Below, piece after piece: positions 1-64,000 of a DNA stretch of 64,000 bases. This stretch comes from Paraburkholderia sp. IMGN_8. Lineage in GTDB: Bacteria > Pseudomonadota > Gammaproteobacteria > Burkholderiales > Burkholderiaceae. The stretch's first letter is position 1. The number at the start of each line of letters is the position of its first letter. Location: NCBI RefSeq assembly GCF_038050405.1, contig NZ_CP150901.1, forward strand, positions 1,240,001 through 1,304,000. The letters are read 5' to 3'. Below the pieces are notes generated by a model. It was not told the DNA's origin and searched no databases. It saw only the letters and a list, made by a program, of their open reading frames with translations. A program made the position numbers and the translations under genes.

Positions 1-1047
1 CAATTTAAGTGCTTCCCCAGGGTTGTCGAGTTCGATTTTCACCGGCACCCGCTGTACCACCTTCACGAAATTGCCCGTTGCATTTTCCGGCGGCAGGAGC
101 GCAAAGTGCGAGCCGGTCCCGCGTTGAATGCTGTCGACGTGACCGCGAAGCCGCAGGTCCGGAAACGCATCGACGAGGACCGTGACTTGCTGGCCCGGTC
201 GCACGTGGGTCAACTGTGTCTCCTTGTAGTTCGCGGTCACATAGAGCTTGTCCGGGACGACCGACAACAGCGTCTGCCCGGGCTGCACAAAGTTGCCCTG
301 TTCGACGCTCTTGTTCGCGACACTGCCGGACTCGGTTGCGTAGATTCTGGTGTACGACAGGTTGAGCGTCGCCTGCTCCAGCGAGGCCTGAGCCTGGGCG
401 ACGGCGGCCTCCGCCGTTTTGACCTGGGAGCGCGCAAGCTTCGCCTGCGCTTGTGACGCGTCGACCTTGACCTGGGCCGCGGTAACAGAGGCGCGTGTAC
501 CGTCGGCGGCCGACTTCGCTTCGTCGACCCGCTCCGACGACACGGCGCGCACATCGGCGACGGATTGCAGCCGTGCGAGGTTGATGCCGGCAAGCTTCGC
601 ATTCGCTCGGGCCACTTCAAGCTCCGCCTGCTGCTGGCCGGTATTGGCGTCGGCCACCGCGACCTGATTGCGCGCCTCTTCCAGCTTGCCAACGGCCGCC
701 GCGACGTTGGCGCGCGCCTGGTCCACCTGAACGACGTAGTCGCGCGGGTCGAGTTCGACGAGGAGATCGCCGGCCGTCACCTTGCTGTTGTCGTTGACAT
801 GCAGTGTCTGCACGTAAGCCGGGACCTTGGGGATGACCGAGACGAGATGCGCGTCGATATAGGCGTCGTCCGTCTGCTTCTCGTAGAGGTCCGGCACCAG
901 GAAATACGCGGCGATTGCCAGCAGCACGATCAGCGCGAGTATGCCGAGAATCAGCCCGCGTCGATTGGCGGGCGGCGGGGGCGGAGCAGGTGCAATGACG
1001 GGCGGCGGCGTGGTTGCCGGTTTTTGAACCGGTGGTGCTTCGCTCAT
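1..1047 (-). CDS. HlyD/EmrA-family efflux adaptor (3' end cut by window edge)
   Basis: Periplasmic adaptor of a drug exporter that links the inner-membrane MFS pump encoded just upstream to an outer-membrane channel. The start is the ATG at 1047 and 349 codons are visible without a stop before the window edge. A proline-rich cytoplasmic N-terminus (about residues 8-27) is followed by one membrane helix (about 29-50), a first lipoyl half beginning near DAYIDAH, a long Ala/Gln-rich coiled-coil hairpin (about 95-210), and the second lipoyl and beta-barrel part containing LSYTRIYA and GNFVKVVQRVPV, all typical of EmrA. It lies 64 nt downstream of the MFS gene on the same strand, so an emrAB-like operon is very likely. 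An outer-membrane factor may follow outside the window. Substrate unknown. Confidence 0.93.
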   Translation of the reverse strand, partial: MSEAPPVQKPATTPPPVIAPAPPPPPANRRGLILGILALIVLLAIAAYFLVPDLYEKQTDDAYIDAHLVSVIPKVPAYVQTLHVNDNSKVTAGDLLVELDPRDYVVQVDQARANVAAAVGKLEEARNQVAVADANTGQQQAELEVARANAKLAGINLARLQSVADVRAVSSERVDEAKSAADGTRASVTAAQVKVDASQAQAKLARSQVKTAEAAVAQAQASLEQATLNLSYTRIYATESGSVANKSVEQGNFVQPGQTLLSVVPDKLYVTANYKETQLTHVRPGQQVTVLVDAFPDLRLRGHVDSIQRGTGSHFALLPPENATGNFVKVVQRVPVKIELDNPGEALKL

Positions 1048-1111
1048 CGCTGCCTCCGGCCGCGCAAATGGATAGGGGTTGGAAGAGACACTGTTTTCAT
1101 GGCCGCGCTCC

Positions 1112-2722
1112 TTATTTTTTGGCCACCGGGGTCGGCGGAATGATGGGAACGAGGCATAGCGCGATGACACCGACGACCGCCATGAAGGCGAACGCATCCG
1201 CGTAGGCGAGCGTGGCGGCCTGGTGTGTGCCTGCTTCGGCGAGAACGCTTAGTGCTGCGCGCTGGCTCTCGATGGGGGTATAGCCGCCGCGCGCGACCAG
1301 CGTTGCGCTCACCGAAGAGAGCCAGTCTCGCGTCACGGGATTGTCGTGGCGAAGGTGTTCGAACAGGCGCGATGAATGAAGCGTCTCGCGATGCCCGATG
1401 AGAATGGTCAGCAGCGCGACCCCGAGCGAAGCGCCGAACTGCCGGAAGGTCATGTAAAGGGAGACGCCGTCGAGCAGCTTGTTCTGCTCGATTCTTGCCA
1501 CCGTGCCGCTGCCCACCGCCGGCAACAACGGGGACAGGCAGCAGGCGTAAAGAATCAGCGGAACCACATAGTAATAACCAGGCGTGTCCGTCGTCAGCAG
1601 GCGATTGAACAGAACCATCGACGCGATCAGCATGACGAGAGCAATCACGATCGTCTTGCGTTGGCCGATTCGCGCGATGAGGCCGACCATGAGCGGCCGG
1701 ATGGCGGCTGCGGTCAACGCATAGATGCAGATGATCTGCCCGGTCTGGGTCGCGCTATGGGTATGGGTCGAGAGATTGCGCAGAAACTCGGGCAGAACGA
1801 ACAGGCTGCCCGACAGGATCATGCCGGTGAAGACACCGATCAACGCGGACGACAACACGTAGCGGTCACGCAGCAGACCGAGCCAGAGCAGCGGCGTTCG
1901 ATTCGCCGGACTCGCCTGCCAGACGACGAACAGAAGCAGGGCCGTGCCGCCCGTCCAGGCGAGCACGCGAATATGTAGCGATCCGAACCAGTCGTCGATC
2001 TCGCCGCGATTGAGGATGATCTGAAGCGAGATCAGCGCCGTTGCGAGAAGAGCAATGCCGAGCCAGTCGGTGCTGACCACGCGCGCTGAGGCGGGCGGCG
2101 GGAGTGTCGGGAAGTAGCGGGCCAGCAGCCATATCGCGGCGGCTGCATAGAGCAGATTCGGCAGGAAGATCAGGCGCCAGTTGAAATGGTCCGTGATATA
2201 GCCGCTGACCAGAAGCCCTGCCGCGCTCGACAGATAGAGCAACGTGGAAGCCTTCATCAGCGACGGGCTGCGCTGCGGTTTGGGCATCAGCACGTAGATG
2301 CTCGCGCGCCACCATACGACGAGACCCGCCCCGGCCAGCCCCTGGACGGCGCGCCAGATCAGCATCGAACTGAGATCCGGAGAGATCGCGCAACCCATCG
2401 AGGCGATCGCGAACACGACGATGGTCGAGAGCAGGAAGCGCTTGTAGCCGTAGTGCCCAGCCATCCAGATCGAGACGGGTACGCCGAGAAACAGCGCGCA
2501 GCTATAGACGGTCAGCAGCCAGCTGGCTTCGTCCGCGGACACGCCCAACGTGCCGGTCAGATCCGCCAGCACCAGGTTCATGCTGTCGAACGTATAGAAC
2601 TCCATCCCGGTGGCGAGGCCAAGGCCTACGAGCAGCAGGCGGGTATGCGCCGGCGACATCACGAGCGTCGGCGCGGGCGGAGGCGAAGCGGGCATCGCTG
2701 CCGGCCGTGCAGTGTCACTCAT
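1112..2722 (-). CDS. DHA2-family MFS drug exporter (EmrB-like)
   Basis: Inner-membrane proton-driven exporter of the 14-helix DHA2 class, 536 residues, the usual EmrB length. The sequence is an almost continuous run of hydrophobic helices. The loop between helices 2 and 3 has GHYGYKR, the place of the MFS G-x-x-x-D-R-x-G-R/K signature, and WRAVQGLAGAGLV follows in helix 4. Helix 1 reads TFDSMNLVLADL, retaining an acidic residue as in EmrB. It sits between a small membrane ORF (33 nt upstream) and the EmrA-like adaptor (64 nt downstream), all on the minus strand. EmrAB pumps typically export hydrophobic weak acids and uncouplers; the actual substrate here is not predictable. Confidence 0.94.
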   Translation of the reverse strand: MSDTARPAAMPASPPPAPTLVMSPAHTRLLLVGLGLATGMEFYTFDSMNLVLADLTGTLGVSADEASWLLTVYSCALFLGVPVSIWMAGHYGYKRFLLSTIVVFAIASMGCAISPDLSSMLIWRAVQGLAGAGLVVWWRASIYVLMPKPQRSPSLMKASTLLYLSSAAGLLVSGYITDHFNWRLIFLPNLLYAAAAIWLLARYFPTLPPPASARVVSTDWLGIALLATALISLQIILNRGEIDDWFGSLHIRVLAWTGGTALLLFVVWQASPANRTPLLWLGLLRDRYVLSSALIGVFTGMILSGSLFVLPEFLRNLSTHTHSATQTGQIICIYALTAAAIRPLMVGLIARIGQRKTIVIALVMLIASMVLFNRLLTTDTPGYYYVVPLILYACCLSPLLPAVGSGTVARIEQNKLLDGVSLYMTFRQFGASLGVALLTILIGHRETLHSSRLFEHLRHDNPVTRDWLSSVSATLVARGGYTPIESQRAALSVLAEAGTHQAATLAYADAFAFMAVVGVIALCLVPIIPPTPVAKK

Positions 2723-2755
2723 GGCAGGAGCCGATCCGTACTTGACAGGCGATGA

Positions 2756-3121
2756 TCACGAGAAGAGCCGCAAGACGGCATGCATCGCCGCGGTGATGAA
2801 GAAGAACGCCACGCCAAGCAAGGTTGCGCAGATTGCCCCTGGCAGGCGCCACGTGGATGTGGACATGGCCTTCATGGCTGTGTGCCCCGGCCACGCGATC
2901 CTGCGTCCGCGACCGCGCAGGCCTCGGGCGAACACGGGTCGTAAGGCATAGAAGGCTCCTTCAAGATGACGTGCGTTTCCAGGCAACGTCAGGAAAGCGC
3001 ACAGACCGGGCTCAGTTGCCGCACCGCACGACGGCCCCGGCCGGTCCTGCGCGCTATCCAGTGGGACAGCTTCCGACATCGGCACAACAGATCTGAAGAC
3101 GGTGAGGCGATGATGCCGCAT
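2756..3121 (-). CDS. Small putative membrane protein upstream of EmrB-like gene
   Basis: A 121-residue reading frame not matched to any family I recognise. The C-terminal 30 residues form one clear membrane helix (ICATLLGVAFFFITAAMHAV) followed by a short basic tail. The N-terminal two thirds are of low character and rich in Arg/Pro. A possible ribosome site (TAAGG) precedes the ATG at 3121. An internal ATG would give a roughly 39-residue single-helix peptide, which may be the real product. It is 33 nt upstream of the MFS gene on the same strand, so it may be the first gene of the exporter operon. Could also be a chance ORF in high-GC DNA. Confidence 0.4.
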   Translation of the reverse strand: MRHHRLTVFRSVVPMSEAVPLDSAQDRPGPSCGAATEPGLCAFLTLPGNARHLEGAFYALRPVFARGLRGRGRRIAWPGHTAMKAMSTSTWRLPGAICATLLGVAFFFITAAMHAVLRLFS

Positions 3122-3467
3122 GGCAACCTTAAAAGTCCTTAGCGGGTCATAAATCCTGCTAAAAGCGCCGGTCCCCCAGGCATCGACAACCGGTGTCCCA
3201 GTGTTCCGTGCGCGCTCACGCGGTGTCCGCGGCTACGTTTAAGAACGTTTAAGGCAGTCGTCAGGACATTTAGCGCGCCCTCACCCTAATCTGCTTCCCA
3301 GGTCGTGATGCCGCATTGGTCTCAAGCCGGCGCGTCACATCGTGGAATCCCGCGCGTTCCGGGCGCGGGGCAACGGATCATCCAGGGCGGCGCATAAGTG
3401 CGTCCCGCGATCTACGTGAGCATCGTGGCCCGGCAGAAGCATGCCGGGCGAAACTGACAGGAGCGCG
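3122..3467 (+). other. Intergenic region without a recognisable gene
   Basis: This 346-bp gap separates the minus-strand exporter genes from the plus-strand amidohydrolase remnant, so it should hold divergent promoters. I see no convincing -10/-35 pair, hairpin terminator or conserved ORF in it. Confidence 0.5.
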
Positions 3468-3614
3468 ATGATGAAAGCGCCGGTACAACCCGCACGCGTG
3501 GCGGATCTGGTGATCTACAACGGCAGGATCGTGACGCAGGACGGCCAGCGCTCGTTCGTCACCGCGCTCGGTTGCAGCTGCTTTGCGTTTTGGACGGCAG
3601 GGCGCCCTCGATGA
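3468..3614 (+). pseudogene. Amidohydrolase (YtcJ-like) N-terminal remnant
   Basis: A 48-codon frame starting ATG-ATG after a good ribosome site (AGGAG at about -10) reads ADLVIYNGRIVTQDG then RSFVTAL, which is the start of metal-dependent amidohydrolases of the YtcJ type. Where the family continues with a conserved glycine-rich strand, the frame instead runs into CSCFAFW and stops at the TGA at 3612-3614. The rest of the usual roughly 500-residue enzyme is absent. The stop overlaps the DoxX start by four bases (ATGA), so an original amidohydrolase-doxX operon probably suffered a large internal deletion. Seen: the truncated frame. Inferred: the family and the deletion. Confidence 0.6.
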
Positions 3615-4057
3615 ACCGCCTCGATTCTGACCCGGCACCGGCACCCGCATCGGTACCGTCATGCACGGCCGACGCCGCGCTGCTGTTCCTGCGTGTCGCG
3701 GCCAGCGTGCTGGTGCTGATGGTGCACGGCCTGCCGAAGGCCATGCACTACGCCAGTCAGCTGGCGGCGATCGAAGACCCGCTGCACCTCGGCAAGACGC
3801 TGACGCTAGGCTTTGCGATCTTCGCCGAGGTGCTGTGTCCAGTGCTGATGATCGCGGGCATCGCGACGCGGCTCGCCGCGTTGCCGATCATCGTGATCAC
3901 GCTGATGGCGCTGACGCTCGTGCATCCTGAGTGGACGCTCGATCAGGCGCAGTTCGCATGGATGCTGCTGATTCTGTTCGGCACGATCGTGATCGGCGGC
4001 GCGGGACGCTACCGTGTTGCCTGGTTTTTGCGAACGCCGGCGAGCCGGCGCGCATGA
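3611..4057 (+). CDS. DoxX-family membrane protein
   Basis: A 148-residue protein with four hydrophobic helices (about residues 20-40, 62-82, 86-106, 117-135), the size and pattern of the DoxX/SURF4-like family. The first helix contains LLFLRVAASVLVLMVHGLPK, which matches the DoxX pattern where a conserved H-G-x-x-K follows helix 1, and FAIFAEVLCPVLMIAG in the second helix matches the family G-F-x-x-E-x-x-x-x-x-x-x-x-x-G core. The ATG at 3611 is preferred over an upstream in-frame start at 3572 because it overlaps the stop of the remnant gene (ATGA), typical of translational coupling. DoxX proteins are poorly defined; roles in quinone or thiol redox at the membrane have been proposed. Confidence 0.85.
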   Translation: MNRLDSDPAPAPASVPSCTADAALLFLRVAASVLVLMVHGLPKAMHYASQLAAIEDPLHLGKTLTLGFAIFAEVLCPVLMIAGIATRLAALPIIVITLMALTLVHPEWTLDQAQFAWMLLILFGTIVIGGAGRYRVAWFLRTPASRRA

Positions 4058-4369
4058 TGCAAAGTGGAAAGACTGGCGAGCGATCCGCAAACAGCCAGCC
4101 GTGCAATGCAGGCGCAGTCCCGATGCGCAGACATAACCGAAGGTTCAAAAAATTTGATTTGATCAATCAAAAATTTGCGCTATTTGCGGGCTACGAACTG
4201 CCGTAGTATTCCCCAAACTGGTGATCCAGATAAGATCCTGCTCGTGGAGCTTTTCAGGGTCCGGTTGCCCACGCGTCCGTCCTGACCTGAAAACCCATAG
4301 AACAGACGATCGTGACATACGCAAAGCCGTCGCTCAATCAATTCACTCTCCTGGATTCGCGAGCTTGCG
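4058..4369 (+). promoter_or_regulatory. Promoter region of the large regulator with AT-rich inverted repeat
   Basis: No gene is seen in this 312-bp gap. From about 4145 to 4195 the DNA is markedly AT-rich compared with its surroundings and contains an inverted repeat, TTTGATT at 4153-4159 and AATCAAA at 4165-4171, separated by five bases. This is the best candidate operator or promoter element for the winged-helix regulator that begins at 4370. Assignment is inference only. Confidence 0.4.
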
Positions 4370-7258
4370 ATGATTCAAATTGGACAACTTCATATTTCGC
4401 TCGAGCATCGCGAAATACGCTCGCATGGCGAATCAGTGCGTCTCGGCAGCCGCGCCTTCGACATCCTTGAATTGTTGATTTCCGCCAAAGGGGCGCTGGT
4501 CTCCAAGGAGGAGATCATGCGGCACGTCTGGCCCGACACGATCGTAGAGGAAAACAACCTCCAGGTGCACGTTGCGGCGATACGCAAGGCGCTGGGCGCG
4601 GATCGCGACCGCATCGTGACAGTGCCGGGCCGTGGCTACCGTATGACCGGCATGAAGATGGCGGCGGGCGCTGAGATAGTAGATGTGGGCGAGGGCGCCC
4701 TCGCTACACAGCGGTCAAATACGCACAATCTTCCTCTCCATGTGTCGGCATTGGTGGGGCGGCAATGCGCCGTCGCGGACGTGCTGGACGCCATCGAACC
4801 CGCGCAGATCGTGACGCTTGTCGGCTCGGGCGGCATCGGCAAGACGTGCCTCGCTATCGAAGCGGCAAGACAGATGCTGCCGCGCTTTCCTGATGGTGTG
4901 GCGTTCGTGTCGCTTGCGCCGGTGTCGGACTCGCGTTTTGCGCTGGACGCACTCGCGATGGCGCTAGGCATGAAGATTTCTTCGAGCGGCCATTCGCTTG
5001 CGCATATCGCGCATGAAATGAGGGGCAAGCGCCTGTTGATCGTGCTGGACAATTGCGAGCACGTGGTCGAAGCAGCTGCCGCGATGGCGGAGGCGCTGGC
5101 GGCAGCCGGCGAGGGCATGCGGGTGCTGGCGACAAGTCGCGAAGCGCTGCGGGCGCGTGACGAAGTCGTCTATCCAGTTCTGTCGCTCGACGTGCCCAGC
5201 CCCGGAAACCCAAGCGATGACGTGTTGGAGACGAGTGCGGTCCAGCTGTTTCTCACGCGCGCTCGCGCTGCCGATCCGCAATTTTCGTCCGACGAGCGCA
5301 GCATTTTTCTGATCGGAGAGGTCTGCCGGCATCTGGACGGTATTCCGCTCGCCATCGAACTGGCCGCGGCGCGTGCCGCGGTCCTTGGCATCGAGGTGTT
5401 GGCGGCGCGCCTCGACGACCGCTTGCGGATACTGTCGGGAGGTTACAGGACGGCGTTGCCGCGCCATCAGACGTTGAAGGCGACACTCGACTGGAGCTAC
5501 CGTCTGCTCGACAACAGCGAACGTGTCATCTTGCGCTGGCTCGGCATGTTCGTCGATGCGTTCACGTTCGATTCGGCCTGTTACGTCGGCGCGCAACTCA
5601 GCCTCACGCAGGCGGAAGTGCTGAATGCGCTGAGTGGCCTCGTGTCGAAGTCGCTGGTGATCCGCGCCGACGGCAGCGCTTCACCGAGGTATCGTCTGCT
5701 GGAAACGACACGTGCCTATGCGCTGCAGCGACTCGACGACAACGGCGAGCGTGGCGCTGCCGCACTGGCCCACGCAAAATCGTTCTGCGAGCGCTTCAAA
5801 CGCGCGCGCGACGATCTATCGGTGACGTCGCCGCAAGAAGGTCTGGCGGATTTCACGCGTGAAATCGGCAATGTGCGAGCCGCGCTCGACTGGGCTTTTT
5901 CGGCCACGGGCAATCGCGAGGTCGGCGTCGAGCTTGCCTCGATTGTCGTACCGTATCTGTTCGATCTTTCACTCGTCGACGAATGCCGTAGCCGCGCGCG
6001 CGCCGCGCTCGATGCCGCGCGTGGCGCAGACGCTTCAAACTTTCCGGCCGAAGCGCGCTTGAGGCTGACGACGAGCTGGGCGGCTGCGCTTGTCTATACG
6101 CAGGGTCCGACCAGGCAGACGCTGGACGCATGGTCCGAAGTGTTGACGCTTGCCGTTGCTGTGGGCCATGCCGGATTTGAATCGCGCGCGTTGTGCGGAC
6201 TACGGCACTCGTATCAGGCGGGCGGCGAGGCGCGTCAGGCGCTGGTCGTGGCGCGGCGCTTCGAAGCGCTGGGCTGCCAGTTCACCGATGCGACGCACAG
6301 GCTGATCGGCCGCCGCATGGAAGGCGTCGCGCTGCACTACGTCGGCGAGCAGCGCGTGGCGCGCCAGAAGATCGAAGAGATGTTGAGCGCCTGGGTATCC
6401 ACTGCTCATCGGTGGAACACGATCGGCTTCAGGTTCGACCAGGCCATCGTCGCGCGGGCGCTGCTCGCGCGCGTGACGTGGGCGCTGGGAGACACTGCAG
6501 GAGCGATGCGGCTTGCCGGGGAGGCGTTGGAGGCTGCCCTTCAGCACGATTTCGAACTCGTGACCTGCTATGTGCTCGGCGACGTTTTTGTGCCGCTAGC
6601 GCTGCTCACGGGCGAGCGCGCGGCGGCGGAACGCGGGCTCGCGATGCTGAAGCGTATCTCGTCGCGTGTATCGCTATCGATCTGGCACACCTGCGGCGCA
6701 TGCTACGACGAGTATCTGTTGTCGCTTTCCGGCGAGCAGCCTTACCGGCTGGCGCAATTTCGCAGCGCGCTGGACGAACTTCGCGACATCGACTTTCTGG
6801 CGCCGCTGACGATGCTGCTATGTCAGTTCGCACGCGCGCTGATGCGTGCGGAACAGTACGCAGAAGCGCTGGCCGCAATCGACGAAGCCTTGCAGCATGG
6901 CGAAGAGACGGGGGAGCGGTGGTACTACGCCGAGCTGTGCCGTGCGAAGGCGGACGTGATGCGCACATTGCAGAGGGACGCGGATGCCGAAGCGTGGTTC
7001 ACGACCGCGCTGGAGTCGGCGCGCCGGCAGGGCGCCGCGGTTCTCGCGTTGCGCGCCGCAAGTAGTCTCGTGCGGCTCTGGATCGAGCAGGACCGCCTGG
7101 GTGAGGCGCGCAGGTTGCTGTCGCGAGCGCTTGCTCGCTTGAGCCGGTACCCGGCCGATCCGGATGTTCGCGACGGGCGGGCCTTGCTGGCCGAACTGGA
7201 GGCAAAGATCGCCGCCGTGGACGACGAGGACCGCCGGCCGGCCTGTATCGGCGCCTGA
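4370..7258 (+). CDS. Winged-helix / NB-ARC-like ATPase transcriptional regulator
   Basis: A 962-residue signal-transducing regulator. Residues 1-95 form an OmpR/CadC-type winged helix (GSRAFDILELLIS, then KEEIMRHVWPDTIVEENNLQVHVAAIRKAL and the GRGYR wing). Next comes an AAA/NB-ARC-type NTPase with Walker A GSGGIGKT at about residues 151-158 and Walker B LLIVLDNCEH at about 222-231, then LATSREALR and GIPLAIELAAAR, the sensor and GLPLA-like motifs of AfsR/LuxR-STAND proteins. The C-terminal half (about 450-960) is helical and looks like degenerate TPR repeats. STAND proteins are thought to oligomerise on ATP when an inducer binds the C-terminal part; the inducer here is unknown. It follows the DoxX gene and converges with a LysR gene 16 nt beyond its stop. 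Confidence 0.88.
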   Translation: MIQIGQLHISLEHREIRSHGESVRLGSRAFDILELLISAKGALVSKEEIMRHVWPDTIVEENNLQVHVAAIRKALGADRDRIVTVPGRGYRMTGMKMAAGAEIVDVGEGALATQRSNTHNLPLHVSALVGRQCAVADVLDAIEPAQIVTLVGSGGIGKTCLAIEAARQMLPRFPDGVAFVSLAPVSDSRFALDALAMALGMKISSSGHSLAHIAHEMRGKRLLIVLDNCEHVVEAAAAMAEALAAAGEGMRVLATSREALRARDEVVYPVLSLDVPSPGNPSDDVLETSAVQLFLTRARAADPQFSSDERSIFLIGEVCRHLDGIPLAIELAAARAAVLGIEVLAARLDDRLRILSGGYRTALPRHQTLKATLDWSYRLLDNSERVILRWLGMFVDAFTFDSACYVGAQLSLTQAEVLNALSGLVSKSLVIRADGSASPRYRLLETTRAYALQRLDDNGERGAAALAHAKSFCERFKRARDDLSVTSPQEGLADFTREIGNVRAALDWAFSATGNREVGVELASIVVPYLFDLSLVDECRSRARAALDAARGADASNFPAEARLRLTTSWAAALVYTQGPTRQTLDAWSEVLTLAVAVGHAGFESRALCGLRHSYQAGGEARQALVVARRFEALGCQFTDATHRLIGRRMEGVALHYVGEQRVARQKIEEMLSAWVSTAHRWNTIGFRFDQAIVARALLARVTWALGDTAGAMRLAGEALEAALQHDFELVTCYVLGDVFVPLALLTGERAAAERGLAMLKRISSRVSLSIWHTCGACYDEYLLSLSGEQPYRLAQFRSALDELRDIDFLAPLTMLLCQFARALMRAEQYAEALAAIDEALQHGEETGERWYYAELCRAKADVMRTLQRDADAEAWFTTALESARRQGAAVLALRAASSLVRLWIEQDRLGEARRLLSRALARLSRYPADPDVRDGRALLAELEAKIAAVDDEDRRPACIGA

Positions 7259-7274
7259 CACGTTCCGGCAGCCG

Positions 7275-8189
7275 TCATGCGTACGGATGCCCGACGAAAC
7301 GCTCCACGAGATCGGGCGCATCGAGACGATCGATCCACCAGCGCATCGCCTGTCCGGTTTCGTCTTCGCGCCAGGCCATATAAAAGTGTGTTACTTCCCG
7401 CATGCCGAAGACCTGCTTGGCAACGAGCTCGCCGCGTGCGATAGGCGCTGTCGCGAGGCACTCGGGAATGGTGCCGACAGCGAGCCCTTCGAGTTGCGCA
7501 GCGAGTTTGCCGGCGAGCGTGGGCAGCGTCAGGCAATTCTGCGTAGCGGCGGCGCCGACGGTGCGCGGCATCAATTCGCGCGAGGTATCGCCGATGACCG
7601 CGCCGCGATGGCGCGCGACGGTTTCCATGGTCAGCGGATCAGGAAGCGCCGCGAGCGGATGGGTGGGCGCCACCACGAAAACATGGCGCATCGAACCGAT
7701 CGGGCGGGCGACGAGATTGGGCACGTTGGGTGGATCGCCCGCGGCGCCCACCACGAGGTCGGCACGCCGCGTGATCAATGCATCCCACGTGCCGCCCAAC
7801 ACTTCCCGGGACAGGCGCAGGCGCGTCTCCATGTTCATGTCGTAAAACGCGTGGACGTACGGCCAGATCGCGTCGAAAGGCAGGATCTCGTCGATGCAGA
7901 TGCGCAGTTCCGATTCCCAGCCGTGTTGCACGCGTTTTGCCTTGAGCTCGAGTTCTTCGGCGCCTTGCAGCAGACGCCTGCCTTCCTCGACCACCACCCG
8001 TCCTGCGTGCGTGAATTTCGCCCGCCGGCCGCTCCGGTCGAACAGGGCGACTTCGAGGTCGCTCTCGAGCTTCTGCACCAGATAGCTCAGCGACGACGGC
8101 ACACGATGCAGAAGTTCGGCGGCCTCCGCGAACGTACCGGTGCGATCGATTGCATCGAGTACTTCCAATACCTCAAATGACAGCTTCAT
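7275..8189 (-). CDS. LysR-family transcriptional regulator
   Basis: DNA-binding regulator of 304 residues, the usual LysR length. The winged HTH occupies about residues 1-60 (MKLSFEVLEVLDAIDRTGTF, AEAAELLHRVPSSLSYLVQKLE, then LFDRSGRRAKFTHAG), followed by the linker helix and a two-lobe effector domain. The start is the ATG at 8189, with AGGAA about 8 nt upstream; a longer frame to 8288 adds a non-conserved extension and is rejected. It ends 16 nt from the convergent large regulator gene. No obvious target is divergently placed, so its regulon cannot be told from context. Confidence 0.93.
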   Translation of the reverse strand: MKLSFEVLEVLDAIDRTGTFAEAAELLHRVPSSLSYLVQKLESDLEVALFDRSGRRAKFTHAGRVVVEEGRRLLQGAEELELKAKRVQHGWESELRICIDEILPFDAIWPYVHAFYDMNMETRLRLSREVLGGTWDALITRRADLVVGAAGDPPNVPNLVARPIGSMRHVFVVAPTHPLAALPDPLTMETVARHRGAVIGDTSRELMPRTVGAAATQNCLTLPTLAGKLAAQLEGLAVGTIPECLATAPIARGELVAKQVFGMREVTHFYMAWREDETGQAMRWWIDRLDAPDLVERFVGHPYA

Positions 8190-8520
8190 CAACGATTCCT
8201 GGGGTGGTTGCCTGATTGCGCCTGTCCTGGACCGCGCGTGGTCCGATACCGTGGATTGTCGCACTGAGCGGGAGGCCAGTGGCGGCACACATGCGCCCTT
8301 CAGAAGTCTTCAGGAAAAGATAGCGCGAATTTGTTCTCGCCAGAATAGGGTGGACTCAGGCGATGCCTGGTCTGTGGAAGGGGAGCCGGACTTCGAGGAA
8401 TTGCGCCTGAAGCGGCTGTTGGGGGCGTGAACCGGGGCAGATTGCCCCGTACCGCGGCTTTTCCCCGGTGTTTGCGGAAAGGACTCGCGCTAGTGCGCGC
8501 CTATCGGGCTACAAAGCGGC
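8190..8520. other. Gene-free gap with a small hairpin
   Basis: A 331-bp stretch between two minus-strand genes. It must hold the promoter for the LysR gene. A perfect 7-bp stem with a 3-base loop (CGGGGCA at 8433-8439, TGCCCCG at 8443-8449) is present but lacks a T-tract, so it is not a convincing intrinsic terminator. A short plus-strand frame at 8140-8430 has no family resemblance and overlaps the LysR start. Confidence 0.4.
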
Positions 8521-9216
8521 CTACAAAGCAAGCCTGTCCATTTCGCCATAAACGCGATGCAGCCACACCTTGACGCGCTGCCGCTCCAGCAAGCCGAGCC
8601 CATTGGCGGCGCGATCGGGGTGATTGACTGCCGCCCAGAAGCTCGCGCTTTGCTGATCGATCTTCTGCATCGTCGTATCGGGCAGACGGCGCAGGGAGAT
8701 CACGCTGGCGCCAAGCGCTTCGGCTCGGGCGCGTTCGCCGGACGCATCCAGAATCTGGAAACGGTCACCGCGGATTTCATTCAGGACGAGCACAAGCTTG
8801 AGGCGTCCGCCGAACTGGTCGAGCCACTCCCGTAGCAAATCGACCGAATCGCGTCCTGCGTCCATCACGTGCCACCAGGTCAGCTTCAGTCCATGCTCTT
8901 CCGCGAGACCGATCACGTCCGCATCGTCTAACCATTGGGAGAGGGGCTGCTGTGTCTGAGCGGCGAGATCGACCAGAACGCGCCGCTCGGGATCCTCGAG
9001 TGCGTGTTCGATGATGGGATCGAGACTGTCATGCTGATCGAGCACGGCCGGTGCGGCAAAATCGGCATAGAAGCGCAATAAGGCGCCATGCGATTTGTCG
9101 GTATCGAAGCCGACGAACGGCATGCTCCGGTCGATAAAATGCTGGGCTAGCACGCGCGCGACGAGCGATTTGCCAACGCCGCCTTTTTCGCCACCAATGA
9201 AGTGGATATGGCTCAT
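8521..9216 (-). CDS. Orphan ParA/MinD-like P-loop ATPase
   Basis: A 231-residue cytoplasmic ATPase of the ParA/MinD (SIMIBI) fold. The N-terminus MSHIHFIGGEKGGVGKS carries the deviant Walker A motif (K-G-G-x-G-K-S) with the signature lysine, VGFDTDKSHG is switch-I-like, and RVLVDLAAQ is Walker-B-like. The ATG at 9216 follows AAAGGA at about -13; a longer frame to 9324 is not conserved in character. There is no ParB gene, parS-like repeat or plasmid gene nearby, so chromosome segregation is unlikely. Stand-alone proteins of this type are common in proteobacteria, often annotated as mobilization or nucleotide-binding proteins, with unclear roles. The glycine-zipper gene lies 247 bp upstream on the same strand. 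Confidence 0.85.
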   Translation of the reverse strand: MSHIHFIGGEKGGVGKSLVARVLAQHFIDRSMPFVGFDTDKSHGALLRFYADFAAPAVLDQHDSLDPIIEHALEDPERRVLVDLAAQTQQPLSQWLDDADVIGLAEEHGLKLTWWHVMDAGRDSVDLLREWLDQFGGRLKLVLVLNEIRGDRFQILDASGERARAEALGASVISLRRLPDTTMQKIDQQSASFWAAVNHPDRAANGLGLLERQRVKVWLHRVYGEMDRLAL

Positions 9217-9463
9217 TTCTGCTGATCCTTTGTGGTGATGCTGCCTGAGTCGAAAAGGACGGTACCAAACTTCGGTGACGTATCCGCGAAACAGGCTACA
9301 CGGAAAAGAAATGAGCGGCGGCAATACGATGCGTTTTTACACGGCGCTGCCAAACTGAAGCGTTGCTGCTTGGGCACAATGAGCGCAGCGCTGTCTTCCT
9401 GTCGGTCCTGTATAAAGAGGTGACCAAGCGTGACAGCGCCGGCGAGACCGCAGTCGAATCGTT

Positions 9464-9904
9464 TTAGTCTTCGCGGTGATGGTGCCTGTGGTGACGCTTG
9501 CCGCCATAGCTACCGTGACCGTAGTCATTCGAATACGCATTACGCGACATATTGCCACCTAACGCCGCACCCGCGCCGCCGCCAACGGCCGCGCCGACCA
9601 GGCCGCCAGTGCGCCCGCCCATCGCATTGCCTGCCGCAGTGCCGGCTCCGCCACCCAGCGCGCCGCCGATGATCGCGCCCGTGCGCTCATGACCGTGCGA
9701 CGTCACTGCGCCACCAGCGCCACCGCCGACCGCACCGCCGACCACAGCACCCGTGCTGCCCCCGAGTGCGCCGCCGACTGCAGCGCCGGCAACGCCGCCG
9801 AGCGCGCCGCCGAGGGCATTGTTCATGTCGCCGGCAACAGCCGGCAGGGACGCTGCCGCCGCAAGCGCTCCGATGGCAATAATCTGGACGAGTTTTTTCG
9901 ACAT
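9464..9904 (-). CDS. Glycine-zipper outer-membrane/periplasmic protein
   Basis: A 146-residue secreted protein. MSKKLVQIIAIGALAAAASL is a signal peptide with a likely cut after AVA at about residue 24. The mature part consists of repeated small-residue patterns such as ALGGALGGVAGAAVGGALGG, i.e. G-x-x-x-G glycine zippers in four or five hairpin-like repeats, ending in a His/Arg-rich tail (KRHHRHHHRED). Such proteins include the rickettsial 17-kDa antigen-like and YMGG/SlyB-related families and usually sit in the outer membrane. The ATG at 9904 has AAAGG about 8 nt before it. The His-rich tail could bind metal; this is speculation. Confidence 0.82.
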   Translation of the reverse strand: MSKKLVQIIAIGALAAAASLPAVAGDMNNALGGALGGVAGAAVGGALGGSTGAVVGGAVGGGAGGAVTSHGHERTGAIIGGALGGGAGTAAGNAMGGRTGGLVGAAVGGGAGAALGGNMSRNAYSNDYGHGSYGGKRHHRHHHRED

Positions 9905-10956
9905 ATGCAAACCTTTTCTTTGTTCGAAGGACGCCGGCCAATCGCGTATCGACTGGCGTCCCGTTACCGTTGTGAGCCCTGATGGGGCGGTATCCGCCCA
10001 TTGACCGGACATCGCGCCTGCTCATGCACTTGCGCCGATCGTGCCGACCGTGTGACGTGAAAAACGCGTCTTTTCCGATTTTCGGCCCGAAGAATAGCAT
10101 TTCCCCTCGCCGATTCCATCCAGAGATCTGGTAACAGACTGTTAAGAAATGCAAGTGTTGATCGGCGCTGATAGGGCCAGAAGCCGACGACTCGCCCGGT
10201 CTGCGCGACGGACTATCGCGGGGCGAAAACCGGGTTCATCTGCCGCGCCCGCCTGGTGGCATCGCTGCGCATGTCGAGCGAAATGATCGCCACCCAGAGC
10301 GAACCACATCGCAACATGGAAAAGCGGGAACACCGTAGTTTTCTAAAAGATAACTTCTCATTACGCGGGCGTTCTTTTGACTTCTCTATGGAAGGCATTG
10401 AGAGACGTTTCATTCCAGATCAAAACGTGCACAATATTTTTCGCGTGTAGAACCAGGGCCATCCTGTTGAACAAGGGACGGTCGCGCTTTATCACCCATG
10501 CCGCGCCGCACCAACGATTCACCTCCCTCCAGCGCTCTTCCATCTCCAGACAAAATTCCGCACGCCGCAAACATTACATGAGCGGCGTGAATGAGCGCCA
10601 TCGATGTTTCAGTTCGATTACACGCATAGCGCACACTGAATGCAGATCATAAATAAGATTTACTTTCCGATTCTTTCTCGTGCCGCCATTGTGTGAGCCA
10701 TACAGCCGGTCCATAGCCACAATCCGTGCGCCGCTCAGCAGCGTCCATGTGAAATCTGGCTATCTCTTCAGTTAACGATTTCTTAAGAATCCTTAAGAAA
10801 TCGTTCGTTGACCGTAGTCGCTCTCGATCAGGTGTGGGCCGTGTTCCTCCACACCAACGGTAACGCACGGCGTCGATCAATCTGACGAGAAATTCCAGTA
10901 CACAGGCCGATTCCTGGACCGGTGGTCAGGCCATTAGAAGGGTAGGAGACAAATCG
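9905..10956. other. 1-kb gene-poor stretch of lower GC
   Basis: No convincing gene is seen in about 1,050 bp. Several short frames exist on both strands (for example 10256-10450 plus and 10647-10880 minus) but none has a ribosome site plus a recognisable sequence. About 10320-10450 and 10600-10680 are visibly AT-richer than the neighbours, which may mark an old insertion or a decayed gene. A small palindrome TAACAG-A-CTGTTA lies at 10132-10144. The main feature is the long palindrome at 10774-10805, annotated separately. Confidence 0.45.
10772..10805 (+). promoter_or_regulatory. Long palindrome with phased TTAAG/TTAAC repeats
   Basis: Two perfect 14-bp arms (AACGATTTCTTAAG at 10774-10787 and CTTAAGAAATCGTT at 10792-10805) are separated by AATC. 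The same stretch also reads as direct repeats TTAAC at 10772, TTAAG at 10783 and TTAAG at 10793, spaced 11 and 10 bp. TTAAG-type direct repeats at about one helical turn are the known pattern of PmrA-like response-regulator sites. It lies about 150 bp upstream of the plus-strand lipoprotein gene at 10957, so it is best read as that gene's operator. It is not followed by a T-tract, so a terminator role is less likely. Confidence 0.6.
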
Positions 10957-12081
10957 ATGGAAAAGCGTCTGATGAGCGTGATGCTGCTCGCTGTGGTCAC
11001 CTTGGCCGCCTGCGGAGGTGGAGATAAGGTCAGCGATCCGCCGACACAGCCGAAGCTGCTGATGAACATCGCAGTACCCAATGCTTCGAGCCCCCCATTC
11101 AGTTTCGACATCGGCTACGTGGAGGCCGGCAAGTACTTTCTTGCCGACCGGAACAACAAAGCGATCGATGTCGTGGACACGAAATCGATCGCGTTGATCG
11201 CGCAGCTCCCTGGGCCATTCATCGGTGCCGGCGCCACGACAAATGAGTCCGGGCCCGATGGAATCGTGGGCATCACCGGCACGAATACGATCTATGTCGG
11301 CGACGTCGACTCGGTCAAGGTGATCGATACGGCTGCGCAAAAGACGGTCAACACAATCGTCATCAGCAATTCCGGATCGCGTGTCGATGAAGGCTGCTAC
11401 GATCCCGACGATCATCTCGTGATGTACGCGAGTCCCGGAGATTCGCCGCCGTTCGTCACGTTCATTTCCACGCTGACTCAAACGCCAGTGGCGAAGCTGC
11501 CTTTCAACGGTTCGTCGGGGCTCGAAGCGTGCACATACGATTCCGCCTCGAAGAGCTTCCTGATCAACAATGACGGGACCTCAGCCAACCCCGACGGCGA
11601 ACTCGATGTCATCACCGCGAGCTCCGCGGTAGCGGCAAGCCCTTCTGTCAGCAAGTCGTTTCCGTTAGGGAAATGCGGACCGACGGGGATCGTGCTGGGC
11701 CCGAATAACGACGTGCTCGTTGGATGCGATCCGCCGGCCGGCAACCCCCTCATCACGCTGATCCTCGATCGTACGAGCGGCGCGATTCACGCAAGCGTGC
11801 CATTTGGCGGAGTAGATCAGGTCAACTACGATCCGGCCTCCAACCGCTATTTCCTGCCGGCCCGGCACTATGTCGCAGGTGGTACCGCTGCCGCGTCGGG
11901 ATTCGACCCGCAGATGGGCATCGTCGATGGAGCGTCGCGGCAACTGATCTTTACGATTCCTGTGGGCAACGGCGCGCACTCCGTCGCCATCGACAGCACG
12001 CTCGGGCAAGTGTATGTGCCCTTCCAGTCAGGCGCGGGAGGTTTCCCTAACGGCGGCATTTCGGTGTTCTCCACCCACTAG
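10957..12081 (+). CDS. Lipoprotein with YncE-like beta-propeller pattern
   Basis: A 374-residue envelope protein. The signal peptide MEKRLMSVMLLAVVTLAAC ends in a lipobox (LAAC, Cys19), followed by GGGDK. The mature part shows repeats of the form Y-V-G-D-V-D-S-V-K-V-I-D-T, AIDVVDTKSIALIAQLPGPF and GQVYVPFQSG, i.e. blade-like units of the YncE/SMP-30-type beta-propeller in which strands read I-Y-V-x-D/N then V-I-D-T. No catalytic motif is seen, so a binding or scaffold role is more likely than an enzyme. It is transcribed alone, about 150 bp downstream of the long palindrome at 10774-10805. The ribosome site is AGGAGAC about 8 nt before the ATG. Confidence 0.72.
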   Translation: MEKRLMSVMLLAVVTLAACGGGDKVSDPPTQPKLLMNIAVPNASSPPFSFDIGYVEAGKYFLADRNNKAIDVVDTKSIALIAQLPGPFIGAGATTNESGPDGIVGITGTNTIYVGDVDSVKVIDTAAQKTVNTIVISNSGSRVDEGCYDPDDHLVMYASPGDSPPFVTFISTLTQTPVAKLPFNGSSGLEACTYDSASKSFLINNDGTSANPDGELDVITASSAVAASPSVSKSFPLGKCGPTGIVLGPNNDVLVGCDPPAGNPLITLILDRTSGAIHASVPFGGVDQVNYDPASNRYFLPARHYVAGGTAAASGFDPQMGIVDGASRQLIFTIPVGNGAHSVAIDSTLGQVYVPFQSGAGGFPNGGISVFSTH

Positions 12082-12203
12082 TCTTTCCGGTGTGGGGCGT
12101 CTTCCGGCGGACCAGCGCGACGACCGCCTCAGCAATGACAGGGCTGGGGCGGTCAGCTTGGGACGCAAGTGTCGACGCCTGCTCCGGTTGTGCAGACAAG
12201 AGG

Positions 12204-12506
12204 CTACATGTCGTGCCCGACCGTGCGCAGAAAATCGCCGGCTGACGTCCGCGTATTGATCGCATTGATGATATCGGTGAGGAACCACGGCAGGATCAGC
12301 TGCGTGTCGGGATCGCTCACCCCGACGCTAATGATTGGCGCATTCGCGGGCGGCGCGGTGTATTTCTGGCCGGTCACGGCGGCTGGCGTGGGCACAAGCG
12401 TATCGGGGTGCGCCGTATGCGCGAGATGACCGCTGGCATCCGGCCACGCCGGCGAACACGCGGCAGTGACCAGGATAAGGGGCATGGCAAAACGAAGGGC
12501 GGTCAT
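12204..12506 (-). CDS. Small lipoprotein, last gene of envelope operon
   Basis: A 100-residue predicted lipoprotein of unknown function. The signal MTALRFAMPLILVTAAC ends in a lipobox with Cys17. The mature part is Pro/Ala/Thr-rich and then contains ISVGVSDPDTQLILPWFLTD and an amphipathic end. Its ATG overlaps the stop of the glycosyltransferase gene by four bases (ATGA on the minus strand), so it is translationally coupled to it. I do not recognise a family. The coupling to glycosyltransferase and acyltransferase genes suggests an envelope role. Confidence 0.7.
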   Translation of the reverse strand: MTALRFAMPLILVTAACSPAWPDASGHLAHTAHPDTLVPTPAAVTGQKYTAPPANAPIISVGVSDPDTQLILPWFLTDIINAINTRTSAGDFLRTVGHDM

Positions 12507-13741
12507 AACGTGATCTCCAGAGAAGGGTCAGGATTTGATTGCCCCGGACGTTCACCGACACTGGCCGTCCCACGGCGCGCGTCGGCAAAGGACTGGGCGA
12601 CGATTGGAATGCGGCGTCGCCGGTCGGGTGCGTCGGGTGCAATACCCAGCAACTCTGTCATTGCATCTATCACCCTATTTGCGTCCAGCGTCAACAGGCA
12701 ATCGCTCCAACTGTGAATGTGGGCTTCGCAGCCCTCCAGCTTGCAGGGCACACACGCGCCGGTTCCCTGAAGCAGATAGACGTTGCCTCGCCGCCCCGAA
12801 CCGGAGGTCATCCAGGGGCTGCTGCCGGTCCAGCCCTTCGGCCAGGGTCCCCAGCGAACCGGATTCGATGGGCCGAACAGGGCGAGGGTCGGGGTGCCGG
12901 TCGCAGCCGCGATGTGCGAGACCGAGGTATCGGGGCCCACGAAGAGCCGCGCGCGCCGAATCACTTCGGCGGTTGCAGCGAGGCTTAGCTTTCCCACCAG
13001 ATTGACGGTGTCGCTTCCCGCCTGCTCACCAATATCGCGCGCATACGCCACTTCAGCTGCCGCCGGGCCGCCTGTCAGCACAACGGCATAGCCGCGTGCG
13101 TGCAGGAACGCCAGCACGGCGATCCAACCTTCGGCATGCCACATCTTGTAGGTATACCGCGGATACATGTGCACCACCGCGTAGGGCTTGCCGTTGGTGG
13201 ACGCGAGCAGCAGATCCAGTTGTTCGAGCTGCGCCGGCTGATTCAGTACCGCGGGCGGGACGACTTCAAAGCAGGGCGTGATGCCAAGCAAGGCCATCAG
13301 CGACACACCGCTTTGGACAGTGTGCACGCTGTGACCACGCTCGATCACAAAGCGGCTCAGCATCAACCTTTTGAGCCAGCTTTTGCGAGCTGGCGCGACG
13401 ATGCCGATTCGCTTGCGTCCTGCCATCCAGCAAAGAAAACTGGCGAGGCTGGACGTTCGCAGTGAGCATCCGAGATCGTATTTGCGCCAGATTTTGCGGA
13501 CATCTGCAACACGCTCAGTCGGCTTCGCATGAGGCGTTATACAGACGATACGTCTGATGTCGGGATTGTTTTCCAGCACCTCGCCGGTGCCTTCGAACAC
13601 CAGCATATCGATTTGCGCATCGGGCCAACGCGCTTTCAGGGAGCGCACCGCAGGGGTGCTGAGCAACACGTCGCCGATACGGCCGGTACAGATCACGAGA
13701 ATCGAGCGGGGCGGGGCGGTGTCGGGGAACAATGCGGCCAT
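12503..13741 (-). CDS. Glycosyltransferase family 9 (heptosyltransferase-like)
   Basis: A 412-residue GT-B enzyme of the WaaC/WaaF/RfaQ type, which in known members transfers ADP-heptose onto lipid A-core. Signatures: ILVICTGRIGDVLLSTPAVR at the N-terminus (the family I-x-R-x-G-x-x-G-D-x-x-x-T-P strand), PYAVVHMYPRYTYKMWHAEGW in the middle, VNLVGKLSLAATAEVI, and FVGPDTSVSHIAAATGTPTLALFG, the nucleotide-sugar binding region with the G-x-D-T/S-x-x-x-H-x-A-A motif. The ATG at 13741 is chosen because the family begins there; the frame extends to 13891 with non-homologous residues. It lies 58 nt after the acyltransferase gene and overlaps the lipoprotein gene. Donor and acceptor are not predictable; it is not beside a standard LPS-core cluster. 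Confidence 0.9.
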   Translation of the reverse strand: MAALFPDTAPPRSILVICTGRIGDVLLSTPAVRSLKARWPDAQIDMLVFEGTGEVLENNPDIRRIVCITPHAKPTERVADVRKIWRKYDLGCSLRTSSLASFLCWMAGRKRIGIVAPARKSWLKRLMLSRFVIERGHSVHTVQSGVSLMALLGITPCFEVVPPAVLNQPAQLEQLDLLLASTNGKPYAVVHMYPRYTYKMWHAEGWIAVLAFLHARGYAVVLTGGPAAAEVAYARDIGEQAGSDTVNLVGKLSLAATAEVIRRARLFVGPDTSVSHIAAATGTPTLALFGPSNPVRWGPWPKGWTGSSPWMTSGSGRRGNVYLLQGTGACVPCKLEGCEAHIHSWSDCLLTLDANRVIDAMTELLGIAPDAPDRRRRIPIVAQSFADARRGTASVGERPGQSNPDPSLEITL

Positions 13742-13799
13742 GTAGCGCTCTCTGGGTGGATTCACACGACAGTACCGACCCGATAGCCGTCGCACATTT

Positions 13800-14675
13800 T
13801 CAGTAGACCTCGGGCATGCCTGCCGGGCGGTGTTTGAAGCGCCTGTGGACCCAGTAGTACTGGTCGGGAAGGCGCAGGATTTGCCCTTCAAGAAACGCGT
13901 TCATCGTGCGTGCGTCGAGCGTTTCGCTGTCCGCGGGAAAGTTTTCGAGCGGATCGAAGATGGTCAGTTTGTAGCCGCGAAATGCGGGCAATACCTCGGT
14001 TACAAAGGGCACGACGCGCGCACCGCCTAACTTCGCGAGACGTGACACGGAAGTGAGCGTGCAGGCCGGCACACCGAAGAGCGGCGCGAACACCGAACCC
14101 GTTGTTCCGTGGTCCATGTCCGCCGCCAGCATCACGGGAACGCCTGAGCGCAGCAGCCTGACAACATGTTTCGCACTCGCGCTGCGTTCGATCATGTCTG
14201 CGCCGAACCGTCCGCGCTGACGCCGTGCGAGCGCGCAGACACGCGTGTTCGACATGCGCGTGTAGAGCGCGGCGACCGGCAGACGCGAGGAATACAGCAT
14301 GCAACCTACCTCGATTCCGACGAAGTGAAAGCCCATGAATATTGTAGGCGGCGCGTGCGGATCGTGCAGATCGATGCGACTGTCCATCTCGACCAGCCGC
14401 TCGATCGTGCGCAAACTGCCGAACCACTGAAAGCCCCGCTCCAGGTAGCTGCGCACGACGTGCTGGAAATGCGCGAGCGCGAGGTCTTCGCGCTCGCGTT
14501 CGGTCTTCAGTGGAAAGCACAGGCGCAGGTTGACGAGCACCACGTGCTTACGGTGGCTCGGCAGCGTGTACAGCGCGGCGCCAAGCGCGTTGCCGGCTCT
14601 CGCAACCAGCGCGTACGGCAGAACCGACAGTAGCCGCAGCAAACCGAGCAGCAGCCAATAACCGAGACTTTTCAT
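13800..14675 (-). CDS. LpxL/HtrB-like lysophospholipid / lipid A acyltransferase
   Basis: A 291-residue inner-membrane acyltransferase. An N-terminal membrane helix (GYWLLLGLLRLLSVLPYALV) is followed by NLRLCFP, a hallmark of the LpxL family, and the catalytic H-X4-E motif HFVGIE (His117, Glu122). Later DMDHGTTGSVFAPLFGVPA matches the family D-x-x-x-x-x-x-x-x-x-x-F-G-x-x-A strand. Known members add a secondary acyl chain to Kdo2-lipid A or related lipids. The ATG at 14675 has GGAC about 7 nt upstream; starts at 14687 or 14702 are possible and would touch or overlap the upstream gene. It is gene two of a minus-strand four-gene operon. Confidence 0.87.
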   Translation of the reverse strand: MKSLGYWLLLGLLRLLSVLPYALVARAGNALGAALYTLPSHRKHVVLVNLRLCFPLKTEREREDLALAHFQHVVRSYLERGFQWFGSLRTIERLVEMDSRIDLHDPHAPPTIFMGFHFVGIEVGCMLYSSRLPVAALYTRMSNTRVCALARRQRGRFGADMIERSASAKHVVRLLRSGVPVMLAADMDHGTTGSVFAPLFGVPACTLTSVSRLAKLGGARVVPFVTEVLPAFRGYKLTIFDPLENFPADSETLDARTMNAFLEGQILRLPDQYYWVHRRFKHRPAGMPEVY

Positions 14676-14689
14676 GCTGACGTCCATTG

Positions 14690-15031
14690 TCAATTGATAC
14701 ATTGATGGCCATGCAGTTCAACGTGCATCTGGACCAGCCACGCAAAGGGGCAGTCATCGTCAATCCATGCTTCGAGACCGTGCTTTTCGATCAGTTGAAC
14801 CTTATGCGCTTGCCTCGCTGCATCGAACGCTCGCCGTGCGCCCCAGCGCAGCACCAGCATGATCAGGGCTGCGAGCAGAAAAATGCTGCCCTGGTAAGGC
14901 AATGTAGGCATGCTGTCGTCGAACAGGCTGATCAGCGACGCGAGACTGATGCAGGGGGCAACTGCGATAGCTATCGAAACCGAACAGAGCACGAGGTTGG
15001 CGCGCAGCGCGGTCGCAGTACTGGCTTTCAT
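14690..15031 (-). CDS. Small two-helix membrane protein, first gene of envelope operon
   Basis: A 113-residue protein of unknown family. Two membrane helices (about residues 11-35, LVLCSVSIAIAVAPCISLASL, and about 48-62, IFLLAALIMLVLRWG) are followed by a basic amphipathic segment and an acidic cytoplasmic tail (EKHGLEAWIDDDCPFAW). The ATG at 15031 has GGGAG with a 7-nt spacer; a GTG six bases upstream is too close to the ribosome site. Its stop is 14 nt before the acyltransferase start. The GTAAG direct repeat at 15084-15099 lies 52 nt upstream of its start, so it heads an operon of small membrane protein, acyltransferase, glycosyltransferase and lipoprotein. Confidence 0.65.
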   Translation of the reverse strand: MKASTATALRANLVLCSVSIAIAVAPCISLASLISLFDDSMPTLPYQGSIFLLAALIMLVLRWGARRAFDAARQAHKVQLIEKHGLEAWIDDDCPFAWLVQMHVELHGHQCIN

Positions 15032-15083
15032 GGACACGCTCCCAAAGTCAGATGAACCAGGTCTTCATGCTGGACGCGCATGG

Positions 15084-15099
15084 CTTACTCGACACTTAC
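15084..15099 (-). promoter_or_regulatory. GTAAG direct-repeat box (site A)
   Basis: On the minus strand this reads GTAAGTGTCGAGTAAG, two GTAAG half-sites 11 bp apart. It points toward the small membrane protein gene that starts 52 nt downstream. Three related boxes with the same spacing precede other transcription units between 15.9 and 22.2 kb. The pattern is that of an OmpR/PhoB-family response-regulator site; the regulator is not in the window. Confidence 0.6.
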
Positions 15100-15137
15100 C
15101 GGTGAGCTGCGCAGACCGTCATGCGTCGGCCGTGCAG

Positions 15138-15863
15138 CTATTGAAGCGAGGGATCCGCGTAGTCCGGCAACTTGTCGGCGTCGCCGGATTTCGTCGAGAG
15201 CATGCGGCGCCTCTGCAGGTAGAGGTCGCGAGTGAACGAATAGGGATCGATCGCCGCCTGCGAGAGCAGATTCGACGCGTTCAGCAGATCGGCGCGGGCG
15301 CTGACAAAGCGGGTGCCGGTCACAGATGCCTGGACAGCAACCGGTGCTGCCGCGAACGGGTTGAGGAAGCTGTCGACGGCGACGTTACTCACGTCCCGCA
15401 CGCTGCTCGGCCCGAACAACGGCAACACCAGATACGGCCCGATCGGTACGCCGTAGTGAGCAAGCGTCAGCCCGAAATCCTGATGATGCTTGGGCAGCCC
15501 CGCGGGCGTCGCCCAGTCGATCAGACCCCCGATCCCCAGAGTGGAGTTGAACGCAAAGCGCACCACATCCTCGCTCGCGTCCGTCGCTTTCAGCTGCAGC
15601 AGGTCATTGGCAAAGTTGCCGATATCGCCAAGATTGGAGAAGAAGTTGCGTACCGCGGTTTGCACCGGTGACGGCATCACCTTTTGATAGGCCTTCGCGG
15701 TTGGTTTGGCCACATAGGTGTCGACTTTGTCGTTGAACGAGTAAATGGTCCGGTTCGTCGGTTCGAGCGGGTCGCCGGCGGTGCGCCCGGGCCCCGTCGC
15801 ACATCCCGGTGAAAGAAGCACCGTGGCGGCGAGCGCCAAAGTATTCAGATCGCGCCTTTTCAT
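15138..15863 (-). CDS. MlaA (VacJ)-family outer-membrane lipoprotein
   Basis: A 241-residue lipoprotein of the MlaA family, which in E. coli removes mislocalised phospholipid from the outer leaflet of the outer membrane and hands it to MlaC. The signal peptide ends in LSPGC (Cys21). Family motifs follow: DPLEPTNRTIYSFNDKVD, the conserved start of the domain, then VRNFFSNLGDIGNFANDLLQ, RFAFNSTLGIGGLIDWAT, DFGLTLAHYGVPIGPYLVLPLFGPSSVRD in sequence. Length fits the family (about 230-300). The other mla genes are not adjacent, so this may be a second, regulated copy. It is transcribed away from the RND operon and has GTAAG boxes about 97 nt upstream of its start. Confidence 0.93.
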   Translation of the reverse strand: MKRRDLNTLALAATVLLSPGCATGPGRTAGDPLEPTNRTIYSFNDKVDTYVAKPTAKAYQKVMPSPVQTAVRNFFSNLGDIGNFANDLLQLKATDASEDVVRFAFNSTLGIGGLIDWATPAGLPKHHQDFGLTLAHYGVPIGPYLVLPLFGPSSVRDVSNVAVDSFLNPFAAAPVAVQASVTGTRFVSARADLLNASNLLSQAAIDPYSFTRDLYLQRRRMLSTKSGDADKLPDYADPSLQ

Positions 15864-15960
15864 CGCGGGACTCCCGGTACAGGAATGACAAAAGGGGTAC
15901 TAACCATGCGGCGCAGTGGCCGTGGCAAAGGACAGTCGATTCGATGGTGCGACCGGAACA

Positions 15961-15998
15961 CTTACCGGCCACTTACCAATTACCTTGCGATCCCTTAC
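15961..15998 (-). promoter_or_regulatory. GTAAG direct-repeat array (site B)
   Basis: Reading the minus strand toward the MlaA gene, GTAAGTGGCCGGTAAG covers 15976-15961, with half-sites 11 bp apart. A third GTAAG (15998-15994) lies exactly 22 bp further upstream, i.e. two helical turns in phase, with a degenerate copy between. The box end is 97 nt from the MlaA start. Same motif and orientation rule as sites A, C and D. Confidence 0.6.
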
Positions 15999-16050
15999 CG
16001 CTAACACGGCGTGAATCGCTCTGATCGGAGCAGGCGGCGCGATCCGGACG

Positions 16051-16066
16051 GTAAGTGTCAGGTAAG
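16051..16066 (+). promoter_or_regulatory. GTAAG direct-repeat box (site C)
   Basis: GTAAGTGTCAGGTAAG on the plus strand, two half-sites 11 bp apart, in the 407-bp gap between the divergent MlaA and RND genes (15864-16270). It points toward the RND operon, whose first start codon is 204 nt downstream. Apart from sites B and C I see no ORF in this gap. Confidence 0.6.
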
Positions 16067-16270
16067 TCGCCTGGCTGCACGATCGCGGCACGTACTGCAG
16101 CGACGCGGCTCAAGGGGTGCACGATCCGGCCCGCCGAGCTCGAATCGCACTACCGCAACCCCGTTGAGACTTTTCAATGACTGACCTGCTCGATCTCGAA
16201 AGGCCGGCGACTGCATGCACACCCGCTGCCGGCCATATCGCCAAGCGGCGCTTCACGCCCAGGCGCACGT

Positions 16271-17788
16271 GTGCCTTCTAACCGCCAGCGAAGCGCTGCC
16301 AGACGGGGGATGGCCGTGGGGCTCATCTGCAGCGTACTCGATGCATGTTCGGTGCAGCCCCCTTATGTGCCGCCCGCGCTCGAGGTTCGTCCGGACTGGG
16401 CGAACCTGCAGGCTCGCGCGCCGGTTACCCTGCCTCCTGAAGAACAATGGTGGACAGCGCTGGCTGACCCGGTACTCGATGGCTTGATCGAAGCAGCCTT
16501 TGAGAGCAGCCCGTCGCTGGCCGTTGCCGCCGCGCATCTCGACGAGGCACGTGCGACGCTGGGCATCCAGACCGCTCAAAGCCGGCCACAGGTTTCCGTC
16601 AGCGGGAACGCGCTGCGCGCTCGCGTTCAAAGCGGGGGCGGCGGCATTGGCAGCGGTGGCAACACGATCGTGGGGTCGGAAGTCACCGGCGGGCCGACTT
16701 TAGCCTGGGAAATCGATGTGTTCGGCCGCTTGCGGCAGGCGCAAGCAGCTGCCAGCAGCCGGCTTACCGCCCGCACGGCGGATGCCGCCGCAGCCAGGCT
16801 TCTGCTGGCGGCACAGGTGGCGGGCACCACGACATCGCTACGTGCATGCCGGGCCGTGCTGAACGTCAGACGCTTCGATATCGAGTCACAGGAGCGCGAC
16901 CTCGTGCTCACGCGCCAGCGAGTCGCGTTGGGATTTGCCGCACCGGTCGACGAAAGCCGCGCGCTGAGTTCACTGGCTGCCGCTCAGACGAACCTCGTCG
17001 CCCAGGACGAAACCTGTGTGCAGGACAGGGATGCGCTCGTCGAACTCACAGGACTCAGCGCCGCCGAGCTGGACACGCGCCTCGGCGAGGCTGCTTCTGT
17101 GCCGCCGGGGCACAGCGACGATTCGTTTGGGTTTCCTAAAGTTCCGCAAGCGACGCTAAGCCTGCCGGCAACCGTGTTGGCCCGCCATCCGGCCGTCATC
17201 GCCGCCGAGCGCGAAGCGGCGGCGACCTACGCCGAAATCGGCGTTGCTCGCGCCAACCGGCTGCCGGTTTTCAATCTGACGGCGGCGCTCACCGGCAACT
17301 GGATCAGCGCGTCCGGGTCCACGCTGTCCTATCTGGCGTGGTCATTGATGCCGGCGGTCAGCGCGCCGATCTTCGATGGCGGACGGGGCGCAGCGTCGGT
17401 CGACGCGGCGACCGCGCGCTACCTTGCCGCGCTCGGCAACTTGCGCGAGACCGTTCGCACGACGACACAAGACATTGAAAACGCGCTTTCGGCGCAGGCC
17501 CATGCAAGCCAGCGGCTCGCTGCGGCGGCGCGCGCCCAGGATGCCGCGCAGGCCACGCTGGCGGCGACCGAGTCGCAATGGCGGGCAGGCGCGGTGAGCC
17601 TGTTCCAGCTCGAAGACACGCGCCGGCAACGCGTAGCGGCGGACGAAACCGCGGTCGATGCGGCGCGCGCCAGCGTGCAGGCGTGGGTGGACGTGATCCG
17701 CGCGTCGGGCAATGCCGCCACATTTGCGACCCTCGGCACCTCTGGCACCTTCGACACCTTTAGTGCCGCGCACACTCAACCGGATTGA
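16271..17788 (+). CDS. NodT/OprM-family outer-membrane efflux lipoprotein
   Basis: Outer-membrane channel of an RND tripartite pump, 505 residues. The GTG at 16271 is chosen because it gives a proper lipoprotein signal: arginine-rich MPSNRQRSAARR, a short hydrophobic core and lipobox LDAC (Cys26); starting at the ATG 16310 would remove the positive residues. The mature part begins CSVQPPYVPP and contains QWWTALADPVLDGLIEAAF and GPTLAWEIDVFGRLRQAQAA, both standard for the family, in two homologous halves of TolC-type helical hairpins. It is the first gene of the three-gene operon, 6 nt before the adaptor gene. Site C lies upstream. Confidence 0.93.
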   Translation: MPSNRQRSAARRGMAVGLICSVLDACSVQPPYVPPALEVRPDWANLQARAPVTLPPEEQWWTALADPVLDGLIEAAFESSPSLAVAAAHLDEARATLGIQTAQSRPQVSVSGNALRARVQSGGGGIGSGGNTIVGSEVTGGPTLAWEIDVFGRLRQAQAAASSRLTARTADAAAARLLLAAQVAGTTTSLRACRAVLNVRRFDIESQERDLVLTRQRVALGFAAPVDESRALSSLAAAQTNLVAQDETCVQDRDALVELTGLSAAELDTRLGEAASVPPGHSDDSFGFPKVPQATLSLPATVLARHPAVIAAEREAAATYAEIGVARANRLPVFNLTAALTGNWISASGSTLSYLAWSLMPAVSAPIFDGGRGAASVDAATARYLAALGNLRETVRTTTQDIENALSAQAHASQRLAAAARAQDAAQATLAATESQWRAGAVSLFQLEDTRRQRVAADETAVDAARASVQAWVDVIRASGNAATFATLGTSGTFDTFSAAHTQPD

Positions 17789-17794
17789 TACGAC

Positions 17795-18976
17795 ATGTCC
17801 CACTCATTCACTACTCGAATCGCCGGGCTCAGCCGTGATGCCACGACCCGGCGGCGCGCTGCCGCTGCCGCCTTCGTTGCTATCGTCCTGCTCGCGGCGC
17901 TGGGCACCGTCATCGCGTTTCGCGCCGGTTCGTCCGACGACGCCCATGCGACCGTCGCCAGTGCACTGACGGTCGCGGTCGTGACGCCGCATCACGAACG
18001 CTGGACCCGATCGATCGACGCGTCCGGCGCAATCGCGCCATGGCAGGAAGCATCGATCCGTTCACTGGTGGCCGGCGCGCGTCTGGCGGAAGTCCGTGTC
18101 GATGTCGGCGACACGGTGAAGCGTGGTCAGGTATTGGCCCGTTACGACACGGCGATGCTGCAGGCCAACGTCGCGCAGATGGCCGCTGCGCTCGCGCAGG
18201 CCGAGGCGAATGCGCTTCAGGCCGGCACCAACGAATCCCGCGCGCTGCAGATGAAGGACAGCGGCGGCATCAGCATGCAGGATCTGCTGCAATACCGGAC
18301 CGCGGCCGCGGTGACGAAAGCACAGGTCGGCGTCGCGCGAGCCCAGTTGCAGGCGCGCAGGCTCGACCTGCAGAACGCCAGCGTCGTCGCGCCCGACGAC
18401 GGCACCATCAGCGCACGCGCCGCGACCCTCGGCTCGGTGACGCCGGTCGGCGAGGAATTGTTCCGGCTGATCCGGCAGGACCGGCTGCAGTGGCGAGCGG
18501 AAGTGACGGCCGCCGAGGTGTCGGCGATCGTGCCCGGCCAGCCCGTCTCGCTGACGCTGCCGGATGGCAGCGCGGCGCACGGCGTCGTGAGCCGGATCGC
18601 GCCGGCGCTGGACCCGCAGTCGCGGGTCGTCATCGTCTACGCCGATGTGGAACCGGGCTCGCACGCGCGCGCCGGCATGTACACGGGCGGCCGCGTCGCA
18701 TTGGGTGCGAGCGATGCGCTGGTGGTGCCTGCCTCCGCGCTCGCCATGCATGACGGACGCAGCAACGTCGCCGTCGTCGTGGCTCGTGATGGCGTACAGC
18801 GCGTCGCCTTGCGGGAAGTTCAGACCGGCAGGCGCGAGGGCAGCGTCGTCGAGATCGTGCGTGGTCTCGCCGGCACGGATCGCATTGTCCGGGAAGGGGC
18901 GGGCCTGCTGAACGAAGGGGACATCGTAACGCTCGCGCCCGCTCCCGTATCGACCATAAGCGAGGCGCTGCAATGA
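17795..18976 (+). CDS. RND efflux periplasmic adaptor (MFP)
   Basis: A 393-residue membrane-fusion protein connecting the RND pump with the outer-membrane channel. One N-terminal membrane helix (about 26-46, AAAFVAIVLLAALGTVIAF) anchors it. The first lipoyl half includes WQEASIRSLVAGARLAEVRVDVGDTVKRGQ across residues 79-108, then a short Ala-rich helical hairpin, and the second lipoyl half with APDDGTISAR, followed by beta-barrel and membrane-proximal domains ending in VREGAGLLNEGD. The N-terminus is an uncleaved anchor rather than a lipobox. The stop overlaps the pump start by four bases (ATGA). Confidence 0.93.
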   Translation: MSHSFTTRIAGLSRDATTRRRAAAAAFVAIVLLAALGTVIAFRAGSSDDAHATVASALTVAVVTPHHERWTRSIDASGAIAPWQEASIRSLVAGARLAEVRVDVGDTVKRGQVLARYDTAMLQANVAQMAAALAQAEANALQAGTNESRALQMKDSGGISMQDLLQYRTAAAVTKAQVGVARAQLQARRLDLQNASVVAPDDGTISARAATLGSVTPVGEELFRLIRQDRLQWRAEVTAAEVSAIVPGQPVSLTLPDGSAAHGVVSRIAPALDPQSRVVIVYADVEPGSHARAGMYTGGRVALGASDALVVPASALAMHDGRSNVAVVVARDGVQRVALREVQTGRREGSVVEIVRGLAGTDRIVREGAGLLNEGDIVTLAPAPVSTISEALQ

Positions 18977-21900
18977 ACTTCGCATCATGGTCGATTCATC
19001 ACCGGATTCCGGTCGTGGTGCTGTTCATCTTTCTGTCACTGGCGGGATTGTGGGGTTTTCATCGCTTACCCATTCAGAACATGCCGGACCTCGATCTGCC
19101 GACGCTCAACGTCACGCTGACGCTACCCGGCGCGGCGCCGCTTCAGCTCGAAGCGGATGTTGCCCGCAAGGCCGAGGATGCGCTCGCCACGCTGCAGGGC
19201 CTCAAGCATCTGAATACGCAGATCGTCGACGGGCAGGTGCATATTCAGATCAAGCTGATCGTCGGGCGCAATCTCTCCGATGCGCTGAACGAGGCGAAGG
19301 ACGCACTCGACGGCATCCGCTCCGAGCTGCCCGCCGATCTCGATCCGCCTGTCGTGACGGCCGTGAGAAGCGACGCGAATCCGATCATGACGTTCGCCAT
19401 TTCGTCCTCCCGATTCGACGAAGAGGGCTTGTCGTGGTTCGCCGACAACGCCGTCAGCAAGGCGGTGCTGGCGGTTGACGGGGTTTCGCAATACGAGCGG
19501 GTCGGCGGCGTCACGCGCGCGGTGCAGGTGCGAGTCGATCCGGTCAGCCTCGCATCGACCGGTGTGACGGCGGTCGATGTCTCGCAAGCGCTTCGTTCGA
19601 TGCAGATGGATGCATCGGGCGGACGCGGACGCCTCGGGCGCGGCGAACAGTCGATGCGCGTGCTCGGCACCGTGCCGCAGGCGAGCGGAATCGCACGCTT
19701 GCCGATCGTCCTCGCCGACGGGCGCTCGATCAGGCTGGACCAGGTCGCACGTGTCGAAGACAGCTTTGCGGAACCGGTTCAGACCGCGCTGCTCGGCGAG
19801 CGGCAAGTGGTCGGCTTCAGGATCTACCGCGCCAAAGGTGCCGACGAGACCCGCATCGCGACCGATGTCGAAGCGGCGCTCGAGCATCTTCATGCCGCGG
19901 ACCCGACGTTCTCGTTCCAGCTGGTGTCCAGCACCGTCGACTATACGAAGGAGCAGTACAAAGGGTCGATGGACATGCTCTACGAAGGCGCGCTGCTCGC
20001 TGTGCTGGTGGTGTGGTGGTTTCTCCGGGACGGCCGCGCGACTCTGGTGGCTGCTGCCGCATTGCCACTGTCGATTCTGCCGGCCTTTGCCGCCATGCAG
20101 TGGCTCGGCTATTCGTTGAATACGCTCACGCTGCTGGCGCTGGCGGTCGTGACCGGCGTGCTGGTCGACGATGCGATTGTGGAAATCGAGAATATCGAGC
20201 GGCATGTGCAGATGGGTAAGCCGATCCGCGAGGCCGCAACCGACGCCGTCACCGAGATTGCGCTGCCGGTGATCGCGACGACCCTGACGCTGGTCGCGAT
20301 CTTCCTGCCTACGGCGCAAATGAGCGGTGTGCCGGGGCTGTTTTTCAAGCAGTTCGGCTGGACGGCGGTGGTCGCGGTCCTGATGTCGCTGCTGGTCGCG
20401 CGGCTGCTGACGCCGATGATGGCTGTCGCCATGCTGAAGAACGCGGCGCCGCGAGAACAGGCGCCGTCACGGTTGATGCAGCGTTATCTGCTGGCGGTGC
20501 GCTGGTGCCTCGCGCACCGCAAGACGACGCTGGGCCTGACCGCGGCGTTTCTCGCCGGCTCAGCCGCGCTGATTCCGCTGATCCCGAGCGGCTTCGTACC
20601 GGCCTCCGACCGCGGGTTCGTCACGATCAATGTCGAGTTGCCGCCGGGCAGCGCACTGGATTCGACGCTCGCTGTCGAGCGTGATGCGCGGCAGGCGCTG
20701 GGCGGCATTCCAGGCATCCAACGCATTTTCAGCGTGGCCGGCGGTAACGCGACGACCAGCTTCGATTCGGCGCAGACCGCCGGTGTTCGCTTTGGCTCGA
20801 TGACGCTCATGCTGGCACCGCGCGGTGTCCGGGAGTCGCAGGCGACTATTGAAGCGATGGCTCAGCGGCGCCTCGCCAGAGTGCCGGGTGCGCGTTTTTC
20901 GCTCGGCAACGGCGGCCTCGGCGAGAAGCTCGAACTTGTCCTGACCAGCGACAACACCCCCGCGCTGACCGAGAGCGCGGCCCGGGTCGCACGCGAGATG
21001 CGCGGCATCCGTGGGCTCAGCAACGTGGCCTCGTCGGCGAGCCTGGAGCGGCCCGAGATCGAGATCCGGCCCGACATGGCGCTCGCGGCCGAACGCGGCA
21101 TCAGCACCGCGGCGATCGGCGAGACCGTGCGCATCGCCACCAGCGGCGACTTCGATGCACAACTGGCGCGACTCAATCTCGACGACCGCCAGATCTTCCT
21201 GCGCGTGCAGCTCGGCGATCGCGAGCTGGAACATGTCGGCGCGGTGTCCGGTTTGCGCCTGAAGGGGCGGGGTGGCCTGGTCCCGTTGGGATCCGTGGCC
21301 AGTGTCTCGGTGGGAAGCGGGCCTGCGGCGATCGCACGATACGATCGCAAACGCTTTGTTCTGCTATCGGCCGACCTCGGCACGACGGCGCTCGGCGAGG
21401 TACTGACGTCGGTCAAGGCACTGCCGTCGGTCCGCGCGCTGCCCGCTGATGTCCAGCTGCTCGACAGCGGCGACGCCGACACCATGGCCGAACTGACGTC
21501 CGGCTTTCTCTTTGCGATGGTGACGGGCATCCTCTGCGTCTACCTGTTGCTCACCGTTTTGTTCAAGGACTTTCTGCAGCCGGTCACGATCCTGTCGGCG
21601 TTGCCGCTGTCGCTAGGCGGATCGTTCGTGATGCTGCTCTTGACCGGCAGCGAGCTCGACGTTCCCTCGATGGTCGGACTCGTAATGCTGCTGGGCGTCG
21701 TTACGAAGAACTCCATCCTGCTGGTCGAATATACGATCCGCAATCTGCAGCTGCAGCAGATGCCGCTTGTCGACGCGCTCGTCGATGCGTGCTCGAAGCG
21801 GGCGAGAGCCATTGTGATGACGACCGTCGCGATGACCGCGGGCATGCTGCCGATTGCGCTCGGCTTCGGCTCGGACGCGAGTTTCAGGCAGCCGATGGCC

Positions 21901-22059
21901 TTCGCCGTGATCGGCGGCCTGCTGACCTCGACGGCGCTGAGCTTGCTGGTGGTGCCCGTGGTGTTCTCTTACGTCGCCGGCTTCAGGCACCGCGCCGCGC
22001 GCTTGTCCGGGCGTTTATCGGACCGCTTGTCAGATCGCATCAAGCCGCGCTGCGGATAA
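18973..22059 (+). CDS. RND-family efflux pump, AcrB/HAE1-like
   Basis: A 1028-residue proton-driven inner-membrane exporter with the classic 12-helix, two-large-loop layout. Helix 1 starts WSIHHRIPVVVLFIFLSLAG; the helix-4 proton relay is present in GVLVDDAIVEIENIERHV (paired Asp), and the second-half motif is LVMLLGVVTKNSILLVEYTI with the relay Lys. Length fits the family (1000-1050). It is the last of three coupled genes, in the order channel-adaptor-pump rather than the common adaptor-pump-channel. The neighbouring envelope genes and shared upstream boxes hint at a lipid or envelope stress role, but drug export is equally possible. Confidence 0.95.
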   Translation: MNFASWSIHHRIPVVVLFIFLSLAGLWGFHRLPIQNMPDLDLPTLNVTLTLPGAAPLQLEADVARKAEDALATLQGLKHLNTQIVDGQVHIQIKLIVGRNLSDALNEAKDALDGIRSELPADLDPPVVTAVRSDANPIMTFAISSSRFDEEGLSWFADNAVSKAVLAVDGVSQYERVGGVTRAVQVRVDPVSLASTGVTAVDVSQALRSMQMDASGGRGRLGRGEQSMRVLGTVPQASGIARLPIVLADGRSIRLDQVARVEDSFAEPVQTALLGERQVVGFRIYRAKGADETRIATDVEAALEHLHAADPTFSFQLVSSTVDYTKEQYKGSMDMLYEGALLAVLVVWWFLRDGRATLVAAAALPLSILPAFAAMQWLGYSLNTLTLLALAVVTGVLVDDAIVEIENIERHVQMGKPIREAATDAVTEIALPVIATTLTLVAIFLPTAQMSGVPGLFFKQFGWTAVVAVLMSLLVARLLTPMMAVAMLKNAAPREQAPSRLMQRYLLAVRWCLAHRKTTLGLTAAFLAGSAALIPLIPSGFVPASDRGFVTINVELPPGSALDSTLAVERDARQALGGIPGIQRIFSVAGGNATTSFDSAQTAGVRFGSMTLMLAPRGVRESQATIEAMAQRRLARVPGARFSLGNGGLGEKLELVLTSDNTPALTESAARVAREMRGIRGLSNVASSASLERPEIEIRPDMALAAERGISTAAIGETVRIATSGDFDAQLARLNLDDRQIFLRVQLGDRELEHVGAVSGLRLKGRGGLVPLGSVASVSVGSGPAAIARYDRKRFVLLSADLGTTALGEVLTSVKALPSVRALPADVQLLDSGDADTMAELTSGFLFAMVTGILCVYLLLTVLFKDFLQPVTILSALPLSLGGSFVMLLLTGSELDVPSMVGLVMLLGVVTKNSILLVEYTIRNLQLQQMPLVDALVDACSKRARAIVMTTVAMTAGMLPIALGFGSDASFRQPMAFAVIGGLLTSTALSLLVVPVVFSYVAGFRHRAARLSGRLSDRLSDRIKPRCG

Positions 22060-22133
22060 GGCCCTTTGGCCGCTTTGGCCATTTTCCTGGCCGTGCCGTC
22101 AAAAATCATTTCTGGTCGTCCAGGATTGCCCGA

Positions 22134-22149
22134 GTAAGTAGCGAGTAAG
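22134..22149 (+). promoter_or_regulatory. GTAAG direct-repeat box (site D)
   Basis: GTAAGTAGCGAGTAAG on the plus strand, half-sites 11 bp apart, ending 52 nt before the GTG start of the MipA/OmpV gene, exactly the distance seen for site A. A weak -10-like TTAAAG lies at 22160-22165, 10 nt beyond the box, where an activator of the PhoP/OmpR type would place it. Confidence 0.6.
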
Positions 22150-22201
22150 TCAGCCGCTCTTAAAGTCGATTCCGTCTCATCCCTCTACTTTAGGAACGAC
22201 T

Positions 22202-23020
22202 GTGAAAAAAACCTTTCGTCGTGAGTACCATGTGTTGCTAGCCGTGGCGTCCGTCTTCCTGTATTCGGGCAGCGCGTGGGCGGACGATGTCGGCGAAGAT
22301 CACGCCGAAGCAGACTCCTCCGGCTTCACCGTGCTGAGCAATGCCACGAATGTGACGCACTGGGGCTTGGGCGTGGGAGGCGGTGTCGAGGCGTCGCCGT
22401 ACAAAAACGGCAACACCAAATTCTCGCCGATCCCGCTGATTTCCTTCGAAAATAAATGGGTCCACGCGTTCGGCACGACTGTCGACCTGAAGATCGGGAA
22501 GTGGGACAACGTGAGCTTCGCGCTGCGCGGCGATTTCGCCATCGGCGACGGCTACAAAAATTCCGACGCACCGATCCTGAATGGCATGGAGAACCGCGGC
22601 GGCGCGTTCTGGTACGGCCCGGCGCTCGCCTGGAAAACGGCATTCGGCACCCTGGAGGGCGACTATCTGCTGGGGGGGAATAAGGGCGAGCGCGCCAAAA
22701 TCGACTTCAGCAAATCCTTCGATTACGGGCATTTCTCATTCGAGCCACATGCCGGCGTCGAATGGCTGAGCAGCAAGTACGTCAACTACTACTACGGCGT
22801 TCGGTCCTCGGAAGTGCGGGCGGGGCGCCCCGAATACACTGGAAAGGCCGCCTACAACATGTCGGTCGGCACGCGTGTCGACTACAAGTTCACGCGCCAT
22901 CAGATGGTGATTCTGGATGTCGGTGTGTCGCACTCCAGTAGCGGCATCACCAACAGCCCAATCGTAGGCCGGCGTTATATTCCTGAAGCCAGGCTCGGCT
23001 ACCTTTATCAATTCAATTGA
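22202..23020 (+). CDS. MipA/OmpV-family outer-membrane protein
   Basis: A 272-residue predicted outer-membrane beta-barrel. It starts with GTG at 22202 (AGGAA 8 nt upstream; no suitable ATG). The signal peptide (KKTFRREYHVLLAVASVFLY, cut near SAWA|DD) is followed by WGLGVGGGVEASPYKNGNTK and PLISFENKWVHAFGTTVDLK, the N-terminal strands of MipA/OmpV, and it ends in an aromatic-rich strand LGYLYQFN as expected for barrel assembly. In E. coli MipA is a scaffold for murein synthases, and the family also includes osmoregulated and polymyxin-responsive porin-like proteins. Site D immediately upstream places it in the same putative regulon as the MlaA, acyltransferase and RND genes. Confidence 0.88.
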   Translation: MKKTFRREYHVLLAVASVFLYSGSAWADDVGEDHAEADSSGFTVLSNATNVTHWGLGVGGGVEASPYKNGNTKFSPIPLISFENKWVHAFGTTVDLKIGKWDNVSFALRGDFAIGDGYKNSDAPILNGMENRGGAFWYGPALAWKTAFGTLEGDYLLGGNKGERAKIDFSKSFDYGHFSFEPHAGVEWLSSKYVNYYYGVRSSEVRAGRPEYTGKAAYNMSVGTRVDYKFTRHQMVILDVGVSHSSSGITNSPIVGRRYIPEARLGYLYQFN

Positions 23021-23112
23021 GGACGGCCTCATGTCGCGAGTTGCAATTGTCGAGGACCGTGAGCGTCTCGCGTCGCCGCCCAATGGCGTAGTGTCGTTGA
23101 TCGTCGTCCGCT

Positions 23113-24021
23113 TCACTGGTGAACCGCTGTCAACTGCCGCAGTTGCTCCAGCAGCTTGACCGCCGGGCTCGGCAAAATACCCTGACGCCGCCGGAACGCC
23201 GTCAAGGTGCGGCGTCCCACCAGCCCCGGAATCGGCAACGTATCGAACACGCCGGCCGCGCTTTCGGTGTCGTACATCGGCGTAGCCATCCAGCTCAGAA
23301 AACCCGCGCGCGTGACGAGGCTCTTCAGCACGGTAATCGAGCGGGTTTCGACCGCGATACTGGGCATGCCCAATCCATGCTCGGCGAACACGTGCTGCAT
23401 GTGCTCGAACGGACCTGTACCGCGCGGCGGCACGCACCACAGCTGATCGAGCGTGTCGGCAAGGCATAGATCCGCTTTGCGCCTCAGCGGATGATCGAGC
23501 GCGGCGACCACATAGCTCGTGTCCTCCCAGCGGCAATCGGCGATCGCGGCGATCTCGTCCGTGTCGGGCACCGCCATGCTGAGCGCGAGGTCGATCTCGT
23601 GTTTCATCAGGCTATCGGCGAGCCGGTCCCACACGCCCTCCATGATCTCCACCCGCAGATTCGGCCAGCGCGCGAGCACGCCACTCACCGCGAGCGGCAG
23701 CACGAGCGTCGCGATGCTCGCCACCGCGCCGACCCGGATCGTGCCTTTAGCCAGGCCGCGCATCGCGTCGATTTCCTCGCGTGCGTGGTCGGCCTCGCGT
23801 TGCAGCAAGGCGGCGTGCGGCAGCAGCGCGCTGCCGATCGCAGTAAGCTGCATACCCTTCGAGTGCCGTTCGAACAGGGGCGCGCCGACCTGATCCTCGA
23901 GCCGCTTGATGGTGCGGCTCAGCGCCGGCTGTGTGACATGCAGCACTTCCGCGGCACGGCCAAGACTGCCGCTCGCGACGATGGTCGCGAACGCATGCAA
24001 TTGCTGGAGGTTGAAAGTCAT
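23113..24021 (-). CDS. LysR-family regulator of the benzoylformate cluster
   Basis: A 302-residue LysR regulator divergent from the benzoylformate decarboxylase gene. The HTH is at about residues 1-60 (MTFNLQQLHAFATIVASGSL, GRAAEVLHVTQPALSRTIKRLE, APLFERHSKGMQLTAIG), followed by the usual effector-binding domain. LysR regulators commonly autoregulate and activate the divergent operon, here mdlC and the aldehyde dehydrogenase, probably in response to benzoylformate or a related aromatic acid (inference). The intergenic region toward mdlC (24022-24270) carries three 49-bp tandem repeats. Confidence 0.93.
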   Translation of the reverse strand: MTFNLQQLHAFATIVASGSLGRAAEVLHVTQPALSRTIKRLEDQVGAPLFERHSKGMQLTAIGSALLPHAALLQREADHAREEIDAMRGLAKGTIRVGAVASIATLVLPLAVSGVLARWPNLRVEIMEGVWDRLADSLMKHEIDLALSMAVPDTDEIAAIADCRWEDTSYVVAALDHPLRRKADLCLADTLDQLWCVPPRGTGPFEHMQHVFAEHGLGMPSIAVETRSITVLKSLVTRAGFLSWMATPMYDTESAAGVFDTLPIPGLVGRRTLTAFRRRQGILPSPAVKLLEQLRQLTAVHQ

Positions 24022-24109
24022 GCTTAAAAGTAATGCCTTTTCTCAAAAAAGGCAATTTTCAATCAAGAGCCCGCTTTCGATAATGGGCGCTCAAGAAACG
24101 GCGCTCATC

Positions 24110-24261
24110 GACAGCTTTGCATGGGATTGGAGTAAGCGCTGAAGCGCTAACTCCACTCGACAGCTTTGCATGGGATTGGAGTAAGCGCTGAAGCGCTAAC
24201 TCCACTCGACAGCTTTGCATGGGATTGGAGTAAGCGCTGAAGCGCTAACTCCACTCGACAG
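24110..24261 (+). repeat. Three 49-bp tandem repeats, each with a hairpin, in the mdlC leader
   Basis: Units start at 24110, 24159 and 24208 with no differences seen, and the first bases of a fourth (GACAG, 24257-24261) merge into the ribosome site of mdlC. Each unit holds an inverted repeat, TGGAGTAAGCGCT and AGCGCTAACTCCA separated by GA, with a single mismatch in 13. In RNA this gives three successive strong hairpins; in DNA it gives three near-palindromic sites. The array ends about 10 bp before the ATG at 24271, so it lies in or just before the 5' leader. The unit resembles dispersed palindromes I believe are common in Burkholderiales genomes; that is recollection, not a search. Confidence 0.85.
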
Positions 24262-24270
24262 GAGACAGGC

Positions 24271-25890
24271 ATGACCAGCAACGCGCCCCGTTCAGACGCA
24301 TCGGGTACCTCTCGACACGCAGCGTTCACCGTGCGCCACGCCGTGATCGACCTCATGCGCCACCTCGGCATGACTTCCGTGTTCGCCAACCCGGGTTCGA
24401 CGGAACTGCCGCTGTTCCGCGATTTCCCGGCTGATTTCCGCTATGTGCTGGGCTTGCAGGAAGCTGCCGTGGTCGGCATGGCCGACGGTTATGCGCAGGC
24501 CACCCGCAACGCGTCGTTCGTCAATCTGCATTCGGCGGCGGGCGTGGGCAACGCGATGGGCAATATCTTCACCGCATTCCGCAACCGTACGCCGATCGTG
24601 ATTACAGCCGGCCAGCAGGCCCGCTCGATTCTGCCGTTCGACCCGTTCCTCGCCTCCACGCAGGCCGCCGAATTGCCCAAGCCGTACGTGAAGTGGAGCA
24701 TCGAACCGGCGCGCGCCGAGGACGTGCCGCTGGCGATCGCGCGCGCTTATCACGTGGCGATGCAGGAGCCGCGCGGACCGGTGCTGGTGTCGATTCCCGT
24801 CGACGACTGGGACCGGCCAGCCGAGCCGGTGGCGGCGCGCGTGGTGAGCACCGAGACGCGGCCGGAGCCGTTCGTGCTGGCGCAGATCGGCGCCGCGCTC
24901 GATGCCTGCGAGCGGCCGGCTTTCGTGGTCGGCGGCGCGGTCGACCGGGCCGGCGGCTGGGACGAGGTGGTCAGCCTCGCCGAGCGCCACAACGCCCGCG
25001 TGTTTGTCGCGCCGATGTCGGGCCGTTGCGCATTCCCCGAAGACCATCGCCTCTTTGCCGGTTTTCTGCCGGCCATGCGCGAGAAAATCGTCGAATTGCT
25101 CGGCGGCCACGACCTGATCTTCGTGATCGGCGCGCCGGCGTTCACGTATCACGTCGAAGGACACGGGCCGCATGTGCCGGCAGGCGCCACGCTATGCCAG
25201 CTGATCGACGATCCAGCGATCGCGGCGTGGTCCCCTGTCGGTACCGCCGTGGTCGGCAATATCCGCCTTGGCGTGGCCGATCTGCTGACGCGGCCGGCAC
25301 CGAAAAAGCGCCCATTGCCCGCGCCGCGCGCGGCACGTCCACGCGCCGAGCCGTCCGCGTTGATGTCGGTCGCGTTCGCGTTGCAGACCCTGGCAGAGGT
25401 GCGCGATGCGAGCGATATCGTGGTCGAGGAGGCGCCGAGTTCGCGGCCCGTGATGCAGAACTATCTGCCGTTCACGCGCAGCGGCACCTTCTACACGATG
25501 GACAGCGGCGGTCTCGGCTACGGCATGCCGGCCGCGGTCGGCGTCGCGCTGGCAAAGCCGGGCACGCGCGTGATATGCCTGATCGGCGACGGTTCCAGCA
25601 TGTATTCGATCCAGGCCATCTACAGCACCGTACAGATGAAACTTCCGATCACGTTCGTGATCCTGAACAATTCGCGCTATGCGGCGCTGCAGGACTTCGC
25701 GCCGGAATTCGGTTTCGCTGCCACCGATCCGGTGCAGGGCACCGATCTGCCCGGGCTCGACTTCGTGGCGCTGGCCGCGGGTATGGGTTGCCCCGGTACG
25801 CGCGTGACCGAGGCCGGGCGCCTGCATGACGTGCTGCGGGAAGCGTTGGTGTCGTCCGGGCCGATGCTGGTCGAAGTCGTCGTGGCCTGA
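24271..25890 (+). CDS. mdlC: Benzoylformate decarboxylase (ThDP-dependent)
   Basis: A 539-residue thiamine diphosphate enzyme converting benzoylformate (phenylglyoxylate) to benzaldehyde and CO2 in mandelate breakdown. Diagnostic motifs: NPGSTELPLFRDFP (the family Ser near residue 40), LGLQEAAVVGMADGYAQ with the ThDP-activating Glu, NLHSAAGVGNAMGN with an active-site His, AGQQARSILPFDPFL, and the metal/ThDP site GDGSSMYSIQAIYSTVQ ending in NN. These fit benzoylformate decarboxylase better than acetolactate synthase or pyruvate decarboxylase. Slightly longer at the N-terminus than the 528-residue Pseudomonas enzyme. Ribosome site GGAGA lies 6 nt upstream. The aldehyde dehydrogenase follows 49 nt later. 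No mandelate racemase or dehydrogenase gene is in the window. Confidence 0.9.
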   Translation: MTSNAPRSDASGTSRHAAFTVRHAVIDLMRHLGMTSVFANPGSTELPLFRDFPADFRYVLGLQEAAVVGMADGYAQATRNASFVNLHSAAGVGNAMGNIFTAFRNRTPIVITAGQQARSILPFDPFLASTQAAELPKPYVKWSIEPARAEDVPLAIARAYHVAMQEPRGPVLVSIPVDDWDRPAEPVAARVVSTETRPEPFVLAQIGAALDACERPAFVVGGAVDRAGGWDEVVSLAERHNARVFVAPMSGRCAFPEDHRLFAGFLPAMREKIVELLGGHDLIFVIGAPAFTYHVEGHGPHVPAGATLCQLIDDPAIAAWSPVGTAVVGNIRLGVADLLTRPAPKKRPLPAPRAARPRAEPSALMSVAFALQTLAEVRDASDIVVEEAPSSRPVMQNYLPFTRSGTFYTMDSGGLGYGMPAAVGVALAKPGTRVICLIGDGSSMYSIQAIYSTVQMKLPITFVILNNSRYAALQDFAPEFGFAATDPVQGTDLPGLDFVALAAGMGCPGTRVTEAGRLHDVLREALVSSGPMLVEVVVA

Positions 25891-25939
25891 GCGCGAGCTA
25901 CGCCCGCACCGATAAAACTTTTCGTAGGAGACAAACACG

Positions 25940-27391
25940 ATGCAGACCATTTCGATGCTGATCAACGGCGTAGCAGTACAAGCCAGCAATGGCGCCACCT
26001 TCGAGCGCCGCAATCCGCTCGACGGCGAAGTGGCGACTCGCGCGCCCGCGGCGACCGTCGCCGATGCGGTGGCCGCCGCCGATGCTGCCGCAGCGGCGTT
26101 TCCGGCATGGTCCGCAATGGGTCCGAGCGAGCGCCGCGCGCTGCTGATGAAGGCGGCGCACGCGTTGGAAGCACGCAGCGCAGCGTTCGCCGCGGTGATG
26201 GCGGCGGAGACGGGCGCCTCCGCGATGTGGGCGGGCTTCAACGTCCATCTCGCCGCAGGCGGGTTGATGGAAGCGGCGGCGCTGACCACGCAGATCGGCG
26301 GCGAGCTGATTCCGTCCGACGTGCCCGGCAGCCTGGCGATGGGTGTGCGGCAACCGGCAGGTGTCGTGCTCGGCATCGCGCCGTGGAATGCGCCGGTGAT
26401 CCTCGCGGTGCGCGCCATCGCGTTGCCGCTCGCGTGCGGCAATACGGTCGTGCTGAAGGGCTCGGAAATCTGTCCGGGCACCCACGGCCTGATTATCGAA
26501 GTGCTGCAGGAGGCGGGTTTGCCCAAGGGCGTGGTGAACTTCGTCACCAATGCGCCGGCCGATGCCGGGGCGGTGGTCGAAGCGCTGATCGCGCATCCGA
26601 AAGTGCGGCGTGTCAATTTCACCGGCTCCACGCATGTCGGCAAGATCATCGCGGCAACCTGCGCGCGTTATCTGAAACCCTCGGTATTGGAGTTGGGCGG
26701 CAAGGCGCCATTGATCGTGCTGGACGACGCCGATCTCGATGCCGCCGTCGACGCTGCCGCATTCGGTGCATTCGCCAACTCAGGGCAGATCTGCATGTCG
26801 ACGGAGCGGATCATCGTCGATGAACGGATTGCCGAGCGGTTCGTCGGCCAGCTCGCACAGAAAGCACGCGGCTTGCCGCTCGGCGATCCGCGCAAGGGCC
26901 CGGTCGTGTTGGGTTCGGTTGTCGACATGAGCACGGTCGAGCGTTGCAATGCGCTGATCGACGACGCGCTGGCCAAAGGCGCCACGCTGGTCTGCGGCGG
27001 CAAAGCCGACAGCACGCTGATGCCCGCCACGCTGCTGGACCATGTGACGCCCGCCATGCGCATCTACGGCGATGAATCGTTCGGTCCGGTGAAGGGCATC
27101 GTGCGTGTGAACGGCGAAGACGAAGCCGTGGCCTGCGCGAACGATAACGACTATGGGCTTTCGTCGGCGGTGTTCAGCCGCGACGTGGCGCGGGCGATGA
27201 ATGTCGCCAGGCGCATCGAGTCGGGCATCTGCCACGTCAATGGGCCGACCGTTCACGACGAAGCGCACATGCCGTTCGGCGGCGTGAAGGGCAGTGGCTT
27301 CGGCCGCTTCGGCGGGCAGGCGGGGATCGCGGAGTTCACCGATCTGCGCTGGATCACCGTGCAAACCACGCCGCGTCATTACCCCTTCTAA
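25940..27391 (+). CDS. Aldehyde dehydrogenase, probably benzaldehyde dehydrogenase
   Basis: A 483-residue NAD(P)-dependent aldehyde dehydrogenase. Motifs in order: GIAPWNAPVILAVRAIALPL (cofactor pocket), FTGSTHVGK, LELGGKAPLIVLDDADLDAA with the general-base Glu, and FANSGQICMSTERIIVDE with the catalytic Cys. ICMS rather than VCTA is typical of the benzaldehyde/vanillin/salicylaldehyde dehydrogenase branch. Directly after mdlC it would oxidise benzaldehyde to benzoate, the mdlD role. Ribosome site TAGGAGA about 8 nt before the ATG. A hairpin-type terminator at 27451-27478 probably ends the two-gene unit. Confidence 0.9.
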   Translation: MQTISMLINGVAVQASNGATFERRNPLDGEVATRAPAATVADAVAAADAAAAAFPAWSAMGPSERRALLMKAAHALEARSAAFAAVMAAETGASAMWAGFNVHLAAGGLMEAAALTTQIGGELIPSDVPGSLAMGVRQPAGVVLGIAPWNAPVILAVRAIALPLACGNTVVLKGSEICPGTHGLIIEVLQEAGLPKGVVNFVTNAPADAGAVVEALIAHPKVRRVNFTGSTHVGKIIAATCARYLKPSVLELGGKAPLIVLDDADLDAAVDAAAFGAFANSGQICMSTERIIVDERIAERFVGQLAQKARGLPLGDPRKGPVVLGSVVDMSTVERCNALIDDALAKGATLVCGGKADSTLMPATLLDHVTPAMRIYGDESFGPVKGIVRVNGEDEAVACANDNDYGLSSAVFSRDVARAMNVARRIESGICHVNGPTVHDEAHMPFGGVKGSGFGRFGGQAGIAEFTDLRWITVQTTPRHYPF

Positions 27392-27450
27392 AGACTCTTT
27401 GGTACTGCAATCGCCACGTTCAACGCGATCGTAGTATGTACACCTGAAAG

Positions 27451-27478
27451 AAAGCCATGCATCCACGTCATGGCTTTT
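27451..27478 (+). terminator. Probable intrinsic terminator after the mdlC-aldehyde dehydrogenase unit
   Basis: A 9-bp perfect stem, AAAGCCATG at 27451-27459 and CATGGCTTT at 27469-27477, with a 9-base loop, ending in TTTT. The T-run is short and part of the stem, so strength is uncertain. It lies 60 nt after the stop. Confidence 0.55.
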
Positions 27479-27574
27479 GCGCGAAACGGCAATGTCAAAG
27501 GCCGCCTGCTCGCTCACATACTGACTACAAAAGCGCGGCTGTCAAAACGCGCACATAAACCAGGAGACAGTTTC

Positions 27575-29005
27575 ATGACTAGTTATGTACCGCCGGCCAA
27601 TGCACCAGGCGCACCCGGCGCGGCCGGCGTGCCGCTTGCCGACCATCAGGCGGGTATCGAAGAGGCAGGTCGCGCGGTCGACATTGGCCGTACGCTGGAC
27701 GAAGGTCCATACACGACAATGCAGAAGATCGTGGTGTTTCTGGCGGCGTTATCGATCGTGCTCGACGGCTTCGACAGCCAGTTGATCGGCTTCGCGATTC
27801 CGGTGCTGATCAAGGAGTGGGGTGTGACGCGTGCGGTGTTTGCGCCGGTGGTGGCGGCGGGTCTGATCGGCATGGGAATCGGCAGCGCGTGTGCCGGATT
27901 GCTGGCCGATCGCTTCGGCCGCCGCTGGGCGGTGATCGGCAGCGTGCTGGTCTTCGGCACCGCCACGTGCGGCATCATCTTTGCCCACGATGTCCTGACG
28001 ATTGCCGCGCTGCGCTTTGTCGCCGGCCTCGGCATCGGCGGCGCGTTGCCCAGCTCGACGACCATGACCGCCGAGTTCACGCCGGCCCGCCGACGCACGC
28101 TGGCGGTGACCGCGACGATTGTCTGCGTGCCGCTCGGCGGAATGGTGGCGGGTCTGGTCGCGCATGAGATTCTGCCGGCGTACGGGTGGCGCGGGCTGTT
28201 CCTGATCGGCGGTCTCATGCCGTTGGCGCTCGCGGTGCTGCTGCTGTTCACGTTGCCCGAGTCGCCGCGCTTTCTTGCGCGTCGGCCGCAGCGCTGGCCT
28301 GAACTCAACCGCCTGCTTGGCCGTATGTCGCGGCCCGTGGCAAACGGCTGCGTGTTTACCGACGTCCGCGAACAGGCCGTGGAGAAACACGCCGGTTTTA
28401 CCGCGCTGTTCCGCGATGGCCTCGCGTTCGATACGGTCGCGATCTGGTGCGCGTTCTGCATGTGTCTGCTCGCCGTGTACAGCGCCTTCAGCTGGCTGCC
28501 GACGATGTTGAGCACGCAGGGCCTGTCGGTGTCGGTCGCGGGTGCGGGACTCACGGCATACAACCTTGGCGGCGTGGTGGGCGCGTTGCTGTGCGCGGTC
28601 GTGATCGCTCGCGCCGGTTCGCGCTGGCCGTTGATTCTCTGCAGCGCGGGTGGCGCGCTCAGCGCCTTACTGCTGCTCGGCGTGAACATTTCCGGGCATA
28701 CCGGCTCCGGGCATACCGGCTTGCTGATCTTCGGTCTCGGTGTGCACGGCCTCTTTGTCAACGCGGTCCAGTCGACGATGTTCGCGCTTTGCGCTTACGT
28801 CTATCCGACCAGCGTGCGCGCCACCGGCACCGCGTCGGCGCTCGCGTTCGGGCGGCTCGGCGCGATTGCCAGCGCATTTGCGGGTGCGGTGGTGATTACG
28901 GCCGGCGGGGCGTCGTCGTATCTGTGGATGCTTGGCATCGCGATGACGATCGTGATGGTCGCGCTGATCGTCGTCAAGCGGCATATTCCGAAGCCCGTCG
29001 TTTGA
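27575..29005 (+). CDS. Aromatic acid:H+ symporter (AAHS family MFS)
   Basis: A 476-residue, 12-helix importer of the AAHS family (BenK/PcaK/MhpT type). Helix 1 contains VLDGFDSQLIGFAIPVL, the D-G-F/Y-D motif needed for aromatic acid uptake, and the helix 2-3 loop has GLLADRFGRRW, the MFS signature; helix 4 reads RFVAGLGIGGALPS. The start is the ATG at 27575, with CAGGAGA 8 nt upstream; a frame from 27470 adds unrelated residues. It follows mdlC and the aldehyde dehydrogenase after the probable terminator, so it may have its own promoter. Probable substrates are benzoylformate, mandelate or benzoate. Confidence 0.92.
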   Translation: MTSYVPPANAPGAPGAAGVPLADHQAGIEEAGRAVDIGRTLDEGPYTTMQKIVVFLAALSIVLDGFDSQLIGFAIPVLIKEWGVTRAVFAPVVAAGLIGMGIGSACAGLLADRFGRRWAVIGSVLVFGTATCGIIFAHDVLTIAALRFVAGLGIGGALPSSTTMTAEFTPARRRTLAVTATIVCVPLGGMVAGLVAHEILPAYGWRGLFLIGGLMPLALAVLLLFTLPESPRFLARRPQRWPELNRLLGRMSRPVANGCVFTDVREQAVEKHAGFTALFRDGLAFDTVAIWCAFCMCLLAVYSAFSWLPTMLSTQGLSVSVAGAGLTAYNLGGVVGALLCAVVIARAGSRWPLILCSAGGALSALLLLGVNISGHTGSGHTGLLIFGLGVHGLFVNAVQSTMFALCAYVYPTSVRATGTASALAFGRLGAIASAFAGAVVITAGGASSYLWMLGIAMTIVMVALIVVKRHIPKPVV

Positions 29006-29121
29006 CGGACGTCATGACCTGAACGGGTCTTAACGGCGGCCGTCGAGCGCGACACGCGGATCGCCGTCATCTGAAGCGGGCAATCTTCGACGTTATAAGT
29101 CGGTGTGAATAGCGATCGGCG

Positions 29122-29152
29122 TTGCCACGCCTGTAATTAGTATGACTATATA
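29122..29152 (+). promoter_or_regulatory. Candidate sigma-70 promoter for the porin gene
   Basis: TTGCCA at 29122-29127 and ACTATA at 29145-29150 are 17 bp apart, in a locally AT-rich patch about 80 nt before the porin start. The -10 is imperfect, so this is tentative. Confidence 0.35.
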
Positions 29153-29229
29153 AAAACACTTCGAATGGAACGCGGCTGGATCGTTGCGCGCTTTTCAAGC
29201 GAAGCACCCATCAAGGAGACATGGAGACG

Positions 29230-30366
29230 ATGAAATACAAACTCGCATTGGGCGGCATGTTGCTGGGCATCAGCGCCTCGTCGTTCGCGCAGAGCAGCGT
29301 CACGTTGTACGGGATTATCGATACCGGCATCGAACTGGTCACGCATGCGAATGCCGCGGGAGACAGTGTCGTGCGAATGCCCGGCATTACTGGCGAGTTT
29401 CCGTCGCGCTGGGGCATTCGCGGCAAGGAAGGCCTGGGCGGTGGGCTGTCCGCCGTATTCGTGCTGGAAAGCGGCTTCAACACGAAAAGCGGTACGCTGA
29501 ATCAAGGCGGCCGGTTGTTTGGGCGGCAGGCCTATGCAGGGCTCGAAAGTCCGTACGGCACGCTGAGCTTTGGCCGCCAGTACACGATGACGTACTGGGC
29601 CATCCTCGATTCCGATCTGCTCGGCCCCGACATCTACGGCGGCACGGGTTCATTCGACCAGTACATGCCGAGCGCGCGCAGCGACAACACGATTGCGTAC
29701 AAGGGCACGTTCTCGGGTTTCACGGTCGGCGCGACCTATTCGTTCGGACGCGACTCCGCGGGTACCGGCAATTCGCCGGGGCAGGGCACCTGCGTAGGCT
29801 CGATCCCGGGCAGTTCGCAGAGCTGCCGTGAATGGTCGGCGATGTTGCGCTATGACATGAACGGTTACGGCGTGGCGGGCGCCTACGACGAACAACGCGG
29901 TGGCCCGGGCGCGGCCGCGAATCTGTTCGACGGCACCGCGCCATTCGCGCTGACCAATTCCGGCGACAAGGACGTGCGCATGCAACTGAACGGCTACGGC
30001 CATATCGGTCCGGTTAAGCTCGGTGCAGGCTGGCTTGGGCGTCATGTCGAGACGGTCTCGCCGGGACTGCCGAATGTGCGCTCGAATCTGTATTACCTGA
30101 CTGCCGCGTACAACGTGACGCCTGCGTTCATTCTGGATGGCGGTGTGTACCGGATCATCAATCGCGCCGACGACACGCGCGGCACGATCGCCGCGCTGCG
30201 CACCACGTATCTGCTGTCGAAGCGTTCCGCGGTTTACCTGCAAGGCGCGTATCTGTTCAACAGTACGCACGCGGCCTATACGGTGAGCCAGGGCGGCGGG
30301 GGCACGACACCGGCACCAGGTGTTGGACAACTCGGCGTGATGGCCGGCATCCGGCATTCGTTCTGA
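29230..30366 (+). CDS. General porin (Gram-negative porin, OmpC/Omp32-like)
   Basis: A 378-residue trimeric 16-strand porin of the Burkholderiales type. Signal peptide MKYKLALGGMLLGISASSFA is followed by QSSVTLYGIIDTGIELV, the universal start of these porins; SRWGIRGKEGLGGGLSAVFVLESGF, LFGRQAYAGLESPYGTLSFGRQ (in sequence) and a C-terminal GIRHSF ending in Phe complete the pattern. The ATG at 29230 gives a normal signal peptide; an ATG at 29221 lies only 2 nt from its ribosome site. It follows the aromatic-acid transporter on the same strand and likely provides outer-membrane entry for the same aromatic acids (inference). Confidence 0.93.
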   Translation: MKYKLALGGMLLGISASSFAQSSVTLYGIIDTGIELVTHANAAGDSVVRMPGITGEFPSRWGIRGKEGLGGGLSAVFVLESGFNTKSGTLNQGGRLFGRQAYAGLESPYGTLSFGRQYTMTYWAILDSDLLGPDIYGGTGSFDQYMPSARSDNTIAYKGTFSGFTVGATYSFGRDSAGTGNSPGQGTCVGSIPGSSQSCREWSAMLRYDMNGYGVAGAYDEQRGGPGAAANLFDGTAPFALTNSGDKDVRMQLNGYGHIGPVKLGAGWLGRHVETVSPGLPNVRSNLYYLTAAYNVTPAFILDGGVYRIINRADDTRGTIAALRTTYLLSKRSAVYLQGAYLFNSTHAAYTVSQGGGGTTPAPGVGQLGVMAGIRHSF

Positions 30367-30424
30367 TGGAGTAGCGAACGTCATGATGGCCGCGTTAGGC
30401 GAAAGCCGCTGCGGCCCTGGACGT

Positions 30425-30463
30425 AAAAACGGCCACGTCGGTTTTTCCGAGGTGGCCGTTTTT
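30425..30463. terminator. Bidirectional intrinsic terminator between porin and gabD
   Basis: A perfect 12-bp stem (AAAAACGGCCAC at 30425-30436, GTGGCCGTTTTT at 30452-30463) with A-tract on one side and T-tract on the other, lying between convergent genes whose stops are at 30366 and 30468. Confidence 0.88.
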
Positions 30464-30467
30464 TACT

Positions 30468-31928
30468 TTAGATACCGCCGACGCACATGTACTTGATGAC
30501 CACATAATCGTCGATACCGTAGTGCGAGCCTTCGCGGCCGAGACCGGATTGCTTGACGCCGCCGAACGGCGCCACTTCGTTCGAGATGAGGCCCGTGTTG
30601 ATGCCGACCATGCCGTACTCGAGCGCTTCCGCGACGCGCCAGACGCGGCCGATATCGCGGCTATAGAAGTACGACGCGAGGCCGAATTCGGTATCGTTGG
30701 CGAGGCGGATCACTTCCTCGTCCGACGAGAAGCGGAACAGCGGCGCGAGCGGGCCGAACGTTTCGTCGCGGGCGACCTTCATGTCCGGCGTGACATCCGC
30801 GAGCACCGTCGGTTCGAAGAAGCCGTGGCCGAGTGCATGGCGCTTGCCGCCGGTGAGGATGCGTGCGCCTTTGGCGAGTGCGTCTTCGATATGCGATTCG
30901 ACCTTGAGCACGGCCGCTTCGTTGATGAGCGGACCTTGCGTGACGCCGTCGTCGGTGCCGCGGCCGACCTTGAGTTGTTCGACTGCGTCGCGCAGTTTCG
31001 CGGCGAACGCGTCGTAGACTTTATCGTGCACGTAGAAGCGATTCGTACAGACGCAGGTTTGGCCGCTATTGCGGTATTTCGACGCGATGGCGCCGGCGAC
31101 GGCCGCATCCAGATCCGCATCTTCGAAGACGATGAACGGCGCGTTCCCGCCGAGTTCGAGCGACACTTTCTTGACTGTCGGCGCGCACTGCGCCATCAGC
31201 AGACGACCGACCGGCGTCGAGCCGGTGAACGACAGTTTGCGCACGATCGGGTTGCCGGTCAGTTCCGCGCCGATGGCTTTCGGCTCACCGGTGACGACGT
31301 TGAACACGCCGCGGGGGACGCCCGCGCGTTCGGCCAGCACGGCGAGCGCGAGGGCTGAGAGTGGAGTGGCCTCAGCCGGTTTGACGATGATTGGGCAGCC
31401 GGCGGCGAGGGCAGGACCGACCTTGCGGGTGATCATGGCCGCCGGGAAATTCCACGGCGTGATGGCTGCGCAGACGCCGATCGGCTCTTTTGTCACGACA
31501 ATGCGTTTGTCGCCTGCCGGCGTGGGGATGGTGTCGCCGTTGACGCGTTTACCTTCTTCGGCGAACCATTCCAGGAATGAGGCGGCGTACTGGATTTCGC
31601 CTTTTGCTTCGGCCAGAGGCTTGCCTTGTTCGGCCGTTAGAATTTGCGCGAGGTCGTCGGCGTGCTCGAGCATGAGGTCATGCCATTTGCGTAGTACCGC
31701 TGCGCGGTGCTTGGCTGTGGTTGCTCGCCATGCTGGCCATGCTGCGTTTGCTACGTCGATGGCTCGACGGGTCTCTGTTGTGCCCATGCGGGGCACGGTG
31801 GCGATTGTTTCGGCTGTGGCAGGGTTTTTTACTTCGAAGGTGCTCGCGTCGTCCGAGTCTTGCCATTCGCCCGCGATGTAGGCTTGTGTCTTTAAAAGGG
31901 TTTTGTCTTTTAAGGTCAAATTCGTCAT
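30468..31928 (-). CDS. gabD: Succinate-semialdehyde dehydrogenase, NAD(P)-dependent
   Basis: A 486-residue aldehyde dehydrogenase oxidising succinate semialdehyde to succinate, the second step of GABA breakdown. Motifs: ITPWNFPAAMITRKVGPALA, FTGSTPVGRLLM, LELGGNAPFIVFEDADLDAA with the catalytic Glu, and KYRNSGQTCVCTNRFYVHD with the catalytic Cys; C-x-C-x-N-R is typical of GabD. The C-terminus reads GGVKQSGLGREGSHYGIDDY. It shares strand with gabT and is separated from it by the 785-bp inverted-repeat module. The first about 200 bp of the gene show an unusual A-rich coding strand compared with the rest (21 T and 6 A on the plus strand in 31801-31860). Confidence 0.94.
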   Translation of the reverse strand: MTNLTLKDKTLLKTQAYIAGEWQDSDDASTFEVKNPATAETIATVPRMGTTETRRAIDVANAAWPAWRATTAKHRAAVLRKWHDLMLEHADDLAQILTAEQGKPLAEAKGEIQYAASFLEWFAEEGKRVNGDTIPTPAGDKRIVVTKEPIGVCAAITPWNFPAAMITRKVGPALAAGCPIIVKPAEATPLSALALAVLAERAGVPRGVFNVVTGEPKAIGAELTGNPIVRKLSFTGSTPVGRLLMAQCAPTVKKVSLELGGNAPFIVFEDADLDAAVAGAIASKYRNSGQTCVCTNRFYVHDKVYDAFAAKLRDAVEQLKVGRGTDDGVTQGPLINEAAVLKVESHIEDALAKGARILTGGKRHALGHGFFEPTVLADVTPDMKVARDETFGPLAPLFRFSSDEEVIRLANDTEFGLASYFYSRDIGRVWRVAEALEYGMVGINTGLISNEVAPFGGVKQSGLGREGSHYGIDDYVVIKYMCVGGI

Positions 31929-31960
31929 TTTGTCGTGCTCCGTGTACTTTGGATTTTGAT

Positions 31961-32745
31961 GGTCTTTTTGCCTGCGCGGCGCTTGTCGTCTGTGTGCCTA
32001 CGGCGCTGGCCTTTCCTTGATTTGATATTGGTTTATTAGCGTTCCCCCTGTGCGGGGGGGCACCTACTTTTCTTTGCCGCCGCAAAGAAAAGTAGGCAAA
32101 AGAAAGCGGCTCAAACCGCCAACTCTTAAGCGGGTCCCCTGGCTTGGAGGAGGTAGTGGAGCATCTGGAATCGGTGTTCTCGCACATTCAGCGTGAGTGA
32201 CAAGGCAGTCATACTTCCGGCGGCGCTGCGCGCGCCGACGCGGTACTTCACAAAACCGACCTCCATTTTCGCGTCAACGTTTCGTTCGGCGTGGTGCCCG
32301 CACTCCCACAATTCAGCGCCTCGCCAAGGCGAAGCCGATGGCACCCAACCGCGCGCAAACGAAGCCCTTGGTTTCCCTCGCCGACCGTTCCGGCGAGCAC
32401 GCAGTGCGCGGCGGGAAGAATGACGCCGGAGGCGCATACACACAATCGGTGTTGGGAAGTACCGCTGCGGCGCGCGCAGCGCCGCCGGAAGAATGACTGC
32501 CTTGTCACTTACGCCGAATGTGCGAGGGCACAGATTCCAGATGCTCCACTACCTCCTCCAAGCCATGGGACCCGCTTAAAAGTTAGCGGTTTGAGCCGCT
32601 TTCTTTTGCCTACTTTTCTTTGCGGCGGCAAAGAAAAGTAGGTGCCCCCCCGCACAGGGGGAACGCTAATAAACCAATAACAAAACAAGGAAAGGCCAAC
32701 GCCGCAGGCACACAGACATAAAGCGCCGCGCAAGGCAAAAAAACC
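31961..32745. repeat. Inverted-repeat module 1 (289-bp arms around a 206-bp core)
   Basis: The left arm (31961-32249) and right arm (32456-32745) are near-identical inverted copies. Each arm carries two hairpins: CCCCC-TGTGC-GGGGG (32044-32058) and a perfect 15-bp stem around CGCC (32063-32096; mirror 32609-32642). The core 32250-32455 is unique within this module but reappears in module 2. The right arm ends within two bases of the gabT stop; the left arm begins 32 bp before the gabD start. Short ORFs inside are not gene-like. No transposase, target duplication or insertion-sequence end was recognised. This fills the whole gabD-gabT gap, 31929-32746. Confidence 0.88.
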
Positions 32746-32746
32746 C

Positions 32747-34030
32747 TTAAACAACAACCGCCACGGTCTCCTTAATCACGTCTTCAAGAATAACCAAAGC
32801 CTCATCGAAGACAGAATCCTGAATAGTGAGCGGAAACAGGAACCGAACGACGTTCGAATAAACACCACAAACGAGCAACAACAACCCGCGCTCAAGCGCA
32901 CGAGCCTGCACCCGCTTGGTGAACTCAGCATCCGGCTCGGAAGTGCCAGCCTTGCAGAATTCAACAGCAACCATCCCCCCAGGCCCGCGCACATCGGCAA
33001 TCTGCGGAACCTCGCTTTGAAGCGCGATCAGCTTCGCTTTAACGCGATCACCAAGCACAACAGCCCGCTCGCAGAGCTTCTCTTCATCGATGATATCGAG
33101 CACAGCATGCGCAGCAGCAACCGCCAACGGGTTACCGGCATAGGTGCCGCCCAGGCCACCAGGCGCCGCAGCATCCATCACGTCGGCGCGACCAACGACA
33201 CCCGACAACGGCATGCCGCCGGCCAGGCTCTTGGCCATCGTCATCAGATCAGGCACCACATCGTAGTGATGCATCGCAAACAACTTCCCGGTACGGGCAA
33301 AACCCGTCTGCACTTCATCAGCGATCAGCAAAATCCCGTGCTCATTGCACAACTTCCGCAATGCACGCACAAACTCGGGCGGCGCGGGATAAAAACCGCC
33401 TTCGCCCTGAACCGGTTCAAAAATGATCGCCGCGACACGCTTCGGATCGATGTCGGCCTTCAACAGAAACTCGATCGCCTTCAGCGAATCGGCAGTCGTC
33501 ACGCCGTGCAGCGGATTCGGGAACGGTGCATGGAACACGTCCGAAGGGAACGGACCAAAGCCGAGCTTGTACGGTGCAACCTTGCCGGTCAGTGCCATGC
33601 CCATCAGCGTGCGGCCATGAAAACCGCCGGTAAAGGCAATCACGCCCGGACGGCCGGTCGCAGCGCGGGCAATCTTGATCGCGTTTTCGACCGCCTCGGC
33701 ACCCGTCGTGAAGAATGCCGTCTTCTTCGGATAGTCGCCCGGCGCGCGTTGATTGATCTTCTCGGCCAGTTCGACGTACGACGCGTACGGCACGATCTGA
33801 TACGCAGTGTGCGTGAAATGATTGAGCTGGTCGCGGATCGCCGCCAGAATCTTCGGATGACGGTGGCCGGTGTTGCACACCGCAATGCCCGCAGCGAAGT
33901 CGATGAAACGGCGGCCCTCGACGTCCCACAACTCGGCGTTCTCAGCGCGCTCGGCGTAGAAATCGCACATCACGCCTACACCGCGCGGCGTGGCGGCATC
34001 CTTGCGGCTCTTCAGTTCAGCATTCTTCAT
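32747..34030 (-). CDS. gabT: 4-aminobutyrate--2-oxoglutarate aminotransferase
   Basis: A 427-residue PLP aminotransferase (class III) converting GABA and 2-oxoglutarate to succinate semialdehyde and glutamate. Key motifs: RAENAELWDVEGRRFIDFAAGIAV, FFTTGAEAVENAIKIARAATGR, GFHGRTLMGMALTGK, IFEPVQGEGG, LLIADEVQTGFARTGKLFAM and the PLP-lysine in TMAKSLAGGMPLSG (Lys267, matching Lys268 of E. coli GabT). The ATG at 34030 is preferred: GGAG is 6 nt upstream, whereas an ATG at 34036 abuts the ribosome site. Divergent from its presumed regulator gabR. The last about 150 bp show an unusual composition next to inverted-repeat module 1. Confidence 0.95.
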   Translation of the reverse strand: MKNAELKSRKDAATPRGVGVMCDFYAERAENAELWDVEGRRFIDFAAGIAVCNTGHRHPKILAAIRDQLNHFTHTAYQIVPYASYVELAEKINQRAPGDYPKKTAFFTTGAEAVENAIKIARAATGRPGVIAFTGGFHGRTLMGMALTGKVAPYKLGFGPFPSDVFHAPFPNPLHGVTTADSLKAIEFLLKADIDPKRVAAIIFEPVQGEGGFYPAPPEFVRALRKLCNEHGILLIADEVQTGFARTGKLFAMHHYDVVPDLMTMAKSLAGGMPLSGVVGRADVMDAAAPGGLGGTYAGNPLAVAAAHAVLDIIDEEKLCERAVVLGDRVKAKLIALQSEVPQIADVRGPGGMVAVEFCKAGTSEPDAEFTKRVQARALERGLLLLVCGVYSNVVRFLFPLTIQDSVFDEALVILEDVIKETVAVVV

Positions 34031-34107
34031 AGTCATCTCCTCACTCCTCGGTTTTTGCGGGGGGCCGCCGATGGACGCCGCGCCCACAGCGCAGCACATG
34101 CAGCGAC

Positions 34108-34163
34108 TATAATGAGATTTGGCTCTTAACTTCAGAGCCATTTCAATAAAAATGTAGGAGCCA
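34108..34163 (+). promoter_or_regulatory. gabR promoter and candidate GabR operator
   Basis: In the gap between divergent gabT and gabR there is a perfect -10 hexamer TATAAT (34108-34113, plus strand) and, just after the expected start of transcription, an inverted repeat TGGCTCT (34120-34126) and AGAGCCA (34134-34140), with a third half-site GAGCCA at about 34158-34163 merging into the gabR ribosome site. MocR/GabR regulators bind repeated sites in exactly such gaps and autorepress. Binding is inferred. Confidence 0.6.
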
Positions 34164-34166
34164 ATC

Positions 34167-35678
34167 ATGCGCGCGAGCGTTTTGTCCGACTGGCTGGCGC
34201 AGCGCCTCGATCGTGGCAACGGCCAGCCGATCTATCGTCAGCTGCATCGGCTGTTGCAGCAAGCGATTCTGTCGCGTGAATTGCCGGCGGGCACGAAGGT
34301 GCCGTCGTCGCGTTTGCTGGCGCAGGAACTGGGCATCGGGCGCAATACCGTTACCCAAGTGTATGAGCAGTTGGCCCTCGAAGGCTATGTGAGCTCGGCG
34401 ACCGGGCGCGGCACCTTCGTCGCCGATAGTGCGCCGGACGAAATCGTCGGCGCGCCCGATGCCGAGGCGCCCGCGGCGCGGCCCGAGCCGCTCCCGCTGC
34501 CGTTGCAGGCCAAGCGCGCGCTGTCCACGCGCGGCGCGAGGCTGATTGCGGGCGCGGGCGTGTCCAAGCGTCAATGGGGCGCGTTCATGCCGGGCGTGCC
34601 GGATGTCACAAAGTTTCCGGCCCGCGTGTGGAGCCGCTTGCATAACAAGTACTGGCGCCGGCTGCGTCCGGACCTGCTGACTTACGCGCCGGGCGGCGGC
34701 CTGGCGTTGCTGCGGCACGCGCTGGCGGACTATCTGCGTACGTCGCGCTCGGTGCGTTGCACGCCCGAGCAGATCATCATCACGACCGGGATTCACCAGT
34801 CGGTCGATCTGGCCGTGCGCCTGCTGTCCGATCCGGGCGACGTGATCTGGACCGAAGACCCCTGCTATTGGGGCGTGCGCAGCGTCATGCACGTGTCCGG
34901 CCTGCAATCGCGGCCGATCGCCGTCGACGAAGAGGGCATCAATCCGTCCGCCGACGACCTCGCGCAGCCGCCGAAGCTGATGCTCGTCACGCCCTCGCAT
35001 CAATATCCGCTCGGCATGGTGATGAGCCTCGCGCGGCGCCGCATGCTGCTCGAATATGCGCGGCAGAACCAATGCTGGATCATCGAGGACGACTACGACA
35101 GCGAATACCGCTACGGCAGCCGGCCGCTGGCATCGCTGCAAGGTCTGGACACGTCCGGCCAGGTGATTTACGTGGGCAGCTTCGGCAAGACGCTGTTTCC
35201 GGGTTTGCGCATCGGCTACCTGGTCGTGCCCGAGGCGCTGGCGGAGAGCTTTGCCACCGCGAGTGCGGAGCTGTACCGCGAAGGACAGTTGCTGCAACAG
35301 GCGATGCTCGCGGAGTTCATCGCGGAAGGGCATTTCACGTCGCACATCCGCAAGATGCGCACGCTTTACGGTCAGCGGCGCCAGGCCCTGCTCGACGCCG
35401 CCGCGTGCCGTTATGGCGATGCGCTGCCGGCAGTCGGCGGCGATGCCGGTTTGCATCTCGTGATGCAGTTGCCCGAAGGCACCGACGACCGCGCGGTGGC
35501 CGCGGCGGCGCTGGAGCGCAATATCGTCGTGCGGCCCTTGTCGGGGTATTACGCGCAACCGTCGCTCGCGCCGTCGGGCTTGCTGATCGGCTACGCGTGC
35601 GTGCCGGACGAAGAGATCGCGCCGGCCTTCAATACGCTCGCCGATGCGATCGACGCCACGCTTGTGCAATTCGCGTGA
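34167..35678 (+). CDS. gabR: MocR/GabR-family PLP-dependent transcriptional regulator
   Basis: A 503-residue fusion of a GntR-type winged helix and an aminotransferase-fold domain. The N-terminal part has GNGQPIYRQLHRLLQQAILS, LPAGTKVPSSRLLAQELGIGRNTV and YVSSATGRGTFVAD in order (about residues 14-90). The aminotransferase part keeps IIEDDYDSEYRY and the PLP-lysine in YVGSFGKTLFPGLRIGYLVVP. In Bacillus GabR the PLP and GABA aldimine turns on gabTD. Its position divergent from gabT supports that role here. Ribosome site TAGGAG 6 nt before the ATG. Confidence 0.9.
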   Translation: MRASVLSDWLAQRLDRGNGQPIYRQLHRLLQQAILSRELPAGTKVPSSRLLAQELGIGRNTVTQVYEQLALEGYVSSATGRGTFVADSAPDEIVGAPDAEAPAARPEPLPLPLQAKRALSTRGARLIAGAGVSKRQWGAFMPGVPDVTKFPARVWSRLHNKYWRRLRPDLLTYAPGGGLALLRHALADYLRTSRSVRCTPEQIIITTGIHQSVDLAVRLLSDPGDVIWTEDPCYWGVRSVMHVSGLQSRPIAVDEEGINPSADDLAQPPKLMLVTPSHQYPLGMVMSLARRRMLLEYARQNQCWIIEDDYDSEYRYGSRPLASLQGLDTSGQVIYVGSFGKTLFPGLRIGYLVVPEALAESFATASAELYREGQLLQQAMLAEFIAEGHFTSHIRKMRTLYGQRRQALLDAAACRYGDALPAVGGDAGLHLVMQLPEGTDDRAVAAAALERNIVVRPLSGYYAQPSLAPSGLLIGYACVPDEEIAPAFNTLADAIDATLVQFA

Positions 35679-35772
35679 GCCTGAACGTACGCGTGCGCAT
35701 GCTTCACCGCTTCAAATCCGGATTGGGACGGCACCCAGCGTGATCCGTGCGCGGGCAACGATGGCGCCGCGT

Positions 35773-36615
35773 TCAGGTCACACGCTCCCGCAGCCACGCG
35801 GAAGCCAGATCGATCGCCGTCACGACCACGATCACCATGATCATCACCGCAGCGGTCTGCGCATAGTTGAACGAGCGGATCGCCTCGTACAGCACCACGC
35901 CAATGCCGCCCGCGCCGACCATGCCGACCACCATCGCTGAGCGCACGTTGGATTCGAAGCGATACAACGCGTACGAGATCCACAACGGCAGCACTTGCGG
36001 CAGCACGGCGTAGATGATTTCGTCGAGACTGGTTGCGCCGGTTGCGCGGACGCCTTCGGCCGGACGCGGATCGATCGCCTCGACCGCTTCGGCAAACAGT
36101 TTGGCGAGCACACCGGTGGTGTGCACCCACAAGGCCAGCACGCCGGCGAACGGACCGAGGCCGACCGCGACGATGAACAGCATCGCGAAGACCATTTCGT
36201 TGATCGCGCGGCAGGCATCCATCAGGCGGCGCATCGGCTGCACGATCCACATCGGCGCCATGTTGTGCGCGGACATCAGCCCGCACGGCACCGCGCACAC
36301 CAGCGAGAGGGCGGTGCCCCACACCGCCACCGAAAGCGTCACAACCATCTCGTGCAGATAGTTGCGCCACTCGGTGAAGTCCGGCGGGAAAAAGTCCTTG
36401 GCGAACTGGCCCATGTTGCCGGCGTCGCTGAGCAGGTCGAGCGGGCGCATGTCGGCGCCGTGCCAGGCTCCGCCCAACACGGCGAGCACCGCGATCCAGC
36501 CGAGCAGCGACAGCCAGCTGCGCTTGCCCGCGGCCGGCGCGGCATGCCGTGCCGCCGATGCCGCGAGCGCCTCGTTCGCGCGCGCCGGCGACGTGACCAG
36601 ATCGGCCGTGTTCAT
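35773..36615 (-). CDS. phnE: Phosphonate ABC transporter permease
   Basis: A 280-residue inner-membrane permease. About six helices are visible (first [19 protein letters not shown]), and the ABC-permease EAA loop reads [35 protein letters not shown] across about residues 173-207, the PhnE pattern. [25 protein letters not shown] follows, also typical. Its ATG overlaps the phnD stop by four bases. Last gene of the minus-strand phnC-phnD-phnE unit. Such importers may carry phosphonates, phosphite or phosphate esters. Confidence 0.93.
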
Positions 36616-37589
36616 TGCTTCGCTGCGGGCACGTTGAGCGCGCTCAGCTTCGCATCGAGCGCGGCCAGCTGGGTCTTGCGGTCGTCAGCGGAAAGATGCG
36701 TGTCGCTCTCGATCTTCTGCTTCTGCTGGAACAGCGCGACCTGGCGGATCGGCAGCAACTGTGCATCCGTGGAGGCCGCGAAGCCGGCATAGCCGGTGAT
36801 CGCCGCCATCACCGCCTTTTCATGCGGATCGGACTTCGCGTAGTTCAGGAAGAAATTGCGGATCTTGTCCTTGGTGGCTTGCGGCAGATCCTTGCGCCAC
36901 ACCAGCGGGTCCGACGGAATCAGCGGCGAGGTCCATAACACCCGCACTTGCGCGAACTTGTCCGGATGCTGCTTCTTGAGCGTGTCGAGCATCTCGGTGT
37001 TGTTGGTGGCGATGTCGATTTTGTTGTTCACCACGGCCAGCAGGTTCGCCTCATGGCTCGACGGCAACACGGTCTTGAACGAGGTGTTGACCGGCGTATT
37101 GTGTTTGGCGAACAGGTAGTAGCCCGGAATCAGCGTGCCCGATGTGGAGTTCGGATCGCCGAAGCCGAGCGTGACGTCCCTGGTGTTCCTGAAGACGTCA
37201 TCGAGCGTCTTGAAGCGGCTGTTCACGTTGGTGATCAGCACCGAGTAATAACCGGCGTCGCCGTTCGCGTACTCGACCTTGGCGAACACTTCGCCTTGCG
37301 AGCGATCGACCGCTTCGATCGCCGAGGCGTTGCCGAAATAGCCGACCTGCACTTTATTGAAGCGCATGCCTTCGATGATGCCGGCGTAGTCGGTCGCGAA
37401 AAACGCCTTGACGTTCAGGCCGGTTTGTTTGTTCATGTCGTCGATCAGCGGTTCCCAGCGCTGTTTCAGCACGGAGGACGAATCAGTCGAGATGATGCCG
37501 AGATTGATGTCTTCGGCTTGTGCGGTGGCGACGCAGGCGAACGCGGCGGCGCCGACGGTCAGCGTGATCAATGAACGCAGGAATTTCAT
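36612..37589 (-). CDS. phnD: Phosphonate ABC transporter substrate-binding protein
   Basis: A 325-residue periplasmic binding protein. The signal peptide ([20 protein letters not shown], cut near AQA|ED) precedes [28 protein letters not shown], then [31 protein letters not shown], which are PhnD strands lining the phosphonate pocket; [21 protein letters not shown] holds the S-T-S-G phosphonate-binding loop. Located 41 nt after phnC and overlapping phnE by four bases. The C-terminus has a charged helical tail ([20 protein letters not shown]). Confidence 0.94.
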
Positions 37590-37630
37590 CGGTTGAGATC
37601 CGGTTGAGTGGACAGAGTCGGGAAGCGCGC

Positions 37631-38521
37631 TTAACTCGAGTGCGCTGGATTGAGGGCAAACGCGTAACGCGTCGAGGCGGGTGTTTCGTCAGGCGTCGCT
37701 GCGGTGCTTTCCGCAGTGTTGGCGCTGTTGGCCGTGTCGTCGAGCAGTTCGCGGGCGTCGTCGCCGTAAAGCTTCTTGAGCAGGGCCGGGGTCAGCGCGG
37801 CGGACGGGCCGTCGTAGACGATCTTGCCGCGTCGCAACGCAACAGTGCGCGGGCAATACTGCATCGCGATGTCCACCTGGTGCAGCGACACCAGCACTGT
37901 CAGCTGATGCTCGATATTCAACGTACGCAGCATGTCCATGACGCGGCGCGACGATTCGGGGTCGAGCGAGGCGATCGGTTCGTCGGCCAGCACGATGCGA
38001 GCGCGTTGCACCAGCGCACGCGCCAATGCCGCGCGCTGCTGCTGGCCGCCGGAAAGGGTGGCGGCGCGTTCGCGCGCATGTTCGGCAATGCCGACTTCAT
38101 CGAGCGCGGCCATCGACAAAGCCCGCTCCGCACGCGGAAAACGCCCGAACAGACGGCGCCAGAACGGCAGGCGCGCCAGCGCGCCGATCAGCACGTTGCT
38201 TTCGACCGACAAGCGGTTCACCAGATTGAATTGCTGAAACACGAAGCTGATATCGCGGCGAATGCGCCGCACTTCACGTACGATGCGGCCGTTCTGCTGA
38301 ATCGGCCGGCCGAGAATCTCGATCCGCGACGGCTGCGCATCCGAAGCGGTGAAGCCCGCGATATGCCGCAGAAGCGTCGACTTGCCTGAGCCCGATGCGC
38401 CGATCAGCGCGACCATTTCGCCGGGCTCGACGCGCAAATCGATTTCGTCCAGTGCCTTGCGGCCGTTGCCGAACGTCTTGCTCAGCCGTTCGATACGAAT
38501 TGCTTCCCGAATCGCTTCCAT
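37631..38521 (-). CDS. phnC: Phosphonate ABC transporter ATP-binding protein
   Basis: A 296-residue ABC ATPase, first gene of phnCDE. Walker [10 protein letters not shown] (residues 41-49), Q-loop [21 protein letters not shown] (in sequence; FVFQQFNLV is characteristic of PhnC), signature [15 protein letters not shown], Walker [16 protein letters not shown] and H-loop [11 protein letters not shown]. About 35 residues longer than E. coli PhnC, the extra being a low-complexity Ala/Thr-rich tail ([20 protein letters not shown]). No C-P lyase or phosphonatase gene is adjacent. The 295-bp gap upstream (38522-38816) holds divergent promoters but no clear motif was found. Confidence 0.94.
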
Positions 38522-38816
38522 AAATAAGTAGCCCTTGATGCATCCGGCCGTTGTCGGAATGTGTGGGGCTCATTCTAGGAAGCGTCTGTGACGGTTGAGT
38601 GAAGGCATCGCAACGTCTAGACGACTATATCTTTTAGTGTCCGTTTTGCGTCTGCGGCAAGGCAAATTGAAGTCAAACGGCTGAACAGAAAATGACACCC
38701 TTATGACATGATCTGCGCGGGGCGGGCCTGGCTGTTCATGATCGCCGCAAGCCAGGCTATATTGCGTCATTCGCTGTGCCGTCCCCAATAACCTTGCAGT
38801 TCCATTCGCCGTCGTC

Positions 38817-39851
38817 ATGCAGCCTTTGAGTTTTCTTCCCGACAGTTTTGCGGAGTACGAAGATCTCAAGACGATCCTCGAACAGGGCGGCGCCAACTTC
38901 GAAATCCGCACCGCCTGCGAGACGACGGTGCGTGGCAGGCATTTCGCCGTGCACACGGCGAGCATGGGGTCGAGCGACCCCCTTGCGCCGGCGATCGGGT
39001 TTTTCGGCGGCATTCATGGACTCGAACGGATCGGCTCGCAACTCGTGCTCGACTACATGCGCGCGCTGCTGGCGCGACTCGAATGGGACGAACTGCTGGT
39101 GCGGCAGCTGCAATCGATTCGTCTGATCTTTATGCCGATCGTCAATCCGGGAGGCATGTGGGCCGCCACGCGCGCCAACCCCAATGGCGTCGATCTGATG
39201 CGCAACGCGCCGCAGAACGCCGACGAACGTGTGCCGTTGCTGGCAGGCGGTCAGCGTCTGGGCGCATGGCTGCCCTGGTATCGCGGCCCGCTGGGCGCGC
39301 CGATGGAGCCCGAAGCCGCGGCGCTGCTACGGGTAGTCGAAACCGAACTGGCCGCGCGGCCGCTCAGCATCGCGCTGGACTGCCACTCGGGTTATGGCTG
39401 GCGCGACAGTATCTGGTTTCCGTATGCGCGCACCCGCAAGCTGATGCCGCATCTGCCGGAAATGTACGCGCTGAAGACCATGTTCGAACGCGCGCATCCG
39501 CATCACGGCTACGCGTTCGAACCGCAGAGCCACCAGTATCTGTTGCATGGCGATCTGTGGGATTATGCGTACGACCGCACGCCGCCACCCAACGTATTTC
39601 TGCCGATGACGCTCGAACTGGGCTCGTGGCTGTGGATCAAGAAGAATCCACGCCAACTGTTTTCGCGTCAGGGCATGTTCAATCCGGTGAAAGCGCATCG
39701 CACCGCACGCGTGCTGCGGCGTCATGCGAACCTGTTCGACTTTCTAGCGCGCGCGGCGTTCTCTTCGCAGCGCTGGCTGCCGGAGGGCAGTCGTCGCGAA
39801 CAACTGCTGCAAAGCGCAATCGACCTTTGGTATAAGGCGGAAGGCGTATGA
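38817..39851 (+). CDS. M14-like zinc metallopeptidase (DUF2817 type)
   Basis: A 344-residue carboxypeptidase-like enzyme. FFGGIHGLERIGSQLVLDY carries the H-x-x-E zinc motif (HGLE); IFMPIVNPGGMWAATRANPNGVDLMRN is the conserved M14 N-P-x-G ... R-x-N-x-x-G-V-D-L-x-R-N run; SIALDCHSGYG supplies the third zinc ligand His; MTLELGSW contains the candidate catalytic Glu. No signal peptide is seen, so it is probably cytoplasmic. Its stop overlaps the following alpha/beta-hydrolase gene (ATGA). Substrate unknown; M14 enzymes remove C-terminal residues or act on murein peptides or succinylated amino acids. Confidence 0.85.
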   Translation: MQPLSFLPDSFAEYEDLKTILEQGGANFEIRTACETTVRGRHFAVHTASMGSSDPLAPAIGFFGGIHGLERIGSQLVLDYMRALLARLEWDELLVRQLQSIRLIFMPIVNPGGMWAATRANPNGVDLMRNAPQNADERVPLLAGGQRLGAWLPWYRGPLGAPMEPEAAALLRVVETELAARPLSIALDCHSGYGWRDSIWFPYARTRKLMPHLPEMYALKTMFERAHPHHGYAFEPQSHQYLLHGDLWDYAYDRTPPPNVFLPMTLELGSWLWIKKNPRQLFSRQGMFNPVKAHRTARVLRRHANLFDFLARAAFSSQRWLPEGSRREQLLQSAIDLWYKAEGV

Positions 39852-40624
39852 GCACGTGGATTCTATTGCGCGGACTCACACGCGAAACACGGCACTGGGG
39901 CCGCTTGCCCGACTTGCTGCGTGACGCAATCGGCAGCGATCGCCTGCTGCTGCTCGATCTGCCCGGCAACGGCGAGTTCAACAATTTGCGCGCGCCGGCC
40001 GCGGTGGCGGATATGGTGGGCTTCGTGCGGCTGGCTGCTTTGCAAAGTAAGGCGACCGGTCCGTATCGCGTGCTCGCGATGTCGCTCGGCGGCATGGTGG
40101 CGACGGACTGGGCGCAGCGTCATCCCGGCGAGATCGAGCGGCTCGTGCTGATCAATACCAGCATGCGGCCGTTCAGCCGCATGCACGAGCGGCTGCGTCC
40201 ATCGGCATGGCCGACGCTCTTCGAGGTGGCCGCGCATTGGCGCGATGCCCAGCGCGCCGAAGTGGGCATTCATCGGTTGACGTGCAATAACGTCGAGACG
40301 CTGGCCGCCGATCTCGCCGCATGGAGCGAGATTCGTCAAAACGCGCCGGTGAGTCGAGGCAATGCGCTGCGGCAGCTATGGGCGGCCGCGCGCTTTAGCG
40401 CCGGGAGGGAGAAGCCGCGCTGCCCGACGCTGCTACTGTCCTCACGCGGCGACAAACTGGTGAACCCGGTATGTTCCGCAAAGCTCGCGGTGGCGTGGGG
40501 CGCCGCGCATCGTGAGCATCCACTGGCCGGTCATGATCTGCCGCACGACGATCCGGCGTGGACCAGCGAGCAGGTCCGCGCGTGGCTGGCGCAGGATGCG
40601 GGCGCGTCGAAAGCCCCGCTTTAA
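39848..40624 (+). CDS. Alpha/beta-fold hydrolase
   Basis: A 258-residue hydrolase coupled to the M14 gene by a four-base overlap. The start MSTWILLRGLTRETRHWGRLPDLL has the oxyanion-like first strand with R-G-L-x-R-E, then LLLLDLPGNGEFNN, the nucleophile elbow AMSLGGMVATDWAQRHP (Ser in M-S-L-G-G), an acid in LLSSRGDKLVNP and the His in HPLAGHDLPHDDP. The elbow lacks the first Gly of the classical G-x-S-x-G (here A-M-S-L-G), a common variant. Probably an esterase or lipase-like enzyme; the pairing with a metallopeptidase hints at sequential hydrolysis of one substrate. Confidence 0.85.
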   Translation: MSTWILLRGLTRETRHWGRLPDLLRDAIGSDRLLLLDLPGNGEFNNLRAPAAVADMVGFVRLAALQSKATGPYRVLAMSLGGMVATDWAQRHPGEIERLVLINTSMRPFSRMHERLRPSAWPTLFEVAAHWRDAQRAEVGIHRLTCNNVETLAADLAAWSEIRQNAPVSRGNALRQLWAAARFSAGREKPRCPTLLLSSRGDKLVNPVCSAKLAVAWGAAHREHPLAGHDLPHDDPAWTSEQVRAWLAQDAGASKAPL

Positions 40625-40782
40625 ACAGCGAACAGTAGACCCTATTCGGGGCTTCCGCTAGCGGGTATAACCTATGTGCGGTCGCACATCGCTTTTCGAG
40701 CGGGCAGGTGCATAATTCCTGTTCGGACGATGCATGCGATTCAAGCGATATACGGTTATTGCCGGCCGCCGGGGAGCTCATC

Positions 40783-43700
40783 ATGCAAGCGAAGAATGAA
40801 GAAGCCGTCACGCACCTGCTGAACGATGTCTTCGAATTTGCACGTGGGCGATTGCCTGAAGCAGCCTTCGCCGTCGTCGAGCCTTTTTTGCGGCACTACT
40901 ACGATTTCGTCGACGCAGACGATCTGCAAAGCCGCGCCATTGCCGATCTATACGGCGCGGCGCTCGCGCACTGGCAAACCGCGCAGCGCTTCGTGCCCGG
41001 CAGCGAACGGCTGCGCGTCTATAACCCGATCCTCGAACAGCACGGCTGGCACTCCGATCACACGGTGATCGAGATCGTCAACGACGACATGCCGTTCCTC
41101 GTCGATTCGGTATCGATGGCGGTCAACCGGCTCGGGCTTGCGCTGCATTCGGTCGTGCATCCGGTGTTTCGCATCTGGCGCGGCCTCGACGGCAGCATCG
41201 TGCGGGTGGGCCAGGGCGCCGCAGAGGCAGCCGATACGCGTTCGCAGCTTGCCTCGTTCATCCACTTCGAAGTCGATCGTTGCGGCGACGCCGCAAAGCT
41301 CGACGCGTTGCGTGACGAGATCGCCAGGGTCTTGCACGACGTGCGTGCCGCGGTGGAAGACTGGCCGAAGATCGTCGAACTCGCGCGCGTCACCATCAAA
41401 GGCATGAAGGCGGGCGAGGCGGGGCCGGAAGGTGTCGAGGCCCGCGCGTTCCTCGAATGGATGGTGGCCGATCACTTTACCTTTCTCGGCCAGCGCGACT
41501 ATGAACTGGTGCAGCACGATATCGGTTTCGGCTTGCGCGCCGTGCCCGGCTCCGGACTCGGCATTCTGCGCGACGCGCAGCCTCCCGCGGGCGCCGCTGA
41601 AATCACGCCGTTGCCGCCCGCCGCGGCCGATATCATCTCCGGTTCGTCGCCGATCTTTCTGACCAAGGCGAACTCGCGGGCAACCGTGCATCGGCCCGGC
41701 TATCTGGACTACGTCGGCATCAAGATGACCGGTGCGGACGGCAAGGTCACGGGCGAGCGGCGTTTCATCGGTCTGTATACGTCCACCGCTTATCTGGTGT
41801 CGGCCTCGGAAATACCGATCGTGCGCCGCAAATGCGCGAACATCGTGCGGCGCGCCGGATTTTTGTCGAAAGGTCATCTGGCCAAGTCGCTGGTGACGGT
41901 GCTCGAAACCTATCCGCGCGACGAACTCTTCCAGGCCGAGGAGAACCAGCTCTACGACATCGCGCTCGGTGTGCTGCGTTTGCAGGAGCACCAGCGCACG
42001 CGTCTGTTCGTGCGGCGCGACCGCTTTGATCGCTTCGTGTCGTGCCTTGTGTTCGTTCCGCGCGACAAGTACAACACCGATTTGCGCCAGCGCATCGCCA
42101 ACCTGCTGGCCGACGCATTCAACGGCGCGAGTGTCGAGTTCACGCCGCTGCTGTCGGAGTCGACGCTCGCGCGCATTCACTTCGTCGTGCATGCGAAACC
42201 GGACGGCATGCCCAGCGTCGATACGCGCGAACTCGAAGCGCGGCTTGTGCAGGTATCGCGCCGCTGGCAGGACGATCTCGCCGACGCCTTGCTCGACGCA
42301 TTCGGCGAAGAGCAGGGCAATCGCCTGCTGCAACACTACGCGGATTCGTTTCCCGCCGGCTATCGCGACGACTATCCAGCCCGCACCGCGGTGCGCGATA
42401 TCGAACTGATCGAACGCGTGCAGGGCAGCGAGCGGCTCGCGATGAACCTGTACCGCCCAATCGAAGCGGGACCGCGTGCGTTTCGCTTCAAGGTCTATCG
42501 TGCCGGCCTGCCGATTGCGCTGTCGCGCAGCTTGCCGATGCTCGAACATCTGGGCGTGCGTGTCGATGAAGAGCGGCCCTATCTGATCGAGGCACAGGGC
42601 GCGACGCCCGCGTGGATTCACGACTTCGGTCTTGAAGTCGCGGACGATACGGAGTTCGATATCGAGCGCGTGAAAGACCTGTTCGAAGAAGCGTTCGAGC
42701 AGGTGTGGACGGGCGCAATCGAAAGCGACGATTTCAACCGCCTCGTGCTGCGCGCGCACCTGAATGCGCGCGAGGTGACGATTCTGCGTGCTTATGCCAA
42801 GTACCTGCGGCAAGTGGGATCGACTTTCAGCGATGCCTACATCGAACGCGCGGTGACCGGCAATCCGGCGATCGCCCGCATGCTGGTCGAGTTGTTCATC
42901 GCGCGCTTCAATCCGGTGTTCGGCGACACGCGCGAGGCGCGCGTCGACGGCTTGTTGAAGACGATCGACAGCGCCCTCGATCAGGTGCCCAATCTCGACG
43001 AAGACCGGATACTCCGGCAGTTTCTCGGCGTGATCAAGGCGACGCAGCGCGCGAACTATTATCGCTTCGACTCCAACGGGCAGCCGAAACCGTATCTGTC
43101 GTTCAAGTTCAATCCGGCGCAGGTGCCCGGTTTGCCTGAACCGAAACCGATGTTCGAGATCTGGGTGTACTCGCCGCGCGTCGAAGGCGTGCATTTGCGC
43201 GGTGGCCGTGTCGCTCGCGGCGGACTGCGCTGGTCGGATCGCCGCGAAGATTTCCGCACGGAAGTGCTCGGCCTGATGAAGGCGCAAATGGTGAAGAACG
43301 TTGTGATCGTGCCGGTCGGCTCGAAAGGCGGCTTCGTCGTGAAGAATCCGCCGCCGCCGACCGATCGCGATGCCTGGATGCGCGAGGGCGTTGCGTGCTA
43401 TCAGACGTTTTTGCGCGGCCTGCTCGATTTGACCGACAACCTCGCGAGCACGGCGGTGGTGCCGCCGCCGGACGTGGTGCGCCACGATCCTGACGATCCC
43501 TATCTGGTGGTCGCTGCCGACAAAGGCACGGCGACGTTCTCCGACTACGCGAACGCCATCTCGCAGGAATACGGCTTCTGGCTCGACGACGCATTCGCGT
43601 CGGGCGGTTCGGTCGGCTATGACCACAAGAAAATGGCGATCACCGCGCGCGGCGCATGGGAGTCGGTGAAGCGGCATTTCCGCGAGATGGGCGTCGATAC

Positions 43701-45624
43701 GCAGACGACCGACTTCACCGTGGTCGGTGTCGGCGACATGTCGGGCGACGTGTTCGGCAACGGCATGCTGTTGTCGCCGCATATCAAACTGGTGGCCGCG
43801 TTCGATCACCGGCATATCTTTCTGGATCCGAATCCCGATCCGGCGGTAAGCCTTGCCGAGCGCGGACGCCTTTTCGTACTCGATCGTTCGAGCTGGGCCG
43901 ACTACGATCCCTCGCTGATCTCCGCCGGCGGCGGCGTGTTTCCACGCACCGCCAAAACGATTCCGTTGTCCGCGGCGGTGCAGGCGGTACTCGGCATCAA
44001 CGCACCGGCGCTGGCGCCGGCCGAACTGATGCGCGCGATTTTGCAGGCGCCTGTCGATCTGCTTTACAACGGCGGCATCGGCACGTATGTGAAGGCGAGC
44101 CGCGAAACGCATCTGCAAGTCGGCGACCGCGCCAACGATGCGATCCGCGTGAACGGTGCCGATCTGCGCTGCAAGGTGGTGGCCGAAGGGGGCAACCTCG
44201 GCCTCACGCAACTTGGGCGCATCGAATTCGCGCAGCGCGGCGGCCGGATCAACACCGATGCGATCGACAACTCGGCGGGCGTCGATTGCTCGGATCACGA
44301 AGTCAACATCAAGATTCTGCTCGGCCTCGTCGTTTCCGATGGCGAGATGACCGAGAAGCAGCGTAATGCACTGCTCGCGGAAATGACCGATGAAGTCGGC
44401 CTGCTGGTGTTGCAGGACAATTATTACCAGACCCAGGCGCTCTCGATTGCTGGCCGTTATGGCACCGAGTTACTCGATGCCGAGGCGCGCCTGATGCGTT
44501 GGCTCGAACGTGCGGGTCGATTGAATCGCGTGATCGAATTTCTGCCGACCGATGAGGAAGTGGCCGAACGCCAGGCCGCAAGACATGGCCTGACTTCGCC
44601 TGAACGCGCAGTATTGCTCGCCTATAGCAAGATGTGGCTGTACGACGCGCTGCTCGAATCGTCGATGCCGGAAGACCCGCTCGTCAGCGACATGCTGATC
44701 GAATATTTCCCGAAGCCGTTGCGGCAGCGCTTTAGCGAACCGATGCAGCGGCACCCGTTGCGGCGCGAAATCCTCGCGACGCACCTGACCAACGCATTGG
44801 TGAACCGTGTGGGTTGCGAGTTTGTGCATCGCCTGATGGAAGAGACGGACGCGCAGCCTGGCGAAATCGTGCGGGCCTGCATTATGGCGCGAGACGTGTT
44901 CGATCTCGATGAGGTATGGCGCAGTATCGACGCGCTCGATAACCGCGTCGCCGATGATGTGCAAGCGCGCATGTTCGTTGAAGTCGCGCGGCTCGTCGAA
45001 CGCGCGGCGTTGTGGTTCCTGCGGCAACTGCAATCGGGCGCGGTGAGCGACGGCGATGTCGCCGGTCTGCTCGCGCGTTGCCGCGACGCCGCGCAACGCC
45101 TCGCGCCGCAATGGCCCGTGCTGTTGCCGACCGCCGATCTGGAAGCGCTGTCCGAGCGGCAACGCGTGCTGGCGGATGCGGGTGTCGATAGCGAACTGGC
45201 GGTGCGGATCGCGAGCGGCGACATCTCGGCGGCTTTGCTCGATATCGCCGAAGTCGCGGCCACCTGCGGGCGCAGCCTGGAGCAGGTGGCGGGCGTGTAT
45301 TTCGCGCTCGGCACGCTGCTGAACTACAACTGGATCAGCGAGCGCGCGGTGGCGTTGACGGCGCCGACGCACTGGGACATGCTGGCGCGCGCCACGGCGC
45401 TGGCCGAACTCGCGCGTCTGAAGCGCGCGTTGACCACGAGCGCGCTGGCCGACGCCGACGAAGCGTCGACGCCGGATGCACTGGTTCATACCTGGCGCGA
45501 GCGGCGCACGTCGCAACTGGAACGCTACGCGCGGCTGCTTGCCGATCTGCGGGCGACCGGCGGCGCGAGCCTGTCGATGCTGCTGGTGATCGTGCGTGAG
45601 ATGGCGGCGCTCGAAAGGGCGTAG
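40783..45624 (+). CDS. NAD-specific glutamate dehydrogenase, giant (about 180 kDa) type
   Basis: A 1613-residue enzyme interconverting glutamate and 2-oxoglutarate plus ammonia with NAD, of the bacterial large GDH class. The N-terminal half (about 1-780) carries ACT-like regulatory segments and helical regions; the catalytic part includes RGGLRWSDRREDFRTEVLGLMKAQMVKN across about residues 805-832, then VPVGSKGGFVVKNPP with the catalytic Lys, and the Rossmann region VVGVGDMSGDVFGNGMLLSP. KVVAEGGNLGLTQLGRIEFAQRGGRINTDAIDNSAGVDCSD is the conserved C-terminal run. The ATG at 40783 has GGGGAG 6 nt upstream. Monocistronic by context. Long antisense frames across it are shadows. Confidence 0.96.
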   Translation: MQAKNEEAVTHLLNDVFEFARGRLPEAAFAVVEPFLRHYYDFVDADDLQSRAIADLYGAALAHWQTAQRFVPGSERLRVYNPILEQHGWHSDHTVIEIVNDDMPFLVDSVSMAVNRLGLALHSVVHPVFRIWRGLDGSIVRVGQGAAEAADTRSQLASFIHFEVDRCGDAAKLDALRDEIARVLHDVRAAVEDWPKIVELARVTIKGMKAGEAGPEGVEARAFLEWMVADHFTFLGQRDYELVQHDIGFGLRAVPGSGLGILRDAQPPAGAAEITPLPPAAADIISGSSPIFLTKANSRATVHRPGYLDYVGIKMTGADGKVTGERRFIGLYTSTAYLVSASEIPIVRRKCANIVRRAGFLSKGHLAKSLVTVLETYPRDELFQAEENQLYDIALGVLRLQEHQRTRLFVRRDRFDRFVSCLVFVPRDKYNTDLRQRIANLLADAFNGASVEFTPLLSESTLARIHFVVHAKPDGMPSVDTRELEARLVQVSRRWQDDLADALLDAFGEEQGNRLLQHYADSFPAGYRDDYPARTAVRDIELIERVQGSERLAMNLYRPIEAGPRAFRFKVYRAGLPIALSRSLPMLEHLGVRVDEERPYLIEAQGATPAWIHDFGLEVADDTEFDIERVKDLFEEAFEQVWTGAIESDDFNRLVLRAHLNAREVTILRAYAKYLRQVGSTFSDAYIERAVTGNPAIARMLVELFIARFNPVFGDTREARVDGLLKTIDSALDQVPNLDEDRILRQFLGVIKATQRANYYRFDSNGQPKPYLSFKFNPAQVPGLPEPKPMFEIWVYSPRVEGVHLRGGRVARGGLRWSDRREDFRTEVLGLMKAQMVKNVVIVPVGSKGGFVVKNPPPPTDRDAWMREGVACYQTFLRGLLDLTDNLASTAVVPPPDVVRHDPDDPYLVVAADKGTATFSDYANAISQEYGFWLDDAFASGGSVGYDHKKMAITARGAWESVKRHFREMGVDTQTTDFTVVGVGDMSGDVFGNGMLLSPHIKLVAAFDHRHIFLDPNPDPAVSLAERGRLFVLDRSSWADYDPSLISAGGGVFPRTAKTIPLSAAVQAVLGINAPALAPAELMRAILQAPVDLLYNGGIGTYVKASRETHLQVGDRANDAIRVNGADLRCKVVAEGGNLGLTQLGRIEFAQRGGRINTDAIDNSAGVDCSDHEVNIKILLGLVVSDGEMTEKQRNALLAEMTDEVGLLVLQDNYYQTQALSIAGRYGTELLDAEARLMRWLERAGRLNRVIEFLPTDEEVAERQAARHGLTSPERAVLLAYSKMWLYDALLESSMPEDPLVSDMLIEYFPKPLRQRFSEPMQRHPLRREILATHLTNALVNRVGCEFVHRLMEETDAQPGEIVRACIMARDVFDLDEVWRSIDALDNRVADDVQARMFVEVARLVERAALWFLRQLQSGAVSDGDVAGLLARCRDAAQRLAPQWPVLLPTADLEALSERQRVLADAGVDSELAVRIASGDISAALLDIAEVAATCGRSLEQVAGVYFALGTLLNYNWISERAVALTAPTHWDMLARATALAELARLKRALTTSALADADEASTPDALVHTWRERRTSQLERYARLLADLRATGGASLSMLLVIVREMAALERA

Positions 45625-45780
45625 TACGGCGGGCTGTGGGCGAGGGGAGACGGCGCAGAACGTAGCGCAAAACACGGCGCAGAACGGCGCCGGTTGGACG
45701 CATGCCGCCCGGCATGCCCATAATACGAACTATTGCCAACCGAAAGCTCGCCGAAAACTCACGGAAAACAATTAACGACG

Positions 45781-46686
45781 ATGAAAGAAGAATCGCCGAA
45801 AGCCATTTTTTACGCGCTCGCCGCCAACCTCGGCATCGCCGTCTGCAAGTTCGCCGCGGCCGCGTTCACCGGTTCCGGTTCGATGTTCGCCGAAGCCATT
45901 CACTCCACCGCCGATTGCGGCAATCAGCTGCTGTTGCTGTTCGGCCTGCGTGAAGCGCGCAAACCGGCGAGCCCGCTGCATCCGATGGGCAAGGGTCGCG
46001 AAATCAATTTCTATTCGCTGCTCGTCGCATTGCTGCTGTTTTTTGTAGGCGGCGCGTTTTCGGTGTACGAGGGCGTGCATCGTCTGTTTGCGCGCGAGCC
46101 TCTGCAGTATGCGTATGTGGCGCTGGTAGTACTCGGCGTTTCGGTGGTGCTCGAAGCGCTGTCGTTGTGGGGCGCCGTCAAGGAGATCCGCAAAACGAAT
46201 CCGGACAAAAGCATGTGGCGCTGGTTTCGCGAGACCCGCGAATCCGAGCTGCTGGTCGTGGCAGGGGAAGATATTGCCGCGTTGGCCGGCCTCGCGATCG
46301 CGTTCGTTGCAGTGCTTCTGACGATGGTGACCGGCAATCCGCTGTATGACGCGTTGGGCTCGATCGGCGTGGGCCTGCTGCTGATGGTGATTGCGTGGCT
46401 GGTGGCGCGTGAAGTGAAGTCGATGATCGTCGGCGAATCGGCGAGCCCGGAAGTGCGCCGTGCGATCGAGGCGCATTTGCGCGCACGTAACGAGATTCGC
46501 GGCATCATCAATATGATTACGCTGCAATGGGGCCGGCATGTCGTGGTGGCGGTGCAGGCGGAAATGATCGACTACGCGAGCGGCCGCGCGTTGGTCGATG
46601 CGATCAACGTGATCGAGGCCGATTTGCAGGCAGCGTTTCCGCAAGTGCGCTGGGTGTTTTTCGAACCGGACGTGCCGCGCGTTTGA
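45781..46686 (+). CDS. Cation diffusion facilitator (CDF) family transporter
   Basis: A 301-residue inner-membrane metal:proton antiporter. Helix 2 has SGSMFAEAIHSTADCGNQLLLLFG, with the H-x-x-x-D metal site (HSTAD), the family signature; later ELLVVAGEDIAALAGLAIAFVAV gives the helix-5 site (E/D-D pattern) and the C-terminal cytoplasmic domain contains GRHVVVAVQAEMIDY. Ala/Glu in place of some zinc ligands in helix 5 means the metal (zinc, manganese, iron) cannot be read. The ATG at 45781 is chosen because homologous sequence begins there; its ribosome site is weak. A frame from 45733 adds 16 residues. Confidence 0.9.
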   Translation: MKEESPKAIFYALAANLGIAVCKFAAAAFTGSGSMFAEAIHSTADCGNQLLLLFGLREARKPASPLHPMGKGREINFYSLLVALLLFFVGGAFSVYEGVHRLFAREPLQYAYVALVVLGVSVVLEALSLWGAVKEIRKTNPDKSMWRWFRETRESELLVVAGEDIAALAGLAIAFVAVLLTMVTGNPLYDALGSIGVGLLLMVIAWLVAREVKSMIVGESASPEVRRAIEAHLRARNEIRGIINMITLQWGRHVVVAVQAEMIDYASGRALVDAINVIEADLQAAFPQVRWVFFEPDVPRV

Positions 46687-46820
46687 CCCTCTAATGCCTG
46701 ACTCGATCCGCGCCGATTGATGAATTTTGCTTGAAAGCCTATTGCTCCCGAGGTGGTTGAAGCGTGCCGCCGTGATGCCAATAATGGTTTCACGGTTTTC
46801 CACTTCACCAGGAGCAACAC

Positions 46821-47657
46821 ATGCGTACGTGGTTCATTACCGGCGTCAGCAGCGGCTTTGGCCGCGCCCTCGCCGAACGTCTGCTCGAGAAAGGCGAGCG
46901 TGTTGTCGGCACGTTTCGCCATGCAGCGGGCATCGCGGAATTCGAAGCGCTACCGAACTCGAACGGCCGCGCATTCGGCGTGCTGGCCGACGTCACCGAT
47001 GAGGCCGCCGTGTACCGGGCGGTGCGCGACGCGGAAGAACGCACGGGCGGCATCGACGTGCTGGTGAACAATGCGGGCTACGGTCTCGAAGGCGCGATCG
47101 AGGAGGCCACGCTCGATCAGGTGCGCCACCAGTTCGAAGTCAACGTGTTCGGCGCGGTCGCCGTGATGCAGGCGGCGCTGCCCTCCATGCGCAAACGCCG
47201 CGCGGGACACATCGTCAATATCACGTCGATGGGCGGGTTGACCACGTTTGCGGGCGTCGGCATTTACAACGGCAGCAAGTTCGCGCTCGAAGGCATCTCC
47301 GAGGCGCTGGCGAAGGAAGTCAAGCCGCTTGGGATCAAGGTGACCATCGTCGAGCCAGGCGGTTTCCGCACCAATTGGGCGGGTGGGTCGATGGTCCATG
47401 TCGAACGCCGGATCGGCGATTACGACGAGACCGCGGGCGCGTTCCGCAAGGCCTTGGAGCAGCGCAACGGCCGCCAGCCAGGCGACCCGCAAAAGGCCGC
47501 CGATGCGATCATCCTCGCGGTCGATGCGCAAGAGCCGCCGCTGCATCTGCTGCTCGGCCACGACGCGTTGCAATGGGTCGGACAGAAGCTCGGCGCGTTG
47601 CAAGCGGAGTTGCTGAAGTGGGCGCCGGTTTCGGCGGGTACGAACTTCGATGCGTGA
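46821..47657 (+). CDS. Short-chain dehydrogenase/reductase (SDR)
   Basis: A 278-residue classical SDR. The cofactor motif T-G-x-x-x-G-x-G reads TGVSSGFGRALAERLLEKG, with NNAGYG following; the catalytic triad is Ser in NITSMGG, Tyr and Lys in YNGSKFALEG. PGGFRTNW after the active site is typical of the subgroup annotated as oxidoreductases/SDR acting on small ketones. An Arg-poor stretch after the Gly motif makes the NAD versus NADP choice unclear. It is preceded by CAGGAG about 8 nt before the ATG and converges on the LysR gene. Confidence 0.93.
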   Translation: MRTWFITGVSSGFGRALAERLLEKGERVVGTFRHAAGIAEFEALPNSNGRAFGVLADVTDEAAVYRAVRDAEERTGGIDVLVNNAGYGLEGAIEEATLDQVRHQFEVNVFGAVAVMQAALPSMRKRRAGHIVNITSMGGLTTFAGVGIYNGSKFALEGISEALAKEVKPLGIKVTIVEPGGFRTNWAGGSMVHVERRIGDYDETAGAFRKALEQRNGRQPGDPQKAADAIILAVDAQEPPLHLLLGHDALQWVGQKLGALQAELLKWAPVSAGTNFDA

Positions 47658-47700
47658 TCGATGCGGTCGACGTAATGGGTGAGCGACGCCCGGTCCGGCC

Positions 47701-48717
47701 TCAGGCACGGGCAGGGCGTTTAGCGCCCGCAGCGGTTTTGAGCTTGGGCTTCGGCTGTGATTTCGCTTTAGGCGCGGCTTGTGGTTCGCGCAACGCCGCA
47801 ACGAGGCTTTCCGGAAGCGCCGCGCGGTTCGTGACCTGCTTGATGAAATCGATAAATACGCGCAGCTTGGGCGGCATGCTGCTGCGATTGAAATAGTACA
47901 GATACAGGTTCATCGGCGGACTCCAGTCTGCGAGAACCTGCACCAGCTGCCCATTGCGCACGAAACGCTCCACGTAGTGATTCATCAGATACGCCACGCC
48001 GACGCCGTCGAGCGCGGCTTGCAGCATCAGAATCGAATCGTTGGTGGTCAAGCGTCCGTTGACTTCGATCTGCACGCTCTCGCCGTCGCGTTCGAATTCC
48101 CAGCGATATAGCGTGCCGGTGCTTTCGCCGCGAAAATGCACACAGTCGTGATTGCGCAGCGCCAGCGGATGGTCCGGCACGCCGCGCCGCGCGAGATATT
48201 CGGGCGACGCGACCACCGCCGCCTGCAGATCCGACAGTAACGGCACCACCATCATGTCTTTCTCCAGCACGTCGCCGAAGCGAATGCCGGCGTCATAGCC
48301 TTGCGACACCACATCGGTAATGCCGTTGTCGATGGTGATGTCGAGACCGATGTCGGGATGCGCGTCGAGAAACTCGCGCAGCACCGGTTCGAGCAGCATC
48401 ACACTGGCGCTGCGCGGCACGTTCAGACGCAGGATGCCTGCCGGTTTGCCCGACGAGCCGGCCATGTCCTGTACCGCAAGACGCAACTGGCTGACGAGCG
48501 GCTCGACGCGCGCGAGGAACGCAGCGCCCGCTTCAGTGAGGCTGACGCTGCGCGTGGTGCGATTGAAGAGCCGCACGTCGAGACGATTCTCGAGTTGGCG
48601 AATCGTATGGCTGATCGCCGAGGGCGTGACGCCGAGCGCGATTGCCGCCGCGGTGAAGCTGCGCGCCTCGGCGACGCGTACGAACACGCCCAGTCCATCG
48701 AGTCCGTCTGATTCCAC
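47701..48717 (-). CDS. LysR-family regulator paired with an aldo/keto reductase
   Basis: A 338-residue LysR regulator. HTH at about residues 1-65 (DGLDGLGVFVRVAEARSFTA, AAIALGVTPSAISHTIRQLE, LFNRTTRSVSLTEAG), the type common in regulators of oxidative or aldehyde responses. A basic Lys/Ala/Pro-rich tail (KAKSQPKPKLKTAAGAKRPA) extends about 25 residues past the effector domain, an oddity. It lies 28 nt downstream of the aldo/keto reductase gene on the same strand and so is probably co-transcribed with it. Confidence 0.92.
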   Translation of the reverse strand: MESDGLDGLGVFVRVAEARSFTAAAIALGVTPSAISHTIRQLENRLDVRLFNRTTRSVSLTEAGAAFLARVEPLVSQLRLAVQDMAGSSGKPAGILRLNVPRSASVMLLEPVLREFLDAHPDIGLDITIDNGITDVVSQGYDAGIRFGDVLEKDMMVVPLLSDLQAAVVASPEYLARRGVPDHPLALRNHDCVHFRGESTGTLYRWEFERDGESVQIEVNGRLTTNDSILMLQAALDGVGVAYLMNHYVERFVRNGQLVQVLADWSPPMNLYLYYFNRSSMPPKLRVFIDFIKQVTNRAALPESLVAALREPQAAPKAKSQPKPKLKTAAGAKRPARA

Positions 48718-48745
48718 TTGTCCTCGTCCCTCGCAGGTCTGCCGT

Positions 48746-49726
48746 TTATTGGAAGCCGGTTACCGCATGCGGCACATACAGTTCTTCGAGCTGGCGGATT
48801 TCGTCCGCGCTAAGATTCAACGACAGCGCCGCGACCGCGTCGTCCAGATGATGCAATTTGGTCGCGCCGACGATCGGCGCCGTAATCGGCTTCTTTTGCA
48901 GCACCCACGCAAGCGCGACCTGGGCGCGCGGCACGCCGCGCTGGCTGGCGATCTGACCGACCCGCTCGACGATGCGGCGATCCGCGTCTTCGGTTTGCGC
49001 GTAAAGCGTACGGCCGAATGCATCGGTTTCCGAGCGCGCGCTTTCGGTGTTCCAGTCGCGCGTGAGGCGTCCGCGCGCCAGCGGGCTCCACGGTATCACG
49101 CCGATGCCTTCGCTTTCGCATAGCGGCAGCATCTCGCGTTCTTCCTCGCGATACAGCAGGTTCACGTAGTTCTGCATCGTCACGAAACGCGTCCAGCCGT
49201 GTTTTTCGGCGACGTGCAGCGCCTTGGCGAATTGCCACGCATACATCGACGATGCACCGATATAGCGCGCCTTGCCGGCCTTCACGACATCATGGAGCGC
49301 TTCCATGGTTTCCTCGATCGGCGTGGTGTAGTCCCAGCGGTGGATCTGGTACAGATCGACGTAATCGGTGCCGAGGCGCCTCAGGCTGTTGTCGATCTCC
49401 GCCATGATCGCCTTGCGCGACAGACCGGCGCCGTTCGGCCCTGGATGCATGCGGCTGTTTACCTTGGTGGCCAGCACGATCTCGTCGCGCTTCGCGAAGT
49501 TCTTGAGCGCGCGGCCGACGATTTCTTCGCTGGTGCCGTCGGAATAGACGTTCGCCGTATCGAAGAAATTGATGCCGTGGTCGAGCGCCTGCTTGATGAA
49601 CGGGCGCGCCGCTTCGTCGCCGAGCGACCAGGGGTGCGTGCCGCGAGACGGCACGCCGTAGCTCATGCAACCGAGACAAAGACGCGATACATCGAGGCCG
49701 GTACGGCCGAGTTTCACATAGTCCAT
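48746..49726 (-). CDS. Aldo/keto reductase
   Basis: A 326-residue NADPH-dependent TIM-barrel reductase. It starts MDYVKLGRTGLDVSRLCLGC, the signature of the YajO/Gre3-like branch, with NFFDTANVYSDGTSEEIVG holding catalytic Asp and Tyr, LATKVNSRM the Lys, and YVDLYQIHRWDYTTPIEETM the His/Asp strand. IPWSPLARGRLTRDWN is the conserved cofactor-side loop. Substrate broad or unknown, usually aldehydes. A LysR gene follows 28 nt later. The upstream gap (49727-49963) is divergent with the nucleoside permease gene. Confidence 0.94.
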   Translation of the reverse strand: MDYVKLGRTGLDVSRLCLGCMSYGVPSRGTHPWSLGDEAARPFIKQALDHGINFFDTANVYSDGTSEEIVGRALKNFAKRDEIVLATKVNSRMHPGPNGAGLSRKAIMAEIDNSLRRLGTDYVDLYQIHRWDYTTPIEETMEALHDVVKAGKARYIGASSMYAWQFAKALHVAEKHGWTRFVTMQNYVNLLYREEEREMLPLCESEGIGVIPWSPLARGRLTRDWNTESARSETDAFGRTLYAQTEDADRRIVERVGQIASQRGVPRAQVALAWVLQKKPITAPIVGATKLHHLDDAVAALSLNLSADEIRQLEELYVPHAVTGFQ

Positions 49727-49963
49727 CGTGGTGCTCCTGTTTTGAAGTGCACAAAGGCGGTGCGTGCAGCGGACCTTCGATTATAGGAAGCGGTGGGGCG
49801 CGATTGACAAGCTGATCCGCATGCTTTGCTGAGCAGGATTTGACAATGGTGCAGGAATTTACACATCGCGTAGTGGAAAATAATTTCTTCACATCTATAC
49901 TTCTTTCGGCTTGAAAGCAGCACCTTCTCCCAATCCGCATCACAAGCAAAAGGAAGGATCACG

Positions 49964-51037
49964 ATGCTGACTCGCACACTCGGTGCAATCTCTGCTATTA
50001 CGCTGGCGGCCTGCGCGGCCTTTTCAGCCGGACCCGCCAACGCGGACGACAACGACGGATTCGCGCAAGGAGACGGCGGCTCGCGCGGACGGCCGGTCAA
50101 GGTAATGATTATTTCGATGTTCGGGCCGGAGGGGCAGGTGTGGCTCGACCGGCTCGGGCCATGGCGTGACATTCCGGTCGATGGGTTGTCGCCCGATTAC
50201 CCGAATGTTCATTGCAATAAGCAGGACGTGTGCGTCATGACTACTGGCATGGGGCATAGCAACGCTGCCGCGTCGATCATGGCTTTGACGTTTTCACCGC
50301 GGTTCGATTTGCGGCATACGTATTTCATGGTGGCTGGGATTGCCGGGATCGATCCCCAGCAGGGGACGGTTGGGTCCGCCGCCTGGGCGAAGTATCTGGT
50401 CGACTTCGGGATTCAGTGGGAGATCGATGGGCGGGAGATCCCTCCTGGCTGGAGTACGGGCTACCTGGGGATCAATACCAAGAGTCCTACCGATAAGCCG
50501 CCGCTTGACTATCGGACTGAGGTTTTTCAGTTGAACACTCAGCTTGCCGATACGGCTTTTGCTTTGTCTCATAGTGTCGTGCTGGCTGATAATGCGCAGG
50601 CTCAGGCTGCTCGGGCCAAGTATTCTTATGCGCCTGCCAATCGGCCGCCTACTGTTGTTCAGTGCGATACGTTAGCTGGCGATACCTGGTGGTCAGGGAC
50701 GCTGCTTGGGCAGCGGGCTCGGGATTGGACCAGGATTCTGACCGATAACAAGGGCGTCTATTGCACCACGCAGCAGGAGGATAACGCTACTTATGAGGCG
50801 CTTAAGCGCGCGGCCTCTGTGCATAAGGTCGACTTGAATCGGGTCGCTGTGCTGCGGGCTGGGTCTGATTTTGATCGGCCTTACGATGGGCAGTCTAGTG
50901 CGGATAATCTGCTCAACTATGCTGCGCAAGGGGGCTTTACTATCGCTATTGAGAACCTCTTCCGGTCTGGGAATCCGCTTGTGCAGGATATTGCCACGCA
51001 TTGGAGTGAGTGGAGGGACGCCGTGCCGCGGCGTTAG
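49964..51037 (+). CDS. Purine nucleoside permease (NUP) family protein
   Basis: A 357-residue secreted protein of the NUP family, named after yeast nucleoside permease but in bacteria probably a periplasmic nucleoside-phosphorylase-like binding or hydrolytic protein. The signal peptide (MLTRTLGAISAITLAACAAF, cut near ANA|DD) is followed by KVMIISMFGPEGQVWLDRLG, VCVMTTGMGHSNAAASIMAL, YFMVAGIAGIDPQQGTVGSAAWA and DTLAGDTWWSGTLLG. Its base composition changes along the gene: from about 50190 to the stop, T-ending codons become frequent (in 50521-50580, 24 T and 9 A), unlike its own 5' end. Inverted-repeat module 2 starts at its stop. Confidence 0.85.
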   Translation: MLTRTLGAISAITLAACAAFSAGPANADDNDGFAQGDGGSRGRPVKVMIISMFGPEGQVWLDRLGPWRDIPVDGLSPDYPNVHCNKQDVCVMTTGMGHSNAAASIMALTFSPRFDLRHTYFMVAGIAGIDPQQGTVGSAAWAKYLVDFGIQWEIDGREIPPGWSTGYLGINTKSPTDKPPLDYRTEVFQLNTQLADTAFALSHSVVLADNAQAQAARAKYSYAPANRPPTVVQCDTLAGDTWWSGTLLGQRARDWTRILTDNKGVYCTTQQEDNATYEALKRAASVHKVDLNRVAVLRAGSDFDRPYDGQSSADNLLNYAAQGGFTIAIENLFRSGNPLVQDIATHWSEWRDAVPRR

Positions 51038-52018
51038 GAGTTTTTTGCTTTCGCGGCGCTATTGGGCTGTGTGCCTGCGGCGGTGGCCTTTCCTTGATTT
51101 GTTAGTGGTCTATTAGCGTCGCCCCTGTGCGGGGCAGGCACTTACTTTCTTCACCGCCGCAAAGAAAGTAAGCAAAGAAAGCTTCACACCGCTAATTCTT
51201 AAGCGGGTCCCCTGGCTTGGAGGCGGTAGTGGAGCATCTGGAATCAGTGCTCTCGCACACTCCGCGCCGGTGACAAGGCAGTCATTCTTCCGGCGGCGCT
51301 GCGCGCGCCATGGCGGTACTTCCCAACCCCGATGGGGCGTACGCGCTTCCGGCATCATCCTTCCCGCCTCGCACTGCGTGCGCCGCGGACGGGGCTGCCA
51401 GGGAAACCAGTGGCTTTGTTTGCGCGCCATGGGTGCCATCGGCTGCGCTTCGGCGAGGCGCTGAATAGTTGAAGTGCTAGTCAATTCGCCAAACTAAATG
51501 CAGCCGCGAATTACAAGCCACTTTGCCGAACGAAACGCAGGCGCGAGTTACGCCGGCATGGCTAAGAAACGCAGCCACGAGTTACGCTAGCGCAGCAAAG
51601 GCAAGCCGTTAAGCTTGAACGATCGCTGGCGCTGGAAGCACCCGACGGACCCGACGGTTTTATGAAGTACCGCTACGGCGCGCGCAGCGCCGCCGGAAGG
51701 ATGACTGCCTTGTCACTAGCGCGGAGTGCGCGAGGGCACGGATTCCAGATGCTCCACTATCCCCTCCAAGCCAGGGGACCCGCTTAAGAGTTAGCGGTGT
51801 GAAGCGGGGCTTTCTTTGCTTACTTTCTTTGCGGCGGCAAAGAAAGTAAGTGCCTGCCCCGCACAGGGGCGACGCTAATAGACCACTAAGAAAGCAAGGA
51901 AAGGCCAACGCCGCAGGTACCCAGACAAACAGCGCCGAGCAGGCAAAGAAACCAAGGAAAGGCCACCGCCACAGGCACAACAACCAAAGCGCCGCGCAGG
52001 CAAAAAAACCAAAAAAAC
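51038..52018. repeat. Inverted-repeat module 2 (related to module 1)
   Basis: The left arm (about 51038-51328) and right arm (about 51664-51955) are inverted copies and are homologous to the arms of module 1 at 31961-32745. The core found in module 1 recurs here at about 51329-51475 but in inverted order, attached to the left arm. Hairpins are again present: GCCCC-TGTGC-GGGGC at 51121-51135 and a perfect 14-bp stem around GGCG at 51819-51850. A further 185 bp (51476-51660) with small repeats is unique to this module. At the right end the outer about 60 bp is duplicated (51890-51955 and 51955-52015). No transposase is present. Confidence 0.82.
51496..51585 (+). repeat. Three imperfect repeats inside module 2
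   Basis: AAATGCAGCCGCGAATTAC (51496), AAACGCAGGCGCGAGTTAC (51533) and AAACGCAGCCACGAGTTAC (51567) are spaced 37 and 34 bp. They lie between the copied core and the right arm and have no counterpart in module 1. Too few and too variable for a CRISPR array; function unknown. Confidence 0.6.
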
Positions 52019-52093
52019 CTATCGTTGAGGCGCCCGATACGGCGTCCAAACCGCCGCATCCGTATCCCAGTGATCAAGCTCGGATGGATTCAT
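52019..52093 (-). CDS. Possible 24-residue peptide next to module 2
   Basis: A 25-codon frame (24 residues, starting MNPSELDHWDTDAAVW and ending YRAPQR) has an excellent ribosome site, AAAGGAG 6 nt before its ATG at 52093, which is the only reason to list it. It begins 82 nt downstream of the DUF4148 gene on the same strand and stops at the edge of inverted-repeat module 2. No family recognised. It may be a real small protein or chance. Confidence 0.3.
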   Translation of the reverse strand: MNPSELDHWDTDAAVWTPYRAPQR

Positions 52094-52175
52094 AATGAGC
52101 TCCTTTATAAAGAGTGCATGCCAGGCACCGCAACGACAATTTCTTTTGGAAACCGAACCATTGCGGCGCTGCCGC

Positions 52176-52487
52176 TTACTGCCCACGAGCAACGCGAGTA
52201 ACGTCAGGGCTTGTGCCTTCCTGCAACGCAATACGCGCGGCCTGCGTCTGGCCGATTAACCCTTTGTTTGGATAAGTAGTCCGATTCAACGAAGGCAACG
52301 ACCCATCGCGATACGCAGCGACCAGTTCCGCTTGCACTTCAGCGCGTGTCTTGCCGCTCGTGCTCGGCGTGGGTTGCGTTTCGTATGTACCAGCGCGGCC
52401 AATTCCTCCGCTGCTGCTGCTTTGAGCAAACACCGGCGCACTCGCGACCAGCGAAAGAACAAGACCTGCTATGAGTTGGCGTTTCAT
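52176..52487 (-). CDS. DUF4148 secreted protein
   Basis: A 103-residue protein of a family abundant in Burkholderiaceae. The signal peptide MKRQLIAGLVLSLVASAPVF (cut at FAQ|SS) precedes a Ser/Gly-rich linker and the DUF4148 core KTRAEVQAELVAAYRDGSLP (K-T-R-A-x-V-x-x-E-L-x-x-A-x-x-x-G), then NRTTYPNKG. Role unknown; members are small, periplasmic and often strongly expressed under stress. The 200-bp upstream gap has a small inverted repeat at 52624-52649. Confidence 0.88.
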   Translation of the reverse strand: MKRQLIAGLVLSLVASAPVFAQSSSSGGIGRAGTYETQPTPSTSGKTRAEVQAELVAAYRDGSLPSLNRTTYPNKGLIGQTQAARIALQEGTSPDVTRVARGQ

Positions 52488-52605
52488 GATTCACTCCTGT
52501 CGATTCATTCGCAGCACAAGTAGCGCCGCGACAGGGTGAAATGTAGGCTCTGAGCCGATGCGGATAAATCGCACTTTCGCGAAATGAATTGTCGCGTTTT
52601 CAGAA

Positions 52606-52649
52606 CAATCGCGGCAACTCAAGCAATCGCGGCATTAGAACCGCGATTG
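52606..52649. repeat. CAATCGCGG repeats and hairpin upstream of the DUF4148 gene
   Basis: CAATCGCGG occurs at 52606-52614 and 52624-52632, 18 bp apart, and inverted as CCGCGATTG at 52641-52649. The last two form a 9-bp stem with an 8-base loop. There is no T-tract. It could be the terminator hairpin of the LysR gene ending at 52691 or an operator for the DUF4148 gene starting at 52487. Confidence 0.45.
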
Positions 52650-52690
52650 GAATTCACTATTTCAATTACTGTACTTCAAATCAACGCCGA

Positions 52691-53695
52691 TTAAGCCACC
52701 CACTCCGTTATCACCGGCGTATCGAGCGTCGGAGCAGACTCGCGTTCTTCAAAAGTACGTTTCGTGCAAGTCGCGTCAAGCGAACCGCGGCCGCTCAACA
52801 ATGGGCAGCGGTCGAACAACTCTGCAATCCAGTCTACGAAAACACGGACTTTCGGAGACAGATGCCGACTGTGCGGATAGACTGCGGAAATCGGCATCGG
52901 TAACGGCTTGTGCTCAGGCAACACCTCGACCAACTGGCCCGAACGCAGATGCGGCAGCACCATGAAGAGCGCCGGCTGAATCAGGCCGAAGCCTTCCAGT
53001 CCGCATGTCACGTAGGCATCGGCGTCGTTGACCGACACGATGCTTTTCATCTTCACTTCAATTTCTTTGCCATCAATCATGAAGGCCCAATCGATTGTGC
53101 GCCCCGTGCGGCTCGAAAAATAATTGACTGCTTTGTGATTCTCGAGGTCTTCGAGCGAGGTGGGTACGCCCGCACGCTCGATGTAGTCCGGCGACGCGCA
53201 CGTCACGCCCTCGAACAAACCGATCCGCCGCGCAACCAGCGACGAATCCTGTAGCGCGCCCACTCGCACCACGCAATCAACGCCTTCCTGCAACAGATCG
53301 ACAGGCCGGTCCGTCAGTCCGAGTTGCAGGTCGATGTCCGGGTAGCGCGTGTGGAATTCACACAGCGAAGGAATCACCAGCAAGCGGCCGATCGATCCCG
53401 GCATGTCGATGCGCAGCTTGCCGTGAGGTTTTTTATTGCCGCTCTGAAAACTGGCCTCGGTCTCTTCAACGTCCGCAAGAATGCGCACGCAACGCTCGTA
53501 GTACGCCGCGCCGTCGGGCGTGAGCGACAAACGGCGCGTGGTCCGGTGCATCAGACGCGTGCCGAGGAACGATTCGAGATTCTGAATGATGGTGGTGACC
53601 GATGCGCGCGGCAGATCGAGCGTTTCCGCTGCACGGGTAAAACTGTTTGTGTCGACGACACGCGTGAACACTTGCATGGCCTGAAGCCGGTCCAT
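52691..53695 (-). CDS. ceoR: LysR-family regulator of the Ceo-type efflux operon
   Basis: A 334-residue LysR protein divergent from llpE-ceoA-ceoB-opcM, matching CeoR of B. cenocepacia and BpeT of B. pseudomallei by position. HTH residues 1-60: MDRLQAMQVFTRVVDTNSFT, RAAETLDLPRASVTTIIQNLE, then TRLMHRTTRRLSLTPDG. The C-terminus continues past the effector domain by about 30 residues rich in Thr/Glu. In the known systems the regulator activates the pump in response to antibiotics or salicylate-like compounds, and C-terminal mutations cause resistance. Gene symbol is assigned from synteny, not alignment. Confidence 0.85.
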   Translation of the reverse strand: MDRLQAMQVFTRVVDTNSFTRAAETLDLPRASVTTIIQNLESFLGTRLMHRTTRRLSLTPDGAAYYERCVRILADVEETEASFQSGNKKPHGKLRIDMPGSIGRLLVIPSLCEFHTRYPDIDLQLGLTDRPVDLLQEGVDCVVRVGALQDSSLVARRIGLFEGVTCASPDYIERAGVPTSLEDLENHKAVNYFSSRTGRTIDWAFMIDGKEIEVKMKSIVSVNDADAYVTCGLEGFGLIQPALFMVLPHLRSGQLVEVLPEHKPLPMPISAVYPHSRHLSPKVRVFVDWIAELFDRCPLLSGRGSLDATCTKRTFEERESAPTLDTPVITEWVA

Positions 53696-53774
53696 TGCAA
53701 ACCTCCAGAAGGGGCGGGCGTTCTGAGCAAACGAGCGAATCAGCAGAGCAATTGATTCGATTGTTCAGAGACGC

Positions 53775-53832
53775 CGAATTGTGTTGCCGGATTATAGGCA
53801 TTTATTTACGAGTCTGCCGAACCCACAATTCG
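53775..53832. promoter_or_regulatory. Candidate CeoR operator: widely spaced 9-bp inverted repeat
   Basis: CGAATTGTG at 53775-53783 and its exact inverse CACAATTCG at 53824-53832 lie 40 bp apart in the 152-bp gap between ceoR and llpE. The outer edge is 15 bp before the llpE start. AT-rich DNA between them likely holds the promoters. LysR regulators bind two such sites in a divergent gap as a tetramer; binding here is inference. Confidence 0.45.
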
Positions 53833-53847
53833 CACCATTGAAGTTCT

Positions 53848-54723
53848 ATGCGCATTGCGCGGCTCGACATGGATGCATTTAAACCGCCGTACTCTTTTAT
53901 GCCTGCCGGCAGCGGTCCGGCACAGGCCGACAGCACGGCACTCGACGTCACTGACGTCCAGATCGAAGGACACGCACAGGACATTACGTTGCGTTTGTAC
54001 CGGCAGCCGCAGAAAACCTCACTGCCGGTACTGCTTTATTTCCACGGCGGCGGTTTTACCAAGGGCTCGATCGATCAGGCCGACTTCGCCGCGCGTTATT
54101 TCGCAGAACACTTACCAGCATTGGTGGTGTCGGTCGGTTATTCGCTGGCACCGCAGTTTCCGTTTCCCGCAGCGCCGGAAGACGCGCACCGCGCGGCGCT
54201 GTGGGTGCAGACCCGGGCGCGCGCGTTCGGCGGCAACAGCAAGAAGGTCGGCGTGGCGGGCCACGATGCGGGCGGGCAGTTGGCCAACTGCCTCGCTTTC
54301 ATCGCGCGGGACCGTGGCGACGTGCGGATCGCCGCGCAAGCGCTGTTCGGACCGATGCTCGATCCAAGCCTGACGCGTCTCGGCGACGAGCAGCGCCTGG
54401 GCTCGGACATTACCGCGAAAGAATGCGCGGCGTGCTATCGCGCGTATCTGCCGCAAGCGTCGCAACGCATGCATCCGTATGCCGCGCCGCTCGAATCGTC
54501 GCGCCTCGCGGGCCTGCCGGCCACGCTGATCGCGACGGCGCAAAACGATGTGCTGCATGTGGAAGCGGAGAAATACGCGAGCAGTCTGATCGACGCCGGC
54601 GTGCTGACCCAGGTGGTCCGCTATCCGAGCGTCTCACACGCCGCGTTGGCGGACCATCCGCCTGCGTTGCAGGAGGCCGTGCGATTTTTTCAGTGGCGCT
54701 TCGATGCGCGCGCCCATCGATAA
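53848..54723 (+). CDS. llpE: LlpE-like alpha/beta hydrolase with Asp in place of the nucleophile Ser
   Basis: A 291-residue protein of the hormone-sensitive-lipase (acetyl esterase) fold, located as llpE in the Ceo locus. The oxyanion motif HGGG is intact (LYFHGGGFTKGSID), as are SVGYSLAPQFPFPAAPEDAH, the acid region AQNDVLHVEAEKYA and the His in VSHAAL. The nucleophile elbow, normally G-D-S-A-G, reads GHDAGG here, so the catalytic Ser is Asp140. It may therefore be a pseudo-enzyme or use another chemistry. It starts the efflux operon, 34 nt before ceoA. Start codon ATG at 53848 has only a weak ribosome site; Met8 is an alternative. Confidence 0.82.
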   Translation: MRIARLDMDAFKPPYSFMPAGSGPAQADSTALDVTDVQIEGHAQDITLRLYRQPQKTSLPVLLYFHGGGFTKGSIDQADFAARYFAEHLPALVVSVGYSLAPQFPFPAAPEDAHRAALWVQTRARAFGGNSKKVGVAGHDAGGQLANCLAFIARDRGDVRIAAQALFGPMLDPSLTRLGDEQRLGSDITAKECAACYRAYLPQASQRMHPYAAPLESSRLAGLPATLIATAQNDVLHVEAEKYASSLIDAGVLTQVVRYPSVSHAALADHPPALQEAVRFFQWRFDARAHR

Positions 54724-54757
54724 ACAGAACTTTAACCAACGATACCGGGAGCTTCTC

Positions 54758-55966
54758 ATGACTATCCTTCCTCTTTCCCGTCGCCGTCTGGCGATTGCCG
54801 TTCTAGCCGTCGCAGTAGTGGCCGGGGTGGGCACGTTCGGCGCGATCCGCGTGGATGCGAGCTCGCCCGCGGCGCCCACCATCGTGCCGGAAGTCGATGT
54901 CGCCACTGTGGTGCAAAAGACCATCACCGACTGGCAGAGCTATTCGGGCCGCCTCGAAGCAGTCGAAAAAGTGGACGTGCGTTCGCAGGTGCCGGGCACG
55001 ATCGTGTCCGTCAATTTCAAGGACGGCGCGCTCGTGAAGAAGGGCGACACGCTGTTCGTGATCGACCCGCGTCCGTACGCCGCCGAAGTGGATCGCGCCG
55101 AAGCACAGCTGGCGGCCGCTCAGGCGCGCACGGGCTACACGCAAAGCGATTGGGAACGCGCGCAACGCCTGATCGCCGACAACGCGATCGCCAAACGCGA
55201 CTACGACGAGAAGCAGAACGCCGCGCGCGAAGCGAGCGCCAACCTGAAAGCCGCACAAGCCGCCGTCGAAACCGCACGCATCAATCTGGGCTACACGAAG
55301 ATCGTCGCGCCGGTGGCGGGCCGCGTATCGCGTGCGGAGATCACGGTGGGCAACGTCGTGTCGGCGGGCGCGAGCTCGACGCCGCTGACCACGCTGGTGT
55401 CGGTTTCGCCGATCTACGCATCGTTCGACGTCGACGAACAAACCTACCTGCAATACCTGAGCCGCGCGAAAGATGGCGGCAAGGTGCCGGTCGACCTCGG
55501 TCTCGCGGATGAAAGCGGCTACTCGCGCAGCGGCACGATCGAATCGGTCGACAACCGGCTCGACACGTCGTCCGGCACCATTCGCGTGCGCGCGCGCTTC
55601 GATAACCAGGATGGTGCATTGATTCCGGGTCTGTATGCGCGCGTGAAGGTCGGCGGCAGCGAGCCGCATGCGGCTCTGCTGATCGACGACGCGGCGGTGG
55701 GCACCGATCAGGACAAGAAATTCGTGCTGGTGGTCGACAAGAACAACCACGTCGTGTACCGCGAAGTGTCGGTGGGCGGCATGCAGGGCAACCTGCGCGT
55801 CGTCAAGGGCGGCTTGCAGGCTAGCGACCGGATCGTGGTGAACGGCATCCAGCGGGTTCGTCCGGGCGATGCGGTACGCGCTCACATGGTGCCGATGGAC
55901 GCCGATCAGGATCCGAACAGCGCGCCGCTCGCGCAAACGCGTGCGAAGGCGGACAAGAATTCGTGA
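54758..55966 (+). CDS. ceoA: RND efflux periplasmic adaptor CeoA-like
   Basis: A 402-residue membrane-fusion protein of the AcrA class. Residues 10-30 form the anchor helix (LAIAVLAVAVVAGVGTFGAI). The lipoyl halves read SRLEAVEKVDVRSQVPGTIV-type (GRLEAVEKVDVRSQVPGTIV) with FKDGALVKKGDTLFVIDPRPY, and IVAPVAGRVSRAEITVGNVV; the beta-barrel includes SVSPIYASFDVDEQTYL. The ATG at 54758 follows GGGAG at 7 nt; a frame starting 54 nt earlier overlaps llpE. Member of llpE-ceoA-ceoB-opcM. Confidence 0.92.
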   Translation: MTILPLSRRRLAIAVLAVAVVAGVGTFGAIRVDASSPAAPTIVPEVDVATVVQKTITDWQSYSGRLEAVEKVDVRSQVPGTIVSVNFKDGALVKKGDTLFVIDPRPYAAEVDRAEAQLAAAQARTGYTQSDWERAQRLIADNAIAKRDYDEKQNAAREASANLKAAQAAVETARINLGYTKIVAPVAGRVSRAEITVGNVVSAGASSTPLTTLVSVSPIYASFDVDEQTYLQYLSRAKDGGKVPVDLGLADESGYSRSGTIESVDNRLDTSSGTIRVRARFDNQDGALIPGLYARVKVGGSEPHAALLIDDAAVGTDQDKKFVLVVDKNNHVVYREVSVGGMQGNLRVVKGGLQASDRIVVNGIQRVRPGDAVRAHMVPMDADQDPNSAPLAQTRAKADKNS

Positions 55967-56032
55967 GCCTCGTGCGCCGCGCTTCGGTTGTGTTTCGGTC
56001 GCGCGCGCATGCTCCAACGTTAAGAGCTTCCA

Positions 56033-59000
56033 ATGAACATATCCAAATTCTTCATCGATCGGCCGATCTTTGCCGGCGTGCTATCGGTCTTGATTCTGCT
56101 GGGGGGCATCATTTCGCTCTTCAAGCTGCCGATCTCGGAGTACCCGGAAGTCGTGCCGCCTTCGGTGGTGGTGCACGCCCAGTATCCGGGCGCGAATCCG
56201 AAAGTGATCGCCGAAGCGGTGGCTTCGCCGCTCGAAGAGCAGATCAACGGCGTCGAGAACATGCTGTACATGCAGTCGCAAGCCAATAGCGACGGCAACC
56301 TGACGCTGACGGTCACCTTCAAGCTCGGCACCAATCCGGACCTCGCGACGCAACTGGTGCAGAACCGCGTCAACCAGGCGCTGCCGCGTCTGCCGGAAGA
56401 CGTGCAGCGCCTCGGCATCACGACCATCAAGAGTTCGCCCACGCTGACGATGGTGGTCCACCTGATCTCGCCGAACAATCGCTACGACATGACGTATCTG
56501 CGCAACTACGCGCTGCTCAACGTCAAGGATCGGCTCGCGCGGATTCAGGGTGTAGGCGAAGTGCAACTGTGGGGTTCGGGCGACTACGCGATGCGTGTAT
56601 GGCTCGATCCGCAGAAAGTGGCGCAACGCGGCTTGACCGCGACCGAAGTGGTCAACGCGATTCGTGAGCAGAACATTCAGGTGGCGGCCGGTGTGATCGG
56701 CGCATCGCCTTCGGTGCCGGGCACGCAATTGCAGTTGTCGGTGAACGCGCGTGGCCGTTTGAAGACCGAGGGTGAATTCGGCGACATCATCGTCAAGACC
56801 GCGCCGGATGGCGGCGTGACATATCTGCGCGACATCGCGCGTATCGAACTGGCGGCGTCGGAATACGGCCTGCGCTCGCTGCTCGACAACAAACCTGCTG
56901 TGGCGCTGGCAATCAACCAGGCGCCTGGCGCGAACTCGCTCGCGATTTCCGATCAGGTGCGTGCCGCGATGAAGGAACTGGCGGAAGACATGCCGGCGGG
57001 CGTCGAGTACAAGATCGTTTATGACCCGACGCAGTTCGTGCGCTCGAGTATCGAAGCGGTGATACATACGCTGCTCGAAGCGATCGCGCTGGTGGTGATC
57101 GTGGTGATCGTGTTCCTGCAAACGTGGCGTGCGTCGATCATTCCGTTGATCGCTGTGCCGGTGTCGATTGTCGGGACCTTCTCGTTGCTGCTCGCGTTCG
57201 GCTTCTCGATCAACGCGTTGTCATTGTTCGGGATGGTGCTCGCGATCGGTATCGTGGTGGACGATGCGATCGTGGTGGTGGAGAACGTCGAGCGGAACAT
57301 CGAAAACGGGCTCAGTGCGCGTGATGCGACGTATAAAGCCATGCAGGAAGTGAGCGGGCCGATTATCGCTATCGCGCTGACGCTGGTTGCCGTGTTCGTG
57401 CCGCTCGCCTTCATGACCGGCTTGACGGGCCAGTTCTACAAGCAGTTCGCCATGACCATCGCGATCTCGACGGTGATCTCTGCATTCAACTCGCTGACCT
57501 TGTCGCCGGCTTTGTCCGCGATGCTGCTGCGCAGTCACGGCGCTAAGGAAGACTTCCTGACGCGTGTGATGAATCGTGTGCTCGGCCGCTTCTTCAAGGG
57601 CTTCAACAAGGTGTTTCATCGCGGCTCGACGGAATATGGCCGCGGCGTGACGGGCGTGCTACGCCGTAAGGGTGCAATGCTCGCGGTCTACGCGATCCTG
57701 CTGGGCGCGACGGTGCTGATTTCGCGCGTCGTGCCGGGCGGCTTCGTGCCGGCGCAGGACAAGGAATACCTGATCGCGTTTGCGCAGTTGCCGAACGGCG
57801 CGTCTCTGGATCGCACAGAGAAGGTGATCCGCGATATGAGCGCGATTGCGCTGAAGCAACCGGGCGTGGAAAGCGCGGTGGCGTTCCCGGGTTTGTCGGT
57901 GAACGGCTTTACCAATAGTTCGAGCGCGGGCATCGTGTTCGTCACGTTGAAGCCTTTCAAGGATCGTGGCGGCAAGAAGCTCTCGGCAGGCGCGATTGCC
58001 GGTGCGTTGAACCAGCAGTACGGCGCGATCAAGGATTCGTTCGTCGCGGTGTTCCCGCCGCCACCCGTGCTGGGTCTCGGTACGTTGGGCGGCTTCAAGC
58101 TGCAGTTGGAGGATCACGGCGCGGTCGGCTACGCGGAGTTGAACAAGGCCGCGGAAGCGTTCGTGAAGCGAGCTGCAAAGACACCTGAACTTGGCCCGAC
58201 CTTCTCCAGCTATCAGATCAACGTGCCGCAATTGAACGTCGACCTGGATCGCGTGAAGGCCAAGCAACTCGGCGTGCCGGTGACAGACGTGTTCAACACG
58301 ATGCAGATCTATCTCGGCTCGCTGTACGTGAACGACTTCAACCGCTTTGGCCGCGTGTATCAGGTGCGGGTGCAGGCCGATGCGCCGTTCCGTCAACGTG
58401 CCGACGACATCTTGCAGCTGAAGACGCGTAACGCCGCGGGCGACATGGTGCCGTTGTCGTCGCTGGTGACGGTGACGCCGACGTATGGCCCGGAAATGGT
58501 GGTGCGCTACAACGGCTATACGGCTGCCGACATCAACGGTGGGCCGGCGCCGGGCTTCTCGTCGGGCCAGGCGCAGGCCGCGGCTGAACGCGTGGCAGCC
58601 GAAGTCTTGCCGCACGGTGTGAAGCTCGAATGGACCGACCTCACGTATCAGCAGATTATCGCGGGCAATGCTGGCTTGTGGGTGTTCCCGATCAGCGTGC
58701 TGCTCGTGTTCCTCGTGCTGGCCGCACTGTATGAAAGCTTGACGTTGCCGCTCGCGGTGATCCTGATCGTGCCGATGAGCGTGCTGTCCGCGCTGACCGG
58801 CGTGTGGCTCACGGGAGGGGACAACAACATCTTCACGCAGATCGGTTTGATGGTGCTGGTGGGGCTATCCGCGAAGAACGCGATCCTGATCGTCGAGTTC
58901 GCTCGCGAACTCGAGCATGACGGGCATACGCCGCTGTCGGCGGCAATCGAGGCAAGCCGCTTGCGTCTGCGTCCGATTCTGATGACGTCGATCGCTTTCA

Positions 59001-59218
59001 TCATGGGCGTGGTGCCGCTGGTGCTCTCGAGCGGGGCCGGTTCGGAGATGCGTCATGCGATGGGTATCGCTGTGTTCTTCGGCATGCTCGGCGTGACCTT
59101 GTTCGGCCTGATGCTGACCCCTGTGTTTTATGTAGTGTTGCGTACGCTGGCCGGCGGGACGATTCATGTCGCGCAGAAAGACGCGCCGCACTATGCGTTG
59201 CCGGCGACGGACGCCTGA
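56033..59218 (+). CDS. ceoB: RND efflux pump CeoB/BpeF-like
   Basis: A 1061-residue HAE1-class drug:proton antiporter. It starts MNISKFFIDRPIFAGVLSVL, the AcrB-type beginning; helix 4 has MVLAIGIVVDDAIVVVENVE with the paired Asp, and helix 10-12 region LMVLVGLSAKNAILIVEFAR the relay Lys. Length is right for MexF/CeoB (about 1060), longer than the other pump in this window by 33 residues. In B. cenocepacia and B. pseudomallei the homologous pump exports chloramphenicol, trimethoprim and fluoroquinolones. It lies 66 nt after ceoA and 13 nt before opcM. Confidence 0.94.
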   Translation: MNISKFFIDRPIFAGVLSVLILLGGIISLFKLPISEYPEVVPPSVVVHAQYPGANPKVIAEAVASPLEEQINGVENMLYMQSQANSDGNLTLTVTFKLGTNPDLATQLVQNRVNQALPRLPEDVQRLGITTIKSSPTLTMVVHLISPNNRYDMTYLRNYALLNVKDRLARIQGVGEVQLWGSGDYAMRVWLDPQKVAQRGLTATEVVNAIREQNIQVAAGVIGASPSVPGTQLQLSVNARGRLKTEGEFGDIIVKTAPDGGVTYLRDIARIELAASEYGLRSLLDNKPAVALAINQAPGANSLAISDQVRAAMKELAEDMPAGVEYKIVYDPTQFVRSSIEAVIHTLLEAIALVVIVVIVFLQTWRASIIPLIAVPVSIVGTFSLLLAFGFSINALSLFGMVLAIGIVVDDAIVVVENVERNIENGLSARDATYKAMQEVSGPIIAIALTLVAVFVPLAFMTGLTGQFYKQFAMTIAISTVISAFNSLTLSPALSAMLLRSHGAKEDFLTRVMNRVLGRFFKGFNKVFHRGSTEYGRGVTGVLRRKGAMLAVYAILLGATVLISRVVPGGFVPAQDKEYLIAFAQLPNGASLDRTEKVIRDMSAIALKQPGVESAVAFPGLSVNGFTNSSSAGIVFVTLKPFKDRGGKKLSAGAIAGALNQQYGAIKDSFVAVFPPPPVLGLGTLGGFKLQLEDHGAVGYAELNKAAEAFVKRAAKTPELGPTFSSYQINVPQLNVDLDRVKAKQLGVPVTDVFNTMQIYLGSLYVNDFNRFGRVYQVRVQADAPFRQRADDILQLKTRNAAGDMVPLSSLVTVTPTYGPEMVVRYNGYTAADINGGPAPGFSSGQAQAAAERVAAEVLPHGVKLEWTDLTYQQIIAGNAGLWVFPISVLLVFLVLAALYESLTLPLAVILIVPMSVLSALTGVWLTGGDNNIFTQIGLMVLVGLSAKNAILIVEFARELEHDGHTPLSAAIEASRLRLRPILMTSIAFIMGVVPLVLSSGAGSEMRHAMGIAVFFGMLGVTLFGLMLTPVFYVVLRTLAGGTIHVAQKDAPHYALPATDA

Positions 59219-59231
59219 GGAGAAAACAATA

Positions 59232-60776
59232 ATGAAGCGGTTTGAATCTTTGAGCGGATGGGGCCGGGCGGCAGCCAGCGGTTTGCTGGTGGCGCTGCTC
59301 GCGGCCTGCTCCGTGGAGCCTACGTATAAGCGGCCGGAGGTGGATACGCCGGTCGCGTTCAAGGAGACGCCGGTCGCGTCGCCGCAGGACACGGGCACGT
59401 GGAAGCCGGCGCAACCCGCCGACGATGCGCATCGCGGCGAATGGTGGACGGTTTTCGGCGATGCAAAGCTCAACGAACTGGAGCAGCAGGCCGCCGCGGC
59501 CAACCAGGACTTGAAGGCGGCGGCGGCGCGCGTGCAGCAGGCGCGTGCGGTGACGCAAGCGGCGAAGTCGGACTGGTTCCCGAAGCTCGACGCGGGCTTC
59601 GGCCCGACGCGCGAACGGGCATCGGCGGCATCGCAACTCCAGCCGGATAGCGCGGGCGGTACGACGGGCACGATCTGGCGCGCACAGGTCGGGGCGTCGT
59701 ATGAAGCCGACCTGTTCGGGCGGGTTGGTTCGAACGTGAATGCGTCGCGTGCGGATGAGCAGCAGAGCGAAGCACTGTTCCGTTCGGTGCAACTGTCGCT
59801 GCAGGCTGACGTTGCGCAGAACTACTTCCAGTTGCGCGAGCTCGATACGGATCAGGATCTGTACCGCCGTACCGTGGCGCTGCGCGAGGACACACTGAAG
59901 CTGGTCGAACGGCGTTTCAAGGAAGGCGATATCGGCGAACTGGATGTGTCGCGAGCCCGCAATGAACTGGCGAGCGCGCGTGCTGACGCGGTGGGCGTGG
60001 CGCGTCAGCGGGCTGCCTCCGAGCACAGTCTGGCTATTCTGCTCGGCAAGCCGCCGGCGGATTTCTCGTTCGCGGAAGCGCCGCTCGCGCCGGTGACGGC
60101 GCGGGTGCCGGCCGGTTTGCCTTCGGCGCTGCTCGAACGGCGGCCGGATATTTCGGCGGCGGAGCGGGCGATGGCCGCGGCGAACGCGCGGGTCGGCCTG
60201 GCGAAGTCGGCGTTCTTCCCGAGGCTCGATATCACCGGCGCTTTCGGCTATGAATCGGCGACGCTCGGCGATCTGTTCAAGTGGTCGAGCCGCGCGTTCA
60301 TCCTTGGGCCGCTCGCCGGTACCGCGTTGACTTTGCCGCTGTTCGATGGCGGCCGCCGCAAGGCGAATCTCGCGCAAGCTCGCTCGAAGTACGACGAGGA
60401 TGTCGCGCAGTATCGTCAGCAGGTGCTGGTGGCGTTCCGCGAGGTGGAAGACAACCTGGCCGATCTGCGTCTGCTCGACGATCAGATTCGCGAGCAGAAC
60501 AACGCGGTGGAGGCATCGCAACGGGCCGCGCATCTGTCGCGCACGCAGTACACGGAAGGCGCGGTCAGCTATCTGGATGTGATCGACGGCGAGCGGCAGG
60601 TGCTGATTTCGCAGCTTCAGGCGAGCCATTTGTCGGGCACGCAGGCGGTGTCGACGGTGAATCTGATTCGCGCACTGGGTGGTGGCTGGGGGGGTGTTAA
60701 CGCGCCTGATGCGGCGGGGGGGGCGGTTGCGCCTGCGTCCGCACCTGCGGCTCTGGAGCAGGTGGCGAAGCGGTAG
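59232..60776 (+). CDS. opcM: Outer-membrane efflux lipoprotein OpcM/OprC-like
   Basis: A 514-residue NodT/OprM-family channel closing the Ceo operon. Signal peptide with lipobox LAAC (Cys26), mature start CSVEPTYKRPEVDTPVAFKE. Two homologous halves contain WWTVFGDAKLNELEQQA, YEADLFGRVGSNVNASRADE and TLPLFDGGRRKANLAQARSK. The C-terminus is extended and Ala/Pro-rich (APASAPAALEQVAKR). Ribosome site AGGAG 9 nt before the ATG at 59232; an ORF start at 59166 would overlap ceoB without need. A strong terminator follows at 60811. Confidence 0.93.
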   Translation: MKRFESLSGWGRAAASGLLVALLAACSVEPTYKRPEVDTPVAFKETPVASPQDTGTWKPAQPADDAHRGEWWTVFGDAKLNELEQQAAAANQDLKAAAARVQQARAVTQAAKSDWFPKLDAGFGPTRERASAASQLQPDSAGGTTGTIWRAQVGASYEADLFGRVGSNVNASRADEQQSEALFRSVQLSLQADVAQNYFQLRELDTDQDLYRRTVALREDTLKLVERRFKEGDIGELDVSRARNELASARADAVGVARQRAASEHSLAILLGKPPADFSFAEAPLAPVTARVPAGLPSALLERRPDISAAERAMAAANARVGLAKSAFFPRLDITGAFGYESATLGDLFKWSSRAFILGPLAGTALTLPLFDGGRRKANLAQARSKYDEDVAQYRQQVLVAFREVEDNLADLRLLDDQIREQNNAVEASQRAAHLSRTQYTEGAVSYLDVIDGERQVLISQLQASHLSGTQAVSTVNLIRALGGGWGGVNAPDAAGGAVAPASAPAALEQVAKR

Positions 60777-60810
60777 CGTTGCTTTTAATCGTTAGTTGGC
60801 TGGTGATGGA

Positions 60811-60846
60811 CGCCGGGTCGCGCGAAAGCGCGGCCCGGCGTTTTTT
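60811..60846 (+). terminator. Intrinsic terminator of the Ceo-type operon
   Basis: A 13-bp GC-rich stem (60811-60823 with 60828-60840, one G-T pair) closed by a GAAA tetraloop and followed by six T (60841-60846), 34 nt after the opcM stop. Confidence 0.92.
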
Positions 60847-61012
60847 ATCGTCTGTACCGTGCGGTGCTTCCAAATCATTTTTCCCACTTTCCTTCCAGAA
60901 ATTCGTTCGTAGACCGCTGGTTTGCCGCCGTCTATCATGATCCGCGCCGCATCTGGAGAGCGGCGCTGACGACTCTCGTGCCGCTCGCCAAACCTCTTTA
61001 CGTGGAAATTGC

Positions 61013-62215
61013 ATGAACGAAGCTCGCCGTCCCGAGCCGCGGGAAACGTTGCAAACAACCGCTGCACCCGCGGTGCACGATCTCGCCGGCTTGCTCGACG
61101 CATTACATGCCAGCGCCGCGCAACGCGATCGCGACGGCGGCCACGCCGCGCAGGAGAAACAATGGATCGCCGACGCGGGTCTGCTGACGCTGGCCGTGCC
61201 GCGCGAATTCGGAGGCGCCGGCGCACGCTGGCCCGACATCTACGAAACGATCCGTTCGATTGCGCAGGTCGACAGTGCGCTCGCGCATCTGCTGGGCTTC
61301 ACCTGCTTGCAGGTGGTCAGCGTCGATGTATGGGGCAATCCTGAACAACGTGCACGCTATCTGAGCGGCACGGTGGAAGGACGCTGGTGGTGGGGCAACG
61401 CCGTCAATCCGCTCGACACGCGACTCGTTGCACGTGCAATCAGCGATGGCGGTTATCGTCTCGACGGCCAGAAGGGTTTTTGCTCCGGCACGCGCGGCTC
61501 GCAGATGATGACCGTGTCTGCGCACAATCCGGCAACCGGCAAACCGGTCTTCGCCGTCGTACCGACGACGCGCAAGGGCATCACCGTCCATGAAGACTGG
61601 AACCCGATCGGTCAGCGGCAGACCGACAGCGGCAGCGTGTCGTTCGCGCAGGTCAAGGTCGAACCGCACGAAGTGCTGGAGCGCGCCGACACGCCATACG
61701 CAAGTCTACGCACGCTGATCTCGCAGCAGGTACTGACCAATCTGTTCGTGGGCATCGCTCAGGGCGCGCTCGAAGAGGCGCGCACCTACGTCACGCAGCA
61801 CGGCAAGCCATGGATCAGTTCCGGCGTCGAGAAAGCCGCCGACGATCCATACCTGATCCAGCGTTTCGGCGAGATGCGTTTGCAAGCGGTCAGCGCGCAA
61901 GCGCTGGCAACGCGCGCCGCCTACGCGCTCGAAGACGCATGGCAACAAGGCCCGGCGCTCGCTGCCGAAGCACGCGCGCACGTCGCGCTCGCTACTTCGG
62001 AGGCGAAGATTCTCGCGCACCGCGCCGCGCTCGACGTCAGCGAAAAACTGTTCGACGCCTGCGGCGCCCGCTCGACGCACGCGCCGCTCGCGCTCGATCG
62101 CTTCTGGCGCAACGCGCGTGTGCACACGCTGCACGATCCGCTCGACTATCGCGTGCGCGATGTCGGCCGCTACGCGCTAAGCGGGACATTGCCGGACGTT
62201 TCTTTGTACACTTGA
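61013..62215 (+). CDS. Acyl-CoA-dehydrogenase-fold flavoprotein (SfnB/DszC-like)
   Basis: A 400-residue flavoprotein of the acyl-CoA dehydrogenase superfamily. The N-terminal helical domain has LTLAVPREFGGAGARWPDIYE, the middle strand part YRLDGQKGFCSGTRGSQMMT and ITVHEDWNPIGQRQTDSGSV, and the C-terminal helical domain AARTVYALEDAW-like segments ending in FWRNARVHTLHDPLDYRVRD. The motif FWRNARVHTLHDP is typical of the SfnB/DszC branch, which are FMNH2-dependent monooxygenases on sulfones or aromatic S compounds, rather than true acyl-CoA dehydrogenases. No reductase or sulfur gene is nearby, so the substrate is open. The 236-bp upstream gap holds the Ceo terminator and a promoter. Confidence 0.82.
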   Translation: MNEARRPEPRETLQTTAAPAVHDLAGLLDALHASAAQRDRDGGHAAQEKQWIADAGLLTLAVPREFGGAGARWPDIYETIRSIAQVDSALAHLLGFTCLQVVSVDVWGNPEQRARYLSGTVEGRWWWGNAVNPLDTRLVARAISDGGYRLDGQKGFCSGTRGSQMMTVSAHNPATGKPVFAVVPTTRKGITVHEDWNPIGQRQTDSGSVSFAQVKVEPHEVLERADTPYASLRTLISQQVLTNLFVGIAQGALEEARTYVTQHGKPWISSGVEKAADDPYLIQRFGEMRLQAVSAQALATRAAYALEDAWQQGPALAAEARAHVALATSEAKILAHRAALDVSEKLFDACGARSTHAPLALDRFWRNARVHTLHDPLDYRVRDVGRYALSGTLPDVSLYT

Positions 62216-62275
62216 GGCGGTTCGCGGCGGCCCTGCAGGCGCGCCGCGTTTCATCCACCTCAAGAGACCACCGGA

Positions 62276-63604
62276 TTGCAGTTCAAACTACCGACTACCG
62301 CAACAGCGCCGTTTTGCCCATCCGAGGTGCAAGGCACGGTCGCCGGCTCGCAAGGCGCACCTTTCTGGAAAAAAATCCTGCAATTCGCAGGACCCGGCCT
62401 GCTGATTTCGATCGGCTACATGGACCCCGGCAACTGGGCCACCGATATCGAAGCCGGTTCGCGTTACGGCTACAGCCTGCTGTTCGTCGTCATGCTGTCG
62501 AGTCTCGCGGCAATGGCGCTGCAATGCCTGAGCATGCGTCTGGGTATCGCCACCGGGCGAGACCTCGCGGAGTTGTCGCGTACGCGCTATTCGCCTCGCG
62601 TCGCGCGTGCCCAGTGGCTGCTCGCGGAGTTGTCGATCGTCGCCTGCGATCTGGCCGAAGTGCTCGGCGGCGCGCTGGCTTTCCATCTGCTGTTCAAATG
62701 CTCGCTGACTACCGGCGTGTTGCTGACCGCATTCGATACGCTGATCGTGCTCGGCCTGAAGGGCAAGAATTTCCGCGATCTCGAAGCGATCATGCTCGGG
62801 CTGATCGCGACCATCGGCGTCGGTTACATCATCGAGTTGGCGCTGGTGAAACCGCATTGGCCGACGGTCGCGCAAGGGCTGATTCCGTCGTGGCAGGCGC
62901 TCAGCGTACGTGAGCCGATGTATCTGGCGATCGGCATTCTCGGCGCGACGGTGATGCCGCATAACCTCTATCTGCATTCATCGATCGTGCAGACACGCGC
63001 GGTGAAACGCGATTCAGCCAGCATCAAGTCGGCGATCGGTATGTCGCGCATCGATACGATTGTGTCGCTGGTGATCGCACTCCTGATCAACATGGCGATC
63101 CTGATTCTTGCCGGCGCGGCGTTCCATGCGACCGGCCACAACCAGGTCACTGAAATCGAAGACGCGTACAAGCTGCTCGCGCCGATCGTCGGTACCGGTT
63201 TCGCGGCGGTGCTGTTCGCGATCACGCTGCTGGCCTCGGGACAGAGCTCGACCTTCACCGGCACGGTGGCTGGGCAGGTCATTATGGAAGGCTTTCTGAA
63301 GCTGAAAATCCCCTGCTGGCAGCGGCGCTTCATCACGCGAGCACTGGCCTTGATCCCGGCGCTGATCGGCGTGCAGATGATGGGCAACGGCGCGGTTGGG
63401 CAACTGCTGGTGGCAAGTCAGGTCGTGCTGAGCCTGCAACTGCCGTTCGCGCTTTATCCGCTGATCCGCATGACTAGCGATCGTTCGCTGATGGGCGAAT
63501 TCGCCAACAGGCTGCCGACGCGGCTGCTCGCCTGGGCGCTGTTCGTGGTGATCAGCGCGGCGAATTTGTGGCTGGTGGTGCAGACGGTGGGGTGGGTGGG
63601 CTGA
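62276..63604 (+). CDS. mntH: Nramp-family manganese/divalent metal transporter
   Basis: A 442-residue proton-coupled metal importer with 11 helices. Helix 1 holds the metal site in SIGYMDPGNWATDIEAGSRYG (D-P-G-N) and helix 6 the M-P-H motif in GATVMPHNLYLHSSIVQTRA, both complete. The TTG at 62276 is the likely start: the frame has no ATG before the D-P-G-N helix, and AAGAGA precedes it; a GTG at 62327 is an alternative. No MntR gene or clear operator is seen. A terminator hairpin follows at 63658. Confidence 0.92.
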   Translation: MQFKLPTTATAPFCPSEVQGTVAGSQGAPFWKKILQFAGPGLLISIGYMDPGNWATDIEAGSRYGYSLLFVVMLSSLAAMALQCLSMRLGIATGRDLAELSRTRYSPRVARAQWLLAELSIVACDLAEVLGGALAFHLLFKCSLTTGVLLTAFDTLIVLGLKGKNFRDLEAIMLGLIATIGVGYIIELALVKPHWPTVAQGLIPSWQALSVREPMYLAIGILGATVMPHNLYLHSSIVQTRAVKRDSASIKSAIGMSRIDTIVSLVIALLINMAILILAGAAFHATGHNQVTEIEDAYKLLAPIVGTGFAAVLFAITLLASGQSSTFTGTVAGQVIMEGFLKLKIPCWQRRFITRALALIPALIGVQMMGNGAVGQLLVASQVVLSLQLPFALYPLIRMTSDRSLMGEFANRLPTRLLAWALFVVISAANLWLVVQTVGWVG

Positions 63605-63657
63605 GAGTCGAGCCGGCTCGGCGCCGGACGCCGAAAAAGAGAGTGACAAAGCAAAGC

Positions 63658-63686
63658 GGTCCGCGACAATGGCGGACCTCTTTTTT
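63658..63686 (+). terminator. Intrinsic terminator after mntH
   Basis: GGTCCGC (63658-63664) pairs with GCGGACC (63672-63678) around a 7-base loop, followed by TC and six T (63681-63686). It lies between the convergent mntH and flhC genes. Confidence 0.8.
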
Positions 63687-63734
63687 CAAGCGCTTCGGTT
63701 CGAATCAGGCCGGACCAGCCCGCATCGATTCAAT

Positions 63735-64000
63735 TCAGGCTGCTTGCGCGATTTGCGACGCTTCGAGCGCCTCCTGCCGGGCGGCGGCAGCCTTCTTGGT
63801 CTTGCCGGCGCGCGATGGCGGCTGGCAGGCGCCGCACACGACATTGTGTTGCAGGTCGTGCTTGTGCGCGACGAACTTGCCAGTGCAACGGCAGCACTTG
63901 GTCAATTGCAGGATGTCGGCGTCGAAGAAGCGCACCAGCGTCCACGCACGTGTCAGGTCCAGCACCGGTTCGGTCTCGCTGTGCCGGCAATGTTCCAGAT
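63735..64000 (-). CDS. flhC: Flagellar master regulator FlhC, C-terminal part (cut by window edge)
   Basis: The 3' end (88 codons and stop) of a gene entering from the right edge. The residues read RAWTLVRFFDADILQLTKCC, RCTGKFVAHKHDLQHNVVCG and ACQPPSRAGKTKKAAAARQE, which match the FlhC zinc site C-x-x-C ... C-x-x-C and its C-G-x-C-Q-P-P-S-R-A-G-K tail. In FlhD4C2 this activates the class II flagellar genes. The tail beyond the zinc site is longer and more Ala-rich than in E. coli. flhD should lie just upstream, outside the window. Confidence 0.92.
   Translation of the reverse strand, partial: LEHCRHSETEPVLDLTRAWTLVRFFDADILQLTKCCRCTGKFVAHKHDLQHNVVCGACQPPSRAGKTKKAAAARQEALEASQIAQAA

Follow-up and report, generated by a model that had tools for sequence, protein, structure and literature searches.

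GTAAG direct repeats ahead of envelope genes in Paraburkholderia are predicted activator sites of a mipA-linked OmpR/PhoB-family regulator

In the genome of Paraburkholderia sp. IMGN_8, four transcription units with envelope functions are preceded by copies of a direct repeat, GTAAG-N6-GTAAG, and the question raised by this locus is whether all four are controlled by one regulator. The window is the whole stretch of DNA that was analysed, 64,000 nucleotides long. The boxes, each of which faces a gene, and their putative -10 elements are located as follows.

15084..15099, minus: box A, GTAAGTGTCGAGTAAG, exact match, upstream of a small gene, an LpxL-type acyltransferase gene and a heptosyltransferase gene
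15072-15067, minus: -10-like CAGCAT of box A
15961..15976, minus: box B, GTAAGTGGCCGGTAAG, exact match, upstream of mlaA
15949-15944, minus: -10-like CACCAT of box B
15994..15998, minus: extra GTAAG half-site, exactly 22 bp upstream of box B
16051..16066, plus: box C, GTAAGTGTCAGGTAAG, exact match, upstream of the RND efflux operon
16078-16083, plus: -10-like CACGAT of box C
22134..22149, plus: box D, GTAAGTAGCGAGTAAG, exact match, upstream of mipA
22161-22166, plus: -10 TAAAGT of box D

The first-pass annotation, in which the boxes were picked out by eye, had their coordinates and strands right, and its statement that the window contains no further such pair also holds: these four are all the matches with up to one mismatch, and ten more appear at two mismatches only. 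In 100 shuffled windows, the mean at up to one mismatch is 0.49 and the maximum 3, so that none reaches four. The 52-nt spacing to the start codon is true for box A (ATG 15031, minus) and box D (GTG 22202), and the third half-site above box B lies where it had been placed. Box B ends 97 nt ahead of mlaA, and box C ends 204 nt (GTG 16271) or 243 nt (ATG 16310) ahead of the efflux operon, so that proximity to the gene is not a property of all the boxes. The genes behind the boxes, with functions assigned by protein family only, are the following.

12503..13747, minus: glycosyltransferase family 9, heptosyltransferase III type (PF01075; TIGR02201 175.3 bits, cutoff 170.2)
13800..14684, minus: LpxL-type lipid A acyltransferase (PF03279; NF005399 438.6 bits, cutoff 343)
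14690..15037, minus: small protein, 115 aa from GTG (ATG at 15031), without a Pfam match
15138..15863, minus: MlaA lipoprotein (PF04333, E 1.4e-75; NCBIfam equivalog 131.9 bits, under the cutoff of 375)
16271..17788, plus: NodT-type outer-membrane efflux factor, start at GTG 16271 or ATG 16310 (TIGR01845 279.9 bits, cutoff 210)
17795..18976, plus: RND periplasmic adaptor (TIGR01730 185.5 bits, cutoff 94.9)
18973..22059, plus: RND permease (PF00873, E 2e-206)
22202..23020, plus: MipA/OmpV outer-membrane protein (PF06629, E 4.8e-37)

Homologues of the small protein (e.g. L102 5507-5896) often sit behind a box of their own, and several of them are divergent from mipA.

The boxes could be alike by chance or through repeats and have no part in regulation, and the density of the bare motif in the genome of the window (G000; 9,114,050 bases, two contigs) is consistent with this: GTAAG-N6-GTAAG has 13 exact matches, compared with 11 for the reversed control. 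Being at background density, the bare motif proves nothing alone, and it was dropped as evidence. A list of two-mismatch matches is at background (99 vs 220 in the control), and so is the extended motif defined below when two mismatches are allowed (49 vs 106). The motif GTAAGTNNCNRGTAAG has seven matches in G000, namely the four window boxes, the promoter of a response regulator gene, a second hpnIJKL copy and acs, compared with two for the reversed control. The extended motif, GTAAGT-N5-GTAAG-N12-A-N3-T, which adds a promoter -10 position to the box, has exactly five matches in the 9.1 Mb, boxes A to D and the promoter of the regulator gene, against none for the reversed control. The genome-wide density check suggested with the boxes thus gives a divided answer, with the bare motif at background and the extended motif well separated from its control. 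Because the extended pattern was composed after these sites had been viewed, and the weak -10 elements of boxes A to C (CAGCAT, CACCAT, CACGAT) were known by then, its weight rests on other genomes. Two G000 features outside the window are the following.

G000 C2:677092-677784 (L014 5093-5788): OmpR/PhoB-family response regulator gene, on the same contig as the window, unlinked to the boxes
G000 C1:3207315 (L016 7316-7331): acs box

The regulator combines a receiver domain (PF00072, E 5.2e-22) with a Trans_reg_C domain (PF00486, E 7e-11), and a histidine kinase gene with HAMP, HisKA and HATPase_c domains lies directly downstream (L014 5808-7169), which is the constitution of an OmpR/PhoB-family response regulator, with both domains and an adjoining kinase gene. 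Its best NCBIfam model is PmrA (NF007928, 162.3 bits, cutoff 330) and its best PDB relative is BasR; judged by the NCBIfam cutoff, the regulator is PmrA-like but not PmrA. The best kinase model, CztS/SilS/CopS, is below its cutoff as well. The RstA model is absent from the best 25 of the 75 model matches of the regulator, and a search of named genomes with the regulator yielded at least 80 loci at 29-39% identity, with no orthologue among the matches listed. A GTAAG box precedes the regulator gene by 138 nt in G000, so that the gene is probably autoregulated. A perfect 36-base palindrome, CCTGGGGTCTGTTCACATATGTGAACAGACCCCAGG (L014 4994-5029), is found between this box and the regulator start, at the place where relatives carry mipA.

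The usual gene order in the relatives is box-mipA-regulator-kinase. An exact box is found at all 20 mipA loci of the regulator-bearing genomes of the genus, box D being the window's own instance. At the family level, the regulator is present in 28 of the 299 genomes and in 7 of the 25 genera, and each of 23 further regulator loci from these seven genera is preceded by an exact box, with a mipA match lying between the two (23/23; partial in G164, residues 1-116 only). Taking genus (20) and family (23) together, all 43 mipA loci in genomes with the regulator have the box. In L102, L122 and L130, box, mipA and regulator follow one another with no gene in between, so that mipB is absent from this place. 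G000 has no mipA match between box and regulator, and G029 has a C-terminal mipA remnant at this place (L118 4411-4638); in both genomes, an intact mipA with its own box is located elsewhere. The remnant fits the loss of mipA at the regulator locus in the lineage of G000 and G029. At the two mipA loci from genomes that lack the regulator, one in G022 and one in G025, no box was found within 1.5 kb (0/2). There, mipA (L316, L314) adjoins, divergently, another response regulator, which in G025 resembles OmpR without reaching the cutoff of the OmpR model (251 vs 331 bits), and an exchange of regulators is possible.

These comparisons also tell against chance. The box at 43 of 43 loci stands within otherwise variable sequence and the extended motif separates five to none from its control in G000, so that, even with the bare motif at background and the box before the second hpnI not kept in two close orthologues (see below), similarity without a regulatory function is hardly credible as an explanation.

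The layout of the promoters was derived from 45 promoters (20 mipA promoters of the genus, 23 of the family and those of the regulator gene in G000 and in G029), 42 of them distinct. The ten half-site bases are invariant because the promoters were chosen by exact half-sites; still, no mipA locus among the 43 was without an exact site. Beyond the half-sites, T at position 6 (42/42) and C at position 17 or 18 are invariant. Of the spacer bases singled out in the first-pass annotation, both of which are present in all four window boxes, T at spacer position 1 is found in all 42 distinct promoters, where spacer position 6 is always a purine, and C at spacer position 4 occurs in only 23 of the 42 and was dropped as a general consensus. 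At a fixed distance past the box, TA-N-A-G-T is 95-100% conserved, and the 40 nt upstream of the box average 0.2 bits. The box overlaps the place expected for the -35 hexamer, and there is no separate conserved -35 element in the 42 promoters. Fixed spacing to a conserved -10 element without a separate -35 is the activator-dependent layout of the PhoB type, and the arrangement in these promoters is the one expected when an activator binds across the -35 region. The same overlap would suit a mipA-linked regulator that binds the boxes and represses by covering the -35 region; given the fixed spacing and the lack of a separate -35 in all 42 promoters, repression seems very improbable.

The recognition helix of the regulator goes together with the box over larger distances. 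All 38 readable helices among 41 orthologues read VTPNALEVT(V/L/I)(H/Y)RLRKKL, and the 14 paralogues in the helix set read IGSNTVEVYIHALRKKL. At the order level, the regulator has a match in 11 of the 399 genomes, G000 included. Six of the ten other regulators have the helix VTPNA(L/M)DVALHR(L/I)R(R/K)KL, and an exact box is located upstream of all six, in G697 only once more flanking sequence was included, with room for another gene there; in G461 and G475, there is no mipA match between box and regulator. The remaining four homologues have an altered helix, (V/I)TPKAL...HRLRGKL, and no box was found at any of them. In G567, one of the four, a contig end truncates the sequence, which leaves a testable contrast of 6/6 vs 0/3 (Fisher 0.012); three of the four, G567 included, belong to one genus, and so do two of the three testable ones. 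The extended motif has a single match, at the regulator operon, in four of the six box-bearing genomes of other families, with one-base deviations accounting for the two others (G475 and G659), and no match in the four altered-helix genomes. Given this single match per genome, the wider regulon may be peculiar to the clade of the window. In G466, from another family (L392), an RND operon is divergent from the mipA-regulator-kinase genes and a one-mismatch box faces it. PmrA residues H193 and N196 correspond to T and R in the regulator. N196 of PmrA aligns with the guanine-contacting R201 of PhoB according to the available text of PMC3973317, and an R at this position would fit a half-site with G where that of PmrA has T (GTAAG vs TTAAG).

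Within the genus, co-occurrence of boxes and regulator was assessed in 58 genomes, with orthologues defined by E below 1e-80. The regulator has orthologues in 16 of these; beyond them and one partial copy in G055, the matches listed have E 4e-47 or weaker and at most 41% identity. GTAAGTNNCNRGTAAG occurs 82 times in the 58 genomes, compared with 28 for the reversed control, and these matches divide into 44 acs sites and 38 others; 43 of the acs sites adjoin acs, and the remaining one, at a contig end in G009, was assigned from its flank. Among the 38 non-acs sites, 34 belong to 14 of the 16 regulator-bearing genomes and four to 4 of the 42 other genomes. The extended motif has 60 matches against one for the reversed control. 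Of these, 46 fall in the regulator-bearing genomes (16/16), where two are of the acs type. The other 14 come from genomes that lack the regulator (14/42); 12 of the 14 are of the acs type (nine seen adjoining acs and three judged by flank), and the remaining two resemble a site inside a 212-aa ORF of G000. Non-acs extended matches are thus present in 16/16 genomes with the regulator vs 2/42 without (Fisher 1.9e-12, with genomes counted as independent and relatedness ignored). One non-acs extended match in G019 precedes a LysR-type gene.

The acs promoter raises a different issue. In the form GCGTAAGTGGCCGGTAAGTTGCNACGCTTA, its box is found in 44 of the 58 genomes, split into 15 of the sites in regulator-bearing genomes and 29 in the others, so that 29 of the 42 genomes without the regulator have it, which implies a further reader for boxes of this kind. 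Because the box persists in these genomes, acs was not accepted as a regulon member; cross-talk between the reader of the acs box and the regulator in G000 is possible. On a broader reading, a different genus-wide regulator would recognize all GTAAG boxes, acs included, and the mipA-linked system would be only one of its targets. The acs site, an identical 16-mer in many genomes and present in those 29, speaks for such a reader. However, the acs boxes have distinct flanks of their own, GC before and TTGC after, and 33 of the 44 do not fit the extended pattern, whereas the non-acs boxes follow the mipA-linked regulator; moreover, the box is missing where mipA lies beside another regulator and where homologues have an altered helix. 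On balance, a single genus-wide reader of all the boxes is an improbable explanation, if less so than repression, and the mipA-linked regulator remains the preferred reader of the non-acs boxes.

Conservation of the window boxes in the relatives, the second check suggested with them, came out positive but uneven: boxes B and D have strong support, box A moderate support and box C little. An identical 16-mer to box B precedes mlaA in G019, G047, G051 and G017, and the third half-site above it lies at 22 bp in G000 and G019 and at 33 bp in G047, G051 and G017, i.e. it moves by exactly 11 bp, one helical turn, between lineages. Box A has a counterpart with one mismatch, TTAAGTGTCNGGTAAG, at the same place in G047, G051 and G017, which is absent from G019 at up to one mismatch. 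The counterpart of box C, GTAAGTGGCGGGTAAG, was found before a related efflux operon in G019 only. Among 30 LpxL paralogue loci, taken from 104 matches, a box lies within 1.3 kb upstream in 4/4 at 95-100% identity and in 0/26 at 63-73% identity. A different two-component system, with a regulator match of 36-37% identity, is the neighbour of the mlaA cluster in two of these genomes, G051 and G017, and of the mipA operon in a third, G047 (L101, L140, L158).

G000 also contains a second hpnI-hpnJ-hpnK-hpnL cluster (L015 867-5482; C2:1960866-1965481), with a box that begins 303 nt ahead of the second hpnI copy (C2:1965769). The orthologous copies in G029 (91% identity) and G019 (87%) lack this box within 600 nt upstream, even with one mismatch allowed, and so do the 19 further hpnI loci that were scanned. 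As the box is unconserved and one base off the extended pattern, the hopanoid genes were not counted in the regulon.

Taken together, the proposal that one two-component system of the OmpR/PhoB type governs the four units is supported by comparative genomics, with the regulator located outside the window, and the four boxes are most probably activator sites of one mipA-linked regulator of this family, a prediction made from genome comparison. Two regulator subunits would most likely occupy the two GTAAG half-sites, spaced by 11 bp, in head-to-tail orientation, lying over the -35 region (roughly -39 to -24, with the -10 hexamer taken as -12 to -7), and would activate transcription from the -10 element 11 nt past the box. 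The simplest regulon in G000 would comprise five promoters: those of the regulator itself, mipA, mlaA, the acyltransferase/heptosyltransferase operon and the RND efflux operon. Direct binding and activation by the regulator are what the conserved layout suggests. The signal would be envelope damage or cationic peptides, by likeness to ParRS-MipA, PmrAB and BesRS.

No paper on a GTAAG-N6-GTAAG regulator or on this mipA-linked system was among the best matches in the open-access PMC literature; several known systems share parts of the arrangement. In ParRS-MipBA of Pseudomonas aeruginosa, as described in the available text, mipA and an RND pump are under one two-component system and MipA is a proposed polymyxin co-sensor (PMC10936184). 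The likeness extends to mipA beside two-component genes (23/23 family loci, one partial; in G000, mipA is separate) and to the predicted box-based control of mipA and an RND operon, whereas no mipB, part of that system, lies between box, mipA and regulator in the three loci named above, and acyltransferase and mlaA targets are not mentioned for ParRS in the portion of the report available (PMC10936184). Tandem half-sites with an 11-bp period are shared with PmrA/BasR-PmrB, but the half-site read on the other strand, CTTAC at all 43 mipA loci, differs from the CTTAAT/TTTAAG type (CTTAA) of PmrA in the available text (PMC3973317), and the regulator scores less than half the PmrA cutoff and has R where PhoB has its guanine-contacting R201. 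The envelope-disturbance regulon of BesRS in Burkholderia thailandensis includes, in the text available, a MipA/OmpV protein, tripartite efflux and hopanoid genes, the first two of which have a counterpart in the regulon predicted here from boxes; however, BesR is reported there as closest to RstA, with a proposed TGCG/TGCA box as opposed to GTAAG-N6-GTAAG (PMC9426598). DzrR, from an envelope stress response, is likewise, in the accessible part of its description, a regulator of the OmpR-family type with a direct-repeat box and an RND operon that in Burkholderia may be far from the regulator gene, but its box consists of two CTCCAT repeats (PMC10052836). AgrR of Cupriavidus metallidurans, again from a partial text, is an autoregulated OmpR-family member and a proposed type II activator, the core site of which is an inverted repeat, ATKACA-N4-TGTMAT, unlike the direct repeats here (PMC7380067).

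A motif noticed by eye has thus led to a testable regulon, with one regulator, five predicted promoters and a strongly conserved operator, for which the genomes with another regulator beside mipA and the homologues with an altered recognition helix provide natural controls. If confirmed, this would be a MipA-linked envelope-stress system of this order, with a single switch for lipid A modification, MlaA and efflux. More tentatively, with the odds somewhat against it, a MipA-coupled two-component system with its own GTAAG operator may extend across several families of the order, its regulon having grown in this clade from self-control to an inducible programme that links acylation of lipid A and heptosylation of the core with phospholipid transport by MlaA, RND efflux and MipA as an outer-membrane co-sensor. 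If this is true, the group would possess an inducible switch for lipid A/LOS remodelling, and mipA genes would have swapped regulators, PmrA-like here and OmpR-like in G025, with their sensing role kept.
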